Positions 1 to 64,000 of a DNA stretch of 64,000 nt are shown piece after piece (within the stretch, counting starts at the first letter, position 1; each line of letters opens with the position of its first letter). The notes beneath the pieces were generated by a model. That model searched no databases and was not told the origin of the DNA. It saw only the letters and a program-made list of their open reading frames with translations. The translations under genes and the position numbers were made by a program. The stretch is from Ecytonucleospora hepatopenaei (taxonomy: Eukaryota; Microsporidia; Enterocytozoonidae): NCBI GenBank assembly GCA_026692725.1, contig JAPMUG010000001.1, positions 620,001-684,000 on the forward strand. Reading direction: 5' to 3'.

Positions 1-1
1 G

Positions 2-517
2 GATAATTCATCACCGGCAATTAATAAAACAAAGATAAAAAGGGAAGTGATAGCTACTGAAAAGGGATTTGTGAAAAATGTCACCAAAGCAACAGTATTT
101 GAAGTTTTACGCGATATCACAGATCCAGAACATCCTTATACTCTGGAAGAATTGAGTGTTATTTCTTTAAAAAACATAGAAATTTTTAAAAAAGAAAAAA
201 ACCAAGATAGCATATGCACAAAAGGATTGCCAATTAACACAGTTAGAATAATTTTTACACCAACTGTGCCACATTGTAGTTTAGTTGGTATAATTGCACT
301 TTGCATTTTTTACCAACTTTATGCAAACATATCAGGATTTTCTTATGAAGTTCAAATTGAAAACGATGCACATTCGCAAGCAGAAATGTATAATAAACAG
401 TTTACTGATGAAGAAAGAATACTGGCAGCTTTTGAAAACGAATCTATTATGGAAATTATAAAAAACTGTACTGAAAATACATTTTCTTGTGAAAAAGATT
501 TTAAAAATAAAGTTTAA
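2..517 (+). CDS. CIA2: CIA2/MIP18-family cytosolic Fe-S assembly factor (5' end cut by window)
   Basis: The frame is open to the left edge of the window, so the gene is 5'-truncated here; the first visible ATG or GTG need not be its start. The sequence around DITDPEHPYTLEELSVI matches the conserved DPE(H/R)P block of Cia2/FAM96 (MIP18/DUF59) proteins, and a CSLVGIIALCIFYQL stretch matches the family's second half, which carries the reactive Cys. Family role: targeting subunit of the cytosolic iron-sulfur assembly complex, which delivers clusters to nuclear enzymes such as Rad3 and DNA polymerases, both encoded nearby. The stop TAA (515-517) overlaps the stop of the convergent eL42 gene, so the two 3' ends share bases. 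Confidence 0.85.
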   Translation, partial: DNSSPAINKTKIKREVIATEKGFVKNVTKATVFEVLRDITDPEHPYTLEELSVISLKNIEIFKKEKNQDSICTKGLPINTVRIIFTPTVPHCSLVGIIALCIFYQLYANISGFSYEVQIENDAHSQAEMYNKQFTDEERILAAFENESIMEIIKNCTENTFSCEKDFKNKV

Positions 518-828
518 TATGTTAATGCAGCACCTTTAACCTTCTTTTCATTAGACAAAATGGTTTGCTTTGCTCTATGCAATGGCTTCATTTGCATTGC
601 TGAACATTTTGTGCATTTCAGTTTCAAGACAGGCTTTTTAGTGTTCTTTGCCTTTCTTCTTAAAATTGGCTTTGTTTGACCACCGAATCCTCTTTGTTTA
701 ATAGCATATCTTCTGTTTCCTTCTCTCTTTGGATTATCCTTTCCTTTCTTGTAAATGCTTATTTTATTCTCAGTATGCTTGTTGCATTTGACACAATAAT
801 GCTTCTTTTCCTTAGGAATATTTACCAT
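514..828 (-). CDS. RPL42: 60S ribosomal protein eL42 (L44/L36A)
   Basis: A basic protein of 104 residues. The start MVNIPKEKKHYC matches the eukaryotic eL42 N terminus, and the family signature GFGGQTKPILRRKAK is present, followed by a CTKC zinc-type pair near the C terminus. The reading frame extends further upstream, but the CCCC immediately before the ATG at 828 and the homology both select this start. eL42 sits in the large subunit near the E site. It is divergent from RAD3 across 131 bases and convergent with CIA2, sharing stop-codon bases. No intron is seen. Confidence 0.95.
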   Translation of the reverse strand: MVNIPKEKKHYCVKCNKHTENKISIYKKGKDNPKREGNRRYAIKQRGFGGQTKPILRRKAKNTKKPVLKLKCTKCSAMQMKPLHRAKQTILSNEKKVKGAALTY

Positions 829-952
829 GGGGTAAAATTTGTAAAAACTATTTTTGTAATTTTTAAAGTGTGTATAAATGCATGTTTTTTTAAACATTCT
901 CACAATTTTTTACACCTTCATTATAGACAACTATCTCATTTTTTACTTAAAA

Positions 953-956
953 CCCC
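953..956 (+). promoter_or_regulatory. CCC-type start-proximal motif of RAD3
   Basis: CCCC is placed three bases before the ATG at 960. It is one example of the CCC element that precedes most genes in this window. It probably marks the transcription or initiation start region; the role is inferred from position only. Confidence 0.5.
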
Positions 957-959
957 TAA

Positions 960-3233
960 ATGCTTTTTGAAATTGAAGACATACCAATTTATTTTCCATA
1001 CGATTATATTTATCCTGAACAAATAACTTACATAAAGTCTCTACTTGTATCAATTCGAAAACCTGGACATATTTTAATTGAAATGCCGTCTGGTGCGGGT
1101 AAAACCATTTCATTACTTTCATGTACAGTTTCGTACTTTATTTATTGCAAAAAACACAACAAGGAATATAAAATTGTTTATTGCTCAAGAACATTACAAG
1201 AAATAGAAAAGGTTTTAAAGGAGCTTAAAAGTTTAATAGCATATATTGAAAAATACATTAAATTTGACTTTTTGGCATTTGGTCTTTCAAAAAGAGAAAA
1301 TCTATGCATCAATCCAGTTGCATTGAGCGGAAACACAGAGTTTTTATGTAGAAAGATGATTAAAAATTTAGAAGGCTTAAATTGTGACTTTTACGACAAG
1401 CGTGCGTTCGATATACCTAAAGGTGTTTATTCATTTACAGATATAAAGGAATTAGGAAAACAAAAGGGATTTTGTCCATATTACGCAATAAGAGAGACTA
1501 TTTTACAGTGTAATTGCATTGTATTTTCATATAATTACTTAGTGGATCCATCAATTTACTCGATTATAACAGAAAAGTTTCAAAATGATTGTTTTGTAAT
1601 TTTTGATGAAGCACACAATATAGATTCTAATTGTATAGAATCACTGAGCATAGATATTACTAGAAGAACACTGGAATCTTCTACACATGTATTAAAAAAA
1701 TTAGAAACATTAATTCAATCACATAAATTGCTGGCTAAGGATAACTTGCTTAAAAAACAAAAGCTAAAGGAAATAACAAGTGAAGGAATTCCGTATTATT
1801 TTTATAAATATTCAAGCAAAGAAAGCAATGACCCTATACCAAAAAATCCTATAGAAGAGGATATTTATGAATTTACACCAGGTAATCTGAGACTTTCCAA
1901 TCATTTTATTAGCATAGTAAAGCGTTTTTTAGAGTTTTTGAAAACAAAACTTAAATCAACCCATTTAACAACAGAAACACCCTCTTCTTTTTTAAAAACG
2001 CTAGAAGATTTGACATGTGTGGACAAAAAAGCATTACGTTTTTGTTCTCAGCGTCTGTCTGTTTTGGCAAGCAACTTAAACTTTGAGGATGCAGAATTTT
2101 ACCAGTTAAAGGCGGTAATGAAATTTGCATCTTTATTAAGCATGTATTCAAAGGGATTTTCAGTGATATTTGAACCATTTGATAGTTTGGTACATGTTTT
2201 TAACCCAACACTGCGTTTGTATTGCATGGACGCATCGATTGCAATGTCTCACGTATTTAAAAAATTTAGAAATGTCATAATTACATCAGGAACACTTAGC
2301 CCAATAGAAATGTATCCCGTTGTTTTAAATTTTACACCTTCAGCTGTATTTGAGATAGGAGTTACCTTGGAAAAGAATCAAATTTCTCCTGTTATAATTT
2401 CAAAGGGAGATGACCAAGTTGTTCTTGAAAACAACGAGCACGGAGGGAATTATTTGCTGGATTTTTTGGAAGATAAGACAATTGAGGTAAAAAACAAAAT
2501 CACCACGTCTTTTAAAATAAGAATAGATGCATCCATAGTTAGGAACTACGGGATTTTTCTACTTAATGTGTCTAAAACAGTTCCTGATAATGTTGTAGTC
2601 TTTTTTCCCAGCTATATTTATATGGAGCAAATTATCACCTTATGGAATGAAACTGGATTTATTGATGAATTTTTAAGACACAAACTGATATTTATTGAAA
2701 CACCAAATAACACAGAAACAGACATTGCACTTAAAAAGTTTAAAATAGCATGTGACAATGGCAGAGGTGCCATGTTGTTTTCGGTGGCAAGGGGGAAAGT
2801 ATCCGAAGGAGTTGATTTTAAGGATGGTTATGGGCGTGCAGTGGTTGTTTTAGGGGTTCCCTTTATGTACACCGAAAGTGTAAGACTTAAAGAAAGGTTG
2901 AAATATCTTAAAAAAGAGTTTGGAATATTAGAATATGATTTTTTGGTGTTTGATGCAATGCGTCACACAGCACAGTGTCTTGGAAGAGTTTTAAGGGGTA
3001 AAGATGATTATGGAATAATGTTATTAGCAGATAGCAGATTTACACAAGAAAGTAAACTAAGCAAATTACCAAAGTGGATTCAACAGCGCATTGAAAAAGG
3101 GAATGTTGGGCTAAGCATAGAAATGGCAATGAATGTAACAAAATATTTTTTTAAAGAAATGGCACAAAAATCGAATAGTTTTGAAACATCACTAGTAGAA
3201 GAGAAAAACGTTAAAAATTTTTTAAAAAAATAA
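960..3233 (+). CDS. RAD3: TFIIH 5'-3' DNA helicase Rad3/XPD
   Basis: A superfamily 2 Fe-S helicase of 757 residues (yeast Rad3 has 778). The N terminus FEIEDIPIYFPYDYIYPEQ is the Rad3 signature. Walker A MPSGAGKT lies at 42-49 and the DEAH box at 216-219. All four Fe-S cysteines appear to be present (C116, C130, C142, C172). Motif VI QCLGRVLRG is near the C terminus. As part of TFIIH it opens DNA in nucleotide excision repair and supports transcription initiation. RAD14/XPA in this window belongs to the same repair pathway. The start is fixed by homology and by CCCCTAAATG. The protein is complete with no obvious lesion. Confidence 0.95.
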   Translation: MLFEIEDIPIYFPYDYIYPEQITYIKSLLVSIRKPGHILIEMPSGAGKTISLLSCTVSYFIYCKKHNKEYKIVYCSRTLQEIEKVLKELKSLIAYIEKYIKFDFLAFGLSKRENLCINPVALSGNTEFLCRKMIKNLEGLNCDFYDKRAFDIPKGVYSFTDIKELGKQKGFCPYYAIRETILQCNCIVFSYNYLVDPSIYSIITEKFQNDCFVIFDEAHNIDSNCIESLSIDITRRTLESSTHVLKKLETLIQSHKLLAKDNLLKKQKLKEITSEGIPYYFYKYSSKESNDPIPKNPIEEDIYEFTPGNLRLSNHFISIVKRFLEFLKTKLKSTHLTTETPSSFLKTLEDLTCVDKKALRFCSQRLSVLASNLNFEDAEFYQLKAVMKFASLLSMYSKGFSVIFEPFDSLVHVFNPTLRLYCMDASIAMSHVFKKFRNVIITSGTLSPIEMYPVVLNFTPSAVFEIGVTLEKNQISPVIISKGDDQVVLENNEHGGNYLLDFLEDKTIEVKNKITTSFKIRIDASIVRNYGIFLLNVSKTVPDNVVVFFPSYIYMEQIITLWNETGFIDEFLRHKLIFIETPNNTETDIALKKFKIACDNGRGAMLFSVARGKVSEGVDFKDGYGRAVVVLGVPFMYTESVRLKERLKYLKKEFGILEYDFLVFDAMRHTAQCLGRVLRGKDDYGIMLLADSRFTQESKLSKLPKWIQQRIEKGNVGLSIEMAMNVTKYFFKEMAQKSNSFETSLVEEKNVKNFLKK

Positions 3234-3360
3234 TTACCTAATTTAATTAGTGATTATTTTATTAAATATCAAATTTAATTTATTAAAATGTCTGTACCAT
3301 CTATTTTTATTTTTATTTATTGTTTCATCATATTTTTAAAAAAATAATACTGTTTTTTTC

Positions 3361-4203
3361 ATGCAATCAATTAAAAAATTTTTTAAAAAATTAGTATGTT
3401 GTAGCTCTAATATAAGAGTAGAATTGAAAACAGAAAAGACAAAAATTGAGAGAAAAGATTGTCAAGAGCACACTAAATTTTTATCACTTGCAGATTTGCA
3501 ACAATTTCAAATCAATGGCATAAATTACTTTTTAACCAAAAATACACTTAAATTAAATGTGATTGAACCAGTCGCAACACTTAAACCACACGATTTTATT
3601 GGATACAAACACGAAGACATTTTTCCACACGAAGCTATCTTAGAAAATGTGCTTCCAGAAAAAAACACTGAAAAACCGACTCTTGTCCTTGATTTGGACC
3701 ACACATTGGTATATCCTTCTTCTGAAAAACTATCTAATTATGATTTTACTGTCAATGTAACTTACAATAAAAAGGTACATAAAATGTATTTTATTAAAAG
3801 ACCAGGATTAGAAGAATTTTTAAAGAATTTATCAGAGCATTATGAACTTGTTCTCTATACCGCAGGAATTATGCAATACGCATTAAAAGTTTTAAAATAC
3901 ATTGATCCAGAAAGAAGAATTCTGTATTGTTTAGACAGGTCTTACTGTTCTATTTTATCAAAGAACGGAATCAGCAAGGACTTTTATGTTAAAAATTTAA
4001 ATATACTGGGAAGAGATTTATCAAAAACAATTATAGTAGATGACAAACAAGCTTCTTATGTTATGCATCCCAACAATGGGCAAACTATACCAGGTTTTTT
4101 TGGACAACAATCAGATAATGCATTGTTTTTACTGGCAGAATATCTTATTAAAATAAAAGACATAAATAACTTTAAAGAAAGAGAGCAACTTAGTTTTGAT
4201 TAA
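3361..4203 (+). CDS. PSR/SCP-type HAD phosphatase (NIF domain)
   Basis: 280 residues. A C-terminal FCP1/SCP-like HAD phosphatase domain starts near 105, with the catalytic DLDHT (DxDxT, 111-115) and a later VDDK motif that provides the second acidic pair. The N terminus is lysine-rich and contains CCSS at 13-16, which resembles the lipid-modified CCSS of yeast Psr1/Psr2 and suggests membrane attachment by palmitoylation (inference). The family dephosphorylates serine on proteins. Psr1 acts in stress and sodium signalling, SCPs on the RNA polymerase II tail, Nem1/Dullard on lipin; the N terminus favours the Psr type. There is no CCC motif at the start. It is convergent with SEC10 with a gap of 27 bases. 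Confidence 0.75.
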   Translation: MQSIKKFFKKLVCCSSNIRVELKTEKTKIERKDCQEHTKFLSLADLQQFQINGINYFLTKNTLKLNVIEPVATLKPHDFIGYKHEDIFPHEAILENVLPEKNTEKPTLVLDLDHTLVYPSSEKLSNYDFTVNVTYNKKVHKMYFIKRPGLEEFLKNLSEHYELVLYTAGIMQYALKVLKYIDPERRILYCLDRSYCSILSKNGISKDFYVKNLNILGRDLSKTIIVDDKQASYVMHPNNGQTIPGFFGQQSDNALFLLAEYLIKIKDINNFKEREQLSFD

Positions 4204-4230
4204 ATTTATTGATTATTTTATACAAATATT

Positions 4231-6111
4231 TTATTTTTTACAGACTAAAGATTGTATATCCTCTCTATCTTCTCTGCATTTAATAAGAGACTTTATATCT
4301 CTATCCGTTATTAAGTTTTCTAAATCATCATATTCTGCCATGAATTTGTCCTTTTCTACTGTTATCAATTTGCAAATGTTTCTTAAATAATTATAATGGT
4401 GTGCCATGGCTGTTCTATTTATAAACAGAACATATCCCTGTATTTCATCAATTGAATGCAACAAATTGTCTGCCTGTTCTTTTGTATACATTATGCCTAA
4501 AATATGCTTGTGCAACCTTTTAAACATATATGCTAATATTCTGTCTGTGTATATATTATAGTTTCTACCCTGTAAAACTTCTCCTTCTTTTATGCTCTTC
4601 TTCAAGAACACCAAAAGCTTTTTATATTCTCCTTTGCTTGTAAAGTACATGTTATTTATCTTCTTTTTTATTGTTAAATTTATGTAATTGATCTTAAAAT
4701 CAAATGCATCTTGTATTAATGCAGAAATCTTGGATGTAAAATCACTGATTATTGCTATCTTTTCATTTAAATATTTTTTTGTTAGCACATACACCTTGCT
4801 TAATTCATTTATCAACTCAATCTTTTCTGCTGCTTCTAGTACCATCTTGTCTAAAAGACTATTCATGCGTCTAAAAAAATACACAAGAAGCTCATTTTTA
4901 TCTTCCTCTGTATACATTCTTTTGGCTCTTTTGACCATTAAATCAACAACCACAAGTAGCATTTCAAATGCTTTCATCATCCTTGTTTGTTGTTTTACAA
5001 CCAATCCACAAATAATATATTTTTTTATAGACACTTCATTATTGATCAAAACATTCAAAATAAAATCAAAACAATCCTTTTCCAATTCAATTGCCTTAAA
5101 AATGTAAGCAGAAAATGCCTCAGAAAAGTATTCATCTAAATTTGATTTTTTAATGTTTTCTCCCAAAAAAGTGCTTAACTCCTCAGTCAAGTTATATACT
5201 TCATGAAGACTCAAAAGATATAAAATTGGGTCATTTATACACAAAAACAACTCAAGACCCTTAAAAACCAACACTCTGTAAATTTTATCTGAAATATATT
5301 CAAAATATTCATCCGAATTACCAAAAACAACCACATCCTTATCAAACGCACGATCACACTCAATCCTAATGTCCTTTAGTAGATTTTTATACGAATGTTC
5401 CTGAATGTTAAAATTGGTCAAATTCACAGTTGTCATATCTGGAGGAAATACATTTAATGGCTTCGTGAATAAATCAAACCCATACATATAGCTCTCATAT
5501 ATTAAAAACTGTTTGTCTAATTCCTTTAAAGCGACGTAGCAGTTTTTCATTTGAGAAATATCATTTTTTTCTCTGCTTTGTGCAAATAAATTTTTTATTT
5601 TTTCTTCTATCTTTTTTGTGTAAGACTGAAGTATTTCATGGTTACACAATTTGTTATATTTTAAGCTATAAAAGAGAAGCGTGCACAGGAATATCCAATC
5701 TTCAGGCACATCCGAATGAAGTAGCGAACTTAAGATTTTTTCTGTATTTTCATTCATTTCAATTGTGTACCTGAAAATCTTTTGAAGCAATTTTAGCTCT
5801 AGAATTCCTTTGTTTGTTTCCAAAATATTTTTTGCATCTCCAAGTGGCTCTATTTTAATTCTTCTTAATTTGTTTTCAACGTCTCTTTCTAAATTTCTGT
5901 GTTTTTCATCATCATCAAACACTTTATTTTGACCTATCTTTTCCTTTTTAAAAAATAATGCCTCTTGAAGTCCTTCCAATTCAACCAACACATTGTCTAT
6001 GTCGTGCTTCATTCCTGCAACATCGTTTGGGATTATTTCTATACATTCTTCGATTATAGAAATTAAGCTAAATGTTTCGCCTTTAATTTGCGATAGCTGT
6101 ATGTTTTTCAT
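4231..6111 (-). CDS. SEC10: Exocyst subunit Sec10-like
   Basis: 626 residues, largely helical, with no transmembrane segment. The C-terminal region, from about 500 to 626 (an IDEIQGYVLFINR segment followed by a helical LRNICKLITVEKDKF stretch), resembles the C terminus of Sec10/EXOC5 (SVGGMLAICDVAEYR..., then a helical end). Overall length and helical repeats suit a tethering-complex rod, though shorter than yeast Sec10 (about 870). Sec10 links exocyst to secretory vesicles at the plasma membrane. The identification rests on remembered family patterns and is moderate; another CATCHR-family subunit is the main alternative. A CCCTTGTTATG start supports the ATG at 6111. Confidence 0.55.
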   Translation of the reverse strand: MKNIQLSQIKGETFSLISIIEECIEIIPNDVAGMKHDIDNVLVELEGLQEALFFKKEKIGQNKVFDDDEKHRNLERDVENKLRRIKIEPLGDAKNILETNKGILELKLLQKIFRYTIEMNENTEKILSSLLHSDVPEDWIFLCTLLFYSLKYNKLCNHEILQSYTKKIEEKIKNLFAQSREKNDISQMKNCYVALKELDKQFLIYESYMYGFDLFTKPLNVFPPDMTTVNLTNFNIQEHSYKNLLKDIRIECDRAFDKDVVVFGNSDEYFEYISDKIYRVLVFKGLELFLCINDPILYLLSLHEVYNLTEELSTFLGENIKKSNLDEYFSEAFSAYIFKAIELEKDCFDFILNVLINNEVSIKKYIICGLVVKQQTRMMKAFEMLLVVVDLMVKRAKRMYTEEDKNELLVYFFRRMNSLLDKMVLEAAEKIELINELSKVYVLTKKYLNEKIAIISDFTSKISALIQDAFDFKINYINLTIKKKINNMYFTSKGEYKKLLVFLKKSIKEGEVLQGRNYNIYTDRILAYMFKRLHKHILGIMYTKEQADNLLHSIDEIQGYVLFINRTAMAHHYNYLRNICKLITVEKDKFMAEYDDLENLITDRDIKSLIKCREDREDIQSLVCKK

Positions 6112-6252
6112 AACAAGGGTACAATATTGTGTTTTTGGTTTTAATGTAATAACTATTGGTGTTTATTAAACATCATAAAATTTAGCTATTGTTTATTTTT
6201 CATGTCAATATCATGAAACATAAATATTTAATAAATTTATTTGTTTATATTC

Positions 6253-7446
6253 ATGTATACTTTCATAAGCATGATAAATGCATTTATACCTGAACAATCA
6301 AAGCTTAATCACCATGTCAACGAAACTTTAATTACAAGAATAAATTCTTTTAGAGATTTAGAAAAATACACAAAATACGAAAATGTCATACGAGATAACG
6401 ATTTACTATTTTTGTCAAATCATAACCATGACAAAGGATCGATAATAAAGTTTAAAGAACAAATGGAAGTTTCAAATTTTTCTGTTGTCATAGATTTAGA
6501 TCATCTCGTGTTAAAAGACTCGGATGTTTCAGGTGTTTATGTATGGTTTACAGAAAAACCAATTTCACAAGGGCCTTTAAAAAACGGACCTGCGATTTAT
6601 AAAGGATTTATGGGTGGTTTGGAATTTGCGCATATGAAGGCAAGGTTTGTATTTTCTTATAATACCGGATCGGATGATAAAGACTCAGAACATTATACTG
6701 TAATTTATGATAAAATTGACGAGTCAAAACTGGAAAATGTTGCTGACTTAAAACTTAAAATAATACACACAGAAAATAACATAAAATTTGAGTTATATGA
6801 AGGGGAAACACTCCTTTCAGATACCTTTAAAATTAATGACCCTGATTTAATCAAGATGAACAACAAGGCATATATTGGTATCACTTCATTTTATGAAAAT
6901 CAAAAAGCAGCAAATCTACTTGAACTCAAAAACATAGAAATTTACAACAGGGAAGAATTGGATGGATATAATAACATGGACCTTCATGTAGAATACAACG
7001 CGCATGATCACAGTGAAAACCAAAAGACAGTTATTGATGCGACTGCAGACATTGCACACTTTATTAGTTACCTAACATCTGCAATGGGAACAGTCGGTGA
7101 AACACCAATGCAAAAAATGGTGATGTCTTTTAAAGACGAAATGAAGGATTTAATGAAAAAAACAGATGAAATTATTAGTGGAAGCTCTTATGTTCCAACG
7201 CCAGAAAATGACTCAGAAACTGTTGAAAAATTGAATGAATTTGATGTAACAATGAACGAAATATACAATGCACTTAAAAAAATGAAAAAAGAAGTTGATC
7301 ATTTGCATGGCAAGCATACTGTTCATCATAATTATCTTAAGAAAGGAGTTATTGCATTTGGAATATTTTTTACTGCAGCCACTATTTACAAACTGTTGGT
7401 TTATAAAAATTCCACAAAAATAAAAACACTTAAAAGTTTAGACTAA
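6253..7446 (+). CDS. L-type lectin-like cargo receptor (ERGIC-53/Emp47 family)
   Basis: A type I membrane protein of 397 residues if started at the ATG at 6253 (the open frame begins earlier, at a TTG). There is a short hydrophobic signal peptide, then a luminal L-type lectin fold of about 200 residues, including GVYVWFTEKP and FMGGLEFAHM segments typical of ERGIC-53/VIP36/Emp47. A charged helical stalk with a possible coiled coil follows (about 290-355), then one transmembrane segment (GVIAFGIFFTAATIYKLLV) and a short cytosolic tail with lysines. Family members carry glycoproteins between the ER and Golgi. The SNAREs in this window serve the same route. No CCC motif is seen. Confidence 0.75.
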   Translation: MYTFISMINAFIPEQSKLNHHVNETLITRINSFRDLEKYTKYENVIRDNDLLFLSNHNHDKGSIIKFKEQMEVSNFSVVIDLDHLVLKDSDVSGVYVWFTEKPISQGPLKNGPAIYKGFMGGLEFAHMKARFVFSYNTGSDDKDSEHYTVIYDKIDESKLENVADLKLKIIHTENNIKFELYEGETLLSDTFKINDPDLIKMNNKAYIGITSFYENQKAANLLELKNIEIYNREELDGYNNMDLHVEYNAHDHSENQKTVIDATADIAHFISYLTSAMGTVGETPMQKMVMSFKDEMKDLMKKTDEIISGSSYVPTPENDSETVEKLNEFDVTMNEIYNALKKMKKEVDHLHGKHTVHHNYLKKGVIAFGIFFTAATIYKLLVYKNSTKIKTLKSLD

Positions 7447-7457
7447 TAAATTTTTTA

Positions 7458-8471
7458 ATGATTTTTGCCGTAATGTCACAAAAAATTCCAATGTTTTTGA
7501 ATAATATACAGAAGCCTTGGAAAATCCTTGCGCCCATGGTTTCAAATTCAGATGAAGCCTTTAGACTTTTAGTTAAACGATATGGAGCAGATCTTTGTTA
7601 CACAGAGATGGTTCATTGCAGAGTATTTAATGACTCAAATGCAAATATTGTTAATAACCAATGGTTTACAACAAGCAAAGCAGACAGACCATTGGTCATA
7701 CAGTTATGTGGAAACGATCCTGAAATTATGCTTAAAACATGCATTAAGCTTCAAACTTTATGCGATGCCTTTGATTTAAATTTTGGATGTCCTCAGGAAA
7801 TTGCAAGAAAAGGAAATTATGGCGCTTGGTTAATGGAAGATTTTGTGCTGATTGAAAAAATAGTAAAAACACTTTCAGAAAATATCAAAGTTCCTTTGTT
7901 TTGTAAAATACGTGTTTTTGAAAGTATAGAAAAAACAGTCGAGTATGCAAAATTAATCGAAAAAGCCGGATGTTCATTATTAACTGTTCATGGAAGAACA
8001 AGAGAACAAAGAAAGGAAAAAACAGGATATGTGTCATTTGAGCATATTAAAGCAGTTAAAGACGCACTCTCAATACCAGTAATAAGTAATGGAGGAGTTT
8101 TAGTACATGAAGACATTGAAATGGCTATAGAAAAAACAGGCTGTGATGGTGTAATGGTGGCAGAGCCAATTCTTTATATTCCTACGATATTTCAAAGTAT
8201 AGAAAAGAGAAATATAGATGTTTTTAAAGAGTATTTAGAAATATGTAAAGAAAACAAAGTCATGTGTAGATTAAAATATATTAAATCACATGCTTTTAAA
8301 ATGCTAAAAAGTCTGTTGGATTGTTATGAGGATTTACGGATAAAATTAGATAAATGCCATGAATTAAACGATTTTTACAATTTTTTAGAAAGCATAGAAA
8401 CTCTTGATGTCGATAAGAAAGCTTTAAAATTAAAACCTTACATTCGTAAATGTTATTTAAATGATAAATAA
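7458..8471 (+). CDS. DUS1: tRNA-dihydrouridine synthase, Dus1 type
   Basis: 337 residues from the ATG at 7458; a second in-frame ATG at 7473 (MSQKIPMF) is an alternative start. This is a TIM-barrel flavoenzyme: LAPMVSNSDEAFR near the N terminus, the Dus1 signature NFGCPQEIARKG at about 108-119, VHGRTREQR, SNGGVL for phosphate/FMN binding, and DGVMVAEPIL. It reduces specific uridines in the tRNA D loop; Dus1 acts on U16/U17. It follows the lectin gene by 11 bases on the same strand. Confidence 0.9.
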   Translation: MIFAVMSQKIPMFLNNIQKPWKILAPMVSNSDEAFRLLVKRYGADLCYTEMVHCRVFNDSNANIVNNQWFTTSKADRPLVIQLCGNDPEIMLKTCIKLQTLCDAFDLNFGCPQEIARKGNYGAWLMEDFVLIEKIVKTLSENIKVPLFCKIRVFESIEKTVEYAKLIEKAGCSLLTVHGRTREQRKEKTGYVSFEHIKAVKDALSIPVISNGGVLVHEDIEMAIEKTGCDGVMVAEPILYIPTIFQSIEKRNIDVFKEYLEICKENKVMCRLKYIKSHAFKMLKSLLDCYEDLRIKLDKCHELNDFYNFLESIETLDVDKKALKLKPYIRKCYLNDK

Positions 8472-8604
8472 AGTTATTATACTTTTTATACAATATTTTT
8501 ATCAATAAAAATTCTAATTAACCTAATAAAAATCAAATAATATTAAATAACTTTTAATAATAAAAATACGGTATTTTCATTTGTTTGAATTGAGCCCTTA
8601 AAAT

Positions 8605-9171
8605 ATGAGTCAAAATTTTGATAACCTATTAAGCAAAATAAATGAAGATTTAACTTTATGTGAACAAGGAAATGGAAGTTTAGGGTCTTTGGTTGTTAAA
8701 ATCAGATCATTTAAAAACTTGTTAAATAAAACAAATTTAGATTTAGAACAAAAACATAAATACGATGTAGAGATAAATAATATTATACAACGCTATAAAC
8801 AAGTACAAGTAGAAAAAAACAAACTTAAAACAAGCACACAAAATGAATTAAGGGAATCAAACTTGATGGTACAAAGAATAGACGAATTAACAAAAGTCAA
8901 AGACTTGTCAGACAAAGATTTTTATGCTTCTCAAAATAGTAAATTAGACAAAATAATAGGATCAGGATACGACAGCTTATCAAATTTAAAAAAACAAGAT
9001 GAAATTATTGATGGAATCAACTCTAAATTAAAAAAAGGTCTTACAAAATTAGGTATTAGCAATGATTTAATGGAAAAAATTGAAAAAAGAACACTCGGGG
9101 ATAAAAGTTTCTTCTATTTTATGATTTTTTTACTTATTTTTTTAATGTTTTTAATAAAATTTGTGTTTTAA
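8605..9171 (+). CDS. BOS1: Qb-SNARE, Bos1/membrin-like
   Basis: 188 residues with a heptad-rich helical body and a C-terminal tail anchor at about 168-188. The juxtamembrane segment LGISNDLMEKIEKRTLGDK follows the pattern LG(L/I)S..(V/L)...I.(K/R)R...DK typical of Bos1/GOSR2 and Gos1. It probably works as the Qb partner in ER-Golgi fusion, with a Bet1-like Qc-SNARE encoded at 27.2-27.5 kb. Start chosen by CCCTTAAAATATG. Gos1 or Vti1 remain possible. Confidence 0.7.
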   Translation: MSQNFDNLLSKINEDLTLCEQGNGSLGSLVVKIRSFKNLLNKTNLDLEQKHKYDVEINNIIQRYKQVQVEKNKLKTSTQNELRESNLMVQRIDELTKVKDLSDKDFYASQNSKLDKIIGSGYDSLSNLKKQDEIIDGINSKLKKGLTKLGISNDLMEKIEKRTLGDKSFFYFMIFLLIFLMFLIKFVF

Positions 9172-9306
9172 AAAATAAAAATTTCATTTTTATCTTAAAA
9201 TTTTGGTTTTTTTAATTTATCTTATTTTATTAGACTGCGGTGTATAAAAATACTCCTTTTTAATTTATCTATGATTTTGTGATATTCAGAAAAATAAATT
9301 TTATTA

Positions 9307-9309
9307 CCC
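9307..9309 (+). promoter_or_regulatory. CCC directly abutting the start codon
   Basis: CCC touches the ATG of the first acyltransferase (CCCATG). The same arrangement occurs at FAP7 and at the AIG1-like gene. Any 5' leader made from such an element would be very short (inference). Confidence 0.45.
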
Positions 9310-10365
9310 ATGAAAAACATTTGGCTTCTAAGAATACCTCTGCTTATTTTTTCACTTTTAGGTGGTTTTTTAAATATTTGCATGTTATGGATTGCATATA
9401 AACTGTTGGGTTTTATACCATTTTATAAAAAAAGAAAAGCATATAAAGCACTCAAATTTTATGGTTATCATGTTATGATTTCTTACATGAGTTTATTTTT
9501 TACCAGAGCATTTTATTTTCATGGAAATGTAAAAAAGCTTAAAGCTAGGAAAAGTATTTCTATATTTAATCATTGCTCTGATTTTGACTGGTTATTCATC
9601 ATTGTTATTTATTATAAGCTCAACATGTTTGAAAATCTTTTCTTTCTAATGAAAAAAGAGCTGGGTAAAATACCTGTTTTTGGCTATTTAATTCAACAAA
9701 ACGGGCATTTGTTGATATCAAGATCGGACAAAAATTCTGACATATGTGAAATACAGCGTTATGTAAAGAAATATAATAAAACAAACGAAAAATTTTCTAT
9801 TTTTATTTTTCCTGAAGGAACCTATCTGCATAAAAAGTCTATCAAAAAAACATTAGAATTTGCTGAGAAAACTAATCTTACAATTAAAAATGAGGAATAT
9901 AGGCCTACACATACGCTAATTCCAAGAGTAACAGGTTTTAACACAGTTCAAAATGATTTAAATGCAAAATGCATTTACAATGGATTGATATTAAACAATC
10001 CTTATTTTAAAATTTTTGAAGAAGTACAAGGTAATTTATCATATTTGTTATGTGAAAAAGTTCCTTTACAGCCTGTTATTTTATTAGATGCAATTTCTAT
10101 TCATAGAATAAATGAAAACTTCATGTATGAGTGTTTTTATGAGAAAGAAAAAACAATAAAAAAATATATAGAAAATATTGACGGAAAGAATATTTTATCC
10201 AAAGAAGAATTGGAACAAATTTTAAAAAACATTGGAGTTATAAAAAAGCATTCTTGTTTAAGTAAAACATACGTAAAATCTAAATATCAAATACAAATTT
10301 TTTTGTTTACAACATTAGTACAGTTTCTACTTTTATTTTTTATTAGGAAGTGCATAAATAAATAA
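9310..10365 (+). CDS. Lysophospholipid acyltransferase (PlsC/AGPAT family), copy 1
   Basis: 351 residues. A hydrophobic N terminus, the catalytic NHCSDFDW (HX4D, H88 and D93), the acyl-acceptor motif FPEGTYL near 168, then LIPRVTGF, and a C-terminal transmembrane segment just before the end. The arrangement resembles the AGPAT3-5/LCLAT1/Cst26 branch. It transfers acyl chains onto lysophosphatidate or another lysolipid in the ER membrane. A paralogue lies immediately downstream, so this is a tandem pair. Start fixed by CCCATG. Confidence 0.88.
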   Translation: MKNIWLLRIPLLIFSLLGGFLNICMLWIAYKLLGFIPFYKKRKAYKALKFYGYHVMISYMSLFFTRAFYFHGNVKKLKARKSISIFNHCSDFDWLFIIVIYYKLNMFENLFFLMKKELGKIPVFGYLIQQNGHLLISRSDKNSDICEIQRYVKKYNKTNEKFSIFIFPEGTYLHKKSIKKTLEFAEKTNLTIKNEEYRPTHTLIPRVTGFNTVQNDLNAKCIYNGLILNNPYFKIFEEVQGNLSYLLCEKVPLQPVILLDAISIHRINENFMYECFYEKEKTIKKYIENIDGKNILSKEELEQILKNIGVIKKHSCLSKTYVKSKYQIQIFLFTTLVQFLLLFFIRKCINK

Positions 10366-10466
10366 TTTTGACAAATATTTGTAAAATAAAATCAGTTTTA
10401 AAAAAGATCTCCTTTCTTATTTTAAAACCCATCAAATTTTTAACATTTATAAAAGCATTTTTTATT

Positions 10467-11650
10467 ATGAAAGTTAAAGAATTTTTACTTAAAACTAAAA
10501 GTATATTGCGATTTTGTAATGCTACAATATTTTTCTTGGTATATACAATTGTAACATGGTTGTTGTTTACCTTAAACGACATTTATACTCCTAAGAAATA
10601 TTATGAAAGAATACGCATGCGTATAAAATTTTTTTACGCTTATGTTGTCATGGGAACATTTTATATTCTTGTTCCCAGAAATTTTTATTTAAGCATCGAC
10701 AAAACAATTTTGGAACATTTTGGAATTCTTTCAGAGAAAGATGGGAAAATTACATACATCCCATATAAAGACAATAAATTAAAAAGATGGTTTTGATGTC
10801 CAATCATTTAAGTGAATTTGACTTTGTATTCTACATAAGAGCACTCTATGAATATGATTTAATAGGAAATATGGTGTTTGGAATGAAATATGAATTGTTT
10901 TCAGTACCTTTTTTTGGGGATATTTGTAAATACTGTGAATTTATTGGAATCAATAGAAAAGATCCTAATAAACTACAAAAATACATTTCAGATATATCAC
11001 AAATGAATTTAAAAAACTTTTTTACATATATATTTTTTCCAGAAGGAACCATTTATGCAGGAAATACATATGAAAAAAATTTAGAATGGTGTAAAAATAA
11101 TAAGGTCAAGCCATTTGATTTTGTAATTTATCCTCGGTCGGGAGGTATTCAAAATGCAATTGAACTTGTTAGAAGTAATAATTTAAAAAATACACTAGAT
11201 ACTAGCATAGAAACACAAGATGTTGAATTTAATTCCAGCGACATAAAAATGAGAAAATATGACACATTATTTTTAGATGGAACAATTTTTTTCAATCCAT
11301 TTAGCAACAATTTTTCTCCTATGGGGAATAAAATTAAAATGATGGCTCTAAAATCACACGAATGCACACTTAACATTATATTGGAAAATGCCACTGATTT
11401 TACTTTCTTAGACGATAAAAACCAAAAATCAAATAGTTATGTTATGTCTTCATTTGCCAAAAAAGACAGTTTTATGAAAAAAGTTAAGCAAAACAAAGAA
11501 TTCATAAATCTTGAATCATTTAAAGAATTTGTTAACAAAGAACATAGTGTAAAAAAACACATACAAAAAGAACATTCATTTTATACACATCAGGGGTTTG
11601 TCATGATTATTTTTTTATATTTCATTCTTTTCTATTGGTGTTGTTTTTAA
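10467..11650 (+). pseudogene. Lysophospholipid acyltransferase, copy 2, split by a -1 frameshift
   Basis: A paralogue of the upstream acyltransferase, read in two frames. The first frame (first ATG at 10467) gives the hydrophobic N-terminal part and stops at 10796. The second frame, open from 10778, gives NHLSEFDF (HX4D), FPEGTIY, YPRSGG and a C-terminal membrane segment to 11650. The frames can only join within 10778-10796, where an AAAAAGAT run lies (A run 10781-10785), and a -1 step there gives a continuous family-like protein. Both halves keep clean motifs, so a recent indel, a homopolymer sequencing error or a real -1 shift are all possible. I do not claim it is dead. No CCC motif lies within 20 bases of the start. 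Confidence 0.75.
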
Positions 11651-11733
11651 TTTAATAAATGAAATGTTGGAACGATTTTTTAATTTATTGATTGTATAAA
11701 AATGGTGTTTAATATATTTTCAATAATATAGTG

Positions 11734-14604
11734 TTATATGAAAATTGTGTTTAATATGTCATCAATAATATTAAATGTTTCATCATAATAAGTACCACTT
11801 ATACTATTTTTTTCGACACTTTCAACTTTTCTAAAAGTTAAAAATTTTGTCAGATAAAAAGACATCCAATCCTCTTTTAATGTAAAAAATCCATAAAAGT
11901 CCCATATTTCTTTATATAAACACAACATTTTAAGATTAATTTCGTATAATCCCCTGTCATCCAAAATTGTTTTAACATTCAACTGATTCAATTGAGCAAC
12001 TATTTTACAGATCTCAGGAACGATTTTTTCCATAATTTTCTTAACTATTTCCATTTCACCCAGTCCATTAATTATACACCTCCATAGACCAATGCAAGAT
12101 ACTATCAGTTCGGCATTTTTGTCTGTATTACTTGTTTCAATTTTATAACAAGCTTCTTTTCCTGATTTTGATGTATTTTCAATGACATTTACCAGATTAT
12201 ACTCCAAAACCAACTGAAGAAGATTAGCACTCATTTCCACATACTTAAAAAAATTCTTTTTTGATATTAAAGCCAATATACCAAATATTTCGATTACTGC
12301 AATTTTAACATCCATGTAATTTAGTCCATCGTTAGACAATAACATGCTAAAAACATTCATACTTTCCGACAGAAGGACTTCTCTTTCAAAAATATCAAAA
12401 TCCAATTTACTTTCTGTCCAGTTTCCTTCCTCCTGATCATTTACTCCATTAAATGCAGAAACAATGTCTGTATATAAATAACATGCATTTAAAATTGTAA
12501 AAACTTCTGTGTTTTCTTGTACCTGCTTAAATATGCATGTTAGTATAAAATTAACCAAAAAATCATAAACTGTTTCATTTTTTATATTTAACTTACTTGC
12601 GTTTAAAAGTGTACTTATACTTAAAAACACTTCTCCTTGAACTGTTGTGTTAATGCATTTATAACACGTCTTTATTGCATTTATGTATAAATTTATATCA
12701 TTTGCTTCAAATACGTGACTTACACGAATAGAACACGTCAATAACAACAGCAAATTAGAAATTGCACCTTCTATGAAAATCACGTCTTGGTTATGAATTA
12801 AACCGTCATTTTGATTGGTAAGTACTTCTCCCAGTCGCTTGTATAAAAAAATTTTTATGTTTTCTTGAATTCTTTCATCCATAGGATACTGAATACACTC
12901 ATATAATGTTGTATACAATGCATTTGTTATGTTTGTGTTTGAATTGTCTATAACTTCAATTTGACTCAACAAAACATACACAATCTTGTCTATGTATTTG
13001 TCAAGTATTTCGCTATTTCTTCCATTGTAGAAAATAAAAACATTGTGGATTCCCCAATAAGCATATTCATTGTTATACATTTTGGCATCTTTTTTATTCG
13101 TGAAATTACTTATGATATATCCTACATTTGTCACCAAAATTTCTAAAAACTCTTCTATTTTACTACAAACCACCTCACAAATTCTTGAAATCCCATATAG
13201 TAAACAATCACAAAACACTTTATTTTCCTCAATTTTATGCAAAATATTCTGTATTTTATGCAAAAATAATTCTATGACCTTCTTAACAAAATCATCATTA
13301 ACATGTTTGTTGATACTGTTTCCAATCAAATGGGAAACAATCATCACATTTTCTTCAGCTGAGCTGTTGCTTAGCAATATGGTGATATAACGAACAACAA
13401 TTACATTTATATTTGTAATTTTATCGTAATAAACTGTATCATTTTTATAAATAAAATATTGAATTATTTTGTTAATGATTTTACATGATGCTTTGTGTGG
13501 AGTATATTCATTATCAAAAATACATTCGTCATCAATAAACTTAATAAGAAATTCTATTATACAAGTGTAGCTGTTATCAATTATACTGCTTTCGTTTTCT
13601 ATTAACACTTCTATCAAATCAGTGTATGCTAAAATACCATATTTAAAGTTAACCACCAGCGAATACAAAAAATCATATATTTTAATGTCCATACCATTCA
13701 AAATACTGTTGTTTTTGTGTAAATACTCACAAATAAACACCAAAATCATACATATTGACTCAATCAACTCGTTTTTGTCAGAATCTGATGCTACGAGTTT
13801 TTGGTCGTTGGTATATTTATAAATATTCATCTGCGCTACTTTTTCTGTTGTTATTGCAATCTGCCCGATAAACTGTTCGCTTAGAAATTCCTCGTAAACT
13901 TCAAGTGTTTGATATAAAGCCAAAAAAGTTGCGGAAAGCACATTTATGTCATCTGTATGTCCTATGTAACGCACTACTATTGAAAATGCAACTGTACCAC
14001 GTGTTAAGTTTTGAGTTAAAACACCATAATTATGTAAGAGATTTAAGACTTGGTTTTTGTTTGCTTTTATTACACACTCTTTATTAAAATCATAATTGCT
14101 TTCTAAAAGATTTATAACAGTATACATGGTGGTATATAGCACACCAATAGCATAAGAAGAATTTTCTTTAAAAATTTCATTTGCAAAAGTACTAAAAATA
14201 TCACCAGTTATAGCCCCTTCATTTCTTTCTTGGTCAATTTTTATAAAGTTGCCCAAAATAATTCCATACGATTCTATTTTTTGAATATTTGGCTCATTTA
14301 AGTGTTTTTGGAATTCAACAAATAGTTTTTTTCTTGTTTCTTCGCTTGTTTGTAGTAAATTTGTTTCAAACCTTCTCTTCTTTTCTTTATCTTTTTCGTC
14401 AAATGCATTTTTTAGTAATAGAAGTGATAAATATGAATGTTGTGGGTTGTTTTTTTGTGTAAATATTGTATCTATGGCAACTTCTAAAAAGCGTTCTAGA
14501 TTTGTTTCTTGTGTGTTTTTTAAATAAACCTCTGCATTCGTCCTCAATACAGTATCAGATGAAAGTAAGTTGGTCAACAATTCCATAAAATTTTCTTCAT
14601 TCAT
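11734..14604 (-). CDS. KAP95: Importin-beta family karyopherin, probably Kap95/importin beta-1
   Basis: 956 residues of helical HEAT-type repeats. The N terminus (MEELLTNLL-like helix, RTNAEVYLK, then an SLLLLKNAF segment) fits an importin-beta N-terminal domain. A late segment (KIAVIEIFGILALISKKNFFKY) resembles the importin beta-1 repeat with ILSVFGDIALAIG and K-Y. It would carry cargo through nuclear pores with Ran. It is longer than Kap95 (861), so another importin cannot be excluded. The start at 14604 follows CCCACCTTTTTATG. It is convergent with the acyltransferase, and its 5' end is 85 bases from the MSH5 stop. Confidence 0.6.
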   Translation of the reverse strand: MNEENFMELLTNLLSSDTVLRTNAEVYLKNTQETNLERFLEVAIDTIFTQKNNPQHSYLSLLLLKNAFDEKDKEKKRRFETNLLQTSEETRKKLFVEFQKHLNEPNIQKIESYGIILGNFIKIDQERNEGAITGDIFSTFANEIFKENSSYAIGVLYTTMYTVINLLESNYDFNKECVIKANKNQVLNLLHNYGVLTQNLTRGTVAFSIVVRYIGHTDDINVLSATFLALYQTLEVYEEFLSEQFIGQIAITTEKVAQMNIYKYTNDQKLVASDSDKNELIESICMILVFICEYLHKNNSILNGMDIKIYDFLYSLVVNFKYGILAYTDLIEVLIENESSIIDNSYTCIIEFLIKFIDDECIFDNEYTPHKASCKIINKIIQYFIYKNDTVYYDKITNINVIVVRYITILLSNSSAEENVMIVSHLIGNSINKHVNDDFVKKVIELFLHKIQNILHKIEENKVFCDCLLYGISRICEVVCSKIEEFLEILVTNVGYIISNFTNKKDAKMYNNEYAYWGIHNVFIFYNGRNSEILDKYIDKIVYVLLSQIEVIDNSNTNITNALYTTLYECIQYPMDERIQENIKIFLYKRLGEVLTNQNDGLIHNQDVIFIEGAISNLLLLLTCSIRVSHVFEANDINLYINAIKTCYKCINTTVQGEVFLSISTLLNASKLNIKNETVYDFLVNFILTCIFKQVQENTEVFTILNACYLYTDIVSAFNGVNDQEEGNWTESKLDFDIFEREVLLSESMNVFSMLLSNDGLNYMDVKIAVIEIFGILALISKKNFFKYVEMSANLLQLVLEYNLVNVIENTSKSGKEACYKIETSNTDKNAELIVSCIGLWRCIINGLGEMEIVKKIMEKIVPEICKIVAQLNQLNVKTILDDRGLYEINLKMLCLYKEIWDFYGFFTLKEDWMSFYLTKFLTFRKVESVEKNSISGTYYDETFNIIDDILNTIFI

Positions 14605-14689
14605 AAAAAGGTGGGTAAAATTTATTTTTATTTTTTTATTTAGTAAACAAGGTGTTTTTACCTTAAAATTTTCTAATTTTATTAAATAT

Positions 14690-16303
14690 TTAATTTATAT
14701 AATATTGATAGTTGTATTTTTTTAAAAAAGTTTGAATTCCACTGTAAAAAGCAACCAATTCTTCCTTTGAACTCATTGTTTCGTTTTTTTCAATTAAAAA
14801 CAAAACACTTCTGTTTTTTTGTAAATCATTTGATATGCTTGATACAATTGCATTATTGATAAATTTACAGAAAGATTCGAATTTACCATGTACTGTTAAA
14901 TTTGATTTAATCACATGTATTTGTTTGTAAATAGCGTTTTTACTTGTTTGTGTGATTCCAATTTGATTAAGAACAATTTTTTGACCAATACTCGTTATAC
15001 TGCTATTAGACTCTATTTTGCTAATGTTTTTAATCAATGACAAAGATGCATCAATTTCACCAATAAAATCAAAAAGTTCTAAGACCGAAGGATGCTTTAT
15101 TTTTTGAAGTATTGTATTTTCTATTAATAAATTTTCAGCATAATTAATTTCTGTAATGTCCCCAAATTGAGAATCAAGATGACTTGTTTCTTGTGTTTTG
15201 TAGTAAAATTTGTCATAAATCTTAAAAAACAATTTTCTAAAACGCTTTTTTTTCCATTCAAACGTTGTACTGTGACTAAAAATTGTATTTTCATCTTTTT
15301 TTGAAATAATTTTAGAATTATGTTGAGAAACTGAGCAAAGCGAAGTTGAAAGCTCGTCTAACTCACGACTTTCAAGCAAGAAACCTATTTGTGGAATAAA
15401 AACAATAGACAGATTTATTTCATAAGCAACAGCCAATTTTTTTGCCATAAAATCAAGTGTTTTTTCCACATTTTCCTTGAATTTTTCAAAATTGAACCTT
15501 TTCATTGATAAAACAAAATCAAGTGTATTTTTTAAATAATCTAAGGATGATTTTTTAATTGAAAATCCTAATGACAAAAGCATCATTAGACTATCAAAAA
15601 AAGATTTTAGATCATTAACCGACTTGATATGTTTTAAACTTTTTATATGATGTATTTTTTGCAAGGTTTTTTCAATTACTTTATAATTTTCACTAATACG
15701 TTTGTTAAACAAATGTTTTTCAATAATTTTTTCTTCTTTTACAAATGGAAACATTATTTGCTGTTTTATTTTACACATTCCCAACCCGGTAAAACAATTA
15801 GTTTTTAATTTATTCCAAAAATCATTTTTAATTTTAAGATTTTTGATAGTATTGCTTGAAAAACGCATTCTATTTGTGTTTTTTAAAAATTCAACAGGAT
15901 ATCCATTAAAATATGAAATTATATTTTGCTCAGTTTTGTTTCTATCAAATGCATTGGTACAATTATAGTGTTTTAAAATTGTACACATTGCATTAAATGC
16001 TCTAATTCCCAAACAATCATATTGTTTAAGGTATTTAATTTTAAAATTTTCTTTTTTTATAAAAATAATTGAAATTTGTTTGTTATTTTGCAAAAGAATC
16101 TTTTTTTCATTAGATAATGTATGCGAAACATAAATATGTGATATTTTAAAAGATTCTATAAAACTGTTTAGTTTCACCATGACCAAATTATCTAAAATAA
16201 ATTCCACAACAATATGTTTTACTTGATTGAAAATACTAATTCCAAAGACATTTTCTTTGAAATATACACAGCCTAAAATATTATTTTTTTCAAAAACTTC
16301 CAT
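14690..16303 (-). CDS. MSH5: MutS homologue MSH5 with a vestigial ATPase domain
   Basis: 537 residues from the ATG at 16303 (the frame opens at an upstream TTG). It aligns by eye with MSH5 throughout the N-terminal, core and clamp regions: QYDCLGIRAFNAM (about 95-107), FTGLGMCKIKQQIMFPF (171-187, the core-domain anchor), the MSH5 hallmark VFIPQIGFLL (301-310), and KFYYKTQETSHLDSQFGD with EIDASLSLI after it. Where MSH proteins then have about 250 residues of ABC ATPase, only about 110 remain. The P-loop position reads SNLTVHGKFE with no GxxxxGK(S/T), and the Walker B position reads LFLIEKNE. Only 85 bases separate its stop from the next gene, so no domain is hidden in another frame. MSH4-MSH5 is a meiotic crossover clamp. 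This version would bind or clamp without hydrolysing ATP (inference). Confidence 0.75.
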   Translation of the reverse strand: MEVFEKNNILGCVYFKENVFGISIFNQVKHIVVEFILDNLVMVKLNSFIESFKISHIYVSHTLSNEKKILLQNNKQISIIFIKKENFKIKYLKQYDCLGIRAFNAMCTILKHYNCTNAFDRNKTEQNIISYFNGYPVEFLKNTNRMRFSSNTIKNLKIKNDFWNKLKTNCFTGLGMCKIKQQIMFPFVKEEKIIEKHLFNKRISENYKVIEKTLQKIHHIKSLKHIKSVNDLKSFFDSLMMLLSLGFSIKKSSLDYLKNTLDFVLSMKRFNFEKFKENVEKTLDFMAKKLAVAYEINLSIVFIPQIGFLLESRELDELSTSLCSVSQHNSKIISKKDENTIFSHSTTFEWKKKRFRKLFFKIYDKFYYKTQETSHLDSQFGDITEINYAENLLIENTILQKIKHPSVLELFDFIGEIDASLSLIKNISKIESNSSITSIGQKIVLNQIGITQTSKNAIYKQIHVIKSNLTVHGKFESFCKFINNAIVSSISNDLQKNRSVLFLIEKNETMSSKEELVAFYSGIQTFLKKYNYQYYIN

Positions 16304-16364
16304 GTTTATGCAAATAAAGTTTATTTTATGCAAAAAATGAAATTTTATTTGTTTAACACCCTAG

Positions 16365-17972
16365 ATGTATAATTTTGAAGAAGAGCAATATACTATGTTT
16401 AAGAAAAAATATGAAAATTTAGAAAAAACATGTTGTATTATAGATAACGGATCTTTTGAAATAAAGGCTGGTTTTCAAGACAAACTCTGTTTGATAACTC
16501 GAAATAGAATTTACAAGAAGGGAAACAAATACGATTTTGAAGTTTTTGTTGGTGCTACTCGTTTAGAAATGTATAATTATGATACTATATCAAATTTAAT
16601 TATAGCAGAACAAACCTTTTGTGCTCTTTTTAAATTTCTTGAAATTGAAAAAAATAAAAAATGTGGGAAAATTGTTATTTTAACGACAATGCCCGACTCT
16701 ACCACAGATGAAAGCATAGCAAAAATACTTATAGAAAAATTTGGATGTTCAGAAGTTTTTTTAGGTTTTGATTTTATGTTTTGTTATAATCGATATTTTG
16801 TAAACAAAGATACACTGGTCATTTGTATTTCTGCATCAAATACATATGTATGTGTTGTTCAAAACAATAATATTGTGTTTTTACACAAATTATGTTTTGG
16901 AGCTAACGATTTAATGTGTTATATAAATTATACTATGCATTTTCAGCACAAAATGTATAAAAATAGCTATGAAAAACTTTTAGATCATGTTAGTGTAGCA
17001 TATGATTATTCAGAGGAAGCATTCTCTTTGTTTCAAAAAATAAAGTCAAAAAAATATGAAGATTGTTTGTTTTTAGAGGAAGAAAATCAAAGTATTGCTG
17101 ATGGTTTTAACATTAAAGAAACAGAAGAAAAAAGCGTGACAAAAGAATTTATATTGCCAGTTATTGATTACAATTTATTGAAAAAAGAAGACATAGGTTT
17201 ACAGGATTCTGACATTAAGGAAAAAAAGAAGCAGAAATTAATTTTTCATTCCACATTTGCACGTTTAAAAAGCAAAATTGACTGTGTTTTAAACAAAATA
17301 GGCAAAAAATTAGCTGATAATGAAGAAATGCTAGAAAAAACACAGAACTTTGAATTTTTCTTAGAACGAAAAAAACATGAATTTGTAGATTTAAAAAGAA
17401 GATTAAAAGAACGCGAAACTTTACGAAAAAATGCAAACAATAGAAAAACATTAGAAGCTGTTATAAAATACAAAGAAAAAAATTTAACAGTTGAAGAATT
17501 TAAATTGCAACAAAAAATTATGGAAGCAGAAAATAAAGATATGGAACAAGAGTTAATTGTTGAATTGGATAGGCGTGCCAAAGAATTAAGTGCACTCGAT
17601 CCAAATTATGTTTTGTTTGAATCATCTACAGTCGATATTTTAAAAGGTGAAAATATAAGAAGGTCTTTTTTATCAATTGAAAAATACAAATGGGGAGAGA
17701 TTTTTTTTAATCCGTCTATTTTACATATTGATCAAATGGGTTTGTCTGATTGTTTGGAGTTAGTTTCAAAGCAATTTGAAGTAGAAAACGTATTACTTTG
17801 TGGTGGAATGGCAAAAATGAAAGGTCTATATCAACGAGTTTATAAAGAATTAATATGCAGGTCAAAAACTGGCAAAATAAACATTAAAATAGCGGATGAC
17901 CCACAAAAAGATCCTTTTTATGGAGCAGATACAAACTTTTGTCATAAAAAGTATACAAAAGATAATTTATAA
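16365..17972 (+). CDS. ARP5: Actin-related protein 5 (INO80 complex)
   Basis: 535 residues. The actin fold begins with CCIIDNGSFEIKAGF and ends with a LLCGGMAKMKGLYQRV segment and DPFYGAD. The middle is interrupted by a long, charged, coiled-coil-like insertion (about 240-400), which is the Arp5 hallmark, as is KFGCSEVFLGFDFMFCYNRYF. Arp5 with Ies6 couples the INO80 ATPase to nucleosome sliding. The presence of Arp5 implies that the organism retains an INO80 remodeller. Start by CCCTAGATG. It is divergent from MSH5 by 61 bases and convergent with POL2 by 10 bases. Confidence 0.8.
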   Translation: MYNFEEEQYTMFKKKYENLEKTCCIIDNGSFEIKAGFQDKLCLITRNRIYKKGNKYDFEVFVGATRLEMYNYDTISNLIIAEQTFCALFKFLEIEKNKKCGKIVILTTMPDSTTDESIAKILIEKFGCSEVFLGFDFMFCYNRYFVNKDTLVICISASNTYVCVVQNNNIVFLHKLCFGANDLMCYINYTMHFQHKMYKNSYEKLLDHVSVAYDYSEEAFSLFQKIKSKKYEDCLFLEEENQSIADGFNIKETEEKSVTKEFILPVIDYNLLKKEDIGLQDSDIKEKKKQKLIFHSTFARLKSKIDCVLNKIGKKLADNEEMLEKTQNFEFFLERKKHEFVDLKRRLKERETLRKNANNRKTLEAVIKYKEKNLTVEEFKLQQKIMEAENKDMEQELIVELDRRAKELSALDPNYVLFESSTVDILKGENIRRSFLSIEKYKWGEIFFNPSILHIDQMGLSDCLELVSKQFEVENVLLCGGMAKMKGLYQRVYKELICRSKTGKINIKIADDPQKDPFYGADTNFCHKKYTKDNL

Positions 17973-17982
17973 AATATTTAAT

Positions 17983-20900
17983 TTATTGAAAAAATGATTC
18001 TATTCTTTTGACTTTATTTTTAAAATCTTCTGTATTAACAAATTTCTTTAAATTTTTGTATGTTTCCCCATAATTTTTAAATTCATATTTGCCTCCACAG
18101 TGACAATATTCCTTAAGTCTTCTGTCTTCATGGTTTCCACAATTTGAACAATATTTGTCACCTTCAGCTTGTTCAAACCAGCACTGATTTAAAAAACTTT
18201 CACATTCCTTTTCAATGACAAGTGTGTTTATTTCATTTAAACATTTTATACAGTTTTTTCTCATAAAATTTTCACTACCACAAGTATCACAAAAGATTGT
18301 TGCATTTATATTGAAAATATCAGGCTGTGTGAATTCTGAAGATTTAAGCAGCTTATAACAGTTAGTTACTAAACCATGAGTATTTCTTCTATAAGAAAGC
18401 ATTCTTAAAAACAATTTTGCAGATTCAAAATCCATAGAAGTAATATTGTCAAAAACAAAATAGTCATCTACATTTTCACTTTCAAAATATTTCGTCAATA
18501 CATTTTTTGGAATATGATACTTTTTAGTGCTTGAAAAATACTCGTTATTTTTCTGATAAAACCAAATTTCAGGTTCAACAAACGAAATTTGATTAAACAC
18601 CCTAAGTGGAGTCAATTCAATCAATTCATACCCGTTTAGACGGTTGATGTCCTTTTGAATAAATTCTAAAACTTTGTTAGCTTCTTCTAAGGTGGTCTTT
18701 TTTGTATCTAAAAAAACAACATCTAAAGAACAGCAAAAAACATTTGTCTGTTTTTCTTTAAGGATAGAAGTCAGCTGCACTATTAGCTGTTGCTGGAGAA
18801 TATTTATTGTTTCTTTTAACGTAGTACTAATGTACACAGTTTCTTTTTTAAGCCATTTATGTATCTTTTTACACAAAAACAACGCACCATCCTCATCTTC
18901 TGCCGCTTTCACCATTATATTCTTTAAAAACTCTACTAAAACCAGAAATTCATTTCTTTTAACTCCGTCATACTTTTTATTTTGCAAAAAAGAGTCATAT
19001 TCAATTATTGCATATATAAATGCATGTGTAATTTCTAACTGGTAAGAAAACGTATTGTGGTACCCTGATTTTAAATATTCATTCTTAAAAACAAACAATT
19101 TGTCTTTTTCATTTCTTTTTTCAACAACCAGCCCATTTTTGTTACATGTTTTTAACCAAAAAATATCTAACACACTCTCTTTTGATATGTTGCACAAAGG
19201 AATGCCAGTAATTTTGTTAAGACTAAGCAAAAGTTCAGCTTCTTTTTCAAGTTTATCGTGTAATTTCCTTTGCGTAGTGTTCACATCTTTACCCATTTGT
19301 AAATTAGAACTACATAAGATATCTACTTGACAAACAGGCATGTTTAATTTTTCCAAAATCATTTTACATCCACTATCATTTTTTTCTATAAAACAAATTT
19401 GTATAGATTTCCTTTCTTCTTTAATTTTTTTAATGATATTTTCTTTGTCTGCAAATAAAAATGTATCATTGTGTTTATAAAAGAATGTTATTTTTTGATT
19501 ATGTTGTAAACTTGACAGTGTAAAAAAACGTGTTTTCCCTAAAACACAATCTGAAGTAATTAACACTTGTGTCAATGGATCATGATGTCCGTAAATTTTT
19601 CTAATGCTAAAATGATCAAAAAATTTCTCATCTTGGTATTTTTGAAATTCAGACGGATTCATCATTAACTCAAAGCATTTTTTAACTCCTTCCGTGTTTA
19701 CTTCAATTGTTTTAACATTTAAATTAGAAAAAAATTCCAAATCATTGATTTCTAAAAATAGTCGGTGAACAAATGGTATTCGCTTGTAAGAACAGAAATC
19801 ATAAAAATAAACGTAACTTTTACAATCATCTTGTTCTTTTTTGCATTCTTTTACGTCATTAATTTCTAACGATGTTTCCATTTGCTCGTTTTTTTCTTGT
19901 ATCATAAATGCATCAATTATTGTTTGTTTTTTGTGTTCTTCTTGACAAGTCACTGTATCACATACGTATTCTACTTTATATGCATCGACCACGTTATTGA
20001 TTTTTTTATCATAAAAATTCAACCACTCTTCTTCCATTTCTTTGATAAAATTAGCCACCTTTCTGTACATCATGGGATTTAATTCACGTGTTGAACATTT
20101 AACGTCTTCATTAATATGCTTTGTCTTTTTTACACATTCTTCTTTATTTTCTGTGATCATCTCTTTTTCTCTTGTTTTCTGCAATTCTGATAAATAGTTT
20201 TTGGTATAAAAAAATTTTGTCTTTACAGAACATTCTTCTATATCCTTTGCCTCATTGAAATATTTCTTAGCTGGTTGCAACCACTTAACATTTTCAACAT
20301 TTCCAAACAAATTGCTAATTCCTTGAAAATATGCTGGTATAATTATAATACGCTGTAAAATATATTCAAAGCGCTTTCTATAATAATCCCAATCCAATAT
20401 GTCTCTGATTTCATAGCTTTTTAATACCCCCAGCCATTTTTCCAAATACTTTTCCTTATTTGCGATCTTGAAAACAAGTATTGGAACCACGCGATCTGCG
20501 GTAGATTCCATATCTGGATATCTTGACACCACAAATTCACACTTTAATTTTTCTTCCAAGACATCATCACCAAGAATTTCAGCAATTCTTCTGGCTGTAG
20601 ACAAAATATTTGATTTTTTATCGCAATATTCATTTATGTCTTTGGACATTGATCTTGATTCAGAAAATAAATCAAACAGTGTTTCATCATCCAACTGTTT
20701 ACCTCTCTTATCTATAATATTGAGCCAATATTTTGCAATTTCTGCTAAATTTTTATAACATTCATTCAAAGTTTTTCCTGAGCAAAATTTTGGAAAAATG
20801 TCCTCCTGGAATTTTTTAATAAAAGATAACTCACCCCTTCTTTTTAACTCAAATCCTTTAATTTCTGTAATTTTGTCATTAAAATCAAAAACTACATATC

Positions 20901-23541
20901 TCTTTTTAAGCAATTTGTTTTCTTCTGTAGAACTTGGAATGGCCATTGTTTTGTAAGGCCCGTCTATTTCAAAAAATATGTGGTTTTCTGTTGATTTTTT
21001 CCATTTTACTTTACCTTCTTCTAAAAACATTTGCTGATACTGATAATTTGTTCCTGTCTTGCACACAAAATAGTTTAAAATTTCATTTAAAATAAAAACC
21101 TTCTTTCCTCCCATCGTAACTTCTACGGGAAAACAATCTGGTATCAATGCCCATATTCCATCCGTATCCAATTCCAGAGGTATTCCAAAACCACTAACAA
21201 TTTTCTTTGCCAATTTAATTATCTCACCACCTAAATGGCATGTAATGGCAGCCATGTCTATGCTCCACCATCTGCTTCCTTTTCTCATCACGTATCCGTA
21301 AAAAGAATTTAATATACACTTGTAAGCAACTTGTAATGAATTGTATATGTTTGATTTATCAACATTTTCTTTTGTTGGGTTTTCCTCTGCCTCCTTCTGT
21401 GCAAGTTTGTGTAAATTTTTCATTTCGTATCTTTTTTCCTTAAACATTTTTACAGTGTTTACGTAAAAAGGAACTTCCCTCTGGCACACTGTAGTTGTTT
21501 GTATTTCTTCTTTTTTAAATTTTGTTTTTTTGTAAAAAATCCGACAAAATGCTTCCAGTTTTTCCTTAAGCAAAGCTTCTTTTCTGGACTCAGGTAAATT
21601 GTCATACTTTTCTTTCCTTTCTATAGTCTCTCCTTTTTTAGTTTTGTTTGTCACAATAAATTCTTGGTCTCTTAATTGATTAAGAATATTTTGTACTTCT
21701 GCCTCTGTAGCAGGATAATATTCCGCACGACTAATCCAATTTAAATTTCGTTTGCAATCATTTTCATCATTGTTATAATCACAATTTATACACACTCGCT
21801 CTGATACTGCAGAAACAGGCTGCAGTCTATTTGTTAAAATGATGTTAGGATACATTGCTCCAACATCCAAGTGATATATTTTCCCAGTGCAATTAATTTT
21901 ATTTTTACAATTTTTAAATTTTTCAAAAACTTCTTTTTTAGCTTTTGCATAATTCTCGTATTTACAATATTTCTCCATCATATCATCGTAGTTTTCTTCT
22001 AACATTTTTATAATATCATAATCAAATGTAAAATCATGCATAAAATCAGCTCTAAAAATTCCTGCTTTCAAACTTTCCACGTGTCCACCAACATACGTTA
22101 AGTTTTCTGCAATGTGATTGTTATAGTGTTGAAGACCATTCAATCGCTTTACAGATGGAACTACCACATCATATGAATTGGCCTGTGTAATCAGCAACGA
22201 CTCACATAAACTTCCTGAACCCTTGGTTAATGTCTTGTCAGGTGGGTAAGGAATTAAAGAGCAAAGAGAAAAAATGTGACTGTGAACAAACTTCATGTAA
22301 AGATGATAAGTAGCCACTGCATCTGAAACGGAATAGCTTGCCATTTTTTGCGGCTCCTCTTTTGCACATCTCATCATATCCTCTGGGTCAATTTCGTCAG
22401 GTTCATATCCCAATTTTGCTCTGGTGGCTGCTTTTAAACCCTGACAGGAAATGGGTAGATACGAATCTCGTTTGACCCACTTATAGCAATCCAAATGTAC
22501 GCAAAAAGATCCTGTGTAATAATCACCTATCTTTTTTATTCCTGTCAAATCTGAAAATGACATTCCGTGCTTTTCCATCCTTATTCTTATAAAATCATAA
22601 TCAAAATATGCACCGTTAAAAGTTGTCGTTAGATGTGGCATGTGACTTTGAATTATCTCAACAAACTTTATTAATAGTTCTTTTTCTGTTTCTTCATTAT
22701 AAACGACAAAATCCGTGGCCATTTCTTCATTTGGAACATACCTAAAGCTTTCTATTTGTTCAGAAACAATTTCTCTGTTAATTATCAATGCACCAAAAGA
22801 TTCTGTTTTTATCGAAATCATCATTACTTTGTCATGCTCAGCTTTTGGAAACTTTAAAGGTTGTTTGCATGTTTCTATATCAAATGCAAATATCCTTAAA
22901 TTTGGATACTTTACAAGTTCTTTGTTTTTCTCAATCACATGTTTGCTTCCATCAAAAGAAATGTCAAACCATAAACCGCAGCGTATGTTTAAATTATCAG
23001 CTGCTTGGATGTCCCATGAAATATCATTTTCATAAAAAGCCAATATATGGTCTGGTGCATATATGCTTTCCGTTTCATTTATGAACATTTCGCGATTATT
23101 TCTTGATTTTTCAAAAATTATTGTCTTTATGTCTTGTATAAGTGTAGATAAACCTTCGTCGTGTTTGACGAAAACTTTTAAATATTTTGTTTTTGGTAAA
23201 TTCAGATGGTTTAAAGTGCTAATATTAATTTTTTCCTTAACCTCAATATGATTAATATATGCCTTGTATTTCTTATACAAATACTCCATTACACAAAAGT
23301 TGTCTGTTGTTTCTAATAAAAAAGATAGATAGAAAGGCGTTACCACTTTAAAATTTTCTCCGTTTTCTTTTACAAAATAAAGCGCTGTTTCCATAGAGTT
23401 TTCATGGTTCAGAACTTCATAATTAAGCAACCATCCTGATAATTTTTCAGTACCATGGTATTCTAAAAATCCAAATCTTTCTTCTATTGAAATACATGTA
23501 TCTTCCTTTAAATAAAAAATATTATTTTTTTCTTTTTGCAT
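17983..23541 (-). CDS. POL2: DNA polymerase epsilon catalytic subunit
   Basis: 1852 residues (yeast Pol2 2222). Exonuclease motif I FAFDIETC (D221, E223), Exo II TFNGAYFDYDF and Exo III YSVSDAVATYHLYM are intact. Polymerase motif A is LDVGAMYPNIILTNRLQP, motif B a LNSFYGYVMRKGSRWWS segment, and motif C LELDTDGIW at about residue 791, the DTDG form specific to epsilon. A degenerate C-terminal polymerase half follows. The C terminus carries two cysteine clusters (CDTCGSENF...CIKC and CSNCGNHED...CHCGG), which bind the second subunit. This is the leading-strand replicase and works with GINS (SLD5 in this window). The shortening is mainly in the C-terminal half. The start at 23541 follows ACCTTATTTTATG, a weak version of the motif. 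Confidence 0.95.
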   Translation of the reverse strand: MQKEKNNIFYLKEDTCISIEERFGFLEYHGTEKLSGWLLNYEVLNHENSMETALYFVKENGENFKVVTPFYLSFLLETTDNFCVMEYLYKKYKAYINHIEVKEKINISTLNHLNLPKTKYLKVFVKHDEGLSTLIQDIKTIIFEKSRNNREMFINETESIYAPDHILAFYENDISWDIQAADNLNIRCGLWFDISFDGSKHVIEKNKELVKYPNLRIFAFDIETCKQPLKFPKAEHDKVMMISIKTESFGALIINREIVSEQIESFRYVPNEEMATDFVVYNEETEKELLIKFVEIIQSHMPHLTTTFNGAYFDYDFIRIRMEKHGMSFSDLTGIKKIGDYYTGSFCVHLDCYKWVKRDSYLPISCQGLKAATRAKLGYEPDEIDPEDMMRCAKEEPQKMASYSVSDAVATYHLYMKFVHSHIFSLCSLIPYPPDKTLTKGSGSLCESLLITQANSYDVVVPSVKRLNGLQHYNNHIAENLTYVGGHVESLKAGIFRADFMHDFTFDYDIIKMLEENYDDMMEKYCKYENYAKAKKEVFEKFKNCKNKINCTGKIYHLDVGAMYPNIILTNRLQPVSAVSERVCINCDYNNDENDCKRNLNWISRAEYYPATEAEVQNILNQLRDQEFIVTNKTKKGETIERKEKYDNLPESRKEALLKEKLEAFCRIFYKKTKFKKEEIQTTTVCQREVPFYVNTVKMFKEKRYEMKNLHKLAQKEAEENPTKENVDKSNIYNSLQVAYKCILNSFYGYVMRKGSRWWSIDMAAITCHLGGEIIKLAKKIVSGFGIPLELDTDGIWALIPDCFPVEVTMGGKKVFILNEILNYFVCKTGTNYQYQQMFLEEGKVKWKKSTENHIFFEIDGPYKTMAIPSSTEENKLLKKRYVVFDFNDKITEIKGFELKRRGELSFIKKFQEDIFPKFCSGKTLNECYKNLAEIAKYWLNIIDKRGKQLDDETLFDLFSESRSMSKDINEYCDKKSNILSTARRIAEILGDDVLEEKLKCEFVVSRYPDMESTADRVVPILVFKIANKEKYLEKWLGVLKSYEIRDILDWDYYRKRFEYILQRIIIIPAYFQGISNLFGNVENVKWLQPAKKYFNEAKDIEECSVKTKFFYTKNYLSELQKTREKEMITENKEECVKKTKHINEDVKCSTRELNPMMYRKVANFIKEMEEEWLNFYDKKINNVVDAYKVEYVCDTVTCQEEHKKQTIIDAFMIQEKNEQMETSLEINDVKECKKEQDDCKSYVYFYDFCSYKRIPFVHRLFLEINDLEFFSNLNVKTIEVNTEGVKKCFELMMNPSEFQKYQDEKFFDHFSIRKIYGHHDPLTQVLITSDCVLGKTRFFTLSSLQHNQKITFFYKHNDTFLFADKENIIKKIKEERKSIQICFIEKNDSGCKMILEKLNMPVCQVDILCSSNLQMGKDVNTTQRKLHDKLEKEAELLLSLNKITGIPLCNISKESVLDIFWLKTCNKNGLVVEKRNEKDKLFVFKNEYLKSGYHNTFSYQLEITHAFIYAIIEYDSFLQNKKYDGVKRNEFLVLVEFLKNIMVKAAEDEDGALFLCKKIHKWLKKETVYISTTLKETINILQQQLIVQLTSILKEKQTNVFCCSLDVVFLDTKKTTLEEANKVLEFIQKDINRLNGYELIELTPLRVFNQISFVEPEIWFYQKNNEYFSSTKKYHIPKNVLTKYFESENVDDYFVFDNITSMDFESAKLFLRMLSYRRNTHGLVTNCYKLLKSSEFTQPDIFNINATIFCDTCGSENFMRKNCIKCLNEINTLVIEKECESFLNQCWFEQAEGDKYCSNCGNHEDRRLKEYCHCGGKYEFKNYGETYKNLKKFVNTEDFKNKVKRIESFFQ

Positions 23542-23590
23542 AAAATAAGGTTAAAAAATAAAAAGTTTAAAATAATTAAGAAAGATTGCT

Positions 23591-24190
23591 TTATTCTGAA
23601 TCAGATGATTTGTTTCCATTTTCAAATAAAACATCAAAACCGAACAATTTTGGAAAATACGTTTTGTTGTTTTTATGCTTAAAATCATATTGATTAAGTA
23701 AAATAACATATGAACTAAACGCACTTCCCCATACACAGCCATCAAGTTTTCTAAGATTTCCTTTTGGCTCATAAAGGCATTTGCAAGAAGAACAAAAAAC
23801 TTTTGTTTTTGACCTTCCAAAATCTGGATGAAGCCCAACAGGAATAAATGGTGTTTCTTTACAGCCGTATCTCTGACATGTACCAAAAGTTTTTGTTTTT
23901 ATCTTATCTAACATGTTGTTCATACCTTGTTTATTGTATAAAATATATCTATTGTGAAGATAAAAATACAATTTTGTTTCTTCATCCATGTTATAAGATG
24001 GTCCGCGGTCCATTATTGCCTGATAACATTCCCGGAAATCTTCAATTCTTTCCTTTAAATTATTAAAGTGGAATTTGTCAAGCAAAAAACTATCTGGTAA
24101 ACGTTCTAAGTACATATTTTCCTGTCTTCTTAAAAATTTTTGTATCCAACAGTCATTATAATCAGCTTCTTCACTATCTGTTTCTGGCAT
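23591..24190 (-). CDS. CKB1: Casein kinase II regulatory (beta) subunit
   Basis: 199 residues from the ATG at 24190 (an upstream in-frame TTG is not used; CCCTTGCAAATG supports this start). Typical CK2 beta: an acidic N-terminal DSEE, WIQKFLRRQENMYLE, an LLDKFHFNNL segment, and a zinc-binding CQRYGC...CSSC arrangement that forms the dimer interface, followed by GCVWGSAF and a FGFDVLF-like end. It assembles with catalytic CK2 alpha and steers substrate choice. Confidence 0.95.
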   Translation of the reverse strand: MPETDSEEADYNDCWIQKFLRRQENMYLERLPDSFLLDKFHFNNLKERIEDFRECYQAIMDRGPSYNMDEETKLYFYLHNRYILYNKQGMNNMLDKIKTKTFGTCQRYGCKETPFIPVGLHPDFGRSKTKVFCSSCKCLYEPKGNLRKLDGCVWGSAFSSYVILLNQYDFKHKNNKTYFPKLFGFDVLFENGNKSSDSE

Positions 24191-24341
24191 TTGCAAGGGT
24201 TTAATAAATAAAAATTTATAATTTTAAGTCTAAAAGAGCATGTTATTCTTTTGAGATTAAATATCCACTCAAACAATAACTAATAAAATGTTTTATTTAA
24301 ATATTTTTTTGTTTGTTGTTTCAAAAACATTTAAATTTTTA

Positions 24342-25831
24342 ATGGAGGAGACGTTAAAAAATCTTTGTAAAAAGAATGAGTTTAAAAAGATTTTATCCTG
24401 TTTAAAATGTGGAGTGGTAAATCAGGGATTTTGGAAAGGATCGCATAAAATAACACAAGAAGAAACAAATAATGTAAAAACCTTTGTAGATTCTAAAATT
24501 ATGACTTACTTACATAATGAGACCAATGTGCCTAATGATCTTGTAATGATTGTTTTGTGGTTTGGAACAGAATTTTCTAATAAATGCAAACGTGACACAA
24601 CTTCTTTTTTAGTTTCAAAATATCTGCATGAATTTGTAAAAGAACTTGACCTTGACTTTGGTCATTTAAATGATCTGGAAGGTATAATGAGTCTTATTGA
24701 TAAAAGATTACAGTTTTTTATGACAAAATACTATTCTTTGCCCAAAGAATGGAATATTCATGTAGAGTATTACTGTAAAATGCTATTGGAAACTAAAAAA
24801 GATTAACAAAATGGTTTTTTGAACACAATATATGTGAAAAGGTATTTTCAAACAATTTTATAAAAGTTATAGCCTTTGAAAAAAGATATTCTGCCTTTTT
24901 AAAAGGAAATAAGTGTTGTTTCCTTGATGAAGATGCAAAAAATACCAAATGCATACATTATAAAATGCTAAGCACGGTTTTTTTACCTGAAATTTTGCAT
25001 TTTTTTAATTTTAATTTTAAAAATATTTTACATAAACAGAACTCATATAAAACTACAGACCAGTATATTTTTTCAAATTTGTTAGATTTTTTTGTAAAAG
25101 TGCATTATGTTTTAGAAAAAATACTTCATTTTGATGATTCTACTGTTTTAAAGGGATTTTTAAAAGCTGTTGATTTTTACTTGAATGAATTGTTGAGTAA
25201 TGTAAAAATTGGAACTAATATAAAAGAAATTATTGTTGTATTGAATAGCATTTACTATGCCAATCAGACTTGTCGTGATTTAGAAAGTTTTATAAATTCT
25301 AAATACGACATTGAATATATTTTAAAAATTTATGAAAACATTAGGAAACTTGAATCCCTTCAAATCATAGAATTTGACAACATTTTGAAAAAAACTTTTG
25401 TAGACATAGAATCCAAAGGAGGAAATGCTGTAAAATTCATAGAATGGTATTTTAAAAACGTACACTTTAACGCATATACACATGAAGATACAAAAATATG
25501 TATTTTAGAGCATATTATGTCTTATTTATTTGTAAAAATAGCAGAGTTAAAATATGACAGAACAGTTTGTGAAAAAATAATGGAAGACGTAGGTGAAATA
25601 GAAACTTTTCTAATGGCACATCATAAAAAAGTTCCTCATATAAAAATGATGAAAAACTTTCTAAAAATTCTTATGTTTCCAAAAGACAATCCGGAAACAT
25701 TTGTACAAAATTTTTTGGAACTATCTTCGTCTAATTTCACTTTTTACCAAATTCTCAAGGCATTCAAAACACAGAAACTTTCAGCTCCACTGTTTATTGC
25801 TTATAAAAAAATTACAGGTAAAAAAGGTTAA
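24342..25831 (+). pseudogene. VPS53: VPS53-like GARP/EARP tether subunit, split by a -1 frameshift
   Basis: Two frames of one gene. The first (ATG 24342, or 24288 with a hydrophobic extension) stops at 24806. The second is open from 24797 and ends at 25831, so the join lies within ten bases that contain part of an A6 run (24795-24800) followed by GAT. Homology to Vps53 runs across the join (a D-R-Y/K block, LPKEWNIHVEYYC, then helical residues). It continues with VLNSIYYANQTCRDLESF (compare LNTAEYCLATTQQLEE) and a C-terminal block with MKNFLKILMFP, PETFVQNFLEL and FYQILKAFK. Vps53 tethers endosome vesicles to the Golgi. The usual N-terminal coiled-coil region seems shortened. Sequencing error, true pseudogene or frameshifting cannot be separated here. 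Confidence 0.7.
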
Positions 25832-25880
25832 AATGTAATTTAATAAAATAACATAATGAATAATAACTTAATTAATTTTT

Positions 25881-26576
25881 TTAATTAAAACTAAGTGAAT
25901 CTAACTTTTCAAAATCTAAAAACAAAGTAATTCCTTTTTGTTCAAACAAAGAGTATTTTTCATGCTTTTCTGTTATGCAAAAATTCAAAACTGTTTTTTC
26001 CTTTTTCATTTGTTCTTCAAAACCAAGTGGCGCTTCAAACTCTACATTCAAATCTGTATCCACAATATACACAGATCCTTCTTCGTTTGGTTCTATGTTT
26101 ACTACAGTAAATGCCATGTTTTTAAAATCAACAAAGTTCAACCTAATTTCGTCTCCAGCCGTAAGCACTCCATAATTTCTCAAAGATGTTTCAAGCTCTG
26201 CCTTTGGATTTTCCACCTGAAGAAAATCTACACTGTGTGGTAGCAATTTTATTTTTTTACCTATAGGAACACGTACATATGAAACAATTGCATGTTTTGA
26301 ACTTTTAAGATCCAAATGCAACCACATCCATTCCGGAACAATAACTTCTCCTTCGTAATCCATAAAATTTCCTACTGTACATTTTGTTCTTAAAATTTTG
26401 TTTTCATGTGTTATTTCAAAAATATATGGCAAAGGCAAGTTGGAAATTGTAAGTTCGCTTAAAATAGAAATTGGTAGCATTACTTTGCTTGAAAAATTAT
26501 CTTGTGACTTTTTTGGATATTTCACAGGTTTTAAGACCCATGACTGGGGCTCTTGATAATTTGTAAAAAAATGCAT
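25881..26576 (-). CDS. UFD1: Ufd1, ubiquitin-binding cofactor of Cdc48/p97
   Basis: 231 residues forming essentially the double-psi-beta-barrel UFD1 domain: KVMLPISILSELTISNLPLP, VPEWMWLHLDL, VDFLQVENPKAELETSLRNY, LTAGDEIRLNF and FEAPLGFEEQ are all recognisable Ufd1 blocks. The C-terminal Npl4/Cdc48-binding tail is short. With Npl4 it recruits polyubiquitinated substrates to Cdc48, notably in ER-associated degradation. The start follows CCCCCTTTCAATG. It is divergent from RAD14 with 36 bases between the starts. Confidence 0.9.
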   Translation of the reverse strand: MHFFTNYQEPQSWVLKPVKYPKKSQDNFSSKVMLPISILSELTISNLPLPYIFEITHENKILRTKCTVGNFMDYEGEVIVPEWMWLHLDLKSSKHAIVSYVRVPIGKKIKLLPHSVDFLQVENPKAELETSLRNYGVLTAGDEIRLNFVDFKNMAFTVVNIEPNEEGSVYIVDTDLNVEFEAPLGFEEQMKKEKTVLNFCITEKHEKYSLFEQKGITLFLDFEKLDSLSFN

Positions 26577-26612
26577 TGAAAGGGGGTTATTTTTTTATTT
26601 TAGTGAATTATT

Positions 26613-27200
26613 ATGAAAAGAAGAAGTGAAGAAATTAAAGAAGGTGGATTTTTGTTCAATGAGAAAGATAATATAAAAATGGATCTCAAATATACAAAAG
26701 AACCAAAAATATCTTACATAGACTCAAAAAATAAATCTTGTGAATATTGTGGTACATTAAAAATTGATGTTGAGATTTTAGATGTTTTTGATTTGAAGTT
26801 ATGTACAAAGTGTAAAATTGAAAACATCAAATTTATAACTAAAACAGAGTGTAAAAACGAGTATTTGTTAAATGATCAAGAATTAAAGAATTTTCCATGT
26901 TTAAATAAACCTAATCCTCGAAAAGGTACTTGGAATCAAATGTTTTTATATTGTAAAAGTTCTATCGAACAGTTTGCAATTAAAAAATATGGATCTTTGG
27001 AAGAAATTTCTAAACTTAAAAAACAAAAAGAATGTGAAAAGCTTAAAAAGAAAGTTAAAAAGATTAAAAAATTAGTTAAAAAATCAAAAACAAAAGTGGT
27101 AATTTCACAAATAAAAGAAAAACACAAGCACTATTTCAAACAAAAGGGAAATAAAGGAGTATGTGACTGTGGAATGGAAATAGAAATGACAACATTATAA
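26613..27200 (+). CDS. RAD14: DNA damage recognition protein Rad14/XPA
   Basis: 195 residues. An XPA-type zinc finger (C43, C46, C64, C67: CEYCG...LCTKC) is followed by FITKTECKNEYLLNDQELK, the signature of XPA/Rad14, and a Trp-containing TWNQMFLYCKSSIEQFAI segment. A very lysine-rich helix follows. Rad14/XPA verifies damage in nucleotide excision repair together with TFIIH (RAD3 at 1-3.2 kb). The last 25 residues carry an extra H/C cluster (KHYF...CDCG) that may form another metal site (inference). No CCC motif is seen near the start. Confidence 0.9.
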   Translation: MKRRSEEIKEGGFLFNEKDNIKMDLKYTKEPKISYIDSKNKSCEYCGTLKIDVEILDVFDLKLCTKCKIENIKFITKTECKNEYLLNDQELKNFPCLNKPNPRKGTWNQMFLYCKSSIEQFAIKKYGSLEEISKLKKQKECEKLKKKVKKIKKLVKKSKTKVVISQIKEKHKHYFKQKGNKGVCDCGMEIEMTTL

Positions 27201-27247
27201 TAAAATTTTATTTATGCATATATTTTATTAAAATTATGATTTATTAT

Positions 27248-27517
27248 CTAGTATTTTAAAAGCTTAAAAAATAAAATTATTAAGCCTAATAGAAAAATTA
27301 TCAGTATGTTTCTACCATCATTTTTCATTTTTTTAAGACTTTGTTGGAAAAATTGCTGATTCTCTGCAAATTTACAATGGCCGTCATTTGCGTGTTTTTC
27401 AATATTTTTTAAAATTTTTTCTTGTGATAATATTTGTGATTGTATATTATCAGTCATGTGTCTAAGTTTAATTGCAGAATCATGTATTTTTTTGTCTTTT
27501 TCATTTTGTTGTTCCAT
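27248..27517 (-). CDS. Small tail-anchored Qc-SNARE, Bet1/Sft1-like
   Basis: 89 residues: a short charged N terminus, a heptad helix of about 60 residues (HDSAIKLRHMTDNIQSQI onward), then a C-terminal transmembrane anchor (ILIIFLLGLIILFFKLL). Size and architecture match Bet1 or Sft1, which lack an N-terminal regulatory domain. It is a likely partner of the Bos1-like SNARE at 8.6-9.2 kb. The call rests on architecture more than on specific residues. Confidence 0.5.
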   Translation of the reverse strand: MEQQNEKDKKIHDSAIKLRHMTDNIQSQILSQEKILKNIEKHANDGHCKFAENQQFFQQSLKKMKNDGRNILIIFLLGLIILFFKLLKY

Positions 27518-27595
27518 GTAAATAAACAGAAGAGTAAAATATAAAATATTTTTAAAGTAATTTCAATAAATTTATAAAATTTTTAAACCATAAAA

Positions 27596-28714
27596 ATGTT
27601 TAAATCTCTTAATAGAAAAGACAAATCTTTTTATTTAACTGTTGCAAACATAATTAAAAAGATAAACACAAATCAGTCTACATTAAAGAAGGAAATATAT
27701 GGTTTACAGAATTCAAACAGATATTATGGTATTTTACACAATATTTTGTTGAATTACAACTTACTAAAGACAATAAATAAGAAAAGCGATTTTATGAGAA
27801 ATGTTCCGCTTGGCTGTGTGGTAATTAGTGAAGTGTTGAATGGAAATATAAAAAATGCAGAGTATAAAGAAAAATTTTTAAAAGCTAAAGGAAGTAAAGA
27901 ATTAAAAATATTAGAAGATATTGTTTATATTCGTTTAATTGCAGGTATTTCACAAGAAAAAGATTTATCACCTTATTTATATGAAATGACTGAAATCAAA
28001 AATGTATTTAAAATTTTTGGTTTCAAAGATAAAACTAAAAATTCAAGTGTAAAAAAGGATGTTGTTTTGAATTTAGAGGGTAAAGTAAAAATACAATCAT
28101 TTGAATCTTGTTTGCCAATACATTTTTTAAATCCTGAAAAGGGAAGTGTAGTGATTGATGCAACAGCAGCACCAGGCAATAAAACAACACAGTGTTATGA
28201 TGCAATGAATGGAGAAGGAAAGATATTTGCATTCGAAAAGGATTCAAAAAGATGCGAATTATTGAAAAAAATGACAGAAGAATACAAATGTGAAAACATA
28301 ACAATTGAAAACAAAGATTTTTTAGAGGTTGACAGCAATAGCATCAAAGCAGATTATATTGTAGTGGATCCTTCATGTTCAGGTTCTGGAATACATTTTA
28401 ATTATCGCAAAGACAACATGCGTATTAGAAAATTAAAGAATTTTCAATGTATGATTTTAAATCATGCACTCAGTTTTAATCCCAAAAAAGTGGTTTATTC
28501 AACATGTTCAGTACATAACGAAGAAGGCGAAGATGTTGTACAAGAGGCATTGACAAAAAATCCTGATTATGTTTTGGAAAAAATTAGCCTTAAGGGAAAT
28601 GAAAATTACAAAAATGTTGATGATATACAAGACAAAGTAATTCGTATAGAAAAAATTGATGGAATTCAAACAGGATTTTTTGTTGCACTGTTAAAACGTA
28701 AAGATGGGAAGTAA
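27596..28714 (+). CDS. RCM1: 25S/28S rRNA cytosine-C5 methyltransferase, Rcm1/NSUN5
   Basis: 372 residues. SAM-binding motif I VIDATAAPGNKTTQCYDAM is close to the NSUN5 form, and both catalytic cysteines are visible: DPSCSGSGI (motif IV) and VVYSTCSVHNEE (motif VI). The N-terminal half is short. Rcm1 methylates one cytosine in large-subunit rRNA near the peptidyl-transferase centre. The start at 27596 has only an ACC before it (ACCATAAAAATG). Confidence 0.88.
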   Translation: MFKSLNRKDKSFYLTVANIIKKINTNQSTLKKEIYGLQNSNRYYGILHNILLNYNLLKTINKKSDFMRNVPLGCVVISEVLNGNIKNAEYKEKFLKAKGSKELKILEDIVYIRLIAGISQEKDLSPYLYEMTEIKNVFKIFGFKDKTKNSSVKKDVVLNLEGKVKIQSFESCLPIHFLNPEKGSVVIDATAAPGNKTTQCYDAMNGEGKIFAFEKDSKRCELLKKMTEEYKCENITIENKDFLEVDSNSIKADYIVVDPSCSGSGIHFNYRKDNMRIRKLKNFQCMILNHALSFNPKKVVYSTCSVHNEEGEDVVQEALTKNPDYVLEKISLKGNENYKNVDDIQDKVIRIEKIDGIQTGFFVALLKRKDGK

Positions 28715-28780
28715 ACTGTTTAAAATTACTCTGAAGAAATTTGAAAATATTATAAACGCAATAATTATATTTAAATAAAA

Positions 28781-29152
28781 TTAGTTTCTTTCTCTATACA
28801 ATATTATTTCCATTTCACTGTAACCATATTCTGTAACATCCATTATTTTAATACCAACTTCAGCTAATTCTGTATTCCATTTATCTATGTATTTTTGAAC
28901 CTTCTTTTTATAGCTAAACCCGGAAAAAAGTGCAAAAAAGGGTATTAAAATACGAATTATACTCATTAAACTCCAGCTATCTCCATCATTCATAATTTTG
29001 TTTAGCTCTGTTATTTTTTTCTCCCATACATTTGCATCAACCCTACCGACAAAAAGTTTAGGCATGGAGGTATAAAATTTATTTTCACGAGTTGATAAAT
29101 CCTTTGGAATTTTTAGTATTTTAATAATTTGTAAATTATTCTCTTTTTTCAT
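28781..29152 (-). CDS. Golgin-A7/ERF4-family palmitoyltransferase accessory protein
   Basis: 123 residues from the ATG at 29152; a frame extension to 29179 would overlap TAF6, but CCCTTTTATG selects the shorter start. Blocks match GOLGA7/Erf4: KLFVGRVDANVWEKKI, a central hydrophobic segment (RILIPFFALFSGF), and YIDKWNTELAEVGIKIMD with the final EIILYRERN (compare ITIYED). These proteins stabilise a DHHC palmitoyltransferase (Erf2/DHHC9) that lipidates Ras-type GTPases at ER/Golgi membranes. A matching DHHC enzyme is expected elsewhere in the genome. Confidence 0.7.
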   Translation of the reverse strand: MKKENNLQIIKILKIPKDLSTRENKFYTSMPKLFVGRVDANVWEKKITELNKIMNDGDSWSLMSIIRILIPFFALFSGFSYKKKVQKYIDKWNTELAEVGIKIMDVTEYGYSEMEIILYRERN

Positions 29153-29156
29153 AAAA

Positions 29157-29159
29157 GGG
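29157..29159 (-). promoter_or_regulatory. CCC motif between TAF6 stop and ERF4-like start
   Basis: The CCC of CCCTTTTATG sits in the 19-base gap between the TAF6 stop (29172-29174) and the ERF4-like ATG (29150-29152). If it is a promoter or initiator, the rest of the promoter must lie inside TAF6 coding sequence. Confidence 0.5.
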
Positions 29160-29171
29160 TGAAAATTCTTT

Positions 29172-30233
29172 TCATTCACATCCGTATATTTTCATAAAGT
29201 TTATACTTTCTGATTTTACACCATCATCTTCTATTTTTTCAATGTCAGCCTTTAAATGTCCCGTGATAATATCCTTAGACAGCATACAAAGGCATTTAAA
29301 GCCATAAATGCGGCTTTCTACTGTTTTGCTTTCATCCAACCAATTGTTTTTTAATGTGTTGACAATTCGAGGAGCTAATGTTACGTATTTACCACTATAA
29401 TTATCAAAAATGTGCTTAATAACATCAGATGCTAACTCTCTTACTTCATTTGTAAATGATTTTCCAATAACACATGTTAAAAGAGATGGTAATATTTCAT
29501 GTAAATACGGATCTAAAAATAAAAATTTGTTTTTTAACATTGCATAATACATGGAGCATATAATTTTCACTTTATCATTTTTCTTTACATTGTTCTTAAG
29601 CTCAGAATTAAATTGATGGATAAAATAAGGCACAAGCTGTTGGATTCCTGTCTCATTTTCTAAGCAATCCATTGAAATTGCTGGATCTGTGTCCATTACC
29701 TGCAAAATTTTTTCAAAATACACATTTAATTCTTTTGTTAATCTGTGTTTAATCTGTTTTTTAATAATCATTTCGTCTTGTGTGGCTGAAATATGATCGA
29801 GTGAAATTTGTTGTTTTTCCGACATAATTGGATTTTGCTGTATTGGTGGCTGAACACCTTCAATTACAAGCCAGTGACTTTGTATGTATGGTTTTAAAGG
29901 AATTTTCGGTAAAGGACGTTCTAAAAATTCTTCTAAGTCAATTTCTTCATCTGGCACAAAATATGTTGAACTTGGAAGTCCTTTAAACATCAATATATCC
30001 TGTGATTCATATCCAAAAAACGGATCTATGTTCCTGGAAACAAGTGCATTGTTTATATCCGTCGTGTTCAATTTTGTTCTGTATGATGCATGCATAAATT
30101 TAGCAGCTTCCTGGCATACTTCTTTAATTCTGTACTCAAGATCCTGACTTAATACACGATAACTATCATCTTCAATGGATTCTAAACCTTTTGAAGATGC
30201 ATAATTTTTAATGGTTTCTTTTGAAAAAAACAT
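29172..30233 (-). CDS. TAF6: TFIID subunit TAF6
   Basis: 353 residues. The N-terminal histone fold (about 1-75) has the TAF6 pattern IKNYASSKGLESIEDD, QEAAKFMHASYRTKL and DINNALVSRNIDPFFGY. A conserved linker with YIQSHWLVIEGVQPPIQQNP follows, then a HEAT-repeat C-terminal domain (about 160-353). TAF6 pairs with TAF9 in TFIID (and SAGA). TAF1 and a TAF12-like protein are also in this window. The start at 30233 follows TCCTTATG. Confidence 0.93.
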   Translation of the reverse strand: MFFSKETIKNYASSKGLESIEDDSYRVLSQDLEYRIKEVCQEAAKFMHASYRTKLNTTDINNALVSRNIDPFFGYESQDILMFKGLPSSTYFVPDEEIDLEEFLERPLPKIPLKPYIQSHWLVIEGVQPPIQQNPIMSEKQQISLDHISATQDEMIIKKQIKHRLTKELNVYFEKILQVMDTDPAISMDCLENETGIQQLVPYFIHQFNSELKNNVKKNDKVKIICSMYYAMLKNKFLFLDPYLHEILPSLLTCVIGKSFTNEVRELASDVIKHIFDNYSGKYVTLAPRIVNTLKNNWLDESKTVESRIYGFKCLCMLSKDIITGHLKADIEKIEDDGVKSESINFMKIYGCE

Positions 30234-30346
30234 AAGGATAAAGTAAAATTTTATTTATTCATGTTTGATATTAACTTAACATTTATGTTGCATAATAAAA
30301 CCATAATAACAATGCATTAAAAGCAATTTATAATTCAAACATAAAG

Positions 30347-30910
30347 TCAAGAAGATTCTGCCTTTATCTTAGTTACTTCTCCGCTAAAAAAACCTTCAAA
30401 AACTTTTTCTAATTTTAAAACCATTCTTGGTCCTATTTCCTCCTTGTTATCAAGTCTAAAATGAGAAATATGAAGGTTATTTGTTTCTTTAAACATTACA
30501 ATGGCTCTTTCTTTCTTTTCTGAATTTGACACAAACAATCTCTTTAATGCATTCTTAAACTTCTCATCCATATCTCCCTCTAATATTAGCTCAAATCCAC
30601 TGTTGCAGCAGTAATTTTGAACCGTAGACATGTCAAAAACGCTGTGTGCCGTTGTTATTTCAAATTTATATGACACTTCTTGTGTGGCAAACCATATTCT
30701 GTTAAATCTCTTGGTAATGTCAAAATAAATACATTTTGTACACTCTTCTGACTCTATCAGTTTTAATAAAGCATTCCTATCTTTTTTAAAGTTAAAGGCT
30801 GGCTCTATTTTTACCTCAAACATTTTTCCAAAATCTTTTGCACAGTTTAAAATTGAACAGTCTATCTTTTTAGAATAAACTAGAAGTACTTCTGACTCTA
30901 TTTCACCCAT
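30347..30910 (-). CDS. BRX1: Brix-domain ribosome biogenesis protein, probably Brx1
   Basis: 187 residues, essentially one Brix domain. The terminal EEIGPRMVLKLEKVFEGFFSG and the internal CIYFDITKRFNRIWFATQ fit the family, and the IGPR(M/F)V...(I/V)F(E/D)G block is closest to Brx1. Brx1 acts in early 60S assembly. It is shorter than yeast Brx1 (291) because flanking tails are missing. Imp4, Rpf1 or Ssf1 are the alternatives. It is divergent from ORC2 with 23 bases between the starts and no clear CCC motif. Confidence 0.62.
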   Translation of the reverse strand: MGEIESEVLLVYSKKIDCSILNCAKDFGKMFEVKIEPAFNFKKDRNALLKLIESEECTKCIYFDITKRFNRIWFATQEVSYKFEITTAHSVFDMSTVQNYCCNSGFELILEGDMDEKFKNALKRLFVSNSEKKERAIVMFKETNNLHISHFRLDNKEEIGPRMVLKLEKVFEGFFSGEVTKIKAESS

Positions 30911-30933
30911 ATCGTAAAAATTTAAAATTTTTT

Positions 30934-31671
30934 ATGAAAAATTATCAAGACTTTCACCTTAAATGCAAAGATGAATATAATATATTATTAAGCGAATTTA
31001 ATTTATTTTTTTACGGATATGGATGCAAACAAAAAATGCTTATTTTACTTTTTCCTAATGCTCTTTTAATAAATTGCAATTTTCAAACATTAAATGATTT
31101 AATGCAAGAACTTCAACTACAAGGAGAAACAACATGTAAAAACATATTGGAATTTGATGAAGAGTTGTATAAAAATAATAAAACACGTATAATTATTTGC
31201 ATTAATTTTAATTTTAGTTGGGTTGAATTAAAAAATCTTAAAGCCATACGCATAGTAGGCACTTTGGAAAATATAGACTTTTCTTTTACTCAAACAGATA
31301 TCGAGAATTTTAATTTTATTTTCAGGGAGTTGACAACATATGAAAATTATACTGACGAAACGTTGGGAATAGATCTGTACGCTAACAAAGTTTCTAGTGT
31401 TCTGCAAATTTTAAACGTCGTTCCAAAAAAATCACAGCTTGTTTTTTGTATTTTGCTCAAAAAAGGAGATTGTTTTTTAAACACACTGTATGAAAAAATT
31501 AAGAAAAAGCTTATGCTCACAAAAAAACAGATTATTTTGGATTTATTACATGAGTTTGTTGATCATGGAATTGTTAAAGTAACAAACAACAGTCTGTTTG
31601 AGATAAAATTAAATCAAAGTGAGAAAAAAAAACTGTTATCTTCTGATGAAGTTATAAACATTTTAAAATGA
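30934..31671 (+). CDS. ORC2: Origin recognition complex subunit 2 (short form)
   Basis: 245 residues against roughly 570-620 in yeast and human. The N-terminal block EFNLFFYGYGCKQKMLI matches the Orc2 AAA-like signature (FNLLFYGYGSKR.LL). A core of alternating strands and helices follows, and the C-terminal 80 residues look like a winged helix. The disordered N terminus usual in Orc2 is absent. It would act in origin binding with ORC1-5. With SLD5, RFC5 and POL2, four replication proteins are encoded in this window. Confidence 0.78.
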   Translation: MKNYQDFHLKCKDEYNILLSEFNLFFYGYGCKQKMLILLFPNALLINCNFQTLNDLMQELQLQGETTCKNILEFDEELYKNNKTRIIICINFNFSWVELKNLKAIRIVGTLENIDFSFTQTDIENFNFIFRELTTYENYTDETLGIDLYANKVSSVLQILNVVPKKSQLVFCILLKKGDCFLNTLYEKIKKKLMLTKKQIILDLLHEFVDHGIVKVTNNSLFEIKLNQSEKKKLLSSDEVINILK

Positions 31672-31889
31672 AATTAAATAAATTAAAAAACTTTTTAGTT
31701 TAAGAAAAAAACATGGAATTTAACACAGTTCAAAATGTTTTTTATAAAAAACTCAAAATTTTTATCAAAAACTATAAGGTAAATGGTATTTTTTATATAA
31801 CAAAACTATTATTTGTAAAATACTCTTAAAAAGATTTATAACTTATAAACTATTTTAAAATATTTTGATTTATAACATATAAAACGTTT

Positions 31890-32321
31890 TTAGTAAAAAA
31901 ATTTAATATACAGATAAATAATTTCAAAAATGACTACAAATCCAATGGCAACTAAAACTTCGTCTATACGATGATGTTGGAAATAAACACGACTAATTGT
32001 GCCTACACAGCATAAAAACATAACTGTTTTATACGGAAACAATGTCAAATATTTGACATAAAACATTGCATGACTACTCGGAAAAGAGTAGTGGGTTTTT
32101 AAAAAAGTTAATTTATCTGGAATGCTCCATTCTTCAAATTTAAAGTTTTTTGTTCTTCTTTGTCTGACAAATAGTCTTTTCAAAATCATGGAAAGTAAAT
32201 AATTTGCAGATATTTTTGCAAGAACTTTTATATGATTAAAACTATACGTAGATGCGATGACATGATATAAAATAAAGGCAAAAGGAAGTGCGCTAAAAAA
32301 CTTATCTATATATTTCTTCAT
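31890..32321 (-). CDS. PAP2-family membrane lipid phosphatase
   Basis: 143 residues, hydrophobic, with three or four membrane segments. The three PAP2 motifs are visible: K48...R55 (KRLFVRQRR, where the usual Pro after Arg is Arg), PSSHA (81-85) and SRVYFQHHRIDE (110-121). It resembles the dolichyl-diphosphatase type (Cax4/DOLPP1), which recycles dolichyl pyrophosphate in the ER; substrate assignment is an inference. The protein is shorter than yeast Cax4 (239). CCCTTTATG precedes the start, and its divergent neighbour at 32367 has the identical CCCTTTATG. Confidence 0.75.
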   Translation of the reverse strand: MKKYIDKFFSALPFAFILYHVIASTYSFNHIKVLAKISANYLLSMILKRLFVRQRRTKNFKFEEWSIPDKLTFLKTHYSFPSSHAMFYVKYLTLFPYKTVMFLCCVGTISRVYFQHHRIDEVLVAIGFVVIFEIIYLYIKFFY

Positions 32322-32360
32322 AAAGGGACTTTTATAAAAATATTTCTTTCTAACAAAACA

Positions 32361-32363
32361 CCC
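32361..32363 (+). promoter_or_regulatory. CCC motif, + side of a mirrored divergent pair
   Basis: CCCTTTATG occurs on both strands of the 45-base spacer between the PAP2 gene (minus) and the membrane protein at 32367 (plus). The spacing from CCC to ATG is identical on both sides. Confidence 0.5.
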
Positions 32364-32366
32364 TTT

Positions 32367-33263
32367 ATGTTAATTTTAGGCTTAAAAAAGGTTTATTCTT
32401 TTATATATAGCAGAAAAACACAATTTAAACTTTTAAATCTTATTGTTGCAACGTGTCTTTTATTTCCCATCAAAAACACCTTAAATTTTATGTGGCAAGA
32501 AACCTTATATAACTTGTTAGAGCATAGAGAATTGGATAAAATTAACGAAAAAATTACATTTGGAGGTAAGTCAAAAGAAGACACAATTTTGATAGTATAT
32601 GAAGATGTTAAATACATTTGTGATAACCTAAAAAGACTTGATGTTCAAACAAAGGGTATAGAAGTGACTTCAACGGATATTGAAGGAAATTATTTTTTAA
32701 AAATTTATTTAAAAAAATCAAGTAATACAATATATGTTTCTAATCCACTCGATTTTTCTGTAAATTCAGAAATTCACACTCTTGCAAGAAAAATGTTTGG
32801 CATAAAGCATAATTTAACTTTTTACAAAATATTTGATGGATGGTGGCTAAGGAATAGTAGATGGAGAAACGTTGTTACACTAGAATTTCATAAAGATAGT
32901 ATTGATGAATTTATTTGGTTTGTAAGACATATAAACAATTTAACATCACATTATTATGGCATATATTTTTATACACCTTATAAAGATCAATGTATTAAGG
33001 GTGATATTGCAAGTCTTTTTGTTATTTCGGTGATATTATTAACCTTGTTTGAAGCAAATTTAATAAAAGCAAAACCACATATAATATTTACAACATTTAT
33101 AATGTATAAAATGTGTCCTTTAACAGCCTTAATAGCAAATGATGAGAATGGTGCTTTAAATGCATTTATGTTTTTAGCAATTAATAACAAATTTGCACAT
33201 GTGTATTGCCTAATATGTTACATCAAGATTCTGACAAAAACAATAAAAAATTATAAAAAATAA
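32367..33263 (+). CDS. Unrecognised membrane protein (298 aa)
   Basis: Not recognised. There is an N-terminal hydrophobic segment (LNLIVATCLLFPIKNTLNF), then about 170 hydrophilic residues probably on one side of a membrane, then two or three hydrophobic segments (SLFVISVILLTLFEANL, IIFTTFIMYKMC, AHVYCLICYIKIL). The layout recalls ER proteins with a large luminal domain between N- and C-terminal anchors, such as GPI-transamidase subunits, but I see no diagnostic residues and make no assignment. The start is supported by CCCTTTATG. The stop codon abuts the tRNA-Pro terminator on the opposite strand. Confidence 0.75.
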   Translation: MLILGLKKVYSFIYSRKTQFKLLNLIVATCLLFPIKNTLNFMWQETLYNLLEHRELDKINEKITFGGKSKEDTILIVYEDVKYICDNLKRLDVQTKGIEVTSTDIEGNYFLKIYLKKSSNTIYVSNPLDFSVNSEIHTLARKMFGIKHNLTFYKIFDGWWLRNSRWRNVVTLEFHKDSIDEFIWFVRHINNLTSHYYGIYFYTPYKDQCIKGDIASLFVISVILLTLFEANLIKAKPHIIFTTFIMYKMCPLTALIANDENGALNAFMFLAINNKFAHVYCLICYIKILTKTIKNYKK

Positions 33264-33266
33264 AAA
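33262..33266 (-). terminator. RNA polymerase III T5 terminator of tRNA-Pro
   Basis: TTTTT on the minus strand directly after the tRNA 3' end. Its first two positions on the plus strand (33262-33263) are also the last two bases of the opposing gene's TAA stop codon. Confidence 0.7.
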
Positions 33267-33338
33267 GACCCCGACCGGGGATCGAACCCGGGACCTTTCG
33301 GACCCAAACCGAATACTATACCACTAAGCCATCAGGGC
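33267..33338 (-). tRNA. tRNA-Pro (anticodon TGG)
   Basis: A 72-base cloverleaf on the minus strand. The acceptor GCCCTGA pairs with TCGGGGT (with G-T pairs), discriminator C. The anticodon stem TTCGG/CCGAA encloses loop TTTGGGT, so the anticodon is TGG, which reads proline codons. The T arm contains CCCGGGTTCGATCCCCGG. The internal A box (TGGCTTAGTGG) and B box (GGTTCGATCC) are intact. There is no intron and no encoded CCA. It is the only tRNA I find in the window. Confidence 0.95.
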
Positions 33339-33376
33339 GTATTTATTAATAAGGAATAGTATATAAATAAAGTTTA

Positions 33377-34432
33377 TTAGCAATTGATTAGTTTCTTATG
33401 AATTAAATTCATTATTGCTGCAACATATGCTTCAATATGGAAAAGAGGTTTGCTTCCCATTTTTAATCTTTCAAAAAATTTAAGAGCTAATTCTAAAAGC
33501 TTCTCATCATTTATTTCCTTCATGCAGTATTGATGTAAACGTAAAAACAGCAATTTGGAATCAACATTAGTCATTAGAACTTCATAAAGCATGTTTCTAA
33601 TTTTCTCCATATTTTCTACCAGAGGATGCTTAATTAGAGAAACTATGCTTGATATTGTTTGTTCCCAACTAAGAGAAAATGTGCCAAGGTCCATTTTTTT
33701 AATTTTTACAGAATCTTCATTTTTGGATAAAATAGAATACAGCTCAAACAATTCTATTGCCCTCTTGCAATCTCCTTGTGCATTTTTTGCAATATCTATG
33801 AGTGTTTTTTTATTACAAGAATAATCACTTCGTATGCCAATTTTTGAAAGAATTTGAACAATTTCACTGTCAAAAAACTTTCTACATTGTAAAAATAAAC
33901 ATCGGCTTTTTATTGATTCAATCATTTGACTTATTTCAGAACTAATCATAAAAATTCTAAAATGATCTACATACTCTTCCATTGTTATCCTAAGCGCTGC
34001 TTGCGCATCCCTTGTCAAATTCTCAGCTTGTTCAATTATAATGGTTTTAATTTTGTATGTTCTCTTGTCAAAAAAGCTGCTTATTTGTTTAGTTTCTGCA
34101 AATGTTTTGATTATGTGCTGTACAACTATCCTGTCTTTATATTTATAAATACTTGGGTTTATTAAAATGATTTCTTCACTTTGTAAATAGCTTATTTCAA
34201 CTGTTGAAGAAGTAATTTGCAATTCCTGTGTGATTTTTTTAAACACAGGTGTGTAACCATAAAGTTTTTGCAGAAAGGCAAACAGTATCGTTCTTTTATT
34301 TGAGCCATTAGGTCCATGTATTATAATGTTAGGAACATTTTTAATAGTAAAAGAATCTAAAATAGTCACAATTTCAGAATGTGAAATAATTTCTTCAAAA
34401 TTTCTCGGTTTGTAATTTTCAGACCAAAGCAT
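33377..34432 (-). CDS. RFC5: Replication factor C small subunit Rfc5
   Basis: 351 residues, as in yeast Rfc5 (354). The N terminus LWSENYKPRNFEEI, HGPNGSNKR at the P-loop (40-47), DAQAALRITMEEY and IKSRCLFLQC match the RFC clamp-loader family and specifically Rfc5. The P-loop lacks the usual GK(S/T): it reads GPNGSNKR, while yeast Rfc5 has GPNGTGKK, so the degeneracy is stronger here. The Walker B position is IIEQAEN, also non-catalytic in Rfc5 orthologues. It loads PCNA for polymerases. TTCCTAATG precedes the start. Confidence 0.92.
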   Translation of the reverse strand: MLWSENYKPRNFEEIISHSEIVTILDSFTIKNVPNIIIHGPNGSNKRTILFAFLQKLYGYTPVFKKITQELQITSSTVEISYLQSEEIILINPSIYKYKDRIVVQHIIKTFAETKQISSFFDKRTYKIKTIIIEQAENLTRDAQAALRITMEEYVDHFRIFMISSEISQMIESIKSRCLFLQCRKFFDSEIVQILSKIGIRSDYSCNKKTLIDIAKNAQGDCKRAIELFELYSILSKNEDSVKIKKMDLGTFSLSWEQTISSIVSLIKHPLVENMEKIRNMLYEVLMTNVDSKLLFLRLHQYCMKEINDEKLLELALKFFERLKMGSKPLFHIEAYVAAIMNLIHKKLINC

Positions 34433-34591
34433 TAGGAATAAATAATTTTATTTTTTTAACTGTATGGAAGATTATTTTATTATGTAATATTAAATGTTAA
34501 ATACATATGACATTATATCTAAGCTATACATATAAATTTAATAATAATATAAATATTGTAAATAATTTAAAACATTTGTTTTGAAAAATAA

Positions 34592-35995
34592 ATGTTCAAA
34601 GAAATAAAACCACAATTAACATATAGTCACATTTCAGGGGTAAATGGTCCGCTAGTAATTCTTGAAAACATAAAGTATCTTAAATATTCAGAAATAGTTT
34701 GTCTAACACTTGAAGATGGCTCTGTACGCCAAGGTCAGGTTTTAGAAGTAGATGGAAACAAAGCAGTTGTTCAAGTTTTTGAAGGGACAACTGGAATTGA
34801 CGTAAATAACACACAAGTAACATTTACCGGAGATGTTCTTAAAATGAAAGTAAGCCAAGATATGCTTGGAAGAATTTTCGACGGCAGTGCAAACGTCATT
34901 GACGGAGGACCTGAAATTATTCCTGAAGATTATTTAAGTATAGAAGGGCAGCCAATAAATCCATATTCCCGTACATACCCAAAGGAAATGATACAAACAG
35001 GTATTTCAGCAATTGACACAATGAACAGTATAGCAAGAGGACAAAAAATTCCTATTTTTTCAGGTTCGGGTCTTCCACATAATGAAATTGCTGCTCAAAT
35101 ATGCAAACACGCCGGGTTGGTTAATAAAAAAGATACGGTCGACAAGTCAGACGAAAATTTCTGTATTATTTTTGCTGCAATGGGCGTAAATGTAGAAACA
35201 GCAAAATATTTTAAGGAACAATTTGAAGAAAACGGATCTTTAGAGAGAACAGCGTTTTTCTTGAATTTGGCAAGTGATCCGACAATAGAACGCATAATAA
35301 CACCACGACTGGCACTAACTGCATCTGAATATCTTGCGTATGAAACTGGAAAGCACGTTCTTACAATTATGACCGATTTGAGTTCATATGCCGATGCTTT
35401 AAGGGAAGTTTCTGCGGCCAGAGAAGAGGTTCCAGGACGCCGTGGATACCCGGGATATATGTACACCGACTTAAGTACATTGTACGAAAGAGCAGGAAGA
35501 ATTGATGGTAAAAATGGTTCTATAACTCAAATTCCTATACTCACAATGCCTAATGACGACATCACACACCCTATACCGGATTTGACCGGATATATTACTG
35601 AAGGCCAAATCTTTGTAGACAGGAAACTACACAATGCAGGTATTTATCCACCTATAAATGTGCTGCCTTCGTTAAGTAGATTAATGAAAAGTGCAATTGG
35701 AGAAGGATCAACAAGAAAAGATCATTCGGATGTTTCAAACCAACTTTATGCAAAATATGCCATCGGAAAAGATGCTTTATCAATGAAGTCAGTAATTGGA
35801 GAAGAGAGTTTAAGCGAAGAAGATAAATTGTCGATTGAGTTTTTGCACAGATTTGAAAAAGAATTTGTATCACAGGAAAAAACATCGAACAGGTCAATTT
35901 TTGAAAGTTTGGATAAAGCATGGGATTTATTGCGTATTTTCCCTCGCAAATTCCTTGACAGAATACCTGAGAAAATCTTAAATGAATTTTACTAG
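34592..35995 (+). CDS. VMA2: V-type H+-ATPase subunit B
   Basis: 467 residues (yeast 517). [19 protein letters not shown] at the start, [15 protein letters not shown] in place of a catalytic P-loop (normal for the non-catalytic B subunit), an [19 protein letters not shown] segment, then a [19 protein letters not shown] block. It is the regulatory nucleotide-binding subunit of V1, which acidifies vacuolar or endosomal compartments. No CCC motif precedes it; the upstream 159 bases are AT-rich with nothing recognisable. GC content seems somewhat higher than its neighbours, which fits a conserved, highly expressed gene. Confidence 0.97.
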
Positions 35996-36146
35996 AATTT
36001 TGTTGTTATTTTTAGTGATTAAATTTTTTCTAAATAGATTCTTGTATTGAAGAATAAAAGCGTCTCAAAGATGTTTTTAAAATTATCACAACTTTGTACT
36101 TATCATAATGTTATTAAAATAAAAATATAAAAAATTAAACCCTTTT

Positions 36147-36536
36147 ATGGCTAAAAGACCTATTACAAAAAGAAAAGCTACATACCAATTAACACCAAAC
36201 AATGAAGAAGATTTAGGCCCAAATGTAAGAAGTGAATTAAACGACGAGCATTGCAATAAAGATGAAAAGAAAGATACGGTTGAAAAAGAAGATGTTTTAA
36301 CAACCAGGGAAGATTTTAAAGGTATTTTTTCAAATGCTGTCAATTCTCAACAGAGAACAGCAAACCAAATGGTTAAGAAAATGTCTGGTTTAAATAGAAG
36401 TTTTTTTAATGGAATATCAACGGTGTTAAGTAAAAATTGCAGTAAAGATCTCAGATACATGTTTAAGCAGTATGAAAATTTTGTAGAAATTATTGAAAAG
36501 GAAAACCAAAATGGAAATAAACTAAAAGAAAAGTAA
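36147..36536 (+). CDS. Minimal Nup50/Nup2-domain nucleoporin
   Basis: 129 residues. The N terminus MAKRPITKRKATYQLT matches the MAKR...KR start of Nup50/Nup2, which binds importin alpha. The C-terminal LNRSFFNGISTVLSKN..DLRYMFKQYENFVEIIEKE fits the NUP50 motif (L...F...I...L......DL..(L/M)F.QYE.Y...IE). No FG repeats or Ran-binding domain are present, so it is much shorter than Nup2 (720) or Nup50 (468). It likely promotes cargo release from importin alpha at the pore basket (inference). Start by CCCTTTTATG. Confidence 0.65.
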   Translation: MAKRPITKRKATYQLTPNNEEDLGPNVRSELNDEHCNKDEKKDTVEKEDVLTTREDFKGIFSNAVNSQQRTANQMVKKMSGLNRSFFNGISTVLSKNCSKDLRYMFKQYENFVEIIEKENQNGNKLKEK

Positions 36537-36560
36537 AACATAAGTAAACTTAAATTTTAT

Positions 36561-36851
36561 TTAGAAATCTAATGCAATGTCATCATCTGATTCTTCCTTT
36601 TTAACTTCTTTCTTTTCTTCCTTAACAGCTTCAACAGGTGCTGCACTAACAGCTGCGCCTCCACATGGGTTGGAAAGCATGTCAGTGTATTTCGTAGCAG
36701 GCAATGCAAACTTTTGTGCCAATTTGGATGAAAATTCTAAATTCAATTCTTTAAAAATAGCCTTTATTTTTTCTTCTGTTACAGTTTGATTTGCACCGTG
36801 AATCATCAATGCAGCCAATGCATATGATTTATTTAAATTAGTAGCACTCAT
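36561..36851 (-). CDS. RPP1: 60S acidic stalk protein P1
   Basis: 96 residues. The N-terminal dimerisation helix bundle begins with an SYALAALMIHG-like helix and TVTEEKIKAIFKEL. A short alanine-rich hinge (GGAAVSAAPVEA) follows, then a charged KKE tail and the acidic EESDDD end. The usual terminal MGFGLFD is replaced by IALDF, so the extreme C terminus that binds elongation factors is altered. Start by CCCTTATAATG. Confidence 0.9.
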   Translation of the reverse strand: MSATNLNKSYALAALMIHGANQTVTEEKIKAIFKELNLEFSSKLAQKFALPATKYTDMLSNPCGGAAVSAAPVEAVKEEKKEVKKEESDDDIALDF

Positions 36852-36892
36852 TATAAGGGCAAAATTTTTTAAAAATTATAAAAATTTATTGT

Positions 36893-37525
36893 TTACAAAA
36901 ACTGTAATAAAATGAGAATTGCCACAATAAAACAAAAAATTCTTCTTAACATATTTTTCAACGACGTGTCTCTTCTGTTATTTCCGTGTGGCAATGTACT
37001 AAATAAATTAGACAAAATTCCAAGTGAATTGAAAGAAACTGAAAAATGACCTGTGTTTAAATGTTGTTCAAAAACAATGTCATTATTGTGTGTAAACATA
37101 TTATTGAATAAAACGTTGTTTATTTCCTGATTGTTAACTAAATTAGTCAATTTGTTCACATAGTTTTTAGTAAACATATTTGTTGATTTTCCTTTTTTAT
37201 ATTCTTCAAACTTTTTAAGAGTGTTTATTTTTAAATACGCATTTTGTAATTTCACAGCAGCTTCACGAGAACCTATACATTTGCAATTGTTGGGATGAAT
37301 AACTTTAGCAAGGTTAATGAAATTTTCCTTTACATCAATAAATTTACACGTTTTTTTGTCAATGTTTAAAACATCAAAAGGAATGGTATCGTCTGTATCT
37401 AAAATTCTTTTTATTTCACAATAAGTTTTGATCTTTTTATTAATTTCAAGTTTTTCTTGTGTATTTTTTTCAAGTTTTAAGCTTTCAAGATTTTTTATTT
37501 TGTTTGAAATTTTATTTAAAAGCAT
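36893..37525 (-). CDS. Tail-anchored J-like protein with degenerate HPD motif
   Basis: 210 residues. A J-domain-like block spans about 46-105 (IPFDVLNIDKKTCKF, INLAKVIHPNNCKC, EAAVKLQNAYLKI). The catalytic HPD reads HPN at 77-79, and DxNK is lost. A glycine-poor linker with FNSLGILSNLF follows, then one C-terminal transmembrane segment (FCFIVAILILLQFL). Architecture resembles ER J proteins such as Hlj1/DNAJB12, but without HPD it should not stimulate Hsp70 ATPase (inference from the family). Start by CCCTTTAAAAATG. Confidence 0.6.
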   Translation of the reverse strand: MLLNKISNKIKNLESLKLEKNTQEKLEINKKIKTYCEIKRILDTDDTIPFDVLNIDKKTCKFIDVKENFINLAKVIHPNNCKCIGSREAAVKLQNAYLKINTLKKFEEYKKGKSTNMFTKNYVNKLTNLVNNQEINNVLFNNMFTHNNDIVFEQHLNTGHFSVSFNSLGILSNLFSTLPHGNNRRDTSLKNMLRRIFCFIVAILILLQFL

Positions 37526-37735
37526 TTTTAAAGGGCATAAAAAAATAAACAGTAAGTTTAAACTTTAATTTTTATGAATTTTATGGTTTTAAAAAATTTT
37601 TACTTTTGATTTAATATCTCATAATCTTATTAAAAACATGTTTTGATAAAAATAAATAATTGATAAAAGAAATCAAATTTAATTTGTCAAAAATTAAAAC
37701 ACGCTTGATACAAATTTAATTTTATCAACCCTTTG

Positions 37736-38017
37736 ATGAGTATGTCAAATACAAGGGTTAATGATATGAAAGAAGTTGTCACGCGCAGCAGTGAACATAA
37801 TGATAAGGTAAAGAAAAAGAATAGTATAAGAACAGAAAACTCTCAATTAGAGCAAACCAGCAGTGATGTTGCAAGTTTAAACAAAATAAGTGTTGAATCA
37901 ATGTTAAAAATAGATGCGGTTGTTGGATTGTTGCTTTTGCGTTATGGCAGTAGTAAAAAAGAACATTATCAAAAGGAATTAAAACAAAAAAATAGCAAAA
38001 ATAAGCTTAATTTTTAG
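37736..38017 (+). CDS. Unrecognised small protein (93 aa)
   Basis: Not recognised. Starts at the ATG at 37736, where CCCTTTGATG supports it (an upstream TTG is in frame). The first 60 residues are polar and likely disordered with many Ser, Asn and Lys. A short hydrophobic patch (VVGLLLLRYG) follows, then a basic tail rich in KKE and KNSKNK. The patch is too short for a confident membrane anchor. The 210 bases before it hold no recognisable gene. Confidence that it is a gene rests on the motif and on open length. Confidence 0.5.
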   Translation: MSMSNTRVNDMKEVVTRSSEHNDKVKKKNSIRTENSQLEQTSSDVASLNKISVESMLKIDAVVGLLLLRYGSSKKEHYQKELKQKNSKNKLNF

Positions 38018-38089
38018 TAAATTTGAAATGCATAAAATACTTTTCCCATGAGATTTTTAAAATTATTTTGAAAATTTTTAATCCTTAAA

Positions 38090-39535
38090 ATGGTTGATAC
38101 TTCACTCAACAATTTAGAAAGCAAATTAAGCAATCTAACAGTTGGTAAAAAAATGAACAAAAACACGGTTCACATAGGAGACATTTCACTGAAAACTACA
38201 ACATCAGATTTAAAGGAATTATTTAAGGATTATAAGTGTACAAGTGTAAATTTGAAAAAAACCGCAAATGAGCAATACGCATTTGCGTTTGTAACATTTG
38301 AGACAGAGGACTATGCTAATAAGGCAATTGAAGATTTTAAGTATAAGAAATTGAACGGGAAGGAATTAATTATTTCTAGCTGTTCTAATGCTAAAAAGTA
38401 TACGGATGATTCAAACGTATTTGTAAACAAAATACCACTTGATATGAATGCAGTAGATTTAGAAAAAATTTTTAAAAATTTTGGACACATTATAAAGTGC
38501 AAGATTGTAAGAAATAAAGATGGAACATCTAAAGGATATGGTTATGTTATGTATAAAAATTCAAAATCAGCCAAGAAGGCGGTTGAGTATTGTCAAGATG
38601 TTCAAATTAATGGTCAAAAACTAGTTGTTGAAATGTATAACACAGAAAAACTACACAGGAACACAGAAACAGAATCTTTTACAAATTGTTTTTGCAAAAA
38701 TTTTCCATCTAACTTTACAGAGGAAAAGCTGAGAGAAATGCTTGAAAAATATGGTAAGATTACAAGCATTTACATGCCTTTAAGAGCTGATAAAAGTGCA
38801 GTAGGTTTTGCATGCGTTAATTTTGAAAAGGCTGAAGATGCAATTAAAGCAATTGAAAATTGTCATAATAAATCATTTTTTACAAATGAAGAAATGGGAA
38901 AAGACAAAAAATTTGCAGTTGAACCATTTTACATTCAGAAAAATGAAAAGAAAACAGAAAGAGAGCAAATGCTTAAGGGTGTTTATGGAAACAACACAAA
39001 TTACAGAAGCAAGTTAAAGAAGAATTTGTTTATAAAAAATGTTCCTGTTACGTTTAGTGAAGAAGAAACACTTAAGGTTTTACAACAATACGGTAAAATT
39101 GTTGATTTTAAATTAAACAAAGACCAAATGCATCCAGACAAACAGTTTGGATTTGTGTGTTACTCAACATTGGAAGAAGCAGCTTTAGCTCTGGAAAAAA
39201 GTAAGAAAATTTTATTGGATGGTTCACAACTTGAACTGTTGATTTATAAGAGCAAGTTTGAAAGAGAAAATGAAAGTTCATTTATCAAGGACTTGAATCT
39301 TGGGGGTGGTAAAATCGAAGAGAAAAAGGTGTTGGATACTCTGTTTGACATGCTGTTTGCACAGGCTAAAAATTTTAAAAATATTTTTGAAAAAGTTGGC
39401 GCGAAAACAGAAAAGGAATTTGCAGATATACTATGTAAGAAAATGAGCGGATTAAACACCCAGGTTTTGCGTGAATATGTTTCTAATCCTAAAAAGTTGA
39501 ATGATTTTATTGAAAAGGAAATTTTAAAAAATTAA
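38090..39535 (+). CDS. PAB1: Poly(A)-binding protein
   Basis: 481 residues (yeast 577). Four RRMs: about 24-100 (VHIGDISLKTTTSDL, YAFAFVTFETED), 106-185 (VFVNKIPLDMNAVDL, KGYGYVMYKN), 195-275 (CFCKNFPSNFTEEKL, VGFACVNFEKAED) and 313-390 (LFIKNVPVTFSEEETL, QFGFVCYSTLEEA). A C-terminal MLLE domain (about 410-481, LDTLFDMLFAQ...VLREYV) follows almost directly, so the long proline-rich linker of other PABPs is nearly absent. It protects poly(A) tails and bridges to eIF4G. ATCCTTAAAATG precedes the start. Confidence 0.95.
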   Translation: MVDTSLNNLESKLSNLTVGKKMNKNTVHIGDISLKTTTSDLKELFKDYKCTSVNLKKTANEQYAFAFVTFETEDYANKAIEDFKYKKLNGKELIISSCSNAKKYTDDSNVFVNKIPLDMNAVDLEKIFKNFGHIIKCKIVRNKDGTSKGYGYVMYKNSKSAKKAVEYCQDVQINGQKLVVEMYNTEKLHRNTETESFTNCFCKNFPSNFTEEKLREMLEKYGKITSIYMPLRADKSAVGFACVNFEKAEDAIKAIENCHNKSFFTNEEMGKDKKFAVEPFYIQKNEKKTEREQMLKGVYGNNTNYRSKLKKNLFIKNVPVTFSEEETLKVLQQYGKIVDFKLNKDQMHPDKQFGFVCYSTLEEAALALEKSKKILLDGSQLELLIYKSKFERENESSFIKDLNLGGGKIEEKKVLDTLFDMLFAQAKNFKNIFEKVGAKTEKEFADILCKKMSGLNTQVLREYVSNPKKLNDFIEKEILKN

Positions 39536-39550
39536 ATTGTTTTGCATAAA

Positions 39551-39706
39551 ATGAAGAAAAATAAAGAACACTTTCATAATCCATCAAAGTTTAGATTTGG
39601 TCTTTTTTCACAGTCAATAATTTCTAAACAGGCATACTTTAAAAGAAAAATAAACAGCAATGATTTGTTTGCTGAAAAAATAAATAAGAAAGAAAAGAAT
39701 AGTTAG
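39551..39706 (+). CDS. Candidate small basic protein (51 aa)
   Basis: A 52-codon open frame in the 211-base gap between PAB1 and the TBC gene, same strand, starting 15 bases after the PAB1 stop. The product is rich in Lys, Phe, His and Asn (for example HFHNPSKFRFGLF) and has no membrane segment. I do not recognise it. No CCC motif precedes it, so it may be untranslated spacer; its amino-acid make-up looks more protein-like than a random AT-rich frame would. Confidence 0.3.
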   Translation: MKKNKEHFHNPSKFRFGLFSQSIISKQAYFKRKINSNDLFAEKINKKEKNS

Positions 39707-39746
39707 GTTAATAAATTAATTAAAAAACTGACCACCCTTATTTGTT

Positions 39747-40697
39747 ATGTTTTTAGATAATAAAAATGCTATTACCAATTTATTTGAAGAGCATCTTGAC
39801 CTAAACAATAACGTTTGTGTTAATGAATTAGAGTTAAAAAGTTATGTTTCAAATGGATTTTCTTCTGATAAATTAAGGCATAAGTATTGGATGCTTTTTT
39901 TGAATTATTTCCCGCTTGAAAAGAAAAGTGCTATGCTTTATTATAAAAAACATGTTGAATTTTATGATCAAATTGAAATAAAAGAAAATGAAATATTAGA
40001 AAAAGATTTGCTTAGAACGGACTGTTTGATCGAAGGAGGAAGATTTTGTGGATATAAAAATGCAATAAAAATAATTTTATTAAAATATGAAAGTGTTAAT
40101 CAATCTATCGGTTATGTTCAGGGAATGATATCAATAGCTGTTGTTTTTTACAATGTAATATATTCATCTAATGATGATACAATAAAAGCAAATGCAGAAG
40201 TACATGCCTTTTATTTATTTCATAATTTAATTGCAGAGTTAAAAGAATGTTTTACAGAAAAAATGGATGAAGATACTGTGGGGATTTCAGGAAGAATAAA
40301 CCGCGTTTTTGAGATTTTAAGAGAAAAAGACATCTTATTACATGAAGAAATGGAGATTAAGGGATTGTGTAAAACAACATTTCCTCTCAAATGGATTTTG
40401 CAGCTCTTCACAACAGTTTTTGACGACATAAAGATTTTATTGCTGTGGGATAGGTTATTTGCAGATACAGAAAGGTTCGATTTGTTAGAATACATTGCAG
40501 CTGTTTTAATTTTTTTTAAACGAGAAGAAATTATGAATTATGATTTTAACAAATGTATGTTTACGTTACAAAATCTAGGAGAAATTGATTTAGAAAAGAT
40601 ATTTTTTATAGTTGACCGTGTAAAAAACAACGATCTTAATTTTCAAGAAGTATTTCAAGAATATTTAGCATATAAATCTTACTTAGTAAATAAATAA
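39747..40697 (+). CDS. TBC-domain Rab GTPase-activating protein
   Basis: 316 residues, nearly all TBC domain. The arginine-finger motif ILEKDLLRT (R90) and glutamine-finger motif IGYVQGM (123-127) are intact, followed by typical FPLKWILQLFTTVF, LLLWDRLFAD and LEYIAAVLI blocks. It should accelerate GTP hydrolysis by a Rab. The layout resembles TBC1D13, but the target Rab cannot be read from the sequence. A second GAP, GYP8-like, lies at 55-56 kb. Start by CCCTTATTTGTTATG. Confidence 0.85.
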   Translation: MFLDNKNAITNLFEEHLDLNNNVCVNELELKSYVSNGFSSDKLRHKYWMLFLNYFPLEKKSAMLYYKKHVEFYDQIEIKENEILEKDLLRTDCLIEGGRFCGYKNAIKIILLKYESVNQSIGYVQGMISIAVVFYNVIYSSNDDTIKANAEVHAFYLFHNLIAELKECFTEKMDEDTVGISGRINRVFEILREKDILLHEEMEIKGLCKTTFPLKWILQLFTTVFDDIKILLLWDRLFADTERFDLLEYIAAVLIFFKREEIMNYDFNKCMFTLQNLGEIDLEKIFFIVDRVKNNDLNFQEVFQEYLAYKSYLVNK

Positions 40698-40735
40698 AAA
40701 ATATTTATATTTTAAATTTTATTTATTACCCCAAA

Positions 40736-41203
40736 ATGAAAAATATTTTCATAAAACTTTTAATATTAATACAGATATGCTATAACATAAAGAAGCAGAT
40801 GACAAGTAAAGCTAAATACAAAAGATATTATGAAAAGCATCTTAGAAACTTTTTAATAATGGTCAAATTGATTAGTTTTTTGAACAATTTTTTTTATATT
40901 TCTGAAAATATTTTTTATTTGTGTGGTTTTATACTGTGCTTTTATAATTTAAAACGATCACGTATTGTTAAGTGGGTTGTAAAGAAAGTACAAAAAGAGC
41001 ACCCAAATATTTACGCAAAAAGCGCATTGGCGCGTTCACATATATCTTCCAAGAGCAAAGCAATTGAATACTTTTTTGCCATCTTATATTTGATTTTGTG
41101 TTATAGATTTTTTGGGTTTTTATCATATGCATTTTTCAATTTGCATATGTTTAATAAAAAATATCAAGAACTTTTTTATAAAAATTTTAGAACCAATAAA
41201 TAG
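40736..41203 (+). CDS. Unrecognised membrane protein (155 aa)
   Basis: Not recognised. A hydrophobic N terminus (IFIKLLILIQICYNI) may be a signal anchor. Later segments FLNNFFYISENIFYLCGFIL and a YFFAILYLILCYRFFGFL stretch are likely transmembrane, with a basic loop between them (KRSRIVKWVVKKVQKEHP). The overall charge is strongly positive. CCCCAAAATG supports the start at 40736. Confidence 0.6.
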   Translation: MKNIFIKLLILIQICYNIKKQMTSKAKYKRYYEKHLRNFLIMVKLISFLNNFFYISENIFYLCGFILCFYNLKRSRIVKWVVKKVQKEHPNIYAKSALARSHISSKSKAIEYFFAILYLILCYRFFGFLSYAFFNLHMFNKKYQELFYKNFRTNK

Positions 41204-41363
41204 ATTATAATAAATTTGTTTTTTTAAATCTATTTATGTTTTTTAATAGTAAATATTTATATGTTTTTTGAATGCATACACTATCAAATATCTATTAACA
41301 TATGTCTTTTTTTAACACATGACTTATTAAGTTTTTTATTTTTGAAATAATTTTTATCCTTTT

Positions 41364-42623
41364 ATGGATACCAGTGATTTTTTTATAGAAGACGGCATTA
41401 AAATATATAAAGAAGAAGAAACATTTTATAACCCAGCAATGAAATTCAACAGAGATATTTCTTTACTTACGATAAAAAATTATTTTAAAGAACATACTGA
41501 AGTTAGAATATTAACAGCAATGTGTGCATCAGGATTACGCGGTATGCGATATTTAAAGGAAGACAAAAAGAATATTGTGCATTTTAATGACATTTCAGAG
41601 AATGCAATAAACAGTTTAAAGAAAAATTTGACGTTAAATGGATTTCTCACAAGCAAAGTATATTTAGCAATAGAAAGAAATATTTTGAAAAACGAAAAGT
41701 TGATAATTACACAAAAAGATTGTAATGTTTTAATGAATGAACTTTATAGATTTTATGATGTTATTGATATTGATCCATTTGGTAGTTGCAACACATTTGC
41801 AGAAAATGCGTTTAGAAGCATAAAACACAATGGAATAATTTGTTTTACATGTACGGATAAAGCAGCACTTTGTTCAAAAGTAGAAAAGTGCTATACCAAA
41901 TATGGATCACACATATACAAGAATTTTTGTAAAAATGAAACACCCATTAGGGTGTTATTGAGTTTTTTAAGCCATACAGCAGCACGTTTTGATTTTTCTA
42001 TAGAGCCTCTTTTATCATTCAGTGTTGATTACTATTTGCGTGTAATTGTTAGGGTCAAACTTGGAAAAGGAAAGGACGTAATAGAAAATACATCACATAC
42101 TTTAATTTGCAAGTGTGGCAATTTTATGCAACAAAGTATTAGGAAAAAACCAGAAAATATCATATGTAACACATGTCAGAATCCTATGAATTTATACGGT
42201 CCATTTTGGATCAAACCTTACTGTGATAGAAAATTTATTAAACAAATGTTAGAAAATTTAGATGATAGAAATGCACGCTTAAAAGGCGTATTGAAATATT
42301 TAGAACAAGAAATAGACAGTCCATGGTATTTTGAATCTAATAAAATAGCAAAGTATTTAAAGACAACAACACTTAACAGGAAACAGATATTTGCTAATTT
42401 GGAGAAAAGAGGATTTTTGTTTTCTTTGACTCATTGTGATGTTAATGGATTTAAGACAAATGCACCATTAAGCGTTATTTTTGAAATATTTAAAAATTCA
42501 GATCATTGTGAGGTTAGTAGCACTGTTGAAACATTACTAAAAGATAATTTTTATAAGGGATTGTTAAGTTCAGGAATGAAACCAGGATCTTTACCAAAAC
42601 AAAAAGAACCGAATAAAAGATAA
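41364..42623 (+). CDS. TRM1: tRNA (guanine26-N2)-dimethyltransferase
   Basis: 419 residues. FFIEDGIKIYKEEETFYNPAMKFNRD, ASGLRGMRYLKED (SAM motif), DIDPFGSCNTFAENA at about 136 (catalytic DPFG) and a FTCTDKAALC segment are characteristic of Trm1. A zinc-type cluster (CKCGNFM...CNTCQNPM) lies at about 248-275. It methylates G26 of many tRNAs, protecting correct folding. It is shorter than yeast Trm1 (570), lacking the N-terminal targeting extension. ATCCTTTTATG precedes the start. The 160 bases upstream are AT-rich without features. Confidence 0.93.
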   Translation: MDTSDFFIEDGIKIYKEEETFYNPAMKFNRDISLLTIKNYFKEHTEVRILTAMCASGLRGMRYLKEDKKNIVHFNDISENAINSLKKNLTLNGFLTSKVYLAIERNILKNEKLIITQKDCNVLMNELYRFYDVIDIDPFGSCNTFAENAFRSIKHNGIICFTCTDKAALCSKVEKCYTKYGSHIYKNFCKNETPIRVLLSFLSHTAARFDFSIEPLLSFSVDYYLRVIVRVKLGKGKDVIENTSHTLICKCGNFMQQSIRKKPENIICNTCQNPMNLYGPFWIKPYCDRKFIKQMLENLDDRNARLKGVLKYLEQEIDSPWYFESNKIAKYLKTTTLNRKQIFANLEKRGFLFSLTHCDVNGFKTNAPLSVIFEIFKNSDHCEVSSTVETLLKDNFYKGLLSSGMKPGSLPKQKEPNKR

Positions 42624-42737
42624 AACAAAAAGTGAACAAATAAAAGATAATTAAAAAGAAAACATAACAGTTTATAAATTAAAATAAATCAAAAAATTTA
42701 CTAAAAAGTGAATAAATAAATTTTTACAATCCTTTTT

Positions 42738-43415
42738 ATGATTGACAAAAAAATTTGGAGTTCTATTGGAGGTAAAAACCCATGTGCTTTTAAAATGCAC
42801 ACCAAAACTGCTTTAATATGCAAAAACAAATACAACTTAACAGGATTGTGCAATGAGTTTAGCTGTCCTTTTGCAAATCCAGAATATGCGACTGTTAGGA
42901 TGTTAGAAGATGAAATTTTTTTATGCATAAAAAACAAGGAAAAACTTGATAAGCCACAAGAAATGTGGGAAATGTACAAGCTAGGATACGATTATAAAGA
43001 TGCTCTTAATGAGATTGATAACAAACTTAATGGTTATAGCAAAGAGACTATAGACAAGTGCAAAAATAGGCTAACACAGCATTTTGAATGTTTGGAACGT
43101 ATGATAGAAATGGAAAAAGCACCTGAGAGTAAATTAGTTGTGAGAAAAAAGAAGATGAGTAGAAGAGAAAAAGCAAGAGCCATTAAAGCATTAAACACAA
43201 TTAACTTTGAAAAAGAAATAGGAGAAGAAATAATGCAAAGACTAAAAGATGGAGTATACGGTGAAGATAAAAAGGAATTAGCAGAAATAACAGTTGAAAA
43301 TGCAAAGAAATACAAAGCAAAGAAATATGTGGCTGATATTGAAGAAAGTGAGACAAGATCTAAAAAGAAGCCAAAACAAAGAAAAGGAAAAAAGAAAGAA
43401 ACAATCGAGTGGTAA
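42738..43415 (+). CDS. MAK16: 60S ribosome biogenesis protein Mak16
   Basis: 225 residues. The N-terminal Mak16/L28e-like domain is clear: IWSSIGGKNPCAFKM, TGLCNEFSCPFANPEYATVR (a conserved four-Cys cluster in the family), PQEMWEMYKLGYDYKDAL. The C terminus is a lysine-rich basic helix. Mak16 works with Rpf1 and other factors on early pre-60S particles. ATCCTTTTTATG precedes the start. RPB12 follows only 19 bases later. Confidence 0.93.
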   Translation: MIDKKIWSSIGGKNPCAFKMHTKTALICKNKYNLTGLCNEFSCPFANPEYATVRMLEDEIFLCIKNKEKLDKPQEMWEMYKLGYDYKDALNEIDNKLNGYSKETIDKCKNRLTQHFECLERMIEMEKAPESKLVVRKKKMSRREKARAIKALNTINFEKEIGEEIMQRLKDGVYGEDKKELAEITVENAKKYKAKKYVADIEESETRSKKKPKQRKGKKKETIEW

Positions 43416-43422
43416 ATTTTTA

Positions 43423-43426
43423 CCCC
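43423..43426 (+). promoter_or_regulatory. CCCC motif deciding the RPB12 start
   Basis: CCCC lies eight bases after the MAK16 stop and eight bases before the ATG at 43435. The frame of RPB12 extends far upstream inside MAK16, and the motif together with homology fixes the true start. Confidence 0.5.
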
Positions 43427-43434
43427 ATTTTAAG

Positions 43435-43614
43435 ATGAATAGTAAAGACATGAACTTGTTAGATGAGAATATAGTTTCAGAATATGTTTGTATTACTTGT
43501 AAGACAGAAATTAAAATAACACCAAAAGATCCAATAAGATGTTCAAACTGTGGAAAGCACATTCTATGCAAAAAAAGAGAACCAAAAAATACCATACAGT
43601 TAAAAGCTATTTAA
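43435..43614 (+). CDS. RPB12: Shared RNA polymerase I/II/III subunit Rpb12 (ABC10-alpha)
   Basis: 59 residues. The zinc ribbon has C19, C22, C36 and C39 (YVCITC...RCSNCG), followed by the family end pattern GKHILCKKR......QLKAI (compare GHRILLKARTKRLVQFEAR). It is a structural subunit of all three nuclear RNA polymerases. Yeast Rpb12 is 70 residues, so only the N-terminal tail is shorter. Confidence 0.93.
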   Translation: MNSKDMNLLDENIVSEYVCITCKTEIKITPKDPIRCSNCGKHILCKKREPKNTIQLKAI

Positions 43615-43708
43615 TACATTATCATTTATTTTATAATCAAATTATAACATCATTATATAATTAAATATAATTTAATATAATTTATTTATAACTTATATAA
43701 TATTAAAT

Positions 43709-44545
43709 TTATTTTTTATATCCAGGCTTAAACATGCCAACTAATAATGCATGATTTCTTTCATATGGTTCTAATGTCACCTGTTCCAATGGCTTAAATT
43801 CATTTTTCTTTAACCAATTAACTTCATTTGCAAATACTTGATCTGCAGGTATTGAAGAATCCACACAGCTAGCCTTTATGGAAATCAAAATGTTACCACC
43901 GTCTTTCAAAAAATATTGCGCATTTTCCATGACTATTCTAGACTGGTCAAATTGACTTACGTCTGTAAATATCGTATCAACTAGAGGTACCAACATGCGA
44001 TACGCCGAAGGATTTCGTGCATCTGCAATAATAGGAACAATGTTTTTTCTTTTCATTGCTAAATTAATCAAATCCCTTCCTGTCCTCACTGAAAATTCTA
44101 CTGCATAAATCATTGTATCTTCACCAACAATTTCAGATACGTGTGATAAAGTAGTACCATTGGCAGCACCTAAATAAAGAACTTTAGTTCCTTTTTTTAT
44201 AAAAATATCATCCAATCCACATACTATTCCAGCAGCTAATTTGGAACGATATGGATTCCAATGTCTAAATTCAATTGTTTTGCCATTTTTGGTCATTGAT
44301 GTTCTTTTTTCATTATACACACTTGTACCAGGAACCATATTGGTGGTCATTATTGAGTCCATTTTGTTTTTATTAACAAAAATATTCTCAAATTTTGGGT
44401 GCTCCGTAACCACCTCTTTTTTGGCAGATGAAGCGTATCCAGATGTTCCGCGTCTCTTATTTTGTTCTCTTATCTTTTTATATTTTTTACCACTAGCATC
44501 CTGCTCATTTTTTTGTCTTTTTTCAACTTTCTTTTCTTTCCCCAT
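43709..44545 (-). CDS. NOP1: Fibrillarin, snoRNA-guided rRNA 2'-O-methyltransferase
   Basis: 278 residues from the ATG at 44545 (the open frame runs further upstream without family similarity). The fibrillarin core is strongly conserved: EFRHWNPYRSKLAAGIVCG, VLYLGAANGTTLSHVS, YAVEFSVRTGRDLINLA, PIIADARNP, TIFTDVSQFDQS and SIKASCVDS. The Gly/Arg-rich N terminus of most eukaryotic fibrillarins is missing; instead there are about 45 residues rich in Lys, Glu and Gln. It is the methyltransferase of box C/D snoRNPs. The start has GCCGCTATG rather than CCC. Confidence 0.95.
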   Translation of the reverse strand: MGKEKKVEKRQKNEQDASGKKYKKIREQNKRRGTSGYASSAKKEVVTEHPKFENIFVNKNKMDSIMTTNMVPGTSVYNEKRTSMTKNGKTIEFRHWNPYRSKLAAGIVCGLDDIFIKKGTKVLYLGAANGTTLSHVSEIVGEDTMIYAVEFSVRTGRDLINLAMKRKNIVPIIADARNPSAYRMLVPLVDTIFTDVSQFDQSRIVMENAQYFLKDGGNILISIKASCVDSSIPADQVFANEVNWLKKNEFKPLEQVTLEPYERNHALLVGMFKPGYKK

Positions 44546-44613
44546 AGCGGCAAATTTTTGTATTTTTGTAGAAAAATAAAATTTGTTCAAAAACCTTTTT
44601 ACCCTCCTAACAA

Positions 44614-46125
44614 ATGAGAAGATTTTCATTAACACACACTCCAAGAAAAAGTTTGGGTATTAACAATACAACAAACAGGACAGTTATACATGAAGATACA
44701 AAAGCCACTCGTAATGTTCGTGACAAAGTTTTTCAAAAAGAGTGCATACAGAAAATAACAAATTTTCTAACTGAAAATAAATATGAGGGCAACATTGCAC
44801 TTAGCAATGCATCGACGAAAGACTTTCAAAATATACTGAGATTTTTAATAGCGTTTATAGACGCTAATTTGTCATCCAAGTTTGAAGAAGATGTTTTGTT
44901 TTTAATAAAAACATTTAAATATACTTATTCGAATGAAATTACAAAAAGTCAGTTGGTTTCTGTAACACCACATGCTTTACCGTCTTTAATTGCCATGCTT
45001 GCGTGGTTAACAGATATAATAAATGAGGTGGAAGGTTTTGAAAACAAAAAATCAATGGACAGTGCTTTTTTGGAATATTGTTGCAAAGACTATTTAATGT
45101 TTATGGAAAGTGAAGAAAGTAAAACGGGAGACGATGAGTTTTTGGAAGCGATTAAAGAAATGTACGAAAATGAGAGCGATGATATTGAAAAACTCAAAGA
45201 GGAAATTGAAGTACTAGAAAATACACTTAAAGAGACTAAAGAAGACTTTGTTGAAGCCGAAAAACTTGAAAAGAAAAAAACAAAGATAATGGAAGAAATG
45301 AAAGATCTGTGTGAGTATGGTGAACAGATTAAACCTAAAATTGAGAAAAATAAAGAAAATATAGGAAACATATATCTTCGTATAAAAGAATTGCAAACAA
45401 AAATAGACACACTGGACAAAGAAAAGTCACGTTTAAACAATATAATTAGTGAACAGGAAATCAACATGACTGATATAAATGCACTGACAGAAGAAAAATC
45501 ATTACTTAATAAGCAACTAGAAAAACTTAAAAATGAAAGAGAAAAATACACAAAAAACAATCTGCAATTTGACAGTCAAATACAAAACATTAAGTCTAGA
45601 ATTTCATTTTTATCAGCTGAATGCTGTAACATTAGAAGAATGAATTCAGACGAATTTTTACAAAATATTTCAGAGCATGAAAATGCATTAAATTGCGCAA
45701 GAAACACAATAAGTGACGCAGAAATGCAGCTTACGGTTTTGGAAGAAAAGTTAAATGAACTCAAAATCGCATATAACGATATGGAAAAAGAGTTTAGCAG
45801 ACATGAAAATAAACTCAGTGAATTTTCTCAAATGTACGCATATAAAAAAGAACAGTTTGAAAAAAATTATGAAGAAAGTTTGCTTAAAATGGATCAGCAA
45901 ATAAATGACATGGTTAAGCTTAAATTGACGAGTGATTATGCATTGCAAAATTCCGAAAGAGAATTAAATAATATGAAAATCGAGGTTGACACTTTAAAAA
46001 CAAAACTTAGCACTGAAAAAGACATTATTGAAAGGAACTTAGTAGATCTTTCTAATTTTATAGAAGTAAAAGAAAAAGTTTTGTTTGAAATTGAAAATGA
46101 AATGCACAAATTAATAAAAAACTAA
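44614..46125 (+). CDS. NDC80: Kinetochore protein Ndc80/Hec1
   Basis: 503 residues. A basic N-terminal tail (RRFSLTHTPRKSLG) with potential Aurora sites is followed by a calponin-homology-type head at about 35-150 (DKVFQKECIQKITNFL, PHALPSLIAMLAWLTDII), then nearly continuous coiled coil to the end. The head binds microtubules, the coil pairs with Nuf2. It is shorter than yeast Ndc80 (691), mainly in the coiled coil. CCCTCCTAACAAATG precedes the start; divergent from NOP1 by 68 bases. Confidence 0.92.
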   Translation: MRRFSLTHTPRKSLGINNTTNRTVIHEDTKATRNVRDKVFQKECIQKITNFLTENKYEGNIALSNASTKDFQNILRFLIAFIDANLSSKFEEDVLFLIKTFKYTYSNEITKSQLVSVTPHALPSLIAMLAWLTDIINEVEGFENKKSMDSAFLEYCCKDYLMFMESEESKTGDDEFLEAIKEMYENESDDIEKLKEEIEVLENTLKETKEDFVEAEKLEKKKTKIMEEMKDLCEYGEQIKPKIEKNKENIGNIYLRIKELQTKIDTLDKEKSRLNNIISEQEINMTDINALTEEKSLLNKQLEKLKNEREKYTKNNLQFDSQIQNIKSRISFLSAECCNIRRMNSDEFLQNISEHENALNCARNTISDAEMQLTVLEEKLNELKIAYNDMEKEFSRHENKLSEFSQMYAYKKEQFEKNYEESLLKMDQQINDMVKLKLTSDYALQNSERELNNMKIEVDTLKTKLSTEKDIIERNLVDLSNFIEVKEKVLFEIENEMHKLIKN

Positions 46126-46131
46126 ATAAAT

Positions 46132-46683
46132 TTATTTACCTGTGAAATATTTCCATAATTCTTCTGTATCATGACTAGAAAAGGTAGATGAATTGCCAGC
46201 CAGATCTTCAATCGAACATGTATCACTATAATTTTCTTCTGTATTTTGTATTGTTACATCATTTGATAATTCTGTATGTTTTATATGTGTATTCTCATTC
46301 TGAATTTCTTTAATATTATTTAAAGAACTGTTGTTATCATCTTTATGTGAAGAAGCTGAAATATTATTTTCATTTTTATCACTATTTTCATTTAAATCAG
46401 AATATTTAACAATTTTTTCAGTTTTACCATCATCTGAAAATTGTTTAAAATATTTTTCCCGAGTCTGTGAATGTTTTTCTTTCTCATTTTCCAACATTGA
46501 AAGAGAACTTTGAGAAGTAAAACTCATGTTTGTTGCACTGTATTTTTTTGTCTTTTTTCTGTTTTTTTCATCTTCACGCTCTAAAAGTTCTTTATGTCTT
46601 TGTAGTTGTTCTTGAACTTTTTTACTTTTTTCCTTAGCACTTTGTGCTAACTTTTGCGATGAATAATTTTTTTGTATGACCAT
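46132..46683 (-). CDS. Unrecognised acidic, disordered protein (183 aa)
   Basis: Not recognised. Starting at the ATG at 46683 (the frame opens earlier, at a TTG), the product begins with about 60 residues of charged helix (KLAQSAKEKSKKVQEQLQRH), possibly a coiled coil. A long Ser/Asn/Asp-rich stretch follows, ending in DTEELWKYFTGK. The end could be a short binding motif. No CCC motif is present. It ends 6 bases from NDC80 (convergent). Confidence 0.5.
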   Translation of the reverse strand: MVIQKNYSSQKLAQSAKEKSKKVQEQLQRHKELLEREDEKNRKKTKKYSATNMSFTSQSSLSMLENEKEKHSQTREKYFKQFSDDGKTEKIVKYSDLNENSDKNENNISASSHKDDNNSSLNNIKEIQNENTHIKHTELSNDVTIQNTEENYSDTCSIEDLAGNSSTFSSHDTEELWKYFTGK

Positions 46684-46756
46684 AGCAATTCCAAAACAAA
46701 ATAGGATTTTATACACCAACCAATTAAAATTGTAATATCATGTTATAGAGGTCATG

Positions 46757-47644
46757 TTATAAATATTTGTCTGTAAATTCATCAAAATCGTCCAAAATAT
46801 TTTCAAAACACATTTCTTCATCTTTAAACTGAGTAATTTCTCCAAAAGCTTCAATAAATTCTTTTACACGGTGCAAATATTCAAATATTGTTTCCTCGTC
46901 AAATTCATCCATTTTCTTCTTTTTCTTCATAATGTTTTTTATATACATTTCTTTTAAGGGCTTATGAATATTTTCATATACTTTTGTGTATACCTTAAAA
47001 AACATCCTCTTTTCGAACACATTTTCAATTCTATTTTGCATAATTCTAAGCTTATCTCTTATGCATTTATAATCAATTGTGTTTTTAATAGTTTCAGGCA
47101 AAAGACCTTCATATATCAATTGATTGTTTTTAAAAAAGTTTTCTGTTGCTCTAACTTTAAATTCTTCGTTCTTATATGTTAATCTGGACAGCTCATTTAA
47201 GTCAACAACTAGCTCTGATTTGAAATCAAAATCCCCTGGTAATTCTGACTTTGTCAGTTTATACATGGCACACAGCTTGTCTCTTATTAAATCAAACAAT
47301 AATGCATATATTTGAGAATATTGTTTTGTTTCATTTTCAGTCTCCTCTTTAAAAAATTCATTGTATTTTTTATCAGTCGGTAAAATTAAAAAATTTTCTG
47401 TAAAATTCAAAAACTCATTAAACAAAATTTTGTTGGATACCTTGTTGTTTTTTTGAAATTGAAATTTTTTAGAACACGTTTTGACATTTTTTTGTGCTGT
47501 GTGATTTTTATTTTCAAATTCTTCTCTACTTTTTGTATTGGAAAGCATACTTAAAATCTCTGTGTTTTGCGCACTGGTTTTTAAGTCACCATTGTCACTT
47601 TTTTCATCCCTTTCTTTTGTTTGAGAAAATTTATACTTTTCCAT
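46757..47644 (-). CDS. Unrecognised helical protein (295 aa)
   Basis: Not recognised. CCCCGAATG selects the ATG at 47644 over a longer frame. The first 75 residues are polar and disordered. From about 80 onward the protein is helical with no membrane segment, with a poly-Lys run (MKKKKKMDEF) and an acidic end. It may be a subunit of a complex that diverges quickly. It is divergent from the AIG1-like gene, with 111 bases between starts. Confidence 0.6.
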   Translation of the reverse strand: MEKYKFSQTKERDEKSDNGDLKTSAQNTEILSMLSNTKSREEFENKNHTAQKNVKTCSKKFQFQKNNKVSNKILFNEFLNFTENFLILPTDKKYNEFFKEETENETKQYSQIYALLFDLIRDKLCAMYKLTKSELPGDFDFKSELVVDLNELSRLTYKNEEFKVRATENFFKNNQLIYEGLLPETIKNTIDYKCIRDKLRIMQNRIENVFEKRMFFKVYTKVYENIHKPLKEMYIKNIMKKKKKMDEFDEETIFEYLHRVKEFIEAFGEITQFKDEEMCFENILDDFDEFTDKYL

Positions 47645-47755
47645 TCGGGGAGAGAATTTTTGATAATTTATTTTTATGACTTTATACAAAAAAGAATTAA
47701 AAATAAAAACACACAAACTAATTTTAGAATTAAAAATATCAAATTTTATACACCC

Positions 47756-48361
47756 ATGTTTGGCACTTTTTTAAGGTGTTTTTTAATCGGATGTGGCATA
47801 TACGGAAATTTTGATTTTGCGTTGTCTAAAAATGATGCATATGTATTAAATCAAATGCCAGGCGGTAAAATTAGATTTTTTGAGTATTTATGTAATTATT
47901 TTGCCATTTTTGCACTAACAATAGGTTTTGTTAAAAAATTGCGTGGTTTTAGAAATATTCACTCTTTTCTAATGACAGTGGCTTTATCTACTCAATTTAC
48001 TGCAGTGACTTTATATTGGTCATACAAAAAAATGTATCCGGCATACTTTAAAGGATTCAATACAGGAGATATCAGAATTGACATTTTTATTGAAATGTCG
48101 CAGCACTTTTTGTTGTTTTTAGCGTGTCTTCTTGACCCGTTTTTAATAGGTGCTTGCAAGAAATTCATAAGTTTTATACTGTTTATTTTTTCTTTCGGAT
48201 ATGTTGCATATATTTGTTATTTATTTACAACATTTAGTACATGGCCTTATTTATTTTTTAAGGAGGTAGATGACGTATCAAAGGCTATATATTTAGGATT
48301 AATTATCATTTTGCCACAGTTTTTTTATAAAATACTGTTAGTTTTTATGTTATACAAATAA
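47756..48361 (+). CDS. FAR-17a/AIG1-like multipass membrane protein
   Basis: 201 residues from the ATG at 47756, chosen because CCC touches it (CCCATG); the open frame continues upstream over the neighbour's start region. Five or six hydrophobic segments. The layout NYFAIFALTIGFVKKL, then a TVALSTQFTAVTLYWSYKKM stretch, then a membrane-embedded His in an IEMSQHFLLFLACLLDPFL context recalls the AIG1/ADTRP family. Those are serine-less lipid hydrolases using Thr and His. Identification is tentative and other small ER membrane proteins are possible. Confidence 0.5.
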   Translation: MFGTFLRCFLIGCGIYGNFDFALSKNDAYVLNQMPGGKIRFFEYLCNYFAIFALTIGFVKKLRGFRNIHSFLMTVALSTQFTAVTLYWSYKKMYPAYFKGFNTGDIRIDIFIEMSQHFLLFLACLLDPFLIGACKKFISFILFIFSFGYVAYICYLFTTFSTWPYLFFKEVDDVSKAIYLGLIIILPQFFYKILLVFMLYK

Positions 48362-48400
48362 AATATTTAAAATTACCTTTTTTACCCTTAAATTCAAGTT

Positions 48401-50836
48401 ATGCCTGAAGGAAGTAGAAAAAATGTTAATTTTATAAATTTGCTTGTGAAAACAGTTTCATACAAATATAATTTAAAAAAATACAAATTCAATAAACGAC
48501 CTGTTGAACAAATGGGATACGAAGTAGATGATTCACATAAGTTTAGAAATAGCGTGTACGTGTATGAAGAGCATAATGCACATAAAAATGAAAAGAAAAA
48601 GATAAAAATGCCAGAAAATACACAAAAAATTATAAGAAACAACAATCTATATGCGGTTGACTTGGTAAAGTGGGAAGACAATATTTTTGACATAAATAAC
48701 AGCAGCGAAAACAACAATATAAAGAAAGAAAATAATTTAAGTGTAGAAACAGTGGAATACGTGAACAAAATGCTAGAAACAAATTGGGAAGCAAATATTT
48801 TTTATGATGAAATTCCACCAGAAAAACCACTTGTTGTGTATGCAGATGATCCAAATTTAATTTTTGAGCCAGTGGAAAAGAGGGAAAGAAACAAAAAGAA
48901 GATTTTTAAAAGCAACAATTTTGAAAAACCTTTAAGAAACAAATATAACATTAGTCTTGACAAATACTATGAAAATGAGACAAAAACAAAAACTTCGTTG
49001 GTCGCATTTGGAGTTCAGCATTCTGTTCCTGCTTTAAAATTACATTCTGATTTTTTTACTTTAAACTTGAATAAAGAGCAGCTGAGAAATTTTCATAAAC
49101 CTCAGCTAAAATTGCCTAACAGACGGTTAAGATTTTCGAGACCTTTGCAGATCAGTGTTGGTGCTACTGTTATAAAGAAACCTTATGAAGTAAGTTGCAA
49201 CGATTTGTCTAGCTTTCTTTTGTTTGAATATTCAGAAGAATATCCACTTTTTATCACCAACCCAGGTATGGTAAGTGTTAAAAACAGGTATTACAGAAAA
49301 ATGGACATTAATGATGATCATGATCAAAAACACGCGATTACATTAGAACCTGAAGAAGAAGGTCCTTTTTTGAATTACGGGGAAATACCCAAAGGTGAAT
49401 TTGGAGAGTGTCTGGACAACAATCTTTTTGTTGCTCCTGTTTTTAAGCATAAATGTTCGGATTTTTTGATAATTTTAGTGGATAACAAACTTGTATACAA
49501 AAAGAGTCATTTTAATTATGTTGTGGGACAGGAGTTGCCTAAGGAAGAAATTTTTGCTCCTCATTCAAGAAAGCTAACTCAGTTTTGCAAAGACTTAGTC
49601 AAGGTACTGGCGCAAAGATTGTTTGCAAAAGGTGCAGAATTTCCTTTGAATTTTTTTGACAGTCAATTACCATATTTTTCGGAAGCGGCAAAAAGGAAGT
49701 GGTTAAAGGAATTTGCTGATTTTCATAAAAAAGGAAAGGACACAATGTGTATTTTAAAGCCAAATATTTTGCTATTAGGCGAAGAAGAAATGAGAAAAAT
49801 GATAACACCTGAAAATGTGTGTCAGTATCAAAGCATGTTATTTGGTGAAAGACAAATGGAAGATCTTGGGTTTAAAATTTTAGAAGAAGATGACGAAAAT
49901 ATGAATTACACGCCAAATTGGACATTGTCACGGAATTTTGTAAATGCATCAAATGGAAAAGGTTTGCTACAACTAAATGGCGGTAATGATCCTACAGGTA
50001 TAGGTGAAGGATATTCTTTTGATAAAATAAAATTTAAAAAGTATAGTGAAAATGAAAGCAGGAAATTGATGTCTGAACACCAATTAAATTATAAAAACGA
50101 AGTGTTTAAAATTTGGAGCAAACAGTGGAAATCTCTTTCTAATTCATGCCAAATACCAAAACCAAGAACATCAGAAAATCAACCAGATTGTCAGCAAAAA
50201 ACAAACTTGACTGCGTTTGAAACGCCTAATGAATGTGAAAAGTTGCAAATAATAAGATCTTTTGTAGAAAATGGAAATGTTGTGGAAAAAACAGAAATTA
50301 TAACAGATACCGCCGTGATCAAAGCGTATTTAAAAGCTAGAAAAAGGGTAAAGGTTGAAGATAAAAAATCGAATTTAAAATGTTCAAGCTGTGGACAGGT
50401 TGGTCATATGAAAACAAATAAAAATTGTCCAAACTACATTGGATCTTCAAAGAAATCTATTAAAGAAAAGAAAAAAGCAAAGGTTTACTTTCAAGAGAAG
50501 CTTTTGCGTTTAATAACTTTGTTTCAAGCAATACCTTATTCTGCACCATTCCACAGGCCTGTTTCCGACAAAAAGTTCCCCTTGTATAAAAAAATAATAA
50601 AAAATTCAATGGATTTTTTAACAATGAAAAACAAGGTTAAAAATGGAGAATATTCCAAATTTGACACTTTTATAGAAGACTTGATATTAATATATGAAAA
50701 CTGCAAGTTATTTAATGGTATTAGCCACTCTTTAACAGAAATTGCAAGTGAATTTGTAGAAAAAGCAAAAAATTATAAAATTGAAAATTTTATAGAACTT
50801 TCAAATTTAGAGGCAAAAATCGAGAGAGATGAATAA
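48401..50836 (+). CDS. TAF1: TFIID subunit TAF1 with zinc knuckle and single bromodomain
   Basis: 811 residues (yeast TAF1 1066, human about 1890). The central TAF1 (DUF3591) domain contains RPLQISVGATVIKKPYEV, EEYPLFITNPGMVSV, GPFLNYGEIPKGEFGECL and an NNLFVAPVFKHKCSDFLI block. A TAF1-type zinc knuckle CSSCGQVGHMKTNKNCPNY follows near 663-681, then one bromodomain at about 700-790 (HRPVSDKKFPLYKKII, YENCKLFN with the acetyl-lysine-binding Asn). It is the TFIID scaffold. Keeping a bromodomain is unlike yeast TAF1, which has none, and unlike human TAF1, which has two. Start by CCCTTAAATTCAAGTTATG. Confidence 0.92.
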   Translation: MPEGSRKNVNFINLLVKTVSYKYNLKKYKFNKRPVEQMGYEVDDSHKFRNSVYVYEEHNAHKNEKKKIKMPENTQKIIRNNNLYAVDLVKWEDNIFDINNSSENNNIKKENNLSVETVEYVNKMLETNWEANIFYDEIPPEKPLVVYADDPNLIFEPVEKRERNKKKIFKSNNFEKPLRNKYNISLDKYYENETKTKTSLVAFGVQHSVPALKLHSDFFTLNLNKEQLRNFHKPQLKLPNRRLRFSRPLQISVGATVIKKPYEVSCNDLSSFLLFEYSEEYPLFITNPGMVSVKNRYYRKMDINDDHDQKHAITLEPEEEGPFLNYGEIPKGEFGECLDNNLFVAPVFKHKCSDFLIILVDNKLVYKKSHFNYVVGQELPKEEIFAPHSRKLTQFCKDLVKVLAQRLFAKGAEFPLNFFDSQLPYFSEAAKRKWLKEFADFHKKGKDTMCILKPNILLLGEEEMRKMITPENVCQYQSMLFGERQMEDLGFKILEEDDENMNYTPNWTLSRNFVNASNGKGLLQLNGGNDPTGIGEGYSFDKIKFKKYSENESRKLMSEHQLNYKNEVFKIWSKQWKSLSNSCQIPKPRTSENQPDCQQKTNLTAFETPNECEKLQIIRSFVENGNVVEKTEIITDTAVIKAYLKARKRVKVEDKKSNLKCSSCGQVGHMKTNKNCPNYIGSSKKSIKEKKKAKVYFQEKLLRLITLFQAIPYSAPFHRPVSDKKFPLYKKIIKNSMDFLTMKNKVKNGEYSKFDTFIEDLILIYENCKLFNGISHSLTEIASEFVEKAKNYKIENFIELSNLEAKIERDE

Positions 50837-50856
50837 ATTTTTAACCCTGCTTATTT

Positions 50857-51411
50857 ATGACAAACAAAAAAGAAAAAAATTTAGAAGAAAACTATTTGCC
50901 TACACAATATTTAAATAATGAAAATCCATATTCATTTAGACATAATTATGATCAAAACATTGCTAACATGGCATATAATAAAGAAAAACTAAATTTATTG
51001 CATAGAGTACAACCACAAAAATTAAATGTTATTTTCGATCAGAAAAGCTTAAATGATGAGAGAAATTATATGATTCTTGAGGCAATTACTGTTAGAAGGA
51101 AGAATTTACTGAATAAGGCATTTAAAATTTTAAAAAGAGAAGTAATATTAGATAAATCAGCAGAAGAAATATTAGAAGAATACATAGAAAATCCAGAAAT
51201 TTTAGACATTTTGTTAGAGTTAAAGAAAATGAATTTAATAAATCAACAGATGAAACTAAGGGCAAAAGTGTCACATGTTGTATCTTTAAAAATCTCTGAT
51301 GTTGCAAAAATAGATTCTAGAAATGGTGAAAAAGTGAACATAGATAATTTAAGAGAGGCATTAATTTTTTCAAGTCTTTATAAATTTTATTCTGGTGTAA
51401 ACGAGAAATAA
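50857..51411 (+). CDS. Unrecognised protein (184 aa)
   Basis: Not recognised. The N terminus is polar with many Asn and Tyr (LPTQYLNNENPYSFRHNY). From about 70 the sequence is helical (ITVRRKNLLNKAFKILKR, SAEEILEEYIENPEILDIL) with no membrane segment or Cys cluster. CCCTGCTTATTTATG supports the start. It follows TAF1 by 20 bases on the same strand, which by itself says little about function in such a compact genome. Confidence 0.6.
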   Translation: MTNKKEKNLEENYLPTQYLNNENPYSFRHNYDQNIANMAYNKEKLNLLHRVQPQKLNVIFDQKSLNDERNYMILEAITVRRKNLLNKAFKILKREVILDKSAEEILEEYIENPEILDILLELKKMNLINQQMKLRAKVSHVVSLKISDVAKIDSRNGEKVNIDNLREALIFSSLYKFYSGVNEK

Positions 51412-51485
51412 AACATTAAAAGGTTTAAAAATATATAATAACCACTAAAATTTATAAGAGTATTTGTTAAACACTAATCTACGAT

Positions 51486-52484
51486 TTATATACGGATTTT
51501 TGTATTTATTTTCACAGATAAATTTTTAGAATGTTTTAGAAAAAATTGTTTTGTGTTTTCTGGTAAATATGTTTTGTTTCCTAAAATTTCTATTTTCCTT
51601 AAATTTTCAAATTTTCTGGTATCCGATAACATAAAATGCATTGTTTCTGTGTGGAAGCGGCAATTTATAAATTTTAAAACAACTACTTTACCTGAAATAA
51701 AATCTAACGTTTTGTCGTTTATATCTCTGTCCGACAAAATAATAAATTTTACATTCCTCAGTAAATTTTTGCTGGTGATTTGACAATTGTTTGTTTTTAT
51801 TTTCAAAACCTCACATTTATCCACTAGCTTTTTCGTTTCTGGAAATGCATAAAAAGCATTGCATATAACCGTTTTATATCCATTACATGATCCATCATAT
51901 GCAAATTCTATGTCATTCAAACCATAAAACGAAAAGGATATAAGACCTTTGCAGAGATATATTGCAGTTTGTTCTTTAAGCGAAGATTTACAAAAAACAA
52001 TTTCTTTAACTCCAAAATCGACAAAAGGGTACCTTTCAATATCATTTAAATCGGTAAAATCAACCGAATAAAATACACACTTGTAGATTTTAATTGAACT
52101 AAGCAGTTTATACAATTTTTTAAATGAAATTGTACATTTGTATAATACAAGTTTTTTTATGGTAATACCTTCCACATTATTTAAACAAAAAATATTACAG
52201 TTTGAAACACATAATGAATCAATATTGTGTTTATTGAATCTATTAAAAAATATTTCTTGTTTTACTTGATGAGTGCAGTTTATATGTTTTTGATATCTAT
52301 ATTCATCGCTATACATGTCTTTAAGGCATGTTTTACCAGATGAAAATCGTTCTAAAATTTTATTAGAATATTTTTTTATAATAAATTGAATAGTTTTCGG
52401 TATAAAAAGTTTCAATTTTATGTTTTCTTTTTTTGAATTATCATTGTAAATTGCTTCATTAACCCTATTTTTTGAAGATTGCAT
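51486..52484 (-). CDS. Leucine-rich-repeat-like protein (332 aa)
   Basis: From about 85 onward irregular repeats of 20-30 residues follow an L-x-x-L or V-x-x-L pattern with Cys/Asn at fixed spots (SLCVSNCNIFCLNNVEGI, KLVLYKCTISFKKLYKLL, IKIYKCVFYSVDFTDLND, VVVLKFINCRFHTETMHFML). This suggests an LRR fold of the kind expanded in microsporidia. There is no signal peptide or membrane segment, so it is probably intracellular. Function is unknown. CCCCTTAAAAACATATG supports the start. Confidence 0.6.
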   Translation of the reverse strand: MQSSKNRVNEAIYNDNSKKENIKLKLFIPKTIQFIIKKYSNKILERFSSGKTCLKDMYSDEYRYQKHINCTHQVKQEIFFNRFNKHNIDSLCVSNCNIFCLNNVEGITIKKLVLYKCTISFKKLYKLLSSIKIYKCVFYSVDFTDLNDIERYPFVDFGVKEIVFCKSSLKEQTAIYLCKGLISFSFYGLNDIEFAYDGSCNGYKTVICNAFYAFPETKKLVDKCEVLKIKTNNCQITSKNLLRNVKFIILSDRDINDKTLDFISGKVVVLKFINCRFHTETMHFMLSDTRKFENLRKIEILGNKTYLPENTKQFFLKHSKNLSVKINTKIRI

Positions 52485-52524
52485 ATGTTTTTAAGGGGTA
52501 ACATTAAAAATATTTTAATACAAT

Positions 52525-53034
52525 TTATTTAGAACATTGGTAACAACATCCTTCCATATTGTTTTTACAATAAATTAAATTATCAAGAATATGCTTCTGA
52601 TATAATTTAAGAAATGCATAGAGATCTATATTATCTATTTCAAAGTCTAAAACCATGTTTAAAATTCTTGAATCTTTATAAAATAGATAAAATATACTGT
52701 ATAATGAGTGTATTATTGTTTTATCACATTTTACAGGTGTTTTAAACACCAAAGCCTTATTTTTTGAGCAAAACAATAACATAAAATCAACAAACTCATT
52801 TATTTTAAAGTAATCAAACAATTTCACATTTTTTACATCTTTATTGCTATAAATCCTATTTTTAATAAATTTTAAAATTTTTTCAAGGGTTTTGGTGTAT
52901 AATCGCAATTCTTTTAAAATTGAAAGTGAAAACTGTTTCAATACTATTTCTGGAACATAAAAAATGTTGCTTTTAAAAAGAATTTTTTGTGTTTTGACAT
53001 GTTGTTGTGTTGCATGATTTTTTCTGTCAAGCAT
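52525..53034 (-). CDS. Unrecognised protein (169 aa)
   Basis: Not recognised. CCCTGATG selects the ATG at 53034. The product is helical and basic, with a Cys-rich C terminus (YCKNNMEGCCYQCSK) that might bind metal. It has several LxxFIKN and FYKDSRILN type helices but no membrane segment. It lies between the LRR-like gene and GUT2 on the same strand. Confidence 0.5.
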   Translation of the reverse strand: MLDRKNHATQQHVKTQKILFKSNIFYVPEIVLKQFSLSILKELRLYTKTLEKILKFIKNRIYSNKDVKNVKLFDYFKINEFVDFMLLFCSKNKALVFKTPVKCDKTIIHSLYSIFYLFYKDSRILNMVLDFEIDNIDLYAFLKLYQKHILDNLIYCKNNMEGCCYQCSK

Positions 53035-53062
53035 CAGGGTCAAAAGCAAAAAATAAAAAAAA

Positions 53063-54880
53063 TTATTTATTCTTTACCAAAAGCAATCCAAATTCCTCAA
53101 GATCTTTGTAAAATTCATTTACAAAAAAGTCCACCTTTTCAAGAGGCAACAGATATTCAGACACTAAAAACTCAATCACATTCATTCCAAATTTTTCTGC
53201 ATCTTTTACATCACACAAACCTATTTGAAACCTTCTGTTTACTATGTCTCCTATAAATATAGCATGTTCTTGTTCAAAAACATATAACACTTCTGCGTAT
53301 GTAAACAAATATTTTGCATAAACACGTTTAAAATATTTTTTTGAGTATTTTCTAAAGAAAAACGCACGTGAGCCATAGTGCATGGTCAAATGTTTAGCAT
53401 ATTCAACATCAACATTTAACTTAGATGCAACTTCGTAAAATAAACCATTTGAATAGTTTTCAGAACCCAAAATCTTAACATATTTTGTTATGCTATTTGT
53501 AAAATCAAATATTAATGCGTAATTTTTACGCAAATGGTTCATTGTTGTTTCTGCAGCTTTTCTATAAGTGGTCCATTTTCCACCCGTAACCGTAATTATA
53601 CCGTCTTTATCAATTATTTTATAATTTCTTACTATATTTTCTGTATTTTTTTCTTTGCTTTTAATTAAAGGTCTAACACCTGACCAAATGGAAGTAATTT
53701 CACTTCTTTTTATTTTATGTTGGTTGTATTTTTGAACTTCTTTTAATAAAAAAATCAAGTCCTTTTCCTTTGGAATTATGTCATCTGGCCCAAATCCTCT
53801 TGTTTCCGTAGAGCCTGCTATTATTTTGTCTTTAAATGGAATAATAAACAACATTCTACCATCTGCGGTTCTTCTGTCCACCATTCCCATATTTTCAGGT
53901 GCATATTTTAAAGGTAAACTAATATGCGATCCTACACTATGTACCATTATATTTTGATGCTCTTTAAAATTTTTTGACTTTTCATAATCATTTAAACCCT
54001 CTTTATCTCTGCTTAGTGAACAAAAGTTTTTTCTAAGAATAAAATCTGTATATGGACCAGTTGCATTTATTAAGATTTTACTTTTAATCACAAATATTTC
54101 ATCTTTGTATAAATCCTTACATGTTGTGTATTTAATTCCATGAACACATTTAGTGTCAATAACCTTAGCATAATTTAAACAAGTTAAACCATAATATTCA
54201 GCTGTAAGAACAAGCATTATATTTAAACGAGAATCATTAAATGTTCCGTCGAAATATACCATGCCACCAACAAGCATTCTTTTTTGAATTTGACCAAAAT
54301 ATTTGCTTACAACATCTTTGTTTACAAAATAGCTTCTTCCTAATGATTTTCCAAAAGAAAGCAAATCATAAATTTTAAGCATTAACCAATAAAAAACAAC
54401 CATACTTTTTTTATATAATGGCACAAGAATTTTTACAGTAGAAGATAAATATGGACTATTGTTCATAATAATGTGTCTTTCATTTAACGCGTCAATTACA
54501 AGTTTCAATTGCTGTAAATTTGCAGTTTTCATAACTTTTTCTAAATATCTAACTCCACCATGTAAAAGTTTTGTGGATTTAGAACTAGTACCACTTCCAA
54601 AATCTCCTTTTTCTACTAAACATACCTTTAATCCCTGTGTCGCTGCTTCCAAAGCTATACCTGCACCCGTTGAACCCCCTCCAATAATGCAAATGTCAAA
54701 AATTGTGCCTTTTATTATTTTCTTATGAGAGTCCCTTGAGCCGATAATAAAATTTGCTTCGTGTGGTTTTTCTTGTTTTAAAGCCTCCGCTTTTGTTTTA
54801 TCACTTTTTATCTTTTTTAACCTGAAATAAGTAGTGGTTAAAAACAAAATTATCAAAGACAAAATAAATCTTAAAATCAT
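53063..54880 (-). CDS. GUT2: FAD-linked glycerol-3-phosphate dehydrogenase (mitosomal type)
   Basis: 605 residues (yeast Gut2 649). An N-terminal hydrophobic segment with a basic follow-up (LRFILSLIILFLTTTYFRLKK) would anchor it in the mitosome. The FAD-binding CIIGGGSTGAGIALEAATQG lies at about 67-86, followed by GTSSKSTKLLHGGVRYLE, a conserved NATGPYTD and a TVTGGKWTTYRKAAE block. It passes electrons from glycerol-3-phosphate to quinone. In microsporidia this enzyme, with alternative oxidase when present, reoxidises cytosolic NADH. A C-terminal helical domain is retained. No CCC motif is seen. Confidence 0.95.
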   Translation of the reverse strand: MILRFILSLIILFLTTTYFRLKKIKSDKTKAEALKQEKPHEANFIIGSRDSHKKIIKGTIFDICIIGGGSTGAGIALEAATQGLKVCLVEKGDFGSGTSSKSTKLLHGGVRYLEKVMKTANLQQLKLVIDALNERHIIMNNSPYLSSTVKILVPLYKKSMVVFYWLMLKIYDLLSFGKSLGRSYFVNKDVVSKYFGQIQKRMLVGGMVYFDGTFNDSRLNIMLVLTAEYYGLTCLNYAKVIDTKCVHGIKYTTCKDLYKDEIFVIKSKILINATGPYTDFILRKNFCSLSRDKEGLNDYEKSKNFKEHQNIMVHSVGSHISLPLKYAPENMGMVDRRTADGRMLFIIPFKDKIIAGSTETRGFGPDDIIPKEKDLIFLLKEVQKYNQHKIKRSEITSIWSGVRPLIKSKEKNTENIVRNYKIIDKDGIITVTGGKWTTYRKAAETTMNHLRKNYALIFDFTNSITKYVKILGSENYSNGLFYEVASKLNVDVEYAKHLTMHYGSRAFFFRKYSKKYFKRVYAKYLFTYAEVLYVFEQEHAIFIGDIVNRRFQIGLCDVKDAEKFGMNVIEFLVSEYLLPLEKVDFFVNEFYKDLEEFGLLLVKNK

Positions 54881-55013
54881 GATAATAAAGATTTAAACGC
54901 TTTATTTGTTCGTTTCATATTAAAACATTACATTACAATCAATAACACGTTAAACTACTGTTAATAAATAATTGGTTAAGTTTAGATAAAGTACAAAAAA
55001 TACCCCTAAATAA

Positions 55014-56054
55014 ATGGATGTACGTAATAAATTAATCAAGAACATTGAAAAAAGTGTAGAACACTGTGAATTTATAGCAGTAAAGAAATGCAAATCTGAC
55101 ATTCAAACAATAGAAAATGATGTAAACAGAACATATTTTAAATATTCTGTAATCTATGGGAAGAAAACACACCTTAAAATATACAAAAACATTTTGTTTG
55201 AAATGTTCAGAGATATTCCTGTGCCTTATTATCAGGGAATGATTGAAATTGGCGGTGTGCTAGTTGAAGCATTTTTATCAGAAAAAGTCAGGTCAATAGA
55301 TTTAACAAGTGAACATTTTGATGCCAATAAAATTGTAAGAGAATTGAGTTCTACATCAATGGAGAATTTAAAAAAACTAAGAGAAAATCATGCAAAAAAT
55401 GCAAAAAAAGTCAATAAAAAAGAAATTTTAGATTCAAGTGAAACAGAAAGTTTACAAGATATTTCTGAAGATATTGTGTTTGAAACAGATAGTTTTTATT
55501 TTCACCTTGAAGATAATCAGAAAAAATATATAGATTTTAAAAAAGAAAATAGAAAAACAATAGAAACAATTAAAAATGGTCTTACTGAATTGTTAAGAAA
55601 AGTGTACATTCCACTTGTTTCAAATAACTTTAAATTGTATAAAGAATACAATTCTATATTTTGTGCATTTATGCATTCAAAAGGAGTGAAAATATCTAAA
55701 ATGTGTTCTTTCTTAACAGCAAAACATATTTTGACATTTTTTTGCAGAGATATGAGGAATGTAGATGACATATACGTAATTTTTAACACTCTCCTCGAAA
55801 AGGATCCTTTTGTTTTATTTGTAATTCTGGGTGTTTTACGTGATCAAATTGAAGTAGCGCCAAAAATGGATCAATCCGACAAGTGTGTTTTACCCGATAA
55901 CTTTTCACAAAAAATAAAAGAATGTAAGCAAGAAATTCAAAAAACACAAGAGGAAATGAAAAAGGGAAATTCCACTTTTATAATTGCTGGTGCCGTAACA
56001 AGTGCAGTTGCCATTGGAGCTGCCATATTTTTTGGTTTCAAACAAAACAAATAA
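55014..56054 (+). CDS. GYP8: Membrane-anchored TBC Rab GAP, Gyp8/TBC1D20-like
   Basis: 346 residues. The arginine-finger motif TIENDVNRT (R39) and glutamine-finger motif PYYQGM (71-76, with the YYQG form used by TBC1D20/Gyp8) are intact. The TBC domain is interrupted by an acidic-basic linker (about 115-170). A C-terminal hydrophobic stretch (FIIAGAVTSAVAIGAAIFFG) is a tail anchor, as in TBC1D20 and Gyp8. The family acts on Rab1/Ypt1 in the ER. CCCCTAAATAAATG precedes the start. Confidence 0.8.
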   Translation: MDVRNKLIKNIEKSVEHCEFIAVKKCKSDIQTIENDVNRTYFKYSVIYGKKTHLKIYKNILFEMFRDIPVPYYQGMIEIGGVLVEAFLSEKVRSIDLTSEHFDANKIVRELSSTSMENLKKLRENHAKNAKKVNKKEILDSSETESLQDISEDIVFETDSFYFHLEDNQKKYIDFKKENRKTIETIKNGLTELLRKVYIPLVSNNFKLYKEYNSIFCAFMHSKGVKISKMCSFLTAKHILTFFCRDMRNVDDIYVIFNTLLEKDPFVLFVILGVLRDQIEVAPKMDQSDKCVLPDNFSQKIKECKQEIQKTQEEMKKGNSTFIIAGAVTSAVAIGAAIFFGFKQNK

Positions 56055-56061
56055 AATTTTA

Positions 56062-56592
56062 TTAGGAATTTTCTATTTTATTAAGTTCATCCATTATTTT
56101 TTCAAAATTACAATATTTTTTTGTGCTTTCTATAATGCTACTATCGTAAATAAGTATTCTTGTTTTTTTATTAACTAAGTTTTTTGTTATATGTTTTATT
56201 TCATGGAATCTTTCGCAGTCCAAATTTTCACTTATTTTGTCTTCTGAATATCCTCTTTCAACATACCTATTGTAGAGAACCTCTAAATTACACTGAACAA
56301 CAATAATAATGTCAAAAAAGCCATCAACAATTAGATTTTCTACAATTTCTGGGTCGTGGGTATCAAAAATAACGTTTTTTTCTTTATGTATTTTATTTTT
56401 AAAATAATCGCACACTCTATTTAAGCTATACTCATAAGAATCGTGTTTGGTAGAAAAAGAATCGTATAGTTTATTTTCTTTTATATCCAAACTGCTATTG
56501 ACATATAAATATCCATCATTATTTTCTGTAAATTTTTTACAAAAAGTTGTTTTTCCTGTTCCAGGCGTTCCTGTTACTAAAAATTTAGCCAT
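56062..56592 (-). CDS. FAP7: Fap7/AK6-type adenylate kinase, ribosome assembly ATPase
   Basis: 176 residues (human AK6 172). The P-loop VTGTPGTGKT spans 6-15. A SYEYSLNRVCDYF segment, the substrate-lid VIFDTHDPEIVENL, and VLYNRYVERGYSEDKISENLDCERF match Fap7/AK6. It acts with Rps14 in final 18S rRNA cleavage and 40S maturation. CCC touches the ATG (CCCATG). It is convergent with GYP8 by 7 bases and ends 12 bases from SLD5. Confidence 0.93.
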   Translation of the reverse strand: MAKFLVTGTPGTGKTTFCKKFTENNDGYLYVNSSLDIKENKLYDSFSTKHDSYEYSLNRVCDYFKNKIHKEKNVIFDTHDPEIVENLIVDGFFDIIIVVQCNLEVLYNRYVERGYSEDKISENLDCERFHEIKHITKNLVNKKTRILIYDSSIIESTKKYCNFEKIMDELNKIENS

Positions 56593-56595
56593 GGG
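56593..56595 (-). promoter_or_regulatory. CCC directly abutting the FAP7 start
   Basis: On the minus strand the triplet precedes the ATG without a gap, inside the 12-base spacer behind SLD5. Confidence 0.5.
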
Positions 56596-56604
56596 TTTAT
56601 TTTT

Positions 56605-57153
56605 TCATAAAATTTCTTCAATTTTATCTTGTTTAAAAAGATGTTTGACATCACTTTTTTTAATAAAATACATTCTACCCTTAACAATATCAATGAATTC
56701 ATTATTCGTCAAAATAACACCACAGTCTTCTTTTGCCATAATTTTTGTATAAAAATCCAAAGGTGGACTTCTACTGATGGTCTTAAAGAATTTCATATAG
56801 CTCTTTTCCACAAGTTTTTCAAAATTTTTCTCAAACATTATTTCGTCCAAAGACAAGGTTTCTCTTAAAATTTCCTGTTTATTTAAAACAAGTTGTTCTA
56901 TCTTCATTATTCTATTATATATGTATGTTTTGAGCAATCTTTCATTCCTTTCTTTATATTTTAAAAGCAATGCATAATTGACAGAAACTTTGTTGGAAGT
57001 TTCTTCTTCATTTATCTGAAGGCTTATTTGTGAAATTTGATTCTCTAAATATTCTGTTTCTTCCAATAAATTTGAAATCACAGCATTGTTGTATCTAACA
57101 AGTTTTTTGTTTTTTATTTCAGTGAAAATTTCATTAAAGTTTGTCAAAACCAT
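56605..57153 (-). CDS. SLD5: GINS complex subunit Sld5
   Basis: 182 residues. A helical A domain (about 15-115, with LKYKERNERLLKTYIYNRIMKIE in two blocks) is followed by the B domain motif SPPLDFYTKIMAKEDCGVIL and an ending with K..VKHLFKQDKIEEIL. The last part matches Sld5 (V-R-..-G......I....K....L.....E..I..G.(L/I)E.I). GINS with Cdc45 and Mcm2-7 forms the replicative helicase and contacts polymerase epsilon, encoded at 18-23.5 kb. CCCTAAAATG fixes the start. Confidence 0.75.
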   Translation of the reverse strand: MVLTNFNEIFTEIKNKKLVRYNNAVISNLLEETEYLENQISQISLQINEEETSNKVSVNYALLLKYKERNERLLKTYIYNRIMKIEQLVLNKQEILRETLSLDEIMFEKNFEKLVEKSYMKFFKTISRSPPLDFYTKIMAKEDCGVILTNNEFIDIVKGRMYFIKKSDVKHLFKQDKIEEIL

Positions 57154-57183
57154 TTTAGGGTAAACAAAAGAAAACCAAATATT

Positions 57184-57681
57184 TTATTTTTTAAGATCAA
57201 CTTCTTCTGTTGTTGAATCGTCCACTGCATATTTGAGCGTCCATTCTCTTGCAATGGCATTGTGTTCTTCCCTGCAATTCAAAAATTTTTCTGCTGCGTC
57301 TCTATTTAAAGGATCAGAAGGGTTTGGCTCATTCATCAAGGAAGAAATTGAAATCAACACCTTGTCAATGGTAAGCGCAGGTGACCATTGATTTTTTAAA
57401 ATATCTAAACAAAGGTGCTTTCCATGGACATTGCAGTGAAATATTTTTGTGCAAAATTCAATTTTAGGTGGTTTAAAAGGATAGTCTGTGGGAAAAGTAA
57501 TGTTTAATTTAAAAACACCCCCCTCATAAGGTGTATCCTTAGGTCCAATTATTATACCATACCATTTGTACAGATTAGAAGGATCTATTGGGGCAGCACT
57601 GATATTTTCTTCTTTTGACTTTTCCATTGTTTCTACCTCCTTCATAAGTCTTTTGATGCACCCATTTTTCAAAACAGACAT
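57184..57681 (-). CDS. Ubc4/UBE2D-type ubiquitin-conjugating enzyme with HCN motif
   Basis: 165 residues from the ATG at 57681, selected by CCCCCTATTATG over a longer frame. The UBC fold is intact: GPKDTPYEGGVFKLNITFP, TDYPFKPPKIEF, active-site LCLDILKNQWSPALT (Cys91), and the AREWTLKYAV end as in Ubc4/UBE2D. The conserved HPN triad is HCN (82-84): Pro is replaced by Cys, while the catalytic-support Asn remains. The C terminus has about ten extra acidic residues. It passes ubiquitin to E3 ligases or substrates. Close similarity to Ubc4/5 argues for a main-line E2. Confidence 0.88.
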   Translation of the reverse strand: MSVLKNGCIKRLMKEVETMEKSKEENISAAPIDPSNLYKWYGIIIGPKDTPYEGGVFKLNITFPTDYPFKPPKIEFCTKIFHCNVHGKHLCLDILKNQWSPALTIDKVLISISSLMNEPNPSDPLNRDAAEKFLNCREEHNAIAREWTLKYAVDDSTTEEVDLKK

Positions 57682-57808
57682 AATAGGGGGAAAAAGTTTG
57701 AAAATGAAAATAAACAAATAAACTTGATTTTAATGATGAAATATTCAATAAAAACATTTAAAGACTAAACACTACAAAAATAAAATAATTTCAAAATTTA
57801 ACCCTGAA

Positions 57809-59377
57809 ATGTTTAATGACAATTTTAAAAGCAACTTTAATACCGATGAGTCTGAAAAACAACAGGAATTTATTAAAGATTTGCACAGAAAAGGCGTAAG
57901 TCTCAGAGAATATTTCAACGAAATAATTTCTAATAAAAGGGAAATAGATAGAATTAAAAATACAAGAGAATTAAATCAAAAAGAAATGTATTATGAAATA
58001 CAAGAAAACCAAAGATTTAACAATTTTATACAACATTTTGGCAAATTTATTTTCAAACGTAAAAATGGATACGGAAGTTTTAGCGTAGAACATTTTGTAT
58101 CTTTTCACATTTCACAAAATAAACTTATGCAAAGCAGCATGGAGCGGGCAACATCTCAAAAAAATGAGGAAACTTCAAATATTATAAAAAGTTCACATCC
58201 TGTGAATCAAGCAATGTATTCTGAAAAATTTAGAGACAATATAGTGTTTGAAAAACAGGGACAATATAACATGCAAAATAATGTTAATGGAAATTTAAAC
58301 ATGTCTTTAGGGAAAAAAATTAAAAACATTGATATTAATGATATTTTAAATGATTTTGATCAAAGAAACAATAGACTTATGGCTTTTCAAAAACAGCATG
58401 GTGTTTTTTCTCCAAATATAAACGGTGGTTTTGTACAATCTAACGCAGCAACTCTTCACAATTTAAATAATTTAAGAGGTAAAAGGGAACATTTACAAAT
58501 GCAAAATATTATTAATAATGGTAGTAGTTCACAACATAATGTTTCCAATTTAAATGGGTTAGGTCCAGGAAATTTTAATATATACACACGCCCAAACAAT
58601 GTTTATAACCAAATGAATGCTCAGCATTTACATGAATTAAAATCGCAAAAAATACAAAATAAAACAAAAGGAAAGCAGCGTAATAAAAATAGTGCTGAAA
58701 AAACTCTAATTTCTGCAAAAACAAATGAGTCAGGTGGACGTAGCAATTTTATAGATGATTTTGTTGTAGATAGCGTTACTTTGAATAAAAGTGATGTTCC
58801 AAAAATACCGGTGGTGCCTGTTATTCCCAAGAGTTATTCTAACAAACTTATAGGCGCTAAATGCAACTTTTCTATAAATTTTGAAATCGACCCATATGAA
58901 GAAAAAAGAACAAAGATAGAAAATTTGATAGATTTAAAGTTATTTAATGGTGAAAATGAATTTTTAACACCCACAGAACAAGTTGCTCTTGATTTAGACA
59001 TGTTTTTACATACTTTAATTGATAATGCATGTGCAATTTCTAACACGAGAAAAAATAAAAAAATACTTTTAAAAGATGTTGAGTTTGCCTATGACATTTT
59101 AAAATATCGCAAAAAACATTTAATAGTGAAGATAGATCAAAAAAACCTTAATAAACAAATTTATTTACTACTTTTTTGTTTTTTAATTTTGTTTCTGTCA
59201 ATATTAAATGTTTGTATTATTGACCCTGTTATTTCCATAGTATCCGTTTCTCCTACAATAATCACTTGTTTGACGTTACCATTTATAGTTAGTTTCTTAA
59301 TAATTCCCTTTAAAATTATAGGTTTTAAATATTCCTTATCCATAGTTTATGCTAAAACAAACAAAAATATTAATTAG
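57809..59377 (+). CDS. TAF12-like histone-fold protein with an unexpected hydrophobic tail
   Basis: 522 residues. A charged helical N terminus (1-110) is followed by a long Asn/Gln-rich linker (about 115-330). A histone-fold-like block lies at about 390-450 (LTPTEQVALDLDMFLHTLIDNACAI...KKILLKDVEFAYDIL), which resembles TAF12 (DDFIE..V..AC.LA.HR....L...DV...L). In TAF12 the protein ends soon after. Here about 70 hydrophobic residues follow from 59158 (LLLFCFLILFLSILNV and more), overlapping an antisense reading frame. Either the tail is real, or the natural stop has been lost. TAF12 pairs with TAF4 in TFIID. CCCTGAAATG supports the start. Confidence 0.5.
   Translation: MFNDNFKSNFNTDESEKQQEFIKDLHRKGVSLREYFNEIISNKREIDRIKNTRELNQKEMYYEIQENQRFNNFIQHFGKFIFKRKNGYGSFSVEHFVSFHISQNKLMQSSMERATSQKNEETSNIIKSSHPVNQAMYSEKFRDNIVFEKQGQYNMQNNVNGNLNMSLGKKIKNIDINDILNDFDQRNNRLMAFQKQHGVFSPNINGGFVQSNAATLHNLNNLRGKREHLQMQNIINNGSSSQHNVSNLNGLGPGNFNIYTRPNNVYNQMNAQHLHELKSQKIQNKTKGKQRNKNSAEKTLISAKTNESGGRSNFIDDFVVDSVTLNKSDVPKIPVVPVIPKSYSNKLIGAKCNFSINFEIDPYEEKRTKIENLIDLKLFNGENEFLTPTEQVALDLDMFLHTLIDNACAISNTRKNKKILLKDVEFAYDILKYRKKHLIVKIDQKNLNKQIYLLLFCFLILFLSILNVCIIDPVISIVSVSPTIITCLTLPFIVSFLIIPFKIIGFKYSLSIVYAKTNKNIN
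59161..59343 (-). CDS. Candidate small protein antisense to the TAF12-like tail (60 aa)
   Basis: A complete 61-codon frame with ATG at 59343, entirely inside the hydrophobic C-terminal extension of the gene on the other strand and 26 bases downstream of the stop of the minus-strand gene at 59370. Its product is basic and beta-rich (KPIILKGIIKKLTINGN, VKQVIIVGETDTMEI) and looks like a small barrel or OB fold. The N terminus MD.....PI.L recalls ribosomal protein eS28, but the invariant GRTGS and RNVKGPV blocks are absent. No CCC motif is present. It may be a chance frame. Confidence 0.3.
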   Translation of the reverse strand: MDKEYLKPIILKGIIKKLTINGNVKQVIIVGETDTMEITGSIIQTFNIDRNKIKKQKSSK

Positions 59378-60257
59378 GTTTGTTAAACATTTCTTTTTTT
59401 AAATCATCATATTCATATTCACGTAAAGGTTTTTTAGAAAATTTGTCAAAAACCATAAATGGATTTTTTTGAAGAACAGAATTGCATGGTTTTCTTTTAA
59501 GTATGGTTGAATCATTTTCAAACGATAATTTTTTACCACCATTAAGTTTCATCTGTTTATTATTTTTTAATATATTGATGTTTTCAAGTTTGTTTGATAG
59601 GGATGATGTAGATGTCTTTTTTTCTTTTGGCATCGTGAAATTTACAATTTTTTCATTGAGCATTTTTTTAAATACATTTAAGTTTTTATAAAAATTGTTT
59701 TCTGTTTTGATTTTTAAATAATAATTTTGTTCTTTAATGTCTTCTGCTTTTTGCTTTTCTTCATTCTTTTTACTAATCATTTCCTGTATTATTATGCGTG
59801 GCTCGCTGGTATCTAAGGTGCATAAATTATCTGTCAGGAAATTTGTTTGTTTTTCTTTTACAATAAAATTCGCGTCTTCATCAGTTTTTTCTTGTTTTAA
59901 AGTTTCTAATAAATGCTGTTCTTTTAAATTGTCTGATAAAAATTCAACTTCTTCTTTGAAAATATTTTTTTGTTGAATCTGTACGTCTTCAAAATAATCA
60001 GAATATCTTGTGTGATACAAATGTGTTTTATTTTGATTTTCATCAAATGTTGCTTTTTTATTATTTTTTACTATTCTTTCTGTGATTTCATTTTTATGCA
60101 TGTTAAAACCTGAAATAACGGGTTGTGCATCATTTTTGATATTTAAATTAACAGGTGCACTATTTATTTCATCGTCAGTTATCATTCTTTTAACCAAATT
60201 CCACCAACACTTTTCATTTGTTTCATTGTTCAAATGTCCATTATTAAAGGAAGTCAT
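59370..60257 (-). CDS. Unrecognised low-complexity protein (295 aa)
   Basis: Not recognised. CCCCTTTATG selects the ATG at 60257. The product is mostly hydrophilic, rich in Lys, Asn and Glu, with short conserved-looking patches (KCWWNLVKRM near the N terminus; NPFMVFDKFSKKPLREYEYD near the end). It is probably disordered with short binding motifs; chromatin or cytoskeletal roles are guesses only. Its last 8 bases overlap the end of the convergent TAF12-like gene. Confidence 0.55.
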   Translation of the reverse strand: MTSFNNGHLNNETNEKCWWNLVKRMITDDEINSAPVNLNIKNDAQPVISGFNMHKNEITERIVKNNKKATFDENQNKTHLYHTRYSDYFEDVQIQQKNIFKEEVEFLSDNLKEQHLLETLKQEKTDEDANFIVKEKQTNFLTDNLCTLDTSEPRIIIQEMISKKNEEKQKAEDIKEQNYYLKIKTENNFYKNLNVFKKMLNEKIVNFTMPKEKKTSTSSLSNKLENINILKNNKQMKLNGGKKLSFENDSTILKRKPCNSVLQKNPFMVFDKFSKKPLREYEYDDLKKEMFNKPN

Positions 60258-60311
60258 AAAGGGGAAAGTGTTTTTTATTTTGAAACTTTTTGTAAACAAT
60301 TTATTCAAATA

Positions 60312-61409
60312 TTAAATTTTGCTGTAAAAGTGTTTTAAATCATATTTTACATGGTTGCTTTCAGATTTGGTGTAGGTCCACTTTGGTCTAGTTTTGCACG
60401 TATCAAACTGGCATATCCATTTTAAGATGAAAAAATCAATTTTTTTGGTAAAAGTTTCAAAAGCATCTTCTTGCTGTTTTATATCACTCCATTTAGAACT
60501 GTGCTTATTTTCTAAGTGACTTTTAATATTCTCAACGCCGTCAAAAAATTTATGACATTCAATACATTCATATTCGTTTCTTTGGCTTTGTCTTATGTAA
60601 TTTTCAACAAAACTTTTACTAAAATTATAATCCAAGGACTTAAAATCGAAAGTTGACAAATCAGCAAGAATCGAAAGTTGTCTTTTTACAGAATCATTAA
60701 ACTTATGATTTGGACATTTATCAATCATTTCAGCAACACTGTCAAATTGTCTGCAACAAGAAGTACAAAAATTAAAATCTTTCCTTAACATAAAAGTTAT
60801 TTCTTCTGCAGAAAGGTTTTCAATATTTTCGTGTTTTTTTCCATTTAAATTAAAAATAAATGTGCAAATCGCCTTTAATTTTTTATTTGAAATACGATAA
60901 ACTTCCTTAATTGGTTTGATTTTGAGAAGTTCTTTGTCTTTAATATCCAATTCACCTGTAGCTTGAACATAAAAATCAATTGGGACTGTGTTTTTAACAT
61001 TTGTCTGCATTTCATATACATTTAAAACCCCTTCATGTGTATACATATCTTCTACTTCTTCTTTTAAATTTTTATGGATGCCTTTAGACCTACAAAAATA
61101 AAAATTCTCTGTATTTATTGGAAAAGTATATGAATAAATGCGATTGTCAAAACTTGTTCCACTTTCTTTCACATCTTTTTTATTAATATATCTGTTTTTA
61201 AACCAACCTGTGTGTCCAAATCTTTTAAATGCTTGTATTACACCATCTTTAAAAAATTCTTTTAAATAATTCATATAATTACCCACTGGATAAATTGAAT
61301 CATACTCATTTTTTGATATTAATACATAAAAAGAAAGTATTTTCTCATCATTTATTATACTGTCCTTATCACTGCTTTCATCATAACTTAAATTTCTTTT
61401 TTGTAGCAT
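60312..61409 (-). CDS. Ars2/SERRATE-like zinc-finger protein
   Basis: 365 residues. The C-terminal part contains a C2H2 finger (YECIECHKFFDGVENIKSHL...H) followed directly by a helix pattern typical of Ars2/SERRATE, where the finger is followed by K..E...F..F. The N-terminal half (NYMNYLKEFFKDGVIQAFKRF) fits the family's helical start, and a CTSCCRQFDS cluster gives a further possible metal site. Ars2 links the nuclear cap-binding complex to RNA processing and decay. It is less than half the length of human ARS2 (876). Start by CCCTTATG. CFT2, another RNA 3'-end factor, is the upstream neighbour on this strand. Confidence 0.6.
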   Translation of the reverse strand: MLQKRNLSYDESSDKDSIINDEKILSFYVLISKNEYDSIYPVGNYMNYLKEFFKDGVIQAFKRFGHTGWFKNRYINKKDVKESGTSFDNRIYSYTFPINTENFYFCRSKGIHKNLKEEVEDMYTHEGVLNVYEMQTNVKNTVPIDFYVQATGELDIKDKELLKIKPIKEVYRISNKKLKAICTFIFNLNGKKHENIENLSAEEITFMLRKDFNFCTSCCRQFDSVAEMIDKCPNHKFNDSVKRQLSILADLSTFDFKSLDYNFSKSFVENYIRQSQRNEYECIECHKFFDGVENIKSHLENKHSSKWSDIKQQEDAFETFTKKIDFFILKWICQFDTCKTRPKWTYTKSESNHVKYDLKHFYSKI

Positions 61410-61427
61410 AAGGGTTTAATAAAAATT

Positions 61428-63296
61428 TTATTCAAATGAAACGATTAATTTGTATAACAATTCCCTTATAGAATACATTAAAAAAACGTCAGAACCTTCT
61501 AAAACCCATGTATTTTTGCTGATATTAAGTAAAATATTGCTTTCTATGTTTAGTCCTTTATCGCAAAATTCTACAGCAAATCCATTTTGTAGCAAAACTT
61601 CTTTGATTTGAAGAATTTCTGTGTTTGTTATTTTAAATGATTTTTCGCCTAATTTGAGTGGCAACATCTCTAAATTATCAATGGTATCTCCCTTATCATT
61701 TTGAACTGATTTAATTTGAACCTTTCCCAATGTCATTTGAACGTTATTTAAATACTTAGGCTGTAATGTTTGCAACAGATTGCTAAGTTCATATTTTTTG
61801 CCTATTTTTGTTAATATTTTTATATCAATAGTGTTGTTAGAATCATAAATATTCATTTTTTCTATTTTTTTGTTTACAAAAGTTTTCATAAGTTGAAAAT
61901 TTATTGTGTTTTCACACACTAACAAAAGATTGCTAACTTCTAATTCTTCTAACAAACTTCTTAAATCAATTACAGTTGATATTCCTAAAAAAGAACAATA
62001 ATTTTTATTTTTTATTTTTATTTGTTCAGAAAATATAAAATCTTCTTTAATTATCGTATTTTCAGGGACAGCTATATTTTGTTGCTCTTCTTTTTTTATT
62101 TTAAAATTATTCATATTTATATCGAATACTTTCCCAAATTCACAATCAGCAAAAAATCTTAGCTTTTTCTCAAATCGTCTGCAACTACTATTTTTTATAA
62201 AAAATGTGTCAAGTTTTTCTTTTGTTTCTTTTTTCTCATCAATTTCAATAGTCTCGTTTTTTTCGTCTATTTTCTTTTTTGTTTCATTAATTTCTTTATA
62301 ATTAAAATCATATACATCCAAAACATCTTTTGTTATTCCTTTATTTAAAAATATAAGTTCATAATCTGGTAATTGTTTAAGTACAAAACCTAAATAAATA
62401 TAGTTTAGATAATCACTTAGCACAATAACACATTTTTTAAATCTACTCCCTGGTTTAGAAAACAAAAAGTTCATATCTAAAATTTCTACACCTGAAGTAC
62501 CAGCCCATTCAATCATCGACTTTATTCTGTCAATAAAATTTATGTTTGTAACTACACAAACATTCTCTCTTATTGTGAGCAATAACTCAATCAACCTAGA
62601 AAAACTAGCCACGAACACAATATTTTTACCAACTTTCTTGATAAATTTTTGCATAAAATCATTTTTATCTGCATTTTTTTCTTCAACTTTTAAGCAATAG
62701 TTGTCATTTGTGATAAATGTGTTAATCCTAGAAAAATAATTAAAACCATCTAAAAAATTGTCTTTTTTGATGTTTAAATCATAACCGACACCTATTTCTT
62801 GGCCTCCTACATACAAAGAATATACTGTGCTTCCTAATGTGTTGCCGCAATTGTGACCAACAATCTTAATGTCATTGATAAAGAAGGGCTGGTCATACTT
62901 TAAAATTGATAAATTTACGTCTTTTTTAACAATGTTTATGCAAAAATTTTCGTCTTTAGAAATTCGCTTTAGGGTCAAAGATTTTTCATGCGCTTCATCT
63001 AACAAAAGCTTTCCTATAGTAGCCGTTGGTGCAGTGCAATACATTTTTTTATCTGGAAAGAGTCCTATAGCGCCAAAATTCTTTTCTTCAAATGAAGTTA
63101 GTAATATACAATCTGAATTGCATATCGTTTGGCGTGTCATATCATCATATACTTTGTAATTAAAGTCACTTTCAATACCAATATTAATTATTATGTTTGT
63201 TGTGTATTTTTCTGTTTTTAATACAAGTAAACTACATGATATATTTTCTTTTAAAATAAGTTTTCTAAAAGTTATACCAACAAATTTATCAGACAT
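61428..63296 (-). CDS. CFT2: mRNA 3'-end processing factor Cft2/CPSF2 (CPSF100)
   Basis: 622 residues (yeast Cft2 859). The metallo-beta-lactamase fold is recognisable without zinc ligands, as in CPSF100: CILLTSFEEKNFGAIGLF takes the place of the HxHxDH region, and HNCGNTLGSTVYSLYVGGQE matches the GH.IGG..W.I stretch. FFADCEFGKVFD and a C-terminal dimer domain follow. An acidic-basic insertion with repeated DEKNET-type residues lies near 340-370. It partners Ysh1/CPSF73, the endonuclease. Start by CCCATAAATTTTAATG. Confidence 0.8.
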   Translation of the reverse strand: MSDKFVGITFRKLILKENISCSLLVLKTEKYTTNIIINIGIESDFNYKVYDDMTRQTICNSDCILLTSFEEKNFGAIGLFPDKKMYCTAPTATIGKLLLDEAHEKSLTLKRISKDENFCINIVKKDVNLSILKYDQPFFINDIKIVGHNCGNTLGSTVYSLYVGGQEIGVGYDLNIKKDNFLDGFNYFSRINTFITNDNYCLKVEEKNADKNDFMQKFIKKVGKNIVFVASFSRLIELLLTIRENVCVVTNINFIDRIKSMIEWAGTSGVEILDMNFLFSKPGSRFKKCVIVLSDYLNYIYLGFVLKQLPDYELIFLNKGITKDVLDVYDFNYKEINETKKKIDEKNETIEIDEKKETKEKLDTFFIKNSSCRRFEKKLRFFADCEFGKVFDINMNNFKIKKEEQQNIAVPENTIIKEDFIFSEQIKIKNKNYCSFLGISTVIDLRSLLEELEVSNLLLVCENTINFQLMKTFVNKKIEKMNIYDSNNTIDIKILTKIGKKYELSNLLQTLQPKYLNNVQMTLGKVQIKSVQNDKGDTIDNLEMLPLKLGEKSFKITNTEILQIKEVLLQNGFAVEFCDKGLNIESNILLNISKNTWVLEGSDVFLMYSIRELLYKLIVSFE

Positions 63297-63387
63297 TAAA
63301 ATTTATGGGTAAAAAACCTGTCCTAAAGGATTGTTGTATATACTTTAATTATTATTTGTTCATAAAGATTCTTCAATTTATACATGA

Positions 63388-63888
63388 TTATTTATGTAAA
63401 AAATCATTATTAGTTTTTTCCAAAGAGTCTATATGTTTAATTTGTAAAAAAGCACTTGAATTTATGTTTAAAACTGCGACAACCATACGCTCAGAATCGA
63501 TTTGAAAATTATCGATTGCATCCATAATTTTTAATTCGCCAATATGATTGCATGTTTTTCTATTAAAATTTTTTGATTTTTCATAAATACAAAGTGTGCT
63601 GTTTGTCTCTAATATATTAAAGTTTGCATTTTTCAACGATAAATAAATGTGTATTTTTTCAGTATGTTTGCCAAAAACATTGTTTACATAATCAATTTGC
63701 TTGTTTATTTCGAATTTTTCAATAAAAATATAAAAAATTTCTAAATAACTCAAAAAAAGTTTTTTCTCTGATTTTAATCCGTAATGACGCAAATAATTCT
63801 GTGATAAATCTATAGGTTCATAACCACATGATTGTTTAATAAAATGTGTTTTTAAAAAATTTTCAAAGTTTCTTTTTTCCTCTGACAT
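63388..63888 (-). CDS. Unrecognised protein (166 aa), possibly tRNA-splicing endonuclease-related
   Basis: The ATG at 63888 is preferred over the longer frame, which would run over the start of the next gene. The block NYLRHYGLKSEKKLFLSYLEIFYIFIEK followed at the C terminus by MVVAVLNINSSAFLQI faintly recalls the N- and C-terminal halves of Sen54 or Sen15 (a L..EALYLLE-like helix, then AVVD...(I/V).F....). The similarity is weak and no catalytic residues are visible. The upstream triplet on this strand is GGG, not CCC. Confidence 0.4.
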   Translation of the reverse strand: MSEEKRNFENFLKTHFIKQSCGYEPIDLSQNYLRHYGLKSEKKLFLSYLEIFYIFIEKFEINKQIDYVNNVFGKHTEKIHIYLSLKNANFNILETNSTLCIYEKSKNFNRKTCNHIGELKIMDAIDNFQIDSERMVVAVLNINSSAFLQIKHIDSLEKTNNDFLHK

Positions 63889-63916
63889 AAAAAACTTGTT
63901 TTCCCTTCCTTTTTTT

Positions 63917-64000
63917 ATGGTTAAGAAAAAACTCAGTTTATCAAAAATGCTAAAATCTATAGCTGAAAGAAAGAACACAAAAACAATCGATTCATTTTTA
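63917..64000 (+). CDS. 5' end of an unidentified gene (28 codons visible)
   Basis: ATG at 63917, preceded at 63903-63905 by CCC (CCCTTCC then a T run). The frame is open to the window edge. The product starts MVKKKLSLSKMLKSIAERKN and reaches TKTIDSFL, a degenerate match to the PCNA-interacting pattern Q..I..FF found at the N terminus of Msh6, DNA ligase I and others. That is a guess from eight residues. It is divergent from the gene at 63388, with 28 bases between starts. Confidence 0.55.
   Translation, partial: MVKKKLSLSKMLKSIAERKNTKTIDSFL

What the first reader, a model, noticed from the sequence alone, without database searches (positions are those of the whole stretch)
14690..16303. An MSH5 homologue that has lost its ATPase domain
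The clamp and core regions carry clear MSH5 signatures (VFIPQIGFLL, QYDCLGIRAFNAM, KFYYKTQETSHLDSQFGD). The C-terminal ABC ATPase, normally about 250 residues with GxxxxGKS, is reduced to about 110 residues in which P-loop and Walker B positions read SNLTVHGKFE and LFLIEKNE. The gene is otherwise open over 537 codons and flanked 85 bases later by another gene, so nothing is hidden downstream. A conserved open frame with a decayed catalytic domain suggests selection for a non-hydrolysing clamp, perhaps with MSH4 supplying the only ATPase. I do not know of such a form described in microsporidia.
Basis: partly seen in the sequence, partly recalled or inferred. Interest (0 to 1): 0.75.

Follow-up and report, generated by a model that had tools for sequence, protein, structure and literature searches.

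The report
MSH5 without its ATPase, in microsporidian
A microsporidian parasite keeps an intact gene for the meiotic crossover protein MSH5, but the part that binds and burns ATP, which yeast and mice need in this subunit, is gone; this asks whether the crossover clamp can work with ATP in only one half, or whether the gene is on its way out.

Summary
The frame is real: minus strand, 16303..14690, 537 codons, no stop, 85 bases before the next gene, in a very likely microsporidian genome. Residues 1-424 are an MSH5 homologue: two MSH5 blocks match at 27.6 and 33.4 bits (0 of 5000 shuffles each), and MSH5 profiles match at E 3.9e-6 and 2.7e-9 (single comparisons, some reference rows recalled). 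Similarity stops at the end of domain III. Only the helix that normally follows the P-loop matches weakly (59 of 5000 shuffles). No detached ATPase domain was found in the genome at E<=1.

A fourth, very divergent MutS homologue 82 kb away keeps Walker A and B but no detectable S-loop. It is probably MSH4, but tree and alignments do not settle that.

Best reading: a MutSgamma whose MSH5 half is a pseudo-ATPase, with the only nucleotide site on the MSH4-like half. Relic decay is the main rival. No orthologue was obtained and both structure predictions failed, so selection is inferred, not measured.

The parts
14690..16303 (-). whole coding frame of the MSH5 homologue, 537 codons plus TAA stop
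   Evidence: same frame found in its genome at C5:634693-636303, no other match there at E<=10
15032..16303 (-). residues 1-424: MutS domains II-IV in the MSH5 manner, no room for mismatch domain I
   Evidence: MSH5 profile matches residues 2-91 (weak, 0.5 bits) and 235-424 (14.7 bits); MutS-wide profile 68-427; MutS_I rings only in the MSH6-like gene, but misses the MSH2-like one too
15368..15409 (-). MSH5 clamp motif, SIVFIPQIGFLLES (residues 299-312)
   Evidence: 27.6 bits, 0 of 5000 shuffles
15155..15214 (-). MSH5 motif, DKFYYKTQETSHLDSQFGDI (residues 364-383)
   Evidence: 33.4 bits, 0 of 5000 shuffles
14693..15031 (-). residues 425-537: tail in place of domain V, no detectable Walker A, Walker B, S-loop or H-loop
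   Evidence: best PDB match E 0.27, not credible
14948..15007 (-). possible remnant of the helix that follows the P-loop (NSSITSIGQKIVLNQIGITQ, residues 433-452)
   Evidence: 10.3 bits, 59 of 5000 shuffles, four blocks tried; BLASTP to the MSH4-like protein E 0.002 for the single comparison
14876..14905 (-).
   Evidence: not supported: not even the best Walker A place of the tail
14780..14803 (-).
   Evidence: not supported: best place of the tail, but 1268 and 1586 of 5000 shuffles score as well
14605..14689 (.). 85-base gap to the next gene; no room for a missing ATPase
   Evidence: GC 0.15
11734..14604 (-). next gene downstream, 956 aa, no Pfam match at 0.001
16365..17972 (+). divergent neighbour upstream, actin-related protein
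   Evidence: Pfam Actin 28 bits, just over the cut-off of 27

Best explanation
This is a vertically inherited MSH5 that lost its ABC ATPase (domain V) but is still a maintained gene. Shown: the MSH5 core, the open frame, the absence of detectable ATPase motifs in the tail and of a detached ATPase at the sensitivity used, and another divergent MutS homologue that still has Walker A and Walker B. Inferred: that this other protein is MSH4; that the two pair; that the pair binds recombination intermediates through the retained lever and clamp domains; that any nucleotide switch is one-sided, on the MSH4-like subunit, and weak in hydrolysis because no trans S-loop is detectable in either protein; that the 113-residue tail, or contacts of domains III/IV, replace the lost dimer contacts.
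For: MSH5 blocks at 0 of 5000 shuffles. MSH5 profile E 3.9e-6 (with the recalled yeast row) and 2.7e-9 (without), each for a single comparison; the MSH4 profile scores -9.3 or nothing. Among 66 frames of at least 150 aa from the window, L004 and L006 it is second only to the MSH2-like frame (17.7 bits against 4.5 for the next; L005 with the MSH6-like gene was not in that set). Walker A, Walker B and S-loop at shuffle level in the tail. Pfam finds MutS_V in a mammalian MSH5 at E 1.5e-48 and nothing in this protein at E<=10. No further MutS_V match in the genome at E<=1 beyond the MSH6-like, MSH2-like and MSH4-like frames. MSH4-like protein: Walker A 26.9 bits, 0 of 5000; Walker B core 12.6 bits, 47 of 5000. 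Meiotic kit: SPO11-type, MND1, RAD51-type. Coding signal in frame runs through the tail, 0.15 bits per codon with all five other frames negative. The identical 537-aa protein is in 6 contigs of the protein database, the longest 229,526 bases, so not the 811,456-base contig used here.
Against: In yeast a Walker A mutation in either MSH4 or MSH5 is null, and of the matched predicted hydrolysis mutations MSH5's is null while MSH4's has wild-type spore viability (PMC2928781, passages). In mouse an MSH5 P-loop mutation keeps MutSgamma foci from accumulating (PMC6553527, passages). Elsewhere, then, MSH5's ATP site matters at least as much as MSH4's. The dimer contacts of domain V are gone too (recalled). 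No orthologue, no expression data, no dN/dS. The MSH4 identity of the partner is weak: 13.9 against 7.5 bits without the yeast rows, 7.2 against 0.4 with them, where shuffles reach 9.3; its non-ATPase part aligns better to the recalled yeast MSH5 (94) and to the own MSH6-like protein (101) than to human MSH4 (63); the tree rejects neither MSH4 (p-AU 0.14) nor MSH5 (0.078) as its group.
Confidence: 0.55

Rival explanations
1. Relic: the lineage is losing class I crossovers (Encephalitozoon has lost MSH4 and MSH5), and this is a decaying gene whose ATPase went first and whose frame has not yet collected a stop.
For: Both MutSgamma candidates are extremely divergent with reduced domain V; no MLH3-like third MutL was seen, the third match of that search being HSP90-like by eye; Encephalitozoon appears to lack Msh4 and Msh5 (PMC2488364, passages); [quoted passage not shown]
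Against: 537 codons without a stop at about 24% GC (0 of 2000 shuffled genes and 0 of 20000 shuffled tails open); MSH5 motifs kept; coding signal to the end; SPO11-type, MND1 and RAD51-type genes kept.
Confidence: 0.27
2. The tail is a full functional replacement: a new dimerisation or partner-binding domain, and the protein works without nucleotide at all, as does its partner.
For: The tail is coding-like but resembles neither domain V nor, by sequence, any solved structure; no S-loop is detectable in either protein.
Against: The MSH4-like partner keeps a clean Walker A and an acceptable Walker B, which is hard to explain without nucleotide use.
Confidence: 0.1
3. Domain V is still there as a fold, evolved beyond sequence recognition, possibly with a miniature ABC core.
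For: Weak match to the post-P-loop helix in the right order (59 of 5000 shuffles; E 0.002 to the MSH4-like protein). MAFFT instead lays SIGQK on the P-loop.
Against: The tail has 113 residues against 299 from the same point in human MSH5; no detectable P-loop; the helix match is about 0.05 after correction for the four blocks tried.
Confidence: 0.05
4. Artefact: an assembly deletion or frameshift removed the domain.
For: No reads could be examined.
Against: No detached domain V elsewhere at E<=1; the next gene starts 85 bases on and is intact over 956 codons; the identical protein occurs in 6 database contigs, though these may share reads.
Confidence: 0.03

Closest known systems
MSH5 of animals, fungi and plants (half of MutSgamma, MSH4-MSH5)
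   Same: Domains II-IV without mismatch domain I; MSH5 clamp motifs; presumed meiotic crossover role
   Different: Here the ABC ATPase (Walker A, S-loop, Walker B, C-terminal part) is not detectable and a 113-residue tail stands in its place
MSH4 and MSH5 of Edhazardia aedis, and MSH4 of Vavraia culicis (PMC4435813, passages)
   Same: Microsporidian genes filed under these names; both upregulated in sexual stages of E. aedis
   Different: Their ATPase domains are not described in the passages read, and their sequences could not be fetched, so it is unknown whether they share the loss
MSH5 P-loop point mutants, mouse Msh5 G596A and yeast msh5-G648A (PMC6553527, PMC2928781, passages)
   Same: MSH5 that should not bind ATP beside an intact MSH4; the yeast mutant still pairs with MSH4
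   Different: Point mutations with null or severe phenotypes; here a whole domain is missing in a natural gene

Membership tests
MSH5 (by descent) | MSH5-specific motifs in the clamp/lever region | tested here: met
   27.6 and 33.4 bits, 0 of 5000 shuffles; MSH4 counterparts not found (3043 and 630 of 5000 shuffles as good)
MSH5 (by descent) | MSH5 profile beats profiles of other MutS homologues | tested here: met
   11.0 or 21.3 bits for MSH5; MSH4 -9.3 or no match, own MSH2-like -6.9, own MSH6-like -4.2; all MSH4 rows and two of three MSH5 rows are recalled
MSH5 (by descent) | Groups with MSH5 in a tree | tested here: inconclusive
   Groups with MSH5 at 66/64, not significant; grouping with MSH4 p-AU 0.06, not rejected
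MSH5 (by descent) | No mismatch-binding domain I | tested here: met
   The MSH5 profile (domain II on) aligns from residue 2, weakly, leaving no room; MutS_I rings once in the genome, in the MSH6-like gene, though it misses the MSH2-like gene too
MutS-type ATPase (domain V) | Walker A GxxxxGK[ST] | tested here: not met
   0.9 bits, 2219 of 5000 shuffles as good; nine other MutS homologues 23.8-38.2
MutS-type ATPase (domain V) | Walker B and S-loop | tested here: not met
   1586 and 581 of 5000 shuffles as good
MutSgamma heterodimer | A MSH4 partner encoded in the same genome | tested here: inconclusive
   MSH4-like frame C5:718846-720834 minus: MSH4 over MSH5 profile, but better alignment to recalled yeast MSH5 than to human MSH4 outside the ATPase, unresolved tree, no MSH4 motif blocks
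MutSgamma heterodimer | Physical pairing and crossover function in meiosis | not testable with these tools
   needs proteins or cells

The most novel reading that the evidence does not exclude
A natural MutSgamma in which MSH5 has no ATPase at all and the partner keeps a lone cis Walker A/B site without a trans S-loop, so that the crossover clamp runs without a two-site ATP cycle, perhaps held together by a new C-terminal domain of MSH5.
Probability: 0.35. Interest if true: 0.75.

Novelty: new variant of a known kind. Interest (0 to 1): 0.5.

Why it matters
In yeast and mouse the ATP site of MSH5 is needed, and in yeast a predicted hydrolysis mutation is tolerated better in MSH4 than in MSH5 (PMC2928781, PMC6553527, passages). 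A natural MSH5 without any ATPase, beside a partner that keeps Walker A and B, would be the reverse asymmetry and would show which part of the clamp's work needs the ATP cycle. If it is instead a relic, it is a step caught in the loss of class I crossovers in microsporidia. Either way, orthologues in a few related genomes would decide.

Tried and rejected
Protein database searches with the whole protein (7997 candidates scored) and with residues 288-392 (32 candidates) returned only the protein itself. The third and last search, with human MSH5, found 6248 proteins but lists the best 120; those that carry a species name are mammals, so it gave a checked human reference but no fungal or microsporidian orthologue. 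A mixed query would have been a better use of that search.

Both AlphaFold jobs gave unusable models, mean pLDDT 36.8 with ten mammalian MSH5 rows and 34.6 alone; no fold search was run on them. Pfam and PDB sequence searches of the protein found nothing real, nor did the tail against PDB or the MSH4-like protein against PDB at E<=0.1.

I first read SIGQK as a dead P-loop against GPNSSGKS (note; MAFFT and the local alignment place it so too). I now prefer the helix after the P-loop, because the local match is at p 0.23 and the block test and the BLASTP to the MSH4-like protein place it there. Neither placement gives GxxxxGK[ST]. My early idea that MSH5 keeps an S-loop for MSH4's site was dropped: the S-loop score is at shuffle level in both proteins.

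In one search a MSH4 profile step pointed to a missing file and made nothing; the MSH4 test is that. A HORMA search found nothing, but its controls were empty too, so HOP1 is undecided. Papers: seven searches. Eight papers hold both microsporidia and MSH5; three of the eight were opened, passages only. Four other papers were opened, passages only. A phrase search for MSH5 without its ATPase found one irrelevant paper. That is thin ground for saying it is not in print, and I do not claim so.

Full report
WHAT IS THERE. The frame on the minus strand from ATG 16303 to the stop at 14690 is open over 537 codons. The next gene on the same strand starts at 14604, 85 bases on, and is open over 956 codons; upstream a divergent actin-related gene starts at 16365. 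The window is C5:620001-684000 of a 3,094,744-base assembly in 13 contigs. That assembly holds four matches over the full 1311 positions (1186.6 bits each) to the microsporidian SSU rRNA model. The same model also rings in 9 of 14 prokaryote controls, whose scores are not shown, but a full-length match of that strength makes a microsporidian very likely. The species was not identified. The protein has no other match in its genome at E<=10. The identical protein is in 6 contigs of the protein database, the longest of 229,526 bases, so not the 811,456-base contig used here; whether these are independent assemblies is unknown.

IS IT MSH5. Pfam and PDB sequences give nothing real, while Pfam finds domain V in a mammalian MSH5 at E 1.5e-48. 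Identity therefore rests on finer tests. A profile of MSH5 (four fetched mammalian rows plus recalled Arabidopsis and yeast) scores the open frame at 17.7 bits, E 2.4e-6, second among 66 frames of 150 aa or more taken from the window, L004 and L006, behind the MSH2-like frame (149.6); the next is at 4.5 bits. L005, which holds the MSH6-like gene, was not in that set. The 537-aa protein alone scores 16.3 bits, and the best of 2000 shuffles (1899 reported) reaches 9.5. With three references per family it scores 11.0 bits for MSH5 (E 3.9e-6 for one comparison; shuffles reach 5.9) against -9.3 for MSH4, -6.9 for the own MSH2-like and -4.2 for the own MSH6-like protein. Without the yeast rows MSH5 gives 21.3 bits (E 2.7e-9) and MSH4 no match. 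All MSH4 rows and two of three MSH5 rows in that test are recalled. Two blocks of the clamp region, SIVFIPQIGFLLES and DKFYYKTQETSHLDSQFGDI, reach 27.6 and 33.4 bits, 0 of 5000 shuffles each, and still 0 of 5000 with the fetched human protein alone. These blocks were chosen after seeing the match. Against this: in plain local alignment the core resembles the own MSH6-like protein too (p 0.002) besides MSH5 (p 0.001 for each of three, the least possible with 1000 shuffles), though not human MSH4 (0.13) or the own MSH2-like protein (0.36). In a ten-row tree it groups with MSH5 at only 66/64, with long branches, and grouping with MSH4 is not rejected (p-AU 0.06). I take MSH5 by descent as very likely.

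WHERE THE SIMILARITY STOPS. The two profile alignments printed end at residues 424 and 427 (envelopes 432 and 436), the end of domain III. The remaining 113 residues compare with 299 in human MSH5 from the same point. Block tests on the tail: strand plus Walker A 0.9 bits (2219 of 5000 shuffles as good), Walker B 1.3 bits (1586), S-loop 2.2 bits (581). Nine other MutS homologues, scored with a profile of the others, give 23.8-38.2 bits for Walker A at the true place; five of the nine are recalled rows. The Walker B core (1268 of 5000) and H-loop (2936 of 5000) are likewise not detectable. The one hint is the helix that follows the P-loop: NSSITSIGQKIVLNQIGITQ, 10.3 bits, 59 of 5000, four blocks tried; the MSH4-like protein itself scores only 7.6 on that block, and BLASTP between the tail and that protein finds the same stretch at E 0.002 for one comparison. 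If this is right, the strands before the P-loop and the P-loop itself are deleted outright. MAFFT instead lays SIGQK on the P-loop, which would leave it without its lysine. Whole-tail alignments are not significant (p 0.23 to human MSH5; 160 of 300 shuffles), while the MSH4-like protein passes the same glocal test (0 of 200).

NOT HIDDEN ELSEWHERE. A genome-wide MutS_V search at E<=1 finds three places only: a MSH6-like gene (E 7.9e-69; its best PDB match is human MSH6), a MSH2-like gene (1.5e-53; this name is mine, by eye) and the MSH4-like frame (0.035). A detached ATPase of ordinary conservation is excluded; one as divergent as the MSH4-like one might be missed.

THE PARTNER. The third frame, C5:718846-720834 minus (in L004), 662 aa from its first ATG, about 82 kb from the MSH5 gene, matches MutS_III (E 5e-4, from residue 151) and MutS_V weakly (0.09), both below Pfam's cut-offs. 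No mismatch domain I was found in it, but MutS_I, which rings only in the MSH6-like gene at E<=10, misses the MSH2-like gene as well; the short stretch before domain III is the better argument. It reads GPNSSGKT and NTFVFIDE: Walker A 26.9 bits, 0 of 5000; Walker B core 12.6 bits, 47 of 5000; S-loop 610 of 5000 and H-loop 2222 of 5000, so not detectable. It scores 7.2 bits for MSH4 against 0.4 for MSH5 (shuffles reach 9.3), and 13.9 against 7.5 without the yeast rows (shuffles reach 5.6 and 5.5). Against MSH4: outside the ATPase its local alignment is better with the recalled yeast MSH5 (94, p 0.001) and the own MSH6-like protein (101, p 0.003) than with human MSH4 (63, p 0.02); neither MSH4 motif block is found in it, nor either MSH5 block; the tree puts it beside the own MSH6-like protein (89/85) with a long-branch warning and rejects neither MSH4 (p-AU 0.14) nor MSH5 (0.078) as its group. 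MSH4 is the likely name by profile, architecture and elimination, not proof.

CONTEXT. A SPO11-type gene, MND1, one RAD51-type match, and MLH1-like and PMS1-like MutL genes (the names are mine by eye and recall) are present. The third match of the MutL ATPase search reads as HSP90 by eye, so no MLH3 was seen. HOP1 is undecided. Print: Encephalitozoon appears to lack Msh4 and Msh5 (PMC2488364, passages). Edhazardia upregulates both in its sexual stages; [quoted passage not shown] Paramicrosporidium has both and lacks Mlh3 (PMC5701793, passages).

HOW IT MAY WORK. In yeast, Walker A mutations are null in both subunits, a predicted hydrolysis mutation is null in MSH5 but gives wild-type spore viability in MSH4, and human MSH4 is cited as the weaker ATP binder (PMC2928781, passages). 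In mouse MSH5 G596A, MutSgamma foci do not accumulate (PMC6553527, passages). The microsporidian pair would be the reverse: MSH5 without a site, the partner with Walker A and B. In MutS dimers each ATP site takes a trans element from the other subunit, and domain V carries the main dimer contacts (recalled). With no S-loop detectable in either protein, I expect ATP binding at most on the MSH4-like half, slow or no hydrolysis, and pairing through other surfaces, perhaps the tail. All of this is inference.

FUNCTION OR RELIC. For function: no stop in 537 codons at about 24% GC (0 of 2000 shuffled genes and 0 of 20000 shuffled tails stay open), coding signal in frame through the tail at 0.15 bits per codon (0.24 in the core) with the other frames negative, motifs kept, meiotic genes kept. 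For relic: extreme divergence of both proteins, no MLH3 seen, loss of the pair in Encephalitozoon. Without orthologues this cannot be settled; I put function at roughly two to one or a little better.

Noticed in passing
L004:3347-5335 (G000:C5:718846-720834, minus): Divergent MutS homologue, probably MSH4, with Walker A and Walker B but no detectable S-loop or H-loop: its domain V is itself reduced.
   Followed up: partly
L005:3824-7003 (G000:C5:683824-687003, plus): MSH6-like gene with domain I and a full ATPase whose start lies in the last bases of the window, so three of the four MutS genes lie within about 90 kb on one contig.
   Followed up: no
G000:C13 (L014), C6 (L015), C8 (L016): Only two MutL-type genes seen (MLH1-like, and PMS1-like with a DQHAADE motif); the third hit reads as HSP90, so no MLH3 was seen although SPO11-type and MND1 genes are kept.
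   Followed up: partly
window 11734-14604 minus: 956-aa frame without any Pfam match at 0.001; by eye a helical-repeat protein.
   Followed up: no
G000:C6:178775-179506: A single Rad51-family match at E<=0.001, so no separate DMC1 was seen.
   Followed up: no
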